IMG/VR virus record: IMGVR_UViG_3300003691_000041 | Location: 1-26,475 of that record | From: a virus | Reading direction: 5' to 3' (one strand) | DNA: 26,475 bases | Shown: positions 1-26,475 of the stretch, in pieces | Numbering within the stretch: the stretch's first letter is position 1 | How the letters are laid out: every line of letters begins with the position of its first letter | Program-made: the position numbers and the translations under genes | Notes under the pieces: model-generated | What the model was told of the DNA's origin: nothing | The model's input: only the letters and a program-made list of their open reading frames with translations | The model's database searches: none

Positions 1-5
1 TAAAT

Positions 6-530
6 ATGTTAAGCAAGTATGGTAAAGCATATATTATTGGACGGTCTTTATTTAATGAAGATTCAAAAGATTATGATTTTGTTTTACTTGCAGAGAGCAA
101 ATGCATTGATGATGTAATGAGTGATAGAATTTTTCATGATATGAATCTTCAAAAAGCCCATGGAAGTTCAGCAAACAATGAATCATTTTTTTGGGATGAT
201 TTTATAAAATTTGCATATAATGGAATTGATATTGATATTCTTATATCGTACAAGGGAAAGTCTATTGAAGATGTAATATCTGGATTCCCTCTTACAATTC
301 AGCAGATTTGGAATACAGGTGGAATATTTTATTCTACTTCTGATTATAATGCAAGCATTCTTGAAGTCTCTCCAAATGGAAGGTTGAAATCTGGAGAAGA
401 GCTTAAAAAAGTTATGAGGAAATACCTACAGTATTATCCAAATCTACAAATTGGTGTAAATTTCTTTAAAATAATGAAAAATGATTTTATCGGGGGAGAC
501 GAAGATGACGACAGTATTGACGGATTTTAA
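6..530 (+). CDS. Nucleotidyltransferase-fold protein, 5' end uncertain
   Basis: Up to 174 residues from the first visible ATG. The reading frame is still open at the window edge, so the true start may lie upstream. Residues 9-28 read YIIGR...KDYDFVLL, with D22 and D24, and a later GIDIDIL at 73-79. This is the hG-x(n)-DhD...hDh spacing of Pol-beta-type nucleotidyltransferases, although the usual GS or GG is GR here. A downstream FPLTIQQIW segment resembles what I recall from phage nucleotidyltransferase-like proteins. Substrate is unknown; RNA end modification is possible. The last 26 bases overlap the exonuclease gene, suggesting translational coupling. The fold assignment is inference from short motifs. 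Confidence 0.5.
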   Translation: MLSKYGKAYIIGRSLFNEDSKDYDFVLLAESKCIDDVMSDRIFHDMNLQKAHGSSANNESFFWDDFIKFAYNGIDIDILISYKGKSIEDVISGFPLTIQQIWNTGGIFYSTSDYNASILEVSPNGRLKSGEELKKVMRKYLQYYPNLQIGVNFFKIMKNDFIGGDEDDDSIDGF

Positions 531-1395
531 CAACATTGGGGTGACTATACTCCAGACAAAAGGAATGATTGAGAAATTATCTATTGGAGACTATTCTCTT
601 CCTGCACAAACAATCCTTGAGAATATTAGAAAATTTGTGGGAGAGAATACATCACAAACAGATGAAACTATTTTATGTGTTGACTCAAAAAGCTGGCGCA
701 AGCTACTTCCTTTTGATTATAAGGCAAACAGAGATAAAAAGAAGCAAGAAGAAAAAGATAAAATGAAAATGATTTATGGATTTATTGAGCCATTTATCAA
801 TGATATTATTACACATAATCTTTTTCCTGTTATAAAAGTAAACTATGCAGAAGCTGATGATTCACTTGCTGTACTATCAAAATACATTGTATCGAATGGT
901 GGAAAAGTTATTGTTTACTCAGGTGATATTGACATGGCTGTACTCCATGATGGAATAAACATTGATGTGTATAGGCGTGGTTGGGTAAGGTATCCTTTAT
1001 TGTACAAGTCTGACGGAGTACATTTTCAAGATCCGACACATCAAAAAATGTACCAAATATTACGTGGACAGGATAAAGATGGAATACCAAAGATTATTGA
1101 AGAGAAAATAGTTACAGGTAGCAGAGTAAAAGGATTGGGGCCGAAAGGCACTATTGAGGTGCTTAATGATCCCGAAAGGGTTCAGGAATATATAAACAAG
1201 TTTCCAGAAAATTATAAAAGAAATAAATTGCTTACAGACTTTGATATGATTCCAAACTCAATACAACAGGCAATAATTGAGCACTATAATGCAAGGGTTG
1301 TTAGCGATTATAGAGATTGGGAGGGGTTCTTTGAAAAGTATAATCTTCACACCTTAATACCAATGGCTCAAATTTATCGAATGATTTTAAAATAA
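505..1395 (+). CDS. 5'-3' exonuclease / RNase H of the FEN family (T4 Rnh-like)
   Basis: 296 residues, close to T4 RNase H in length. An in-frame ATG at 481 exists, but 505 is preferred because GGGGGAG sits 7 bases upstream. Acidic metal-binding motifs appear in family order: D7 near the start, SWR and YKANR near residue 65-76, EADD at 116-119, SGDID at 139-143 and GQDKDGIP at about 188-194. A helix-hairpin-helix-like KGLGPKG follows. Enzymes of this family remove RNA primers and 5' flaps at the phage fork before ligation. The DNA ligase at 3226 and primase at 8195 fit this role. Translation is probably coupled to the upstream gene. Confidence 0.88.
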   Translation: MTTVLTDFNNIGVTILQTKGMIEKLSIGDYSLPAQTILENIRKFVGENTSQTDETILCVDSKSWRKLLPFDYKANRDKKKQEEKDKMKMIYGFIEPFINDIITHNLFPVIKVNYAEADDSLAVLSKYIVSNGGKVIVYSGDIDMAVLHDGINIDVYRRGWVRYPLLYKSDGVHFQDPTHQKMYQILRGQDKDGIPKIIEEKIVTGSRVKGLGPKGTIEVLNDPERVQEYINKFPENYKRNKLLTDFDMIPNSIQQAIIEHYNARVVSDYRDWEGFFEKYNLHTLIPMAQIYRMILK

Positions 1396-1405
1396 TAAGG
1401 ACTCA

Positions 1406-2407
1406 ATGGAAGAAATAATCGGAATTTATAAGATAAAAAATGAAATAAATGGGAAGGTGTATATTGGCCTTAGTACAAAAGTTAGACATAGGATTAGATA
1501 TCATACGGCAAGGCTTAAACAAAACACACATAAAAACAAACATCTTCAAAGTGCATTTAATAAACATGGAGAGCATAATTTTTCTTTTGAAGTTATTGAA
1601 GAATGTAGTGAAGATGAATTAACAGATAAGGAAAAGCTTTGGATAAAAGAATTTAAATCACATGATAGAAAGTTTGGATATAACAAAACGTATGGTGGCG
1701 AATTTGGAAGATTATCTGATGAAATATATGCAGAGTATTCAAAAAGACTTAAAGGGTGTGTAGTTAGCGAAGAACAGAAAAAGCAAATAAGCAAAACCCT
1801 TACTGGAAGAAAAAGGCCAAAAGATGAAGTAGATAGAACAGCTATATCTAATAGAAGATTTAATGACGAAATAGAGCTACAAATAATTTGCTTATTGAAC
1901 TTTGGATTTAAACATAGGGAAGTAGCACAAATGTACAATGCAAAATTAACAACAATTCAAAGTATAAGATCAAGACACAGAAAAAAGGAGAACAAAATGA
2001 AAAAAACAAAATTAAAAGTTGCACTGATGGGGACATGCAATGGAAGTAAATGGAGAGATGAAATGATTCCAAATTTGAATATTGATTACTTTAATCCCGT
2101 TGTTGAAGGAGATTGGACTAAAGAAGATCAGCTTGAGGAATTGCGTCAGAGAATTTCGTGTGATTTTGTATTATATACAATTACACCAAAGATGATGGGA
2201 ACATATTCAATTGCAGAGGTAGTTGACGATTCAAATAAGCGTCCTGAGAGGACTATTTTTCTCTTGACAATGGAAGATGAGGACAAAATGTTTACAGAAG
2301 GACAATGGAAGTCTTTGCTTGCTGTAAAGGATCTTGTCGAAAAGAATGGAGCATTTACTTCATTCAGTGTTGAAGAGGTTGAAGATTATTTAAATTCTAA
2401 TAAATAG
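1406..2407 (+). CDS. GIY-YIG homing endonuclease running in frame into a deoxyribosyltransferase-like domain
   Basis: One 333-residue frame. Residues 1-95 are a GIY-YIG nuclease: GIY at 6-8, VYIG at 18-21, then an Arg-rich stretch and Glu residues near 70-75. A NUMOD3-like segment (SEEQKKQISKTLTGRKRP) and a helix-turn-helix-like segment (EVAQMYNAK...IQSIRSR) follow, the usual DNA-binding tail of these phage endonucleases. No stop codon separates this from residues 198-333, a separate enzyme domain with its own ribosome site and ATG at 1997. The frame may make a fusion, the short downstream protein, or both. SD AAGGA precedes 1406, 10 bases after the exonuclease stop. Confidence 0.82.
   Translation: MEEIIGIYKIKNEINGKVYIGLSTKVRHRIRYHTARLKQNTHKNKHLQSAFNKHGEHNFSFEVIEECSEDELTDKEKLWIKEFKSHDRKFGYNKTYGGEFGRLSDEIYAEYSKRLKGCVVSEEQKKQISKTLTGRKRPKDEVDRTAISNRRFNDEIELQIICLLNFGFKHREVAQMYNAKLTTIQSIRSRHRKKENKMKKTKLKVALMGTCNGSKWRDEMIPNLNIDYFNPVVEGDWTKEDQLEELRQRISCDFVLYTITPKMMGTYSIAEVVDDSNKRPERTIFLLTMEDEDKMFTEGQWKSLLAVKDLVEKNGAFTSFSVEEVEDYLNSNK
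1997..2407 (+). CDS. Nucleoside 2-deoxyribosyltransferase-like protein (internal start)
   Basis: 136 residues if translated from the internal ATG, which has AAGGAG six bases upstream. Motifs are GTCNGSKWR near the start, YFNPVV, CDFVLYTITP and GTYSIAE. This is the order seen in nucleoside 2-deoxyribosyltransferase-like proteins, where the Glu of SIAE is the expected catalytic residue. Such enzymes move deoxyribose between bases and could serve nucleotide salvage or base modification for phage DNA. It is probably the original gene, with the endonuclease inserted upstream in the same frame. Function is inferred from motifs; the substrate is not predictable. Confidence 0.72.
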   Translation: MKKTKLKVALMGTCNGSKWRDEMIPNLNIDYFNPVVEGDWTKEDQLEELRQRISCDFVLYTITPKMMGTYSIAEVVDDSNKRPERTIFLLTMEDEDKMFTEGQWKSLLAVKDLVEKNGAFTSFSVEEVEDYLNSNK

Positions 2408-2410
2408 CTC

Positions 2411-2439
2411 TTGACATAGGTTGTGGCTCATGATACTAT
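2411..2439 (+). promoter_or_regulatory. Promoter, extended -10 type
   Basis: TTGACA at 2411-2416, a 17-base spacer ending in TGA, then TACTAT at 2434-2439. It lies just after the stop at 2407 and about 30 bases before the membrane-protein pair. It shares spacing and TGn with seven other sites in the window. Confidence 0.72.
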
Positions 2440-2470
2440 GGGTCATAACTTAAACAAAGGGAGGATTTTT

Positions 2471-2845
2471 ATGGATTTTATTATTAGTGTTTTCGGTGCG
2501 AATGTGGTAATTGGTTTTGGTGTGTTCTTTTGGATTTTTATGTTTTTCTTTACTTTAAAAAATGTGTTTAAAGAAACGTATTTATACATGAAGAGTGATA
2601 AGAAAAGATGTTTTGACGGATGCTACTATTCATTTGACACTGTTAGGTGCTGTGGATGTGACTCTCAAATTTTTTCTTCAATTGTTTTATCTCTGTTCTT
2701 TCCTTTTACATACATTGGATTAACTATATGGCTTGTTTCAAAGTGTTTTTGTAAAATTATAACTACTGACTTGCCATATGCATTTAAGGCATTAGATTGG
2801 GTAACACCATCTGTTTCAATTAAATTAGAGAAGGAGGACAAATAA
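2471..2845 (+). CDS. Small membrane protein, tandem paralogue 1
   Basis: 124 residues from the ATG at 2471, which follows a GGGAGG site; the in-frame ATG at 2423 lies on the promoter and is rejected. The N-terminus MDFIISVFGANVVI leads a long hydrophobic segment (about residues 3-32). A second hydrophobic segment lies near residues 72-97. Between them is a short Cys-rich loop with about six cysteines. The start matches the next gene almost residue for residue, so the two arose by tandem duplication. I do not recognise the family. A two-pass inner-membrane protein is the simplest reading. Confidence 0.75.
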   Translation: MDFIISVFGANVVIGFGVFFWIFMFFFTLKNVFKETYLYMKSDKKRCFDGCYYSFDTVRCCGCDSQIFSSIVLSLFFPFTYIGLTIWLVSKCFCKIITTDLPYAFKALDWVTPSVSIKLEKEDK

Positions 2846-2846
2846 T

Positions 2847-3233
2847 ATGGATTTTATTCTAAGTGTTTTCGGTGCAAATGTGGTAATTTGCCTTGGTGTT
2901 TTGGCATATCTTATTGGAATTGTATTTACAATGAAAAATGTTTATGATGCTGAATATGACTCAATAAAGGCAGTTGGATTTAAAACAGAGGATAGTTGGG
3001 ATGTAGGGGTTAGGACTGGAGATAGTTGGGGTGCAAAAGCTGTTTATGACAGTGACAAAGTTGGATTTCTTATTTTTAGTTTCTTTTTTCCTGTTGTCTG
3101 GATTTGGATAATTTGTTGTTTCTTCTGGAGTGTTTTGATGAAGACTTTAGCACTTACTTTTACAAAAGGTTTTGTTGCACTTGATAAAGTTATTCCACGA
3201 CTTACTTTTAAAAGAGAGGATAATGATGGGTAA
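2847..3233 (+). CDS. Small membrane protein, tandem paralogue 2
   Basis: 128 residues, starting one base after the previous stop with AAGGAGG seven bases upstream. The N-terminus MDFILSVFGANVVI repeats that of the upstream gene. There are two hydrophobic segments, about residues 3-29 and 72-98. The loop between them lacks the cysteines of its paralogue and instead repeats an acidic DSWD/DSWG pattern (TEDSWDVGVRTGDSWG). The C-terminal KREDNDG overlaps the start of the DNA ligase gene. Function unknown; it is cotranscribed with its paralogue and probably with the ligase. Confidence 0.75.
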   Translation: MDFILSVFGANVVICLGVLAYLIGIVFTMKNVYDAEYDSIKAVGFKTEDSWDVGVRTGDSWGAKAVYDSDKVGFLIFSFFFPVVWIWIICCFFWSVLMKTLALTFTKGFVALDKVIPRLTFKREDNDG

Positions 3234-4533
3234 AAAAAGAACAATAATGGATCTTGACTTTAATAATCCTGAAGATTTAGAAATTGCACTTGAAATGGAA
3301 AGAGGCTGTGAAAGCTTCGAATGTGGAGCAATGCATTTAAAAGGAGGAAAAATGACTAAAACAGAATTACCAATGCTATTTGCATATGATTCAAAAGGAA
3401 GAGTAAAGACATGGCATGTTGAAGCAATTGATGAAGATATAATTGTTACAACAGGTCTTGAAGATGGCAAGAAAAAAGTTACGCCGTCTGTTGCCAAAGG
3501 TAAAAACATTGGCAAGGCAAATGAAACAACACCAGCAGAACAGGCAGTGATTGAAGCAAAGGCAAAGTGGGTAAAGCAACAGGAGCGTAAAGGGTATGTT
3601 GAAGACCTATCTGCGTACAAGTTTCAGTACTGGTGTACACTGGCAAAGGATTGGCTAAAGCAAAAAAACATGAGAGCAAAACTTTCAAAAACAAGGAATT
3701 TTGTGCAATGTAAATTAGATGGGGTACGTATGACCATTGAAAACACTAATAGCACTATGTCAAGAAGCAGAATTGAATATAAGGTAAAGTCCCAATCTTT
3801 TTATGATCAGATTTCAATTTTTAAAGAAACGTTGGAAAGCATTGTTGGAGCAGATGTTGTTATAGATTCTGAAGGGTACAAACATGGCTATATCCTTCAG
3901 CAAATACAAAAAAGTGTAAAAAAAGGAGAGGGAAAATTAAGCCCTGACGAGCTTGAGTTGCACATATTTGATTTCTATTGCCATGACAAAAAAGATCTTT
4001 TGTTTTCTGAAAGAGAAGCCATGCTTATTGAAACATTTAAAAGGTTAATAAAGATCCCCGGTGCAATCAATAAGATAAAACATGTCACATCAAAAGAAGT
4101 TGAAGATTTTGATGAATTTGAAAAATTAGTTGACGAGGCAGGAGAATTGGGGTATGAAGGAATTATGATTAGAAACGACAGTCCATACGATGTTGGAAAT
4201 GGGTCAAAGAGATCTTCAACACTGTATAAATTTAAAAGATTTTTAGACGATGAATTTAAGATTATTGGGGTTAAAGAAACAAAAGAAATCACACTTAAGT
4301 CTGGAGAAGTTGTAAGACAGGGGCAGTTTATTTGTGAAAAAAAGCATAATGATGAAATTGTAACTTTTAAAGTAGTTCCTGTTGGCGAATCAAAAGGCAT
4401 GAGACTTGATCTTCTTTTAAATAGTTCTAATTATATTGGCAAGCTTCTTAAGACGAAATTTCAAGATTTTACAGCAGATGGAAAACCTTCATTTGCAAAA
4501 GGACTGGCAATCAGGCTACCAGAGGATATGTAA
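3226..4533 (+). CDS. ATP-dependent DNA ligase
   Basis: 435 residues from the second of two adjacent ATGs (3223, 3226). A segment resembling a WGR-type domain (ELPMLFAYDSKGRVKTW...KNIGKANETT, about 47-102) comes first. The nucleotidyltransferase core follows: KLDGVR with the AMP-accepting lysine at 163, DSEGY at 214-218, ELHIFDFY near 244-251, EGIMIR at 311-316 and YKFKRF at 334-339. An OB-like C-terminal part follows. It seals nicks after RNase H action in phage replication. A much stronger site (AAGGAGG, four bases before ATG 3352) suggests a second or true start 42 codons later, giving 393 residues. Confidence 0.9.
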   Translation: MGKKRTIMDLDFNNPEDLEIALEMERGCESFECGAMHLKGGKMTKTELPMLFAYDSKGRVKTWHVEAIDEDIIVTTGLEDGKKKVTPSVAKGKNIGKANETTPAEQAVIEAKAKWVKQQERKGYVEDLSAYKFQYWCTLAKDWLKQKNMRAKLSKTRNFVQCKLDGVRMTIENTNSTMSRSRIEYKVKSQSFYDQISIFKETLESIVGADVVIDSEGYKHGYILQQIQKSVKKGEGKLSPDELELHIFDFYCHDKKDLLFSEREAMLIETFKRLIKIPGAINKIKHVTSKEVEDFDEFEKLVDEAGELGYEGIMIRNDSPYDVGNGSKRSSTLYKFKRFLDDEFKIIGVKETKEITLKSGEVVRQGQFICEKKHNDEIVTFKVVPVGESKGMRLDLLLNSSNYIGKLLKTKFQDFTADGKPSFAKGLAIRLPEDM

Positions 4534-4549
4534 TTATTTAAAATAAAGC

Positions 4550-4578
4550 TTGACGAAGTGTCAAAAATGTGTTATAGT
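4550..4578 (+). promoter_or_regulatory. Promoter, extended -10 type
   Basis: TTGACG at 4550-4555, 17-base spacer ending TGT, TATAGT at 4573-4578. The -35 lies inside a short inverted repeat (TTGAC-GAAGT-GTCAA, 4550-4564), which could be an operator or chance. It drives a roughly 90-base leader before the next gene. Confidence 0.75.
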
Positions 4579-4584
4579 AAAAGT

Positions 4585-4676
4585 TTAGTGATGGACAGCG
4601 TACTTATAAGGCGTTTTTCTTAGCACCTGTTAGTTAAGAGATTACATCACACAACTAATTATAACAGGAGATTAAA
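4585..4676 (+). promoter_or_regulatory. Structured 5' leader able to hide the ribosome site
   Basis: The transcript from the 4550 promoter should carry about 90 untranslated bases. CCTGTTA (4626-4632) can pair with TAACAGG (4662-4668), which overlaps the AGGAG ribosome site at 4666-4670. AGTT (4632-4635) can extend this with AACT (4653-4656). GTGATG (4588-4593) can pair with CATCAC (4645-4650). The first helix would block translation of the endonuclease. No known riboswitch or tRNA is recognised. The pairing is visible in sequence; a regulatory role is inference. Confidence 0.4.
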
Positions 4677-5801
4677 GTGGGAAGAAAGAAGCTAACAACA
4701 GAAGAATTTATTAAAAAAGCAGTTACAGTACATGGAGACAAGTATAGTTATTCAAAAGTTGAGTATGTTAAATCAAATAGAAAAATTATAATTATATGTC
4801 CCATTCATAGAGAGTTTAATCAAACCCCAAGTAATCACTTAAGCGGAAAGGGTTGTCCAAAATGTGGAAAAATAAAAAGAACAAAAACAACTAAACAGTT
4901 TATTAAAGAAGCAATGGAGATACATAGCAATAATTATAATTATTCAAAAGTTGAATATTTTAACCACAAAACAAAGGTAGTAATTACATGTTCAATTCAT
5001 GGAGAATTTATGCAAGCTCCTCATGTTCACTTACAAAGTGCAGGATGCCCAAAATGTGGAATAAAAAAAGTTGGAGATAAAACAAGAAGGACAATAGAAC
5101 AGTTTCTTAGAAAAGCAAAAGAGGTGCACAAAGATAAGTATGATTATTCAAAAGTTGTATATATAAGCAATATAGTAAAAGTAATAATTATCTGCAATGA
5201 ACATGGAGAATTTAAACAAACTACAGCAAATCATCTGAGTGGTCAAGGCTGTCCAAAATGTGGATTTAAAAACACAATAAAATCAAGACTAAAAACAAAA
5301 AAACAATTTATTAAAGAGGCGGTAGAGATGCATGAAGACAAGTATGATTATTCAAAAGTCAAATATATCAACACCAAAACAAAGATAATTATTGTCTGTC
5401 CAGAACATGGTGAATTTAAACAAATTCCAAGCAGTCATCTTCGAGGACATGGATGCCCAAAATGTAAAAGGTCAAAAGGTGAGGAGAAAATTGAAAAGTA
5501 TCTAAAAGATAATAATATATTATTTGAAAATCAAAAAACATTTAAATATTGTAAATATATTAAAAAACTTAAATTTGACTTTTATTTACCTGACTACAAC
5601 ATTTGTATAGAATATGATGGGGAGCAACATTTTAAATCTGTTAAATACTTCGGCGGGGAAAAAGACTTTAAAAAAAGGCTAAAAAGAGACAAGATTAAAG
5701 AAAAGTATTGCAAAGAGAATGGAATTAAACTTATACGAATTTCATATACTGAATTTAACAATATGGAGAATATATTAAAGGAGAAATATGGAATACTATG
5801 A
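4677..5801 (+). CDS. Homing endonuclease with four zinc-repeat units and a PD-(D/E)xK-type (EDxHD/Vsr-like) nuclease
   Basis: 374 residues from a GTG start with AGGAG six bases upstream. Four repeats of about 57 residues (7-63, 71-127, 138-195, 207-263) each run FI.KA..H.DKY.YSKV.Y, then ICP.HGEF, then HL.G.GCPKCG, the pattern of DUF723-like DNA-binding zinc repeats. The C-terminal 110 residues are a nuclease: KGEEKIEKYL, FDFYLPDY near 300-307 and IEYDGEQHF at 311-319, with acidic and His residues placed as in Vsr/EDxHD endonucleases. It has its own promoter and structured leader. It overlaps the next gene by 14 bases. Probably a selfish free-standing homing gene. Confidence 0.82.
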   Translation: MGRKKLTTEEFIKKAVTVHGDKYSYSKVEYVKSNRKIIIICPIHREFNQTPSNHLSGKGCPKCGKIKRTKTTKQFIKEAMEIHSNNYNYSKVEYFNHKTKVVITCSIHGEFMQAPHVHLQSAGCPKCGIKKVGDKTRRTIEQFLRKAKEVHKDKYDYSKVVYISNIVKVIIICNEHGEFKQTTANHLSGQGCPKCGFKNTIKSRLKTKKQFIKEAVEMHEDKYDYSKVKYINTKTKIIIVCPEHGEFKQIPSSHLRGHGCPKCKRSKGEEKIEKYLKDNNILFENQKTFKYCKYIKKLKFDFYLPDYNICIEYDGEQHFKSVKYFGGEKDFKKRLKRDKIKEKYCKENGIKLIRISYTEFNNMENILKEKYGIL

Positions 5802-6321
5802 CATTATCTACCTAAGACAAGAGACAAAAGAGCTTAATTTTCTACTTGAATATGCCAAAGCGTTTCATGAATTTCATAAGATGCTTGACCAAGGCTTTGT
5901 GGATTGTATAGCAAATGTTAACATAAATGCCATGCATTATTGGCGCTTCTACAACTCTTTAAAAGATCTTGTTAAGTTTTGTGACACAAACAAACTATCT
6001 CATAAGAGATTTTGGAAATATGCTTATGAAGTCTTATTATTAAATGGAAATGATTCAAAATCTTTTTTTAATATTTGGACTCTTCCATGGATGAAAGAAG
6101 CAATTTTAAAAAAATCAGAAGAGAATGATCAAATTGTTTTAGCAAAATCATATGACAGTTATACAAAAAATAACCCATATTATTACATATATTACAACGC
6201 CCTTGTTTTGAGGCTTAAAGACAAATATGGCGATGATGAGTGTAGAAGCAAAATAAAAGACTTGACAAATTCAGAAAAATTTGATATAAGGGTATTTAAT
6301 GATTTTAATATTATTGTATAA
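5788..6321 (+). CDS. Hypothetical protein
   Basis: 177 residues. The ATG at 5788 is inside the endonuclease gene and has AAAGGAGA four bases before it, so translation is probably coupled. The protein is soluble and mostly helical in character, rich in Tyr, Phe, Asn and Lys, with no Cys clusters, Walker motif or membrane segment that I can see. I recognise no family. Its last 60 bases contain the promoter at 6262 that serves the next operon. Confidence 0.65.
   Translation: MEYYDIIYLRQETKELNFLLEYAKAFHEFHKMLDQGFVDCIANVNINAMHYWRFYNSLKDLVKFCDTNKLSHKRFWKYAYEVLLLNGNDSKSFFNIWTLPWMKEAILKKSEENDQIVLAKSYDSYTKNNPYYYIYYNALVLRLKDKYGDDECRSKIKDLTNSEKFDIRVFNDFNIIV
6262..6290 (+). promoter_or_regulatory. Promoter inside the end of the upstream gene
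   Basis: TTGACA at 6262-6267, 17-base spacer ending TGA, TATAAG at 6285-6290. It lies within the coding end of the preceding gene, about 40 bases before ATG 6331, and would drive the small-gene run through the primase. Confidence 0.68.
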
Positions 6322-6330
6322 GGAGGTTCT

Positions 6331-6528
6331 ATGAGACAAGAAGGTGCAGGAGAAAAAGGCGTTAGATGTTATCGGACAGCATGTCAAACAAAAAATGGTA
6401 TTGACTATTACAATTCTTCAACTAAGAAGTATTACTGTAAAGATTGTGCAGATGCTATAAACTACTGGAGTATGAAAGATGTTGGTGTTAATATTGTTAC
6501 ATATGAGAAGTCAGAGGAGGCAACATGA
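6331..6528 (+). CDS. Small zinc-ribbon phage protein
   Basis: 65 residues, start set by AAGGAGG six bases upstream. RCYRTACQ at 12-19 and YYCKDCAD near 34-41 form a C-x4-C plus C-x2-C metal site. The pattern CYRTACQ...YYNSSTKKYYC looks like a small phage protein seen in many tailed phages, recalled from memory; its function is unknown. It is the first gene after the 6262 promoter. It ends in an ATGA junction with the next gene, where TGA acts as an ordinary stop. Confidence 0.72.
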   Translation: MRQEGAGEKGVRCYRTACQTKNGIDYYNSSTKKYYCKDCADAINYWSMKDVGVNIVTYEKSEEAT

Positions 6529-7037
6529 AAATTGATAAAGACAAAATAATTGGCCATATTGAAAACATCTATTATAATATTAAAATGGGCGCAATTAATA
6601 TTATTCAATGGATGCCTATTATTTGGGGGGACAGGGATTGGGATCAGTATTATCTCTTGAAAATGCTTGAATTTAAACTTTTAAAGATGGAAAAGAGATT
6701 TAAAAGACATGGTCTTTGTGATAGTTCAGATGATCATGCAAGACAGTTAAAAAAATGTGCTGCAATTTTTAAAAGGCTATACGAGGATGAGTATGACGAA
6801 AATTCTTTTAAAAAACATGATGAAAAATGGGGTAAAATTGACATTTCTTTTAAAGACATAGGGAATGAGCTTTATGAGTGCTTAGTTTCTCGTAAAAATG
6901 CTGTGTCAGAAGAAGATAAGGAAAAAGAACGTCATGAATCAAGTATTTGTCATGAAAAGGCTGCTGAAAGTCAAAAAAGTGATTTAAAGGAAGTTTTTTG
7001 GGTTATGCAAAGCAGTCTTTTATCATGGTGGGACTAA
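6525..7037 (+). CDS. Hypothetical phage protein
   Basis: 170 residues, starting in an ATGA overlap with GAGGAGG upstream. Features are an early IIWGDRDWDQYYLLKMLEFKL segment split by aromatic residues, a charged helical middle and a C-terminal LLSWWD. The DRDWD plus terminal WWD pattern resembles a common phage hypothetical family whose role I do not know. There is no catalytic motif or membrane segment. It belongs to the run of small genes behind the 6262 promoter. Confidence 0.65.
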   Translation: MKIDKDKIIGHIENIYYNIKMGAINIIQWMPIIWGDRDWDQYYLLKMLEFKLLKMEKRFKRHGLCDSSDDHARQLKKCAAIFKRLYEDEYDENSFKKHDEKWGKIDISFKDIGNELYECLVSRKNAVSEEDKEKERHESSICHEKAAESQKSDLKEVFWVMQSSLLSWWD

Positions 7038-7047
7038 GGGGGGTGTA

Positions 7048-7266
7048 ATGCAGAAAGCACATATTATTTTAAGATATGAAGGAAAAGATTATTCTGTAAA
7101 AGAAGAATATGATGACGATGTTGATGTTGAATTTTTATGGCTTGATGGAAATTGGGATTGTGATTGCAATAGAAGTCTTTCTATAATCAGATGTTGTAAC
7201 CCAAATTTTACAGAAATGGATTGTGGAGATGAAATTGAACTTGTTTCTTTATTTATAGGAGAGTAA
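7048..7266 (+). CDS. Small acidic hypothetical protein
   Basis: 72 residues with GGGGGG five bases before the ATG. It is strongly acidic (DDDVDVEF, DGNWDCDCN) and carries five cysteines, partly as CDC and CC. Beta-rich in character. No family recognised. The gene sits between two other tiny genes in the same operon, two bases from the next start. Confidence 0.6.
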   Translation: MQKAHIILRYEGKDYSVKEEYDDDVDVEFLWLDGNWDCDCNRSLSIIRCCNPNFTEMDCGDEIELVSLFIGE

Positions 7267-7267
7267 A

Positions 7268-7495
7268 ATGGGACGCATGAAGTGCAATAGAGAAGGGTGT
7301 AAAAACAGTGGATGTACTCATTATTCAAAAGAGTATGGATATATTTGTGAAGAATGTATGATTGAGTTTTCATATGGAGGCAGATCAATTGAAGATTTTA
7401 TGAAGCTTAGAAAAAGAACATCTTCACAAAAACAAGTTACGCTAAAATATTTAAAAGGATTTTTCAAATATGAACGCAGGGAGGAATTTTATTAA
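7268..7495 (+). CDS. Small zinc-finger protein
   Basis: 75 residues with TAGGAGAG seven bases upstream. The N-terminal half contains MKCNREGCKNSGC, then ICEECM: C-x4-C, C, and C-x2-C, together with a His near residue 18. This suggests one treble-clef-like or ribbon zinc site. The C-terminal half is basic (KLRKRTSSQK, KYERREEFY), so nucleic-acid binding is possible. The stop overlaps the next start by one base (TAATG). Confidence 0.62.
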   Translation: MGRMKCNREGCKNSGCTHYSKEYGYICEECMIEFSYGGRSIEDFMKLRKRTSSQKQVTLKYLKGFFKYERREEFY

Positions 7496-7689
7496 TGTTT
7501 AGTATGGATGAAGATCAAAAAAACATGTTAGACAAATGGAATGAAGAACATGAATGTAAACTTAAAGAATATTCTGGAGCTATTGGTGGAAGACTTACAT
7601 ATAGTGTAACACCAACAGGTCTTGGACTTGTAACTATTGTTTCATGTGGTTGTGGCGAAGAGATAGATTTAACAGATTATAACTGGTAG
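7495..7689 (+). CDS. Small phage hypothetical protein
   Basis: 64 residues, start in a TAATG junction with GGAGG 10 bases before. An acidic N-terminal helix (DEDQKNMLDKWNEEHEC) precedes a beta-rich half, RLTYSVTPTGLGLVTIVSC, followed by GCGEEIDLTDYNW. The closing CGC-G-EIDLTDYxxW pattern resembles a short protein common in phage genomes, recalled from memory. Function unknown. Confidence 0.65.
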   Translation: MFSMDEDQKNMLDKWNEEHECKLKEYSGAIGGRLTYSVTPTGLGLVTIVSCGCGEEIDLTDYNW

Positions 7690-7697
7690 GAGTTGAT

Positions 7698-8201
7698 ATG
7701 GACGGAGATTTATTAAAAAATATTTTAAAATATGATAAAAATACTGGACTGTTTACATCATTAAAAACAAATAAAGAACTTGGATGGACGCATAGTGAAG
7801 GATATATAGCTATTGAAATAATTGGAAAGAAATACTATGCACATAGACTTGCTTGGATGTATGAATATGGGTATTTTCCAGAAAATGGAATAGACCATAT
7901 TAATAAAAATAGATCTGACAATAGAATTAAAAACTTAAGAGAGGCTGGAAAAAGATGTAATGGACAAAATTGCAAAATTAGCAAAAATAATAAATCTGGA
8001 GTTACTGGCGTATATTTTGACAAAAGAAATAACAAATGGAAGGCTCAGATAAAGATAGATAAGAAGATGATATATCTTGGTCAGTTTGATGAACTTTATG
8101 ATGCAGTATTAGCAAGATGGAATGAAGAGCAAGACAATCCAGAATGGAAATGTTCTATTAGTTCATCTGCAAATAATTATTTAAAGGATAACAAATGTTA
8201 A
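7698..8201 (+). CDS. HNH homing endonuclease with AP2 DNA-binding domain (copy 1)
   Basis: 167 residues with TAGGAG six bases before the ATG. The HNH core is AHRLAWMYEYG, GIDHINKNRSDNRIKNLR (His 67). It is followed by an AP2-type beta domain at about 99-140 (SGVTGVYFDKRNNKWKAQI). The C-terminal W.CS..SSA.NYLK tail also closes the second HNH-AP2 gene at 22536. The last seven bases overlap the primase start, so this free-standing homing gene has settled directly in front of a replication gene and supplies part of its ribosome site. Confidence 0.85.
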   Translation: MDGDLLKNILKYDKNTGLFTSLKTNKELGWTHSEGYIAIEIIGKKYYAHRLAWMYEYGYFPENGIDHINKNRSDNRIKNLREAGKRCNGQNCKISKNNKSGVTGVYFDKRNNKWKAQIKIDKKMIYLGQFDELYDAVLARWNEEQDNPEWKCSISSSANNYLKDNKC

Positions 8202-9172
8202 ATCCAGACAACCTTTATGATTTATTAGAAGAGCATTATAATATTGAGAGAGGTACAAATGCTTGGAAATTAAATGGAACATGTCCAAGATGCGAGAAAA
8301 GCTCATCTGACTTAAGATTATTTTGCAAAACACCTGAAAAATTTGAAAACGAAATTGAAAGTTTTAAAGACAGTTTTTCATTCTGTCATCATTGCAGCGA
8401 GAGTATTTCTGCATTGACATATGTTAACTACATATTAGATATTTCTTGGAAAGAAGCTGAAGAGTGGTTAGAAAGAGAGGATTCATTCATAAAAACAGCA
8501 GAAGAAATTGAGGCAGAAAAAGAACAGGAGTTTCCATATCCAGACTGTATATCGATAAAAGATTCCCCCATCGCTTTAGAATACGCCCATACAAGAGGTT
8601 TTACAGATAAGGATATATTAATGTTTGGACTTTTGTTTACGTGCTCAGATATAGCCTATATGGGACGTGACAGATATTTTAAAAACAGATTGTTCTTTCC
8701 TATTTACTCAAGATGTGGAACCTTAGAAGGGTATATTTGTCGTTCAATTTATGATAGCAGAGCCAAATATATGTTTGCACCATTTTTTCAAAAGAGTAAT
8801 CATCTTTATTCTTCTCACATGGTTCAAAAAGAGACACCTTTGCTTGTATTATGTGAAGGGGTAGTTGATTGCATAGCTTATTGGCGTATTGGTGTTCCTG
8901 CTGTAGCATGCTTTGGAAAAACAATATCAAAGAAACAGTTGGATATTTTACTTGAAATCAATCCTAAAAGATTGTATCTTGCATTTGATGCTGACGCAAT
9001 AATGAAAAGCTTTTTATTTTATGAAAAGTATCAGCATATCTTTGATATTATTAAAATAATGAACATGGAACATGACGCAGATGAAATGACAGAATATGAC
9101 TTAAAGTCAACAATTGTTAATGCGATTGATTACTGTCAAGATCAGAAACTTTTATTACAATTGGGAGGTTAA
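8195..9172 (+). CDS. DnaG-like DNA primase
   Basis: 325 residues. A zinc-binding pair CPRC (30-33) and CHHC (64-67) matches the CHC2-type N-terminal finger. A central region resembling the primase core includes RGFTDKD and NRLFFPIY. The TOPRIM signature follows: LCEGVVDC with E221, then LAFDADA with D265 and D267. It is shorter than bacterial DnaG and lacks a helicase-binding or helicase domain, so the replicative helicase is expected elsewhere. It makes RNA primers for the DnaE-type polymerase at 23171. The start overlaps the HNH gene by seven bases, with AAGGAT as a weak ribosome site. Confidence 0.87.
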   Translation: MLNPDNLYDLLEEHYNIERGTNAWKLNGTCPRCEKSSSDLRLFCKTPEKFENEIESFKDSFSFCHHCSESISALTYVNYILDISWKEAEEWLEREDSFIKTAEEIEAEKEQEFPYPDCISIKDSPIALEYAHTRGFTDKDILMFGLLFTCSDIAYMGRDRYFKNRLFFPIYSRCGTLEGYICRSIYDSRAKYMFAPFFQKSNHLYSSHMVQKETPLLVLCEGVVDCIAYWRIGVPAVACFGKTISKKQLDILLEINPKRLYLAFDADAIMKSFLFYEKYQHIFDIIKIMNMEHDADEMTEYDLKSTIVNAIDYCQDQKLLLQLGG

Positions 9173-9173
9173 T

Positions 9174-9380
9174 ATGAAAAAATTTATTTTAGTTTTAGCT
9201 GTTTTATTTGCTTTTTTTGGATGTTATGACTATAAAGAAGGAAAAAGTGCAAAGTCTGGCAGTGAAACAATTGGCACAATTTGTATAGATGGAGTTGAGT
9301 ATATAAAAACATATTCTGGATATTATGGATACATGGCTCCGCATTTTAAGCCAGATGGTTCGTTATATTTGTGTGATTAA
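9174..9380 (+). CDS. Small secreted protein or lipoprotein
   Basis: 68 residues from ATG 9174, one base after the primase stop, with GGGAGG seven bases upstream. A longer in-frame start at 9114 is rejected because it lies inside the primase gene and has no ribosome site. The N-terminus is a classic signal sequence: MKK, a hydrophobic core ILVLAVLFAFF, then GC at 16-17. The lipobox AFFGC is imperfect at -3, so either lipoprotein or ordinary signal peptide is possible. The mature part is short, Gly/Tyr-rich, with Cys residues near the middle and end. A host-surface role such as superinfection exclusion is speculation. Confidence 0.7.
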   Translation: MKKFILVLAVLFAFFGCYDYKEGKSAKSGSETIGTICIDGVEYIKTYSGYYGYMAPHFKPDGSLYLCD

Positions 9381-9662
9381 ATGAATAAAAAAATGAAAGC
9401 ACAGTTGTATATTGATACTTTTAATAGATGTAACAATGTTATGACAAGTTGTAAAACTGAGTTTCAGCTATCCAATGGAAGGAAATATTGCGAAATGTTA
9501 ATAGTAAAAAATGCAAAAAAGATTGATGAAAGATTTTATGCAAATTGCAATTTCCCTTCAATATTAAAAAAATATTCTGATTTATGTTGGTACGTAGAAC
9601 ACTATAGACTTTCAGATAGAACCACTGGTATAGAACAAGAAAAAAGAATTGGATTGATATAG
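9381..9662 (+). CDS. Hypothetical protein
   Basis: 93 residues starting directly after the previous stop (TAAATG), without a recognisable ribosome site, so it probably depends on coupled translation. Basic N-terminus, scattered cysteines (four or five), otherwise soluble and helical. No family recognised. The frame is clean and followed by a strong AGGAGG site for the next gene. Confidence 0.6.
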   Translation: MNKKMKAQLYIDTFNRCNNVMTSCKTEFQLSNGRKYCEMLIVKNAKKIDERFYANCNFPSILKKYSDLCWYVEHYRLSDRTTGIEQEKRIGLI

Positions 9663-9671
9663 GAGGCTAAT

Positions 9672-10706
9672 ATGAGAAAAATGAATGATACAGAAGTTAT
9701 GGAAAAAATAGAAGAACTTGCTAAAGAGAATGATTGTGAAATTCTTTTAATTACAAAAGTTGGTTCACAATTGTTTGGGACTCATCACGAAAACTCTGAT
9801 GTTGATTATGGTGGTGTTTTTTTACCATCAAAAAAATCATGCGTTTTAGGAACTGCTCTTAAAAAAATCAAGTTTAGTACAGGAGAAGACGGAAAGAAAA
9901 ACTCAAAAGATGATATTGATATTTCTCTTTGGTCGCTCCAGAGATGGTTGAATCTAATTAACAAAGGCGATACAAATGCAATTGATGTTCTTTATTCAAT
10001 CACAAACAAGGAATGTACTCTGGTTTACGACACAAGACTTTCTCTGTTATTTTCGCTAAGAGAGAAGCTGTTCAATAAAAAAGACTTGAAAGGATATATT
10101 GGATATGTTCGTTCACAATCTTTAAAGTATGGAATGAAGGGAACAAAGTTTAATATCATTAAAAATGCATATGAATGGATTATGACTCTTGATCAATCTC
10201 TTGACAATGATCATTTATGGAGTGTAAACTATCAGGATCTTTTAGACAAGCATGGAGATGATCAGTATCTGTATAAAGAGGATGTAGAAGAAAAACCATC
10301 TATTGTCTTATGTGGAAAAGTTCATAATCTTGAAACAAGAATTGGCGAAGTAAAAAAACGTTTTGACAAAGAATTTAGAAAAAAATATGGAAAAAGAGCA
10401 CAGGAGGCAGCAAAAAACAATGGAGTGGATTATAAAGCGATTTCTCATTCTGTAAGAGCTATTCATCAAATGAAGCAGATTCTTTTAGATGGAGATATTA
10501 AATTTCCATTGGAGACTGCTGACTTTATTCGCGAAGTTAAACTTGGAGAACATTCTTTTGAAAGTGTTGAGGCATTACTGGATGATGGGCTTAATGAAAT
10601 TTATAACATCATTGATAATAATCCTCCAAAAGACACCAAAGATTTGGACTTTATTGATTATTTTGTTTTATTAATGTATAAAGAAGCAAAGGGGGCTTAT
10701 CTATGA
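9672..10706 (+). CDS. Pol-beta-superfamily nucleotidyltransferase
   Basis: 344 residues with TAGGAGG five bases before the ATG. The active-site signature is at the N-terminus: VGSQLFGTHHENSDVDYGG with G31-S32 and D43/D45, then a third carboxylate in DDIDISLW (D81/D83). A long helical region follows (SLKYGMKGTKF, KAISHSVRAIHQM). This layout matches the predicted nucleotidyltransferases of T4-like and other large phages. The reaction is unknown; addition of nucleotides or AMP to RNA or protein is possible. It is a different subfamily from the gene at 6. It ends in an ATGA junction with the next gene. Confidence 0.82.
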   Translation: MRKMNDTEVMEKIEELAKENDCEILLITKVGSQLFGTHHENSDVDYGGVFLPSKKSCVLGTALKKIKFSTGEDGKKNSKDDIDISLWSLQRWLNLINKGDTNAIDVLYSITNKECTLVYDTRLSLLFSLREKLFNKKDLKGYIGYVRSQSLKYGMKGTKFNIIKNAYEWIMTLDQSLDNDHLWSVNYQDLLDKHGDDQYLYKEDVEEKPSIVLCGKVHNLETRIGEVKKRFDKEFRKKYGKRAQEAAKNNGVDYKAISHSVRAIHQMKQILLDGDIKFPLETADFIREVKLGEHSFESVEALLDDGLNEIYNIIDNNPPKDTKDLDFIDYFVLLMYKEAKGAYL

Positions 10707-11185
10707 AGAAAATATCAGGAGGAGTAATTATAGCAACTTTATTCGGATTGGCATTTGCAGTTGTTTTATTTTTTTCTTTGTTTTTTACAGATTTAAAAAC
10801 TGATGATGTAAAACTAACAAAAATGACAGATCAGGAATTGAGCGAGATCTATTGTCAGGGAACAATAGATGTTGTAGGTTTGATTGGTATGGATATGACA
10901 GGCATTGAAACCCACGAACAGTTTAACAGTGCTCTGCAATCTTTTTTCATTGATTTAGATTTAAAAAATCCAGAGATGGCTCTGGAATCAGTATGTATAT
11001 TGATTAATTCAATTAACTCAGATATTGAGCTAAATGAAGTTCAAACGAATGTATTCGTAGAAGGTTTGATAAAGGGTGGATTTGACTCTTTTTCAAAGTC
11101 TTTTGAAGAAATGGGATTTGGTAGGTTGACGGTCGGTGACTTTCATGTTACGACCCATGGAACTATTAAAATAACTGTAAAATAG
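10703..11185 (+). CDS. Membrane-anchored hypothetical protein
   Basis: 160 residues, ATGA-coupled to the nucleotidyltransferase. One N-terminal hydrophobic helix (about residues 7-29) follows a short MKK start, so the protein is likely anchored in the membrane with a soluble domain outside, or is secreted. The soluble part is acidic, with a repeated helical character (TDQELSEIYCQG, MTGIETHEQFNSAL). No family recognised. It opens a cluster of four consecutive small genes, at least three of them hydrophobic. Confidence 0.65.
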   Translation: MKKISGGVIIATLFGLAFAVVLFFSLFFTDLKTDDVKLTKMTDQELSEIYCQGTIDVVGLIGMDMTGIETHEQFNSALQSFFIDLDLKNPEMALESVCILINSINSDIELNEVQTNVFVEGLIKGGFDSFSKSFEEMGFGRLTVGDFHVTTHGTIKITVK

Positions 11186-11193
11186 GAGGGAAA

Positions 11194-11328
11194 ATGTTTA
11201 CACTATTATTAGTCATGATTAGTATAAGGTACAACAGACATTTCGATGGATTGTATCTTTTTACTGGATCATTAGATGGATGTGGTATATTTATGACATT
11301 TTTTATTTTACTTATGGTTTTAAACTAA
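11194..11328 (+). CDS. Tiny membrane protein
   Basis: 44 residues with TAGGAGGG three bases before the ATG. Two short hydrophobic runs (MFTLLLVMISI and GIFMTFFILLMVL) flank a polar middle with Arg, Asn, His and Asp. The strong ribosome site and position in a packed + strand cluster support it as a real gene. Function unknown. Confidence 0.5.
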   Translation: MFTLLLVMISIRYNRHFDGLYLFTGSLDGCGIFMTFFILLMVLN

Positions 11329-11351
11329 TTATTTAAAAAAGGAGATTTGTG

Positions 11352-11585
11352 ATGAAATTAATAGGTTTGTTAATTATTTTGGTTGGGATTGCAGTAGGTA
11401 TCTACATTGGTTTTTGGTTGGGATACATTGGAGGCATTGTTCAGGTGATAACTGCTTTTAAGGCAGTAGAGATTGTGGCATCGGAAGTCGCTTTTGGAAT
11501 GTTACGATTTCTATTCGGTGGATCAGTTGGAGCTATTGTTGGGTTTTTTATTAGTATGTTTGGATGTTCACTTATAGCGGCATAA
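11352..11585 (+). CDS. Small two-pass membrane protein
   Basis: 77 residues from ATG 11352; a GTG one codon earlier is possible. AAAGGAG lies upstream. Hydrophobic segments span about 3-36 and 50-76, with many Gly residues (GIAVGIYIGFWLGYIGG; GGSVGAIVGFF). A Gly-zipper-like holin or pore-forming role could be imagined, but nothing in the context supports lysis. Function unknown. Confidence 0.62.
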   Translation: MKLIGLLIILVGIAVGIYIGFWLGYIGGIVQVITAFKAVEIVASEVAFGMLRFLFGGSVGAIVGFFISMFGCSLIAA

Positions 11586-11597
11586 ACAGGAGGTGTT

Positions 11598-11729
11598 ATG
11601 ATTGTACTTATTTTAGCATACATTGAAGCAAAATTTGATTATAATGCAGGAGAATTGAGCACTATAGCTGTTTTATTTGATATGGCTGGTGCAATCATGA
11701 CATATGATTTAATTTTAAATTTGTCTTGA
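11598..11729 (+). CDS. Tiny hypothetical protein
   Basis: 43 residues with CAGGAGG five bases before the ATG. Moderately hydrophobic at both ends with an acidic middle (EAKFDYNAGE). The TGA stop at 11727-11729 lies within the -35 element of the next promoter. Kept because of its ribosome site and position; no family recognised. Confidence 0.48.
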   Translation: MIVLILAYIEAKFDYNAGELSTIAVLFDMAGAIMTYDLILNLS

Positions 11730-11754
11730 CAAATAATTAAAAACATGGTATAAG
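11726..11754 (+). promoter_or_regulatory. Promoter overlapping the ribosome site of the next gene
   Basis: TTGACA at 11726-11731, 17-base spacer ending TGG, TATAAG at 11749-11754. The -10 runs into AAGGAGG, and the ATG is at 11763. A start six to nine bases after the -10 would give a nearly leaderless message. Confidence 0.68.
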
Positions 11755-11762
11755 GAGGATTC

Positions 11763-12326
11763 ATGAAAACTGCACAGTTTTTAGGAGATTTTAAGGTAGA
11801 AGAGTTATGGAACAAAGGGTGTTCAAAGGAATTGATTGATAAGTTTGTTAATGTAATTGGTTTTGAAGGAACAGTTACAGAGAAAAACTTTCGGTCAATT
11901 TTTGACACATTTGAAAATGTTGAAGAGCTTATTCAATATGGTTTTTTAAGAGAGAAAAAAGAAGAGGTAACTATGGAAGATTGTGCATTTATCGAATCTA
12001 TTCTTCCTATTTTTGAAAGTATTTATGGAGACAATTCTGATAAGGATTCAGAATGCGACGATTGTAGTGATTGTACTTGCGATACTCTTTCTGATGATAC
12101 TTCAAAAGACGTTACTGATGTCATTGAAGACATTAAGAAAAATCTTATTTCTGGTATGGAAGAAGTGATGACAAGAGTTTTAAAAGAAGGACTTGATGCA
12201 GATGATGATGAAATTGTAGATGTTAAAATAGACATGAATGATTCATTTGAGACACTTGTTTCTTTTAAGTACGTTGATAAAAATATTAAAGAAGTGACCG
12301 ATTTCATGGGAGCACTTTTAAAATAA
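11763..12326 (+). CDS. Acidic hypothetical protein
   Basis: 187 residues with AAGGAGG five bases before the ATG. Residues 1-65 look like a compact helical domain (FKVEELWNKGCSKELIDKFV, FRSIFDTFENVEEL). The middle is very acidic and Cys-rich (SECDDCSDCTCDTLSDD), and a further acidic beta-like part ends the protein. The clustered cysteines could hold a metal. An internal ATG at 11972 could start a shorter form. The acidity could suit a DNA mimic or protein-binding partner, but that is speculation. Confidence 0.65.
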   Translation: MKTAQFLGDFKVEELWNKGCSKELIDKFVNVIGFEGTVTEKNFRSIFDTFENVEELIQYGFLREKKEEVTMEDCAFIESILPIFESIYGDNSDKDSECDDCSDCTCDTLSDDTSKDVTDVIEDIKKNLISGMEEVMTRVLKEGLDADDDEIVDVKIDMNDSFETLVSFKYVDKNIKEVTDFMGALLK

Positions 12327-12529
12327 TGGTTAGTGTTTATCAGTCATTGAACAAGTTGCAAAGAAAAGTGGACACCCTTGTAAGAAAAGATATAGAAGAG
12401 ATTCTTAAAAGAGGGTGTCCACCTTGTTTCAAGACAAAAAACAGTTGTGAAAAGGTATGTAAATTCAAAATAGAATGTACGAATATAATTGTTCTTGATA
12501 GTCAAGACTTAAAGAAATGGGGGTTATAA
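12326..12529 (+). CDS. Small Cys-rich protein
   Basis: 67 residues, start overlapping the previous stop by one base (TAATG). A helical N-terminal half (LNKLQRKVDTLVRKDIEEIL) is followed by CPPC, then C, C, C and C within about 20 residues (CPPCFKTKNSCEKVCKF). This suggests a zinc or Fe-S site. No ribosome site is visible, so expression is probably coupled. Function unknown. Confidence 0.6.
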   Translation: MVSVYQSLNKLQRKVDTLVRKDIEEILKRGCPPCFKTKNSCEKVCKFKIECTNIIVLDSQDLKKWGL

Positions 12530-13375
12530 TTGAATAAGGAGTTAAAAAAGAATGGTATTGGTATATTTAAAGACTCTGGAGCAAGATACAAGTTCAAAGA
12601 AGGGAGGCGTTACAAAAAAGGTCATAATGCAAACTTAAGAAAGATCGCAGTAGAAATTAATAGAAGATTGAAAGACAAGGGGGCCGACATTGAATTTGAA
12701 ACAGTTTTCTTAGTCATAAACGAACTTCCAGAGGCTTTAACAAAATTGCTATTTAAGTTTGGAGAGATAATGATTCATGGGTTTGGCAGCATTATCTCAA
12801 AAAAGGTTGAAGTAAGGAATGCATCAAGAGAGTATCAAAGCAGCGACGAGAATGGAAAGAAACTTGGGTATCAAAGAGCTTTCATAGACATGGACTTTAT
12901 TGCAAACAGTGCTTTAAAGTTAAAAGTAAACAACAGGCCAACATTTAATCAAAAAAGGGAAATTCTTAAAAAAAGAAGCGCAGAAGAAAGGGCTAATGTA
13001 AGAAGAGAAGTGTATGAGGAAGAAGCAGCACTTAATCTCTTTTATCTATTTGATGGAATTCTTAGTGTAGAAGATCATGTTGAAAAATACAGCGATCTTG
13101 TTCATTGGGATGACATATCATGTTATTATACCAAAACTGGAAAAAAATCAGAAGATCTTCCTGTAAGGGATGAAGAAGTTCTTAGAAGACTGAAAGACAT
13201 GATCAGAGACGTTAATAATGATGATTTTAGATACTACTCCACTTGGGATGCACATTCAGTAAAAGCATTAAGGGGGAGGAATATTGAGCCAGATTTGGCA
13301 CTCTGGAAAGGTCATGACTTTAGTGAAGAAGGATATTTTACTTGGTGGAATCAACAAACAAAAAAGAAGTTATAA
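12530..13375 (+). CDS. Possible HU/IHF-like DNA-binding protein with long C-terminal region
   Basis: 281 residues from a TTG start immediately after the previous stop; no earlier or nearby ATG exists in this frame. Residues about 35-100 (IAVEINRRL...INELPEALTKLLFKFGEIMIHGFGSI) resemble the HU/IHF fold, where a helical pair precedes the G-x-V/I-x-x-x-GFG turn. An arm-like basic segment follows. The remaining two thirds are charged and unrecognised, ending KGHDFSEEGYFTWWNQQ. HU proteins are about 90 residues, so this would be an extended version. A basic N-terminus (YKFKEGRRYKKGHNANLRK) also fits DNA binding. The HU assignment is tentative. Confidence 0.6.
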   Translation: MNKELKKNGIGIFKDSGARYKFKEGRRYKKGHNANLRKIAVEINRRLKDKGADIEFETVFLVINELPEALTKLLFKFGEIMIHGFGSIISKKVEVRNASREYQSSDENGKKLGYQRAFIDMDFIANSALKLKVNNRPTFNQKREILKKRSAEERANVRREVYEEEAALNLFYLFDGILSVEDHVEKYSDLVHWDDISCYYTKTGKKSEDLPVRDEEVLRRLKDMIRDVNNDDFRYYSTWDAHSVKALRGRNIEPDLALWKGHDFSEEGYFTWWNQQTKKKL

Positions 13376-13384
13376 GGAGGGCAG

Positions 13385-13606
13385 ATGCCAATTTTTGATT
13401 ATGAGTGTAGCAAATGTGGAAGTATTTTTGAAAAAATTGAATTTCACAACACTCCAAAAGATTTAAAAGTATTTTGTAAAAAATGTAAAGGAACAACAAA
13501 GAAGATTCCAACAGGAAGTTATTCATTTAAGATTCATGGGTATTCTGAAAGGGATGGGTATAGTGATGAGGGTTTAGCAAATGATGATGGACAACCATTA
13601 AAGTAA
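13385..13606 (+). CDS. FmdB-family zinc-ribbon protein
   Basis: 73 residues with AAGGAGG five bases before the ATG. MPIFDYECSKCGSIFE at the start and FCKKCKG near 30-36 form the paired C-x2-C ribbon. The SYSFKIHG segment completes the FmdB-type pattern. These small proteins are widespread in bacteria and phages and usually annotated as putative regulators; the real role is not established. Located in the operon between the HU-like gene and the HExxE protein. Confidence 0.78.
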   Translation: MPIFDYECSKCGSIFEKIEFHNTPKDLKVFCKKCKGTTKKIPTGSYSFKIHGYSERDGYSDEGLANDDGQPLK

Positions 13607-13616
13607 AGGAGTTTTC

Positions 13617-14201
13617 ATGGAGAAAAGGATGTACAAAGTAAAATGTGAGGATTGCGAAAAAGATGACGATCAAATGGGTGAAGTAACAGAAGAACAGGCA
13701 ATAATGTTTGAGGCCGAATGTTTTTTCTGGAGAAGATATTTTAATCTTATTGATTACGACTTAACAATTTCTGTAGAAGACTTTAACGAAACAGGATCTG
13801 CTGGTGTAAAAAATGCAGATGGAATTTGTGGAATGTGCGATGCATTAACTGGAAACCGATGTTGCACAATCTTTTTGAACACAAGAATCCCAAAAAGAGT
13901 TTTAAATGACAGGACTATTCGAAAGATTGCTTTTCATGAAATCATGGAGCTTTTTTATGCAAGGATTCGTGACCTTGCAGCACAAAGAACTTTTGACTAT
14001 GAGGCTTATGATTCTGCCATTCATCGACTGATTAGAGTTGGTGAAAGCACAATCTTTGAAGAAATGGAGCATGCAAAAGATGTAATGATTGCAGAAGCAG
14101 AATTTGAAGAGCAAATGAGACTTGAGGCAGAAGAAAAAGAGAAAGAAAAAAAGAAAAAGGCAAAAGCAAAAAAGAAAGCAGATAAAGACAAGAGTAAATA
14201 A
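13617..14201 (+). CDS. Putative metallopeptidase-like protein (HExxE) with charged tail
   Basis: 194 residues with AAAGGAG seven bases before the ATG. The helix IRKIAFHEIMELFYARI holds H107-E108 and E111, an HExx-E arrangement seen in phage zinc-peptidase-like hypotheticals. Upstream are several cysteines (CGMC, CC at 71-83), which could form a separate metal site. The last 35 residues are almost wholly Glu and Lys and should be disordered or helical. It is the last gene before a strong terminator. Proteolytic activity is not proven by the motif. Confidence 0.68.
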   Translation: MEKRMYKVKCEDCEKDDDQMGEVTEEQAIMFEAECFFWRRYFNLIDYDLTISVEDFNETGSAGVKNADGICGMCDALTGNRCCTIFLNTRIPKRVLNDRTIRKIAFHEIMELFYARIRDLAAQRTFDYEAYDSAIHRLIRVGESTIFEEMEHAKDVMIAEAEFEEQMRLEAEEKEKEKKKKAKAKKKADKDKSK

Positions 14202-14203
14202 CG

Positions 14204-14232
14204 AAAAGGTCGGGCTTATGTCCGACCTTTTT
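14204..14232 (+). terminator. Intrinsic terminator
   Basis: AAAAGGTCGG and CCGACCTTTTT form a perfect GC-rich stem around an eight-base loop (14214-14221), with a T tract after it and an A tract before it. It lies just past the stop at 14201 and ends the operon. The helicase gene starts 12 bases later, so some read-through must occur or another promoter serves it. Confidence 0.85.
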
Positions 14233-14243
14233 AATGGAGGGTT

Positions 14244-15644
14244 ATGAAATTATTTATTGACAACTATTATACATACACCTACTCCACAATACCTGCGGAA
14301 CATAAAGTTATATGGGATAGATTAAAATACTTTAATGAAAATTTTGAACATGTAAATAGGGTTACTGGTGGGAATTGGGATGGATTTAGCTCAATGTATA
14401 ATGTTCGGGTTTCTAAAGGATATTTTTATACTGGTTTTTTAGACTTAATTTTATTAGATTTGCAAAACTTAGGTTGCAATATAGAATTAGAAGATAGAAG
14501 AATTATTCCAGATAAAACAATATTTGTTGAAAATTTAAATTATGAACTTAGGGATTATCAGGAAAGAACTATTAAAGAGATATTGGCACAACCAAGGGGA
14601 TCTATAGATGCAGCAATGTCTGCTGGAAAGACTCCAATTTCTTTAGATATATTTATAAATCTTGGTGTTAAAACACTAATCTTGGTTCATAGAAAATCGT
14701 TAATGTATCAGAACTATGCAGAATATAAAAAGTTTGCACCAGATGCATCTGTTGGACGTATTGGGGATGGTAAGTTTGAGATTGGGGAAGACTTTACTGT
14801 TGGGATTATTAACTCAGTCAGCGGGAGAATAAAAAGAAAACCAGAAACAATAATTCCATTTTTAAAGAGTCTTGGGTGCATTATTTGTGATGAAAGTCAT
14901 GTTGGAGTAAATAAACAATTCCAGTCTGTTTTAGAATTGTCTGATGCTTATTATAGATACGGACAAAGTGGCACTTTAAATCTTAGAAATCAACAAGCAA
15001 ATATTGAATCTATTGGACTTTATGGCCCCATTAGAACAATAACAACAGCAGAAGAATTAGTTAAAAAGGGGCATTCTGCACAGGTTTATTATAAACAAAT
15101 AGATATTGGGTTTCCTGAGAGCCTAAGAAGTGTTAGAAGTAAGGCAGAAGCAACAGAGAGAGGTATAAAATATAATAAATATAGAAATGGGATGATTGTA
15201 AATACTGCATTTAAATTCCTATCTAATGGATATAGTCCAGTTATTTTATTTCGCAATATCGATCATGGAGAAATGATTTCAGAAGAGTTGAAGGGAAAAT
15301 ATCCACATGTGAGATTTTCTATAATGGATGGGACAACCCCAATCAATATAAGAGAAAAAATAAAGGAAGATTATATTTCTGGCAAAATAGACATAATTAT
15401 TTCAAGTATGATTATGAGTACAGGCATCAGTATTAATAAAATTGATTGCGTTATATTCGCCGGTGGTGGCACGGACATATCTTCACTGTTGCAAATTGGT
15501 GGACGAGCAGCGAGAAAAAAAACAGACAGAAATTATGCATATTATATCGATCTTGCAGATAATTTCCATCCAGCATTGCAAGAGGATTCTGAAAAAAGAA
15601 GAATGGGTATAGATAGTTATCCGGGCTATATTGTAATAGATTAA
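14244..15644 (+). CDS. SF2 DNA helicase, UvsW-like
   Basis: 466 residues with GGAGGG four bases before the ATG. After an N-terminal domain of about 95 residues come LRDYQ (102-106), Walker A AAMSAGKT (123-130), CIICDESH (213-219 region, DESH at 216-219), QSGT at 241-244 and, in the second RecA domain, SSMIMSTGI (388-395) and QIGGRAARK (417-425). This is the order of the T4 UvsW / RecG-like DEAH-box family, which branch-migrates and reverses forks and joins recombination to replication. The N-terminal part matches the small DNA-contact domain of UvsW in position. An HNH gene follows after two bases. Confidence 0.88.
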   Translation: MKLFIDNYYTYTYSTIPAEHKVIWDRLKYFNENFEHVNRVTGGNWDGFSSMYNVRVSKGYFYTGFLDLILLDLQNLGCNIELEDRRIIPDKTIFVENLNYELRDYQERTIKEILAQPRGSIDAAMSAGKTPISLDIFINLGVKTLILVHRKSLMYQNYAEYKKFAPDASVGRIGDGKFEIGEDFTVGIINSVSGRIKRKPETIIPFLKSLGCIICDESHVGVNKQFQSVLELSDAYYRYGQSGTLNLRNQQANIESIGLYGPIRTITTAEELVKKGHSAQVYYKQIDIGFPESLRSVRSKAEATERGIKYNKYRNGMIVNTAFKFLSNGYSPVILFRNIDHGEMISEELKGKYPHVRFSIMDGTTPINIREKIKEDYISGKIDIIISSMIMSTGISINKIDCVIFAGGGTDISSLLQIGGRAARKKTDRNYAYYIDLADNFHPALQEDSEKRRMGIDSYPGYIVID

Positions 15645-15646
15645 AA

Positions 15647-16606
15647 ATGGAGATAATATTGAAAAAAGTAATATGTAAAACCTGTGGAAAAGAATTAAAT
15701 CTTTGTGAAAAGAATTTTGGCAAAGAAAAGAAAAATAGGTCTGGCTTTAAAGGCAGTTGTAAAAAGTGTATTGCAAAATATAAAAAAGAGCATTCCGAGA
15801 AGAATAAGGAAAATATAGCAAAAAAGCAAAAAGAGCACTATGAAAACAACAGAAAAGAGATAATAGAAAACAGTAAAAAATATTATGAAAGTAATAAAGA
15901 AAAAACAGTTGAATATAAAAAAGAGCACTATGAGAAAAATAAGATAGAAATAGCAAAAAAACATAAAGAAAATTATGAAAAAAACAAAGAAGAACTTTTA
16001 AAAAAATCTAAAGAACATAGTAAAGAAAAAGCAAAGCACTTAACCTACAAAGATCAATTATTTGCAGATGAGGCAAGAGAGGCAGATAATAATATATTAG
16101 AAGTAAAGTGCAAGCACTGTAAAGAATGGTTTAAGCCAGCAAATAGTCAAGTAAAAACCAGAATAAATGCAATTAATGGAAAAGCGAGGGGAGAAAATCA
16201 CTTTTATTGCAGTGAGGAGTGTAAGGATAATTGTGAGGTTTATGGAAAAAAGCCATCACAGCTTGAAAGGCTTGATGAAATAAACGCAGGAATATACAAA
16301 ATTCACAAGCATGAGGGTTTTTACACACAAGATCAACTAAATATTTGGAGCAAACAAGTAAGAGACAATGCAAACAATGAATGCGAAAGATGTGGGAGTA
16401 AAGAAAATCTTCAAGCCCATCATGTTCTGCCTAAATCTGAACACCCAGAACAAGCATTGGAGCCAGACAATGGAGTGTGTTTATGTATTGAGTGCCATAA
16501 AGAAGCACACAGCCAAGATGGGTGCAGAACAGGACAATTAAGAAAATGCGAAATATTAGAAAACAGCTTGACAGACAAAAAGAATCATGATAAAGTGCAT
16601 CATTAA
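15647..16606 (+). CDS. HNH endonuclease with N-terminal zinc ribbon and long repeat linker
   Basis: 319 residues from ATG 15647; a TTG at 15659 with GGAG upstream is an alternative start. Domains in order: zinc ribbon with C10-x2-C13 and C38-x2-C41, five 15-residue Lys/Glu repeats (47-121), a second zinc site (CKHCKEWF, then CSEECKD), and the HNH core CERCG...LQAHHVLPKS...NGVCLCIECHKEAH. The HNH itself is held by two C-x2-C pairs. It follows the helicase by two bases and ends at the promoter of the next operon. The gene at 19157 is a paralogue with a shorter linker. Confidence 0.83.
   Translation: MEIILKKVICKTCGKELNLCEKNFGKEKKNRSGFKGSCKKCIAKYKKEHSEKNKENIAKKQKEHYENNRKEIIENSKKYYESNKEKTVEYKKEHYEKNKIEIAKKHKENYEKNKEELLKKSKEHSKEKAKHLTYKDQLFADEAREADNNILEVKCKHCKEWFKPANSQVKTRINAINGKARGENHFYCSEECKDNCEVYGKKPSQLERLDEINAGIYKIHKHEGFYTQDQLNIWSKQVRDNANNECERCGSKENLQAHHVLPKSEHPEQALEPDNGVCLCIECHKEAHSQDGCRTGQLRKCEILENSLTDKKNHDKVHH
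15785..16009 (+). repeat. 45-bp coding repeat, five units
   Basis: Five tandem units encode a 15-residue K-E-H-Y-E-x-N-K-x-E-I-x-x-K-x motif in the HNH linker. Units are degenerate at base level, but AAAGAGCA-type starts recur every 45 bases. The paralogue at 19157 has only about two units (19286-19375). Confidence 0.75.
16568..16596 (+). promoter_or_regulatory. Promoter inside the end of the HNH gene
   Basis: TTGACA at 16568-16573, 17-base spacer ending TGA, TAAAGT at 16591-16596. The -10 is weaker than the others. It lies 24 bases before ATG 16620. Confidence 0.58.
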
Positions 16607-16619
16607 ATAAGGAGGGTAT

Positions 16620-17270
16620 ATGAAAGATTACTTTGGGAGAGAAATAAAAGATTTTGATCTTGTTGTATCAAAGTCAACTGGTAGACGTTCCCGTATGAGA
16701 CATGGAATATGTGTTGATGGGATTATATGGTTTGAACCATATAGTTATGGTGGTTCTGAGAAAGTGTGGATTAACACATCCAATGAGCCAAAACTTGAAG
16801 AAATGAGGCTTAAGCTTGTTGAAGATTACAAAGCATACAGGCAAGGAATGGAAGACAAGAAAAAAGAAGATCAGCAAAAAAGAATTAAAAAGAAAGACTT
16901 CAAAAGATTTGGCGTGTACGATGGTGAAATATTTCTTGGAGAATGTTTCATTAATGGAGAGAAGAAAGAAAATATATGGATTAGCTTATCAAAAAATACT
17001 TGGGACGATTCATTTTCAAAAGATAATTTTAAAATTTCTCTTATTAGAAGAAAGCCAAGTTACTCATTCCACAGTGGAGAAAACGAATATATTCCCGAAG
17101 AAAGATTAATTAGAGAAGTAAAGTATCCAAAAAAAATGAAAGAAGACTTTTTATTAACAGCTTCTGAAGTTAATGATTTATTTGAAAAGCAGTGGGATCT
17201 TTGTAGAAATGATAAAAACAATTCAAGTAAAAAAGCAATTGAATGGTTAAAGATATTATTTGACATATAA
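16620..17270 (+). CDS. Hypothetical phage protein
   Basis: 216 residues with AAGGAGGG four bases before the ATG. The N-terminal 45 residues (FGREIKDFDLVVSKSTGRRSRMRHGICVDG, read with its gaps) form a small beta domain whose G-RR-S-RMR-G-C pattern recalls a phage hypothetical family. A basic helical stretch follows (KAYRQG...KKKEDQQKRIKKK), then a second beta-rich part. No catalytic motif. The end of the gene overlaps the promoter at 17260. Confidence 0.62.
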   Translation: MKDYFGREIKDFDLVVSKSTGRRSRMRHGICVDGIIWFEPYSYGGSEKVWINTSNEPKLEEMRLKLVEDYKAYRQGMEDKKKEDQQKRIKKKDFKRFGVYDGEIFLGECFINGEKKENIWISLSKNTWDDSFSKDNFKISLIRRKPSYSFHSGENEYIPEERLIREVKYPKKMKEDFLLTASEVNDLFEKQWDLCRNDKNNSSKKAIEWLKILFDI

Positions 17271-17288
17271 ACAAAAGTATGATATATA
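17260..17288 (+). promoter_or_regulatory. Promoter, extended -10 type
   Basis: TTGACA at 17260-17265, 17-base spacer ending TGA, TATATA at 17283-17288. It starts inside the last codons of the previous gene and gives a leader of about 45 bases before ATG 17339. Confidence 0.75.
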
Positions 17289-17338
17289 TGTCTCAGACTT
17301 ATGAAATATGACTTAATTTTTACACAGGGAGGGCACTT

Positions 17339-17761
17339 ATGGAAATGGACAAAGACCTTATTAAAACACACGATGAAATTCTATTATCTCTTATTCAATC
17401 GCTTATTCGACAGAAATTTGAATTTGAAAATGGGAAGGAGTTTAGTGCGCTTGAACTTTTTAGTGCATCTGCATTGAAAGATATGTTTCTTGGATGTATT
17501 GATTTATATCTTGAAGAAGTATTGTGGATTGACAAAGAAGGTAAGCAAATTGCAAAAAAGCATAGAAAAATACCTCCAAAGGTTTATTCACTTAAGGAAT
17601 ACATCAAGTATCTTTATCATTCACATGCTGATTTTGAAGGTAAAGGACTTACAATGAGAGAAGCACAGCATGATGCAAAAAATGCTCTTATTCTTTACTG
17701 CTATGAGCAGATTCTTAGAAGTGATGGACTTTCAATGGGACAAGTAGAGAGAGGTGTATAA
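17339..17761 (+). CDS. Hypothetical protein
   Basis: 140 residues with GGGAGGG six bases before ATG 17339 (an ATG two codons later is possible). Helical and charged, with HDEILLSLIQSLI near the start and a C-terminal half GLTMREAQHDAKNALILYCY. No motif recognised. It is the first gene after the 17260 promoter. Its stop overlaps the start of the TGA-interrupted gene by one base (TAATG). Confidence 0.65.
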   Translation: MEMDKDLIKTHDEILLSLIQSLIRQKFEFENGKEFSALELFSASALKDMFLGCIDLYLEEVLWIDKEGKQIAKKHRKIPPKVYSLKEYIKYLYHSHADFEGKGLTMREAQHDAKNALILYCYEQILRSDGLSMGQVERGV

Positions 17762-17964
17762 TGAAAAAATTATTTGAAGCTTTAAATATATTTAAAAAAT
17801 ATTGGACAGAAGATGAAACATCACCATTCCATTGTGAACATGATACTTTATTCATCTGAGGAATACAAGTTTCTGATGTATCAGAGGAAGACGATAAAAA
17901 ACTTGATGAACTTGGATTCTATCATGGTGATGATAATGGATATGAAACTGGCTGTTCATGCTAA
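17761..17964 (+). CDS. Small phage protein gene interrupted by an in-frame TGA
   Basis: ATG 17761 overlaps the previous stop and follows GAGAGAGG. Thirty-two codons (ending SPFHCEHDTLFI) lead to TGA at 17857-17859. The same frame then continues for 34 sense codons (GIQVSDVSEEDDKKLDELGF, ending GCSC) to TAA at 17962, just before the AAAGGAGG site of the next gene. The two halves together resemble a short phage protein family with a CEHD motif and a terminal G-x-C, as I recall it. TGA could replace Trp or Cys by one base change. Possibilities are a nonsense mutation, sequencing error, read-through or selenocysteine. TGA is an ordinary stop elsewhere in the window. Confidence 0.55.
17870..17887 (+). 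promoter_or_regulatory. Hairpin 17 bases after the in-frame TGA
   Basis: TTTCTGA (17870-17876) and TCAGAGG (17881-17887) form five Watson-Crick and two G-U pairs around a TGTA loop. The loop begins 17 bases after the TGA and has G in its second place, which falls within the loose bacterial SECIS consensus as I recall it. Chance is possible in so short a hairpin. Confidence 0.3.
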
Positions 17965-17982
17965 AAGGAGGAAAAAAACAAA

Positions 17983-19128
17983 ATGCAAAAAATGGTAACA
18001 GTAGAAAAAATAAAAGAAATAAAGATACATGAAAATGCAGACCTACTTGAACTTGCATACGTGAAGGGGTGGCAAGTATGTGTACAGAAAGGACTTTACA
18101 AGGAAGGGGATATTATTCTCTACTTTGCAGTTGACTCTATTCTTCCACAGCCAATTGAAGAAAAGATATTCGGAGAAGGTGCAAAAGTAACTCTTAAAAA
18201 ATCAAGAGTAAGAACAATCAAGCTAAGAGGGGCATACTCACAGGGACTTATTGCTCCAATTGATTTGTTTTCTTACAGATCTTTTCATAACTTTCGTGAA
18301 GGAATGGACTTTACAAGAGAATTTGGTGTTGAAAAGTTTGAGCCAAAGATCAATAAAGGAGATGTTCTTTATACTGGTGATGGTAAAAAAGTAAAAAGAA
18401 CGAAGAATCCAAACTTTTTCAAAGTAAGAAAGCCACAGAACATTAAAAACTATCCAGAAGCATTTATGGGAAAAGAGGTTGTTATTACTGAGAAGATTCA
18501 CGGCAGTTCTTGGATTGGTGCGTGGGTAAAACGTCCCGGCAAAACATTTTTTGAAAAACTTACAAGACTTATTCTTGGCGAATATGAGTTTTGTTATCGC
18601 TCAAAAAATGTTCAGTTACAAAGAAAAGACACAATTCTAAATGCGATGCTTAAAAAATTTGGTGTAATTAAAAATACAATGTATTACAATACTAATATTT
18701 ATGTTGCTATGTGTAAAAAATATAACATCGCAAACAAGCTTCCAATGGGATATGAAGTGACAGGTGAGATTTATGGTTCAGGCATTCAGAAAGGATATAA
18801 TTATGATTGTAAAGATGGCGAAAGAAAACTTGTCATTTATGGTGTAAGAAAAGATGGCAAAAACCTACCTCATAAAGATGCGGTATGTCTTGCCACGAAA
18901 GATTGTGGTCTTGACTATGTTCCTGTTCTTTTTGAAGGAATTCTTACTCCAGAAGTACTTGAGAAATGTACTAATGGAAAATCAGCACTTGATCCAAAAA
19001 CAAAAGTTCGTGAAGGATGTGTTGTAGAGCTTAAAGAAGCAAATGGAGAAAATGTATGGCTTGGTGCGCCTGTTTTGAAAAGTATTTCTGAAAAGTATTT
19101 ATTAAAAGATAATACAGACTATCATTAA
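17983..19128 (+). CDS. RNA ligase, DRB0094 (Rnl5-like) family
   Basis: 381 residues with AAAGGAGG upstream of ATG 17983. An N-terminal OB-like domain comes first (VEKIKEIKIHENADLLELA, GDIILYFAVDS), as in the Deinococcus DRB0094 ligase. The nucleotidyltransferase core follows: EKIHGSS with the AMP-accepting K171, YRSKN near 205-209, GEIYGSGIQKGY at 261-272, REGCVVEL at 343-350 and LKSISEKYL at 365-373. It joins RNA or RNA/DNA nicks with ATP. With the kinase-like gene at 22123 it could repair tRNAs cut by host anticodon nucleases. An HNH gene follows closely. Confidence 0.88.
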   Translation: MQKMVTVEKIKEIKIHENADLLELAYVKGWQVCVQKGLYKEGDIILYFAVDSILPQPIEEKIFGEGAKVTLKKSRVRTIKLRGAYSQGLIAPIDLFSYRSFHNFREGMDFTREFGVEKFEPKINKGDVLYTGDGKKVKRTKNPNFFKVRKPQNIKNYPEAFMGKEVVITEKIHGSSWIGAWVKRPGKTFFEKLTRLILGEYEFCYRSKNVQLQRKDTILNAMLKKFGVIKNTMYYNTNIYVAMCKKYNIANKLPMGYEVTGEIYGSGIQKGYNYDCKDGERKLVIYGVRKDGKNLPHKDAVCLATKDCGLDYVPVLFEGILTPEVLEKCTNGKSALDPKTKVREGCVVELKEANGENVWLGAPVLKSISEKYLLKDNTDYH

Positions 19129-19156
19129 AGTAATATATGGAGAACATGGATAAAAA

Positions 19157-19915
19157 ATGAATGAAATAGTAATTTGCAAGGAATGCAAAGAGGAGTTGAA
19201 ATTATGTGTGGAGAATTTTCATAAGGCCAACAATACTAAAACTTGCTTTAGAGGAAAATGTAAAAAATGTGATGCAAAATATCAAAGAGAATATAATAAA
19301 AAAAATAAAGATAAAATAGCAAAAAGAGATAAGGAGTATAGCAAAAAAAGAGTAGAGTTACGTAAGGAATATAAGAAAAAATATTATAAATCATCTGCAA
19401 GGTATTCAACATATAAAAACAAGTTATTCGCAGATGAAGTAAGAGAGATAAGCAATGATATATTAGAAGTAAAATGTAAACATTGTAATGAATGGTTTAT
19501 TCCTACAAACTTACAGGCAACAAATAGAAAACAAGCAATAAATGGGAATCAAAAAGGAGAGAATCATTTTTATTGCAGTCAAGAATGTAAGGATAAGTGT
19601 GAAATTTTTAGAATAATGCCAGTAACTCTTGAAAAACAGGATGAATTAAATGCTGGTATTTATACAGTTCATAAGCACGAAGGTTTTTACACAGACCCAC
19701 AATTAAGAGTTTGGAGTCAACAAGTAAGAGATAATGCTAATAACCAGTGTGAAATTTGTGGGCAAAAAGGTGATTTACAGGCACATCACATCAACCCTAA
19801 GGCTACCAATCCAGAACAAGCATTAGATCCTCAGAATGGTGTATGTCTATGTGAGAAGTGCCATAAAGAAGCGCATAGCAAAATAAAACAATTAAAAAAA
19901 TGCAACATAGTATAA
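19157..19915 (+). CDS. HNH endonuclease with N-terminal zinc ribbon (short-linker paralogue)
   Basis: 252 residues from ATG 19157; GGAG lies about 13 bases upstream, so the ribosome site is weak. It has the same order as the gene at 15647: zinc ribbon (CKECKEEL, CKKCDAKY), about two 15-residue linker repeats (44-73), CKHCNEWF and CSQECKD, then CEICG...LQAHHINPKA...NGVCLCEKCHKEAH. The two proteins are clearly paralogous from the linker to the end. It lies directly downstream of the RNA ligase, as the other copy lies downstream of the helicase. It is the last gene before the repeat-rich gap. Confidence 0.83.
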   Translation: MNEIVICKECKEELKLCVENFHKANNTKTCFRGKCKKCDAKYQREYNKKNKDKIAKRDKEYSKKRVELRKEYKKKYYKSSARYSTYKNKLFADEVREISNDILEVKCKHCNEWFIPTNLQATNRKQAINGNQKGENHFYCSQECKDKCEIFRIMPVTLEKQDELNAGIYTVHKHEGFYTDPQLRVWSQQVRDNANNQCEICGQKGDLQAHHINPKATNPEQALDPQNGVCLCEKCHKEAHSKIKQLKKCNIV

Positions 19916-19963
19916 AAGACAAATGATAAATCTCTTTCAGAAGCATATCTTACACAAAAAGAC

Positions 19964-19992
19964 TTGACAGACTTTCATTGATGTGCTATATA
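19964..19992 (+). promoter_or_regulatory. Promoter, first of a duplicated pair
   Basis: TTGACA at 19964-19969, 17-base spacer ending TGC, TATATA at 19987-19992. Identical to the next copy. It leads to the gene at 20187 through a leader of nearly 190 bases. Confidence 0.75.
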
Positions 19993-20006
19993 TTACACAA
20001 AAAGAC

Positions 20007-20035
20007 TTGACAGACTTTCATTGATGTGCTATATA
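20007..20035 (+). promoter_or_regulatory. Promoter, second of a duplicated pair
   Basis: TTGACA at 20007-20012, 17-base spacer ending TGC, TATATA at 20030-20035. The same -10 with its TGC recurs at 20059-20067, but the bases at the -35 place there (CCCACA) do not fit. Confidence 0.75.
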
Positions 20036-20064
20036 TTACCCACAATGTAGTTTTAATGTGCTAT

Positions 20065-20165
20065 ATATTACCCATAGGCTTTTATTATGTATTACACATA
20101 ACACACTAATATAAATATAATTATTGTGCAAAATACTGTATTTTGTAAATTCATATGGGTAATAT
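20065..20165. repeat. Inverted repeat and TATTACMCA iterons in the intergenic region
   Basis: ATATTACCCAT at 20065-20075 is the exact reverse complement of ATGGGTAATAT at 20155-20165. The TATTACMCA core also occurs directly at 19991, 20034, 20066 and 20090 (fit loose at the last base or two). The strand between is very AT-rich. Candidate binding sites for a phage regulator or initiator; no function shown. Confidence 0.5.
20129..20145. promoter_or_regulatory. 17-bp palindrome, possible operator
   Basis: CAAAATA-CTG-TATTTTG is a perfect inverted repeat with seven-base arms, 42 bases before ATG 20187 and downstream of both promoters. It could be a repressor site or a weak hairpin in the leader. 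Confidence 0.4.
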
Positions 20166-20186
20166 TTTATCACTTAGGAGGACTCT

Positions 20187-20390
20187 ATGTCAAAAGTAAA
20201 TATATGCAAAATAAGTAAAACTGGATTTATATTTTATATTAGCGCTGCTGATCATTGGGTAAATAAAGGAAAATCTATTTTATTTAGATTTAAAAGAAGA
20301 AGGGATATGGAGCCAGAAGGTTGGATTTACCTTCAGTTTATTTTTCTTATTTTCGCTTTTCATCTTGCAATAAAAGGAGAGATTAAATGA
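20187..20390 (+). CDS. Small membrane-associated hypothetical protein
   Basis: 67 residues with TAGGAGG six bases before the ATG. Polar and basic first half (FRFKRRRD), then a hydrophobic helix at about 47-63 (WIYLQFIFLIFAFHLAI) at the C-terminus. A tail-anchored small protein is plausible. It is the first gene after the duplicated promoters. Its stop is ATGA-coupled to the next gene. Confidence 0.62.
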   Translation: MSKVNICKISKTGFIFYISAADHWVNKGKSILFRFKRRRDMEPEGWIYLQFIFLIFAFHLAIKGEIK

Positions 20391-20863
20391 AAGAGACAAT
20401 TCAACATGCAGCAATTAAAAGATCTGATGGAATAATTTCAACTGGAAAGTCACATGCAGATGTAATCAAGTTGAGTCCTTATGGAACTTGTAAAGCTGGA
20501 AGTGAACAAGGATTTGTAACTTCATTTGGACGCTTTGTTTTAAGACCTGAAGCAGCATTTATTGCATGGTACAGTGAACAAATACCAAATGCACATTACG
20601 AGTTAATAAATCATATTGGACTTACATCTGAAAATCTATGGGATTATTGTGGGTTTGGATATCAGCAGGATTATGGATATTTGAAAAAGGTAAGTTGTCA
20701 AAACTGCGAAACATTCGGTCATTTATTGCCATGGAAAGAATGTAGAGATATTCCATGTAGTGGGTTTAAAAATTGGAAACCTCTTACAGTGCGTACAATG
20801 ATAGCAGCTTATGATCAACTTGTTATAAAAGAAATGAAAAAGAAGGAGCAAAATGACAAATAA
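20387..20863 (+). CDS. Conserved phage hypothetical protein
   Basis: 158 residues, ATGA-coupled with AAAGGAG upstream. The N-terminal half carries HAAIKRSDGIISTGKSHADV, then QGFVTSFGRFVLRPEAA. I recognise this pattern from hypothetical proteins in many tailed phages; no role is established to my knowledge. The C-terminal half has a Cys set (CQNCETFG...CRDIPCSGF) that could bind zinc. The end overlaps the next start by 11 bases. Confidence 0.7.
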   Translation: MKETIQHAAIKRSDGIISTGKSHADVIKLSPYGTCKAGSEQGFVTSFGRFVLRPEAAFIAWYSEQIPNAHYELINHIGLTSENLWDYCGFGYQQDYGYLKKVSCQNCETFGHLLPWKECRDIPCSGFKNWKPLTVRTMIAAYDQLVIKEMKKKEQNDK

Positions 20864-21269
20864 AACAAGACCTTATTTTAAAACATGCGATGGGTGTTCA
20901 TCATTTGACCTAACGAATAAGCGCCCATGCTCTGTTAAAAATTGCAAGGATTATTCAAAATGGAAAAATAAAACAAAAGAAAATAAAAAAGGTCTTGACA
21001 AAATAGCTCAGTATATGGTATTTGTATTTGGAGTTGTTGCTGCTTTTTTAGTAAGCTTAAGTACAGATGGAGACTGGCAGAAATGGGGATATTTGTTTGG
21101 AGTTATTGGTTGTCCTGCTTGGTTGTATACAACATGGGTAAATAAGCAGTATCCATTATTTGGACTTTCAATTTTTTATACTCTTACTTGGACAAATGGA
21201 TTATACAATAATGTAGCACTGAGTGATATAGTAGATTTATTTACTCGGCTTATACACCTTATAGCGTAG
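20853..21269 (+). CDS. Membrane protein with N-terminal Cys motif
   Basis: 138 residues, start inside the previous gene with AAGGAG six bases upstream. CDGCSSFD, then CSVKNC within the first 32 residues, suggest a small zinc site on the cytoplasmic side. Three hydrophobic segments follow, about 54-70, 78-95 and 102-118. Function unknown. The downstream spacing of nine bases leads to another small gene. Confidence 0.65.
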   Translation: MTNKTRPYFKTCDGCSSFDLTNKRPCSVKNCKDYSKWKNKTKENKKGLDKIAQYMVFVFGVVAAFLVSLSTDGDWQKWGYLFGVIGCPAWLYTTWVNKQYPLFGLSIFYTLTWTNGLYNNVALSDIVDLFTRLIHLIA

Positions 21270-21278
21270 GATGACCTA

Positions 21279-21455
21279 ATGATCTTTAAGACTCAGAAGA
21301 ATATCGGAGACAATGGAGCAAGACTTTTGGTAAAGTGCACTGTTAGAACAACCTCTTCATGCTCAAGTGTCTCTATTCAAGATGTTAAAAAAGAAGATGT
21401 AGAAATATTACTTGCAGAATTAAAAGAGCAAATAATGAAAAGATTTATAAAATAA
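21279..21455 (+). CDS. Small hypothetical protein
   Basis: 58 residues from ATG 21279, with TAGGA about ten bases before it, so the ribosome site is only moderate. Sequence features: GARLLVKCTVRTTSSCSSVSI then a charged helical end (KKEDVEILLAELKEQIM). Gene-like composition and position in the packed run support it. No family recognised. Confidence 0.5.
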   Translation: MIFKTQKNIGDNGARLLVKCTVRTTSSCSSVSIQDVKKEDVEILLAELKEQIMKRFIK

Positions 21456-21475
21456 CTGTTACAGGAGGGAAAAAT

Positions 21476-21562
21476 ATGTGCGTTTACTGTGGAGGATTGA
21501 TAATTGTTGGTGGAATATGTATGTCTTGTAGAAACTATGTAGGAGATATTTATGTCAAATAA
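21476..21562 (+). CDS. 28-residue Cys4 microprotein
   Basis: ATG 21476 follows a strong AGGAGGG site by five bases. The peptide carries C2-x2-C5 and C15-x2-C18, a complete four-cysteine set on a very short chain with GG turns after the first pair. This is what a minimal zinc ribbon would need. The last 11 bases overlap the next gene. It could also act mainly to couple translation. Confidence 0.45.
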   Translation: MCVYCGGLIIVGGICMSCRNYVGDIYVK

Positions 21563-21803
21563 AATACAAGATAAAAGACCACTTGTTCTCCATAACTGGT
21601 TTGAGTTTAGCGACTGCGTAATGGGGCAAATTTACAATGATCGTAGAAGAACAAATCCTAATGATCGTAGAAGAACAAATCCTAATGATGGATCAATGCA
21701 AATGACATCTTATGTTAAATTACTTGACAGAGAAAGAGGAATTTTAATAACGAAAAATACAACATACCATCTTGGTAAGGAAGTTACACAGGAGATAGAA
21801 TAA
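21552..21803 (+). CDS. Phage hypothetical protein, tandem paralogue A with internal duplication
   Basis: 83 residues, start inside the microprotein gene with AGGAG seven bases before. KRPLVLHNW, IYND, NPNDGS and YHLGK are shared in order with the next gene, so the two are paralogues. An in-frame 24-base tandem duplication gives DRRRTNPN twice, where the paralogue has one ERRKNPN. Function unknown; the paired conserved motifs suggest a small beta domain. Confidence 0.68.
   Translation: MSNKIQDKRPLVLHNWFEFSDCVMGQIYNDRRRTNPNDRRRTNPNDGSMQMTSYVKLLDRERGILITKNTTYHLGKEVTQEIE
21636..21683 (+). repeat. 24-bp perfect tandem duplication inside a gene
   Basis: AATGATCGTAGAAGAACAAATCCT occurs at 21636-21659 and again without change at 21660-21683, followed by the first six bases again (shown here as 24 bases of DNA, key end motifs AATGATCG and AAATCCT). 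Identity suggests a recent slip or, less likely, an assembly fault. Confidence 0.88.
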
Positions 21804-22135
21804 TGACTGAGAAAACTATAAATTGGCCTGAGTGGAAAAGGAAAGGTCTTACAAAAAGCTTCAGGACTATTCTTAATAAGCGACCCTTGGTTATTCATAA
21901 TTGGATTGTTTGGAATAACTGTGTATGGGGATCAATTTACAATGATGAGAGACGAAAGAATCCAAATGATGGTTCAGTTCAAAGAACTTCTTTTATCAAG
22001 AGCATTGACTTTGAAAATGGAATCCTAATTACACAAAATACAGTCTATCATCTTGGAAAACCAATTGATGAAAACTTTGAAGACTATTACAATAGAAAAC
22101 AGAAAGAATATAAGGAGAGTCAATGGAAGAATTAG
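21803..22135 (+). CDS. Phage hypothetical protein, tandem paralogue B
   Basis: 110 residues, TAATG-coupled with CAGGAGA 10 bases upstream. It adds a basic N-terminal stretch (WPEWKRKGLTKSF) before the shared core KRPLVIHNW...IYNDERRKNPNDGS...YHLGK, and a charged tail (YYNRKQKEYKESQ). It has a single copy of the motif that is duplicated in paralogue A. The last 13 bases overlap the kinase gene. Function unknown. Confidence 0.68.
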   Translation: MTEKTINWPEWKRKGLTKSFRTILNKRPLVIHNWIVWNNCVWGSIYNDERRKNPNDGSVQRTSFIKSIDFENGILITQNTVYHLGKPIDENFEDYYNRKQKEYKESQWKN

Positions 22136-22542
22136 AAAAAGTATTACTTGTAACTGTTGGTCTTCCTCGATCTGGAAAATCAACTTGGGCTAAAGATCAA
22201 AGATTGCCAATCGTAAGCAGAGATGCAATAAGGATTGCACTTCATGGAGAAGCATATCTTCCAAAAGCAGAGAGTATGATTACTGTTATTGAAGATCTTA
22301 TGATTGAGTCTCTATTTGAAGCAGGACATGATGAAGTAATTGTTGACGCAACAAATACAACAGAGGAAAGAAGAGAAAGATGGATTAGTGACAAATGGGA
22401 AACTGAATTTAGAAACTTTAGAACTTCAATTGATGTTTGCATATATAGAGCTTTAGAAGGTGATCGACATGATTTAATTGCTGTTATTGAAAGAATGGCG
22501 GAACAGATAACTTATCCAGAAGATGGATTTGACGCATGGTAG
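22123..22542 (+). CDS. Polynucleotide-kinase-like P-loop protein
   Basis: 139 residues, start within the previous gene with AAGGAGAG four bases before. Walker A GLPRSGKST is at 13-21, SRD at 32-34, and DATNTTEERRERW at 75-87 forms the lid/Walker B-like part typical of the 5'-kinase domain of T4 Pnk. There is no phosphatase domain, so it is about half the length of T4 Pnk. It would phosphorylate 5' ends of RNA or DNA, making substrates for the RNA ligase at 17983. Small-molecule kinase activity is an alternative. Confidence 0.75.
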   Translation: MEELEKVLLVTVGLPRSGKSTWAKDQRLPIVSRDAIRIALHGEAYLPKAESMITVIEDLMIESLFEAGHDEVIVDATNTTEERRERWISDKWETEFRNFRTSIDVCIYRALEGDRHDLIAVIERMAEQITYPEDGFDAW

Positions 22543-23174
22543 AAAAATTAACACAGGAGTACCTGAAGGAATGCTTGCACTATGATCCAGACACTGGCAT
22601 ATTTACTTGGCTTGTTAGACCAAGATCGCATTTTAAGGATGGAATAAGGAATAGGGCAGAACGCATTTGCAACATATGTAATACAATATATGCAAGATGT
22701 ATCGCCGGATCTAAGGATAAAAAAGGGTATATTGTAATAAGAATTGACAACAAGGGATATTTCGCACATCGTCTTTCTTGGCTCTATGTTTATGGATATT
22801 GTCCAGAGAATGAAATTGATCATATTGGAGATAAAGATGAATTTGGAAATAAAAATCCAGATAATAAATCAGACAATAGAATTGTTAACTTGAGAGAAGT
22901 TGGAGATATTTGTCAAATGCAAAATACAGTGATTAGGAAAGATAACACATCTGGAGTAAAAGGTGTTTCTTGGAACAAATCTGGAAGAAAATGGCGCTCA
23001 TACATTGCAATTCATAAAAAACAAAAGCACCTTGGTTATTTTATAAACTTCAATGATGCTGTAAAAACAAGGTGGGCAGAGGAAAGAGATAATTCAAAAT
23101 GGGATTGCTCTACTGACTCATCAGCATACAATTATTTAAAAGAAAACAATTTATTAGAGGAGGAAAACATATGA
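22536..23174 (+). CDS. HNH homing endonuclease with AP2 DNA-binding domain (copy 2)
   Basis: 212 residues overlapping the kinase gene by seven bases. An extra Cys set near the N-terminus (CNICN, ARC, 45-55) precedes the HNH core AHRLSWLYVYG...IDHI...KSDNRIVNLR (His 96). An AP2-type domain follows (SGVKGVSWNKSGRKWRSYI), then the W.CS..SSA.NYLK tail shared with the gene at 7698. Its ATGA end overlaps the polymerase start by four bases, and its own last codons supply the GAGGAGG ribosome site of the polymerase. A free-standing homing gene lodged in front of dnaE. Confidence 0.85.
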   Translation: MVEKLTQEYLKECLHYDPDTGIFTWLVRPRSHFKDGIRNRAERICNICNTIYARCIAGSKDKKGYIVIRIDNKGYFAHRLSWLYVYGYCPENEIDHIGDKDEFGNKNPDNKSDNRIVNLREVGDICQMQNTVIRKDNTSGVKGVSWNKSGRKWRSYIAIHKKQKHLGYFINFNDAVKTRWAEERDNSKWDCSTDSSAYNYLKENNLLEEENI

Positions 23175-26100
23175 TACATCTTCATTGTCATTCTGGCATG
23201 AGTTACCTTGATGGATACTCTACATCAAAGGAAATAATAGATCGTGCTATTGAGATAGGCGCAAAACATGTATGCATTAGCGACCATGGAAATATCAATG
23301 TATTTCCAGAAGCTTACAAATATGCTAATAAAAAAGGAATTAATTATCTTCCTGCTATTGAATTTTATGTTGTGGATGACGAAGATCCAAAATTAAATAA
23401 AAGAGGTGAAAAAAGATACCATATGATAGCCATTGCTAAAAATTGGGAAGGTCTTCAGTGTATATTCAGAAAAGCAACATTGGCTAATTCTCAAAAATTT
23501 AATAAATTTCCTCGTCTTTTAATGAGTCAAACATATGATTTTCATGATTGCTTTATTTCTTCTGCATGTTCTGTAGGTTTTATTAAAAAAGATAATTATA
23601 GAGAATTAGCAGAAAAATATATAAAAGCATACAGGAATGATTTTTATATGGAAATTATTCCTGTATCTTATAACATTACAATTAAAGATTACACTAAGCC
23701 AGATTGGGATCAAGAGCAACTAATTACTAATGAGATTAAAAGACTTTCTGCTGACATGGGAGAAAATGTAATTGTTAATAAAGACAGTATAACAAATGAA
23801 AAAACAATAAAAACAATTCAAATTGATGGTGGCAGACTTGTAAATGAACGAGTTATTGAAATACATAAAGAACTTGGTGTGCAAATTTGTCTTACACAAG
23901 ATTCGCATTTTACACGCAAAGAAGATGCAGAAGCTTTTGAAGTTCTTTTATGTATTCAAACAAGGCAGAAGATAAGCACTCCAAGAGAAAAACGCTTCTT
24001 CTTTGGAGACGACCAAATCTATATGAAAGACATGAAAGAAATGATAGAATCAACAAGATTACTTGGATACGTTCCTGATGAGATTATAAGAACATCAATT
24101 CTTACAACTACTATTATTGCAGAGCAATGTAATGTAATTATGCCTGAGTTTAGCTTTAATTTCCCAACTCCATATCCTGAATATGAAGACGAAGTAATTT
24201 TTAAGCAAAAAATAAAAGAAGGATGGAAGCGATTAAATATATCAGATAAGGAAAATGTTAGTGTGTATCTTGACAGACTTAAAATTGAGATTGATACAAT
24301 TATAAGTCTTGATCTTGTACGTTATTTTCTCATCGTAGAAGATGTTATGAGATTCTGTAGAGAAGTTGGTATTGGTACTGGTTGTGGGCGTGGCTCGGCA
24401 TCAGGTTCGCTTATATGTTTATTATTGGGCATCACTAAAAGAATAGATCCAATTGAGCATGGTCTATATTTTGAAAGATTTCTAAATAAAGCCCGTGTTT
24501 CTATGGCAGACATAGATGGGGATTTTGAGAGTAAACGTAGAGGAGAAGTTCTTGAATATTTAAAAGAAAAGTATGGAATAGATAAAGTTGCACAAATTGC
24601 AACTTATGGTTATCTTTCTCCCAAGTCAGCTTTTCGTGATGTTTGTTCAGTTTACTCTATTCCTTCTGTTGATATGAATAAGTTATCAAAGCTTATTGAG
24701 GCAGGAGTTATAAAAGAGAATGGATCAATTGTAGAGACATATAGTCAAGAAGAGAGTTTTGATCACATTCAAGAACTTATTGAGTTTAAGGAAAGATTCC
24801 CTTTTATTGTCGATATGGCATTAAAATTAAATGGTAGAGTAAGAAATGCTGGAGTTAACGCTGCTGGAGTAATCACTTCTTCAATTCCTTTGACCGATTT
24901 GGGCGTGATTGAAAATAGATCAAGTGGTTTTTGCATCGGGTGGGATAAGATTGTGTCAGAAGATACGTTTAAGTTACTAAAGCTTGACATTCTTGGGCTT
25001 AAAACAATTGATGTGATTGAGGGTAGCCTCAAGCTTATTAATGAGCTTAGAGAACTCAGTATTACGGATGACGACCTACCTTTTGATAACCAAATGGCAA
25101 TTGATGAATTTGCAAAAGGAAAAACTGTAACAATATTCCAATTTGAGGGTAGTAATGCACAACGACTACTTAAAGAAAGTGGAGTTGGGACTCTTGACAA
25201 TATATCTGCTATATCGGCAGTTAATAGACCCGGAGCACTCAATGCAAAAGATGAAGATGGAGTAAATATTACAACACATTACGTTAATAGAGTTAATGGG
25301 TCTGAAGAAGTAAAACATTTTATACCTCAATTTGAATATATACTAAAAGATACTAAATCCTTAATGATTTTTCAAGAGGATATGATTCGTATTTGTGTTT
25401 CTATAGCTGGATTTTCTGGAGTAGAGGCAGACACATTTAGAAAGATCGTTGGTAAAAAATTATCAAAGGATGAATTTGAAAAGCATAGAGAAAAATTTGT
25501 TACTGGATGTATTTCATATAGCAATATAACAATATTAGAAGGAAATAAAATATTTGATGATATTATAGAGATGGCTGCGTACTCATTTAACAAGGCGCAT
25601 GCTGTTGCCTATGGAATGAACTCTATGATGTCAATGTACCTTAAAGTTAATTTTTCTTTAGAATATTTCTGTTCTTGCTTGACTTACGCTGGAAAAGATG
25701 ATATGATTCCGGGGTATATTAAAGATGCAAAGAGATATGGAGTTGTTGTTGAATATCCAGACATTAACAATAGTGAACCAACAAAGTTCTCAATTGCAAA
25801 TGGAAAGATTATTGCACCACTGAATGCTATTAAGGGAGTTGGAGATGTTGCTGCAAATTTAATTAAGCAGGTTCGTGATGAGGTTGAGTTTTTTACAGGG
25901 TTTGAGCATTTTGAAGCTGCTCTTAAGGAAAGAAAACTTGCAGGAAAGGTAAATAAAAGAGTAAAAGATTGTCTTGTGAAAGCAAATACTTTTAAGAAGC
26001 TTGGATATTTTATAGATGATGCAGAAGAAGAGGAAGAGAACCTTCGGGCGTTATTATCACTTTTTTCTCCTATTCCTTCTTTTAAGCCAAGAGGTGGAAA

Positions 26101-26475
26101 GACTCATGAGAAGCAGCATTTACATGATCTATTTGTAGAAGTTGGAAATTGTGGAGCAGAGAAGTGGTCAAAACAGTATGATACAGTATCACCAATTTCT
26201 TACGCCAAACCTAATAACATGATTATTTACAATTTATCAACATGGGATAGCTCAATGCTACAAAAGGACAATACAAAGTGGTTAGTACCTAACTTAATGG
26301 AGTTGACAGACACACCAAGAGCCGACTGGTATGTAACTACTGGAGTAAAATGTTCATTTCATGGAGTTGTTAAGGATAAGATTCCAAAAGAATGTCGTGA
26401 CAAATGTAGACTTGATTTCTTGTCAAAAGAAATAAAAATAGTCAGACCACGTATGATTTTAGCAATGGATAGTCA
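23171..26475 (+). CDS. dnaE: DnaE-type DNA polymerase III alpha subunit with C-terminal UDG-like domain, cut by window end
   Basis: At least 1101 residues, open at the window end. A PHP domain begins at once (IHLHCHSGMSYLDG, SDHGN). The polymerase core shows GCGRGSASGS (404-413), ADIDGDF with D447 and D449, LKLDILGL with D606, FQFEG, NRPG, MIFQEDM and FNKAHAVAYG. A helix-hairpin-helix (IKGVGDVAA) follows. From about residue 985, where bacterial DnaE has an OB fold, the chain instead reads like family-4 uracil-DNA glycosylase: C994, WYVTTGVKC (C1061), C1075, C1079 and LSKEIKIVRPRMILAM. The GEAPG catalytic segment of active UDGs is not seen. Main phage replicase; GAGGAGG ribosome site within the HNH gene. 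Confidence 0.92.
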   Translation, partial: MIHLHCHSGMSYLDGYSTSKEIIDRAIEIGAKHVCISDHGNINVFPEAYKYANKKGINYLPAIEFYVVDDEDPKLNKRGEKRYHMIAIAKNWEGLQCIFRKATLANSQKFNKFPRLLMSQTYDFHDCFISSACSVGFIKKDNYRELAEKYIKAYRNDFYMEIIPVSYNITIKDYTKPDWDQEQLITNEIKRLSADMGENVIVNKDSITNEKTIKTIQIDGGRLVNERVIEIHKELGVQICLTQDSHFTRKEDAEAFEVLLCIQTRQKISTPREKRFFFGDDQIYMKDMKEMIESTRLLGYVPDEIIRTSILTTTIIAEQCNVIMPEFSFNFPTPYPEYEDEVIFKQKIKEGWKRLNISDKENVSVYLDRLKIEIDTIISLDLVRYFLIVEDVMRFCREVGIGTGCGRGSASGSLICLLLGITKRIDPIEHGLYFERFLNKARVSMADIDGDFESKRRGEVLEYLKEKYGIDKVAQIATYGYLSPKSAFRDVCSVYSIPSVDMNKLSKLIEAGVIKENGSIVETYSQEESFDHIQELIEFKERFPFIVDMALKLNGRVRNAGVNAAGVITSSIPLTDLGVIENRSSGFCIGWDKIVSEDTFKLLKLDILGLKTIDVIEGSLKLINELRELSITDDDLPFDNQMAIDEFAKGKTVTIFQFEGSNAQRLLKESGVGTLDNISAISAVNRPGALNAKDEDGVNITTHYVNRVNGSEEVKHFIPQFEYILKDTKSLMIFQEDMIRICVSIAGFSGVEADTFRKIVGKKLSKDEFEKHREKFVTGCISYSNITILEGNKIFDDIIEMAAYSFNKAHAVAYGMNSMMSMYLKVNFSLEYFCSCLTYAGKDDMIPGYIKDAKRYGVVVEYPDINNSEPTKFSIANGKIIAPLNAIKGVGDVAANLIKQVRDEVEFFTGFEHFEAALKERKLAGKVNKRVKDCLVKANTFKKLGYFIDDAEEEEENLRALLSLFSPIPSFKPRGGKTHEKQHLHDLFVEVGNCGAEKWSKQYDTVSPISYAKPNNMIIYNLSTWDSSMLQKDNTKWLVPNLMELTDTPRADWYVTTGVKCSFHGVVKDKIPKECRDKCRLDFLSKEIKIVRPRMILAMDS

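Follow-up and report, generated by a model that had tools for sequence, protein, structure and literature searches.

In bacterial C-family DNA polymerases, an OB domain is detected in at least 97% of members (PMC3919608). Timinskas et al. 2013 (PMC3919608) reported a variant, the extra DnaEs (DnaEX) of some Y. pestis and S. enterica strains, in which the OB domain and the C-terminal domain (CTD) are replaced by an archaeal-type uracil-DNA glycosylase (UDG) domain (PF03167). The GenBank record of phage RHEph10 already notes its DnaE as 'uracil-DNA glycosylase-like'. The broad idea of the fusion was thus known, and the first-pass annotation of the DNA analysed here, which knew of no description of this arrangement for DnaE, was mistaken on that point. 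Our literature search for SSU5/pHCM2 or other phage DnaE-UDG proteins returned no paper, and we found no description in the literature of the clade, the cysteine set or the catalytically intact-looking phage fusions presented below. In phrog_4335 (421 aa, listed with 'unknown function'), the profile spans the DnaE fingers/HHH part and, after it, a C-terminal domain of the type studied here. This family is probably a C-terminal DnaE half with a UDG-like domain, presumably from split DnaE genes. A UDG-like domain is also carried by phage family-A polymerases (phiLo, 9qhs; SP-15; Enterococcus phages Porthos and EFLK1). These belong to a different polymerase family, and in phiLo 9qhs the UDG-matching stretch is N-terminal (residues 14-116).

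The window, which is the whole stretch of DNA that we analysed, comprises an entire virus record of 26,475 bp and is a stand-alone contig. A polymerase gene runs off its end, with these core features:

23171..26473, + strand: DnaE-type (C-family) DNA polymerase III alpha subunit, 1101 aa, 3' end open at the contig end
24515..24523, + strand: palm Asp pair D449/D451 (ADIDGDF), invariant in the phage alignment
24986-24988, + strand: third palm Asp, D606, present
25739..26005, + strand: helix-hairpin-helix (HhH) domain, residues 857-945 (PF14579, E=2e-13)

The PHP, DNA_pol3_alpha, finger and HHH_6 domains were all detected by Pfam in the open reading frame, which also matches phrog_405 (E=9e-249) and scores above the TIGR00594 cut-off. 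D449, D451 and D606 are the residues that we take, by analogy with E. coli DnaE, to be catalytic. By its domain set and the three palm Asp residues the protein is assigned to the C-family polymerases, its polymerase active site is predicted to be intact, and the canonical DnaE core described by the first-pass annotation is borne out. The C-terminus of the protein is unreadable because the record ends there and an exact-DNA search found no overlapping viral contig with the 3' end of the gene. Four relatives extend 64-67 residues beyond this point.

The region behind the HhH domain carries the following features:

26051..26473, + strand: UDG-superfamily domain by profile and model matches, residues 961-1101 (~140 aa), minus its last ~64-67 residues
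26150..26152, + strand: C994, at the family-4 Cys1 position; Cys2 of the C-x2-C is absent
26231..26251, + strand: NLSTWDS, residues 1021-1027, at the place of family-4 motif A (GEAPG); catalytic Glu absent
26333..26353, + strand: VTTGVKC strand (VTNVVKC in family-4 UDG); uracil-contacting Asn replaced by Thr
26351..26353, + strand: C1061, at the family-4 Cys3 position
26393..26395, + strand: C1075, a clade-specific extra Cys, 4 residues before Cys4 and near the start of the following helix
26405..26407, + strand: C1079, at the family-4 Cys4 position

Taken alone, the tail of the window protein gives weak matches. Its 161-aa C-terminus matches the Pfam UDG family (PF03167) at E=0.0013 and TIGR00758 at E=0.0014, and phmmer aligns it with the T. 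thermophilus UDG at E=0.7. The PF03167 score of 19.2 bits is below the cut-off of 24.3 because the domain is truncated and divergent; the nearest complete relative, L010, scores 39.4 bits. All 26 aligned homologous phage domains match PF03167 (best E=2e-29). A profile of the phage homologues retrieves family-4 UDG structures from the PDB (4zbx, E=2e-30) and UdgX at ~6e-17; it matches the window at E=6e-32, the window itself being one of its 26 rows. The five best PDB matches to the AlphaFold model of the L010 domain (pLDDT 88, pTM 0.87) are family-4 UDGs, with TM ~0.72 (0.72 for the T. maritima family-4 UDG). For the truncated domain of the window itself (pLDDT 81), the top 36 structure matches are family-4 UDGs or UdgX. 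Judged by sequence profiles and predicted structures, the DnaE tail is a UDG-superfamily domain, as the first-pass annotation had proposed.

That annotation had also held that this domain replaces the usual OB domain, and profile comparison and structure prediction both returned UDGs first. Pfam detected no OB domain (PF01336) in the window even at E≤1, a result that is still compatible with a diverged OB; PF01336 is present in several UDG-less phage DnaEs. Loss of the OB domain is a hallmark of the UDG variant and does not weigh against membership of DnaE. The domain order within the protein (PHP-Pol3-HhH-UDG, OB undetected) is the same as in DnaEX and in the DnaE of Salmonella phage SSU5, and at the sequence level the window protein is a DnaE-UDG variant in the sense of Timinskas et al. 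(2013), with OB/CTD replaced by a PF03167 domain. Two further candidates in the C-terminal region were dropped. In L014 the interval that separates HhH from UDG resembled an OB domain by eye and gave no Pfam OB match, and a degenerate clamp-binding motif just before the UDG domain, LLSLF, does not start with Gln.

Relatives were found only with alignments or longer queries. As single-sequence queries against IMG/VR, neither the C-terminus nor the whole protein returned any, and tblastn against phages found nothing with the C-terminus alone and found relatives when the query included the fingers/HHH part. The same fusion is present in phages SSU5, RHph_Y2_11, nickie and RHEph10, which align across the full tail, and in about 25 further IMG/VR homologues, to which L091, L106, L094, L136 and L168 were later added. 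In a DnaE-core tree of 100 rows with SH-aLRT support, a large lineage of fused DnaEs (23 rows, support 100) includes SSU5 and is separate from the window's clade, which has its own cysteine set. The window groups with L010, L011, L091 and L106 at 91; L012 joins at 89 and is not starred. Two other fused proteins, L013 and L048, are placed near UDG-less DnaEs. Read from this tree, the fused state requires at least two changes of state and occurs in at least two DnaE lineages. We note that several branches are long, including that of the window, which makes the deeper placements unsafe. The fusion is widespread among phages and plasmids; 225 plasmid records match the domain. A scan of 84,980 bacterial and archaeal species genomes found no member of the window's clade. 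The 20 fused records that we checked all lack any UDG-superfamily match other than the DnaE tail, and 4 of 20 UDG-less phages have a standalone UDG-superfamily gene.

In two records (L127:2313-7371 and L111:419-5864) the two parts of a split DnaE flank a standalone family-4-like UDG gene and, next to it, a gene that we read as a DEDD-type 3'-5' exonuclease. In L127 the UDG gene begins before the DnaE N-half gene has ended (4223/4226). This placement between the DnaE halves links UDG with the replicase operon and hints at a route by which fusions could arise. The close relatives of the window also seem to be rich in inteins. An intein-like insert with an HNH-like stretch interrupts DnaE in L077 (5977-10205), where the DnaE parts lie in different, overlapping frames (the open reading frames meet at 8049-8052), either as a natural split intein or through a frameshift. 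Long intein/HNH-like inserts are also present in the DnaEs of L011 (4498-8712, inserted at YSFNK|SHAV) and L106 (2965-7047).

We compared the key positions across 38 aligned domains, of which two were standalone UDGs. In family-4 UDGs these positions are motif A, the Asn of TNxVKC, a Phe, motif B and the Cys residues; motif A supplies the catalytic Glu, the Asn contacts uracil and the Phe stacks. The first-pass annotation had described the GEAPG motif as lost, and NLSTWDS does stand in its place at residues 1021-1027; motif A reads YNLST in the window and NNPVK or NNPTQ in its clade relatives. The uracil-contacting Asn is Thr in the window and Ser in the other four clade members. The stacking Phe is Leu in the window, L010 and L077 and is kept in L091 and L106. 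The HPS of motif B is SPQ in all complete clade members, and the window ends before that position. With the motif-A Glu and the Asn lost, and the His lost in complete relatives, uracil excision by the window's domain is very unlikely as far as its residues indicate. The suggestion that it may sense uracil fared poorly as well: Glu, Asn and the stacking Phe are all lost in the window, and canonical uracil sensing is unlikely by the same comparison.

Across the 38-domain alignment, the phage fusions range from apparently catalytically intact to dead. L014 and L136 have the full set of motif A, Phe, Asn, motif B and the four Cys, and L094 and L048 have nearly all of it. L014, L136 and L094 keep GEAPG, GEGPG or MEAPG, together with the Asn, HP(A/S) and four Cys, and L048 keeps GEAPN, the Asn and HPAS. 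In the large lineage (SSU5, the Rhizobium phages, nickie) motif A is mostly xDxPx and the His mostly Asn; the Asn position is Ala, Ser or Thr, but Gly in SSU5 and Trp in L074.

The segment LSKEIKIVRPRMILAM is present in the window tail exactly as the first-pass annotation quoted it. The annotation's pattern of VKC-x13-C-x3-C with another Cys 67 residues upstream corresponds precisely to C1061, C1075, C1079 and C994. Although the clade members are only ~30-40% identical, these four Cys are kept in all five of them (the window, L010, L077, L091 and L106), compared with 4 of the 18 other Cys of the polymerase (hypergeometric p ~0.01). The annotation had likened the four Cys to those of family 4; the number and three of the positions hold, and the ligand set does not. 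Relative to the family-4 C-x2-C...C...C arrangement, the clade is missing Cys2 and has gained a Cys that lies one helical turn ahead of Cys4. The four conserved Cys would suit a metal or Fe-S site, in line with the Fe-S cluster that the annotation had suggested, and their arrangement fits a rearranged Fe-S or Zn site. A tree neighbour, L011, keeps the UDG fold with none of these Cys, and the large lineage is without the third Cys throughout; the domain as such can therefore do without a cluster. The window's domain shares with family-4 UDGs and UdgX the fold, the sequence profile, the (V)KC strand and the Cys1, Cys3 and Cys4 positions, whereas its clade is without the catalytic Glu, Asn, His and Cys2, has an extra Cys and is fused to a replicase.

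We somewhat favour a reading in which the domain is a non-catalytic structural and DNA-contact module that replaces OB and CTD and holds a metal site. The C-terminal OB (and tau-binding) region of a phage replicative C-family polymerase would have been swapped for a domain derived from a family-4-type UDG, which in the window's clade would no longer be a glycosylase. Placed behind the helix-hairpin-helix as a non-enzymatic module that contacts DNA, it would take over the job of the OB domain in holding the template or the replisome, and it may be braced by a 4Fe-4S or Zn site formed by Cys1, Cys3, Cys4 and the new Cys that replaces Cys2. The fold, the homology, the undetected OB, the losses in the catalytic site and uracil pocket and the Cys conservation are computed results; from the fold only we infer DNA contact, and the metal and its ligands are likewise inferred.

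The domain might instead inspect the template for uracil or a modified pyrimidine without cutting and stall or license the polymerase. Archaeal family-B polymerases respond likewise to template uracil. Such a role would accord with the recurrence of UDG-like domains on family-A phage polymerases, including the solved phiLo 9qhs, described as 'with modified template', and the predicted UDG-bearing polymerase of phage SP-15, a phage in which about half of the thymines are reported to be hypermodified (PMC5977210). All three long clade contigs (L077, L091, L106) also encode dUTPase and ThyX. However, these two enzymes suggest ordinary thymine DNA, PF00303 (the thymidylate synthase/hydroxymethylase type) was not found in these contigs, and the uracil-reading residues (Asn, motif-A Glu and His) are lost in the clade. 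We dropped a link to dUTPase/ThyX or base modification as too weak, dUTPase being present in 6 of 11 long fused records and also in 4 of 20 UDG-less control phages. We regard template inspection as unlikely, while giving it some weight.

We think it improbable that the domain is a protein-protein adaptor, standing in for the tau-binding CTD to dock a partner from the phage or host replisome and having no role on DNA. The domain does occupy the OB and CTD position, and no beta-clamp gene was found above the cut-off in 13 such records (nor in those of L077, L091 and L106), which makes a non-standard replisome tether plausible, but the UDG fold serves above all to bind DNA. We see little chance that the domain is a vestige drifting without function: its catalytic motifs are strongly diverged and the window is a long branch, yet in five divergent clade members the domain is still full-length and in frame and its Cys are invariant, and in the larger lineage too it stays full-length and in frame. 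An active replication-coupled glycosylase that clears uracil ahead of or behind the polymerase is scarcely credible here, since the window's own clade has lost the catalytic residues, even though the machinery is kept in other phage fusions (L014, L136, L094, L048) and L127 has its standalone UDG gene between the halves of DnaE.

The remainder of the window encodes an ATP-dependent DNA ligase (3172-4533), an RlaP-type nucleotidyltransferase (9672-10706), an OB-RNA ligase (PHA02142-like; 17983-19128) and an AAA_33 P-loop kinase (22123-22542), possibly an RNA/DNA repair set. There are homing-endonuclease-like genes at 1406-2407, 7698-8201, 15647-16606, 19157-19915 and 22536-23174. One is GIY-YIG by Pfam and fused to a nucleoside deoxyribosyltransferase-like part, and the rest are HNH-like by eye; one lies directly upstream of dnaE, with overlapping ends. 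Two tandem paralogous small proteins (RPLVxHNW...NPNDGS...) are encoded at 21552-21803 and 21803-22135, the first with an internal duplication of RRRTNPND.

Since its mention in a single sentence in 2013, the fusion seems to have been little studied. The apparently active and the dead fusions are ready pairs for testing uracil surveillance by a replicase, whether performed or repurposed. A bolder reading, which we consider rather unlikely, is that a repair glycosylase has been turned into a non-catalytic, template-reading or redox-active replicase domain with a re-liganded Fe-S or Zn site, as a stage in a series from intact (L014, L136, L094) to dead. If true, the replicase would check template chemistry by fold and not by cutting.
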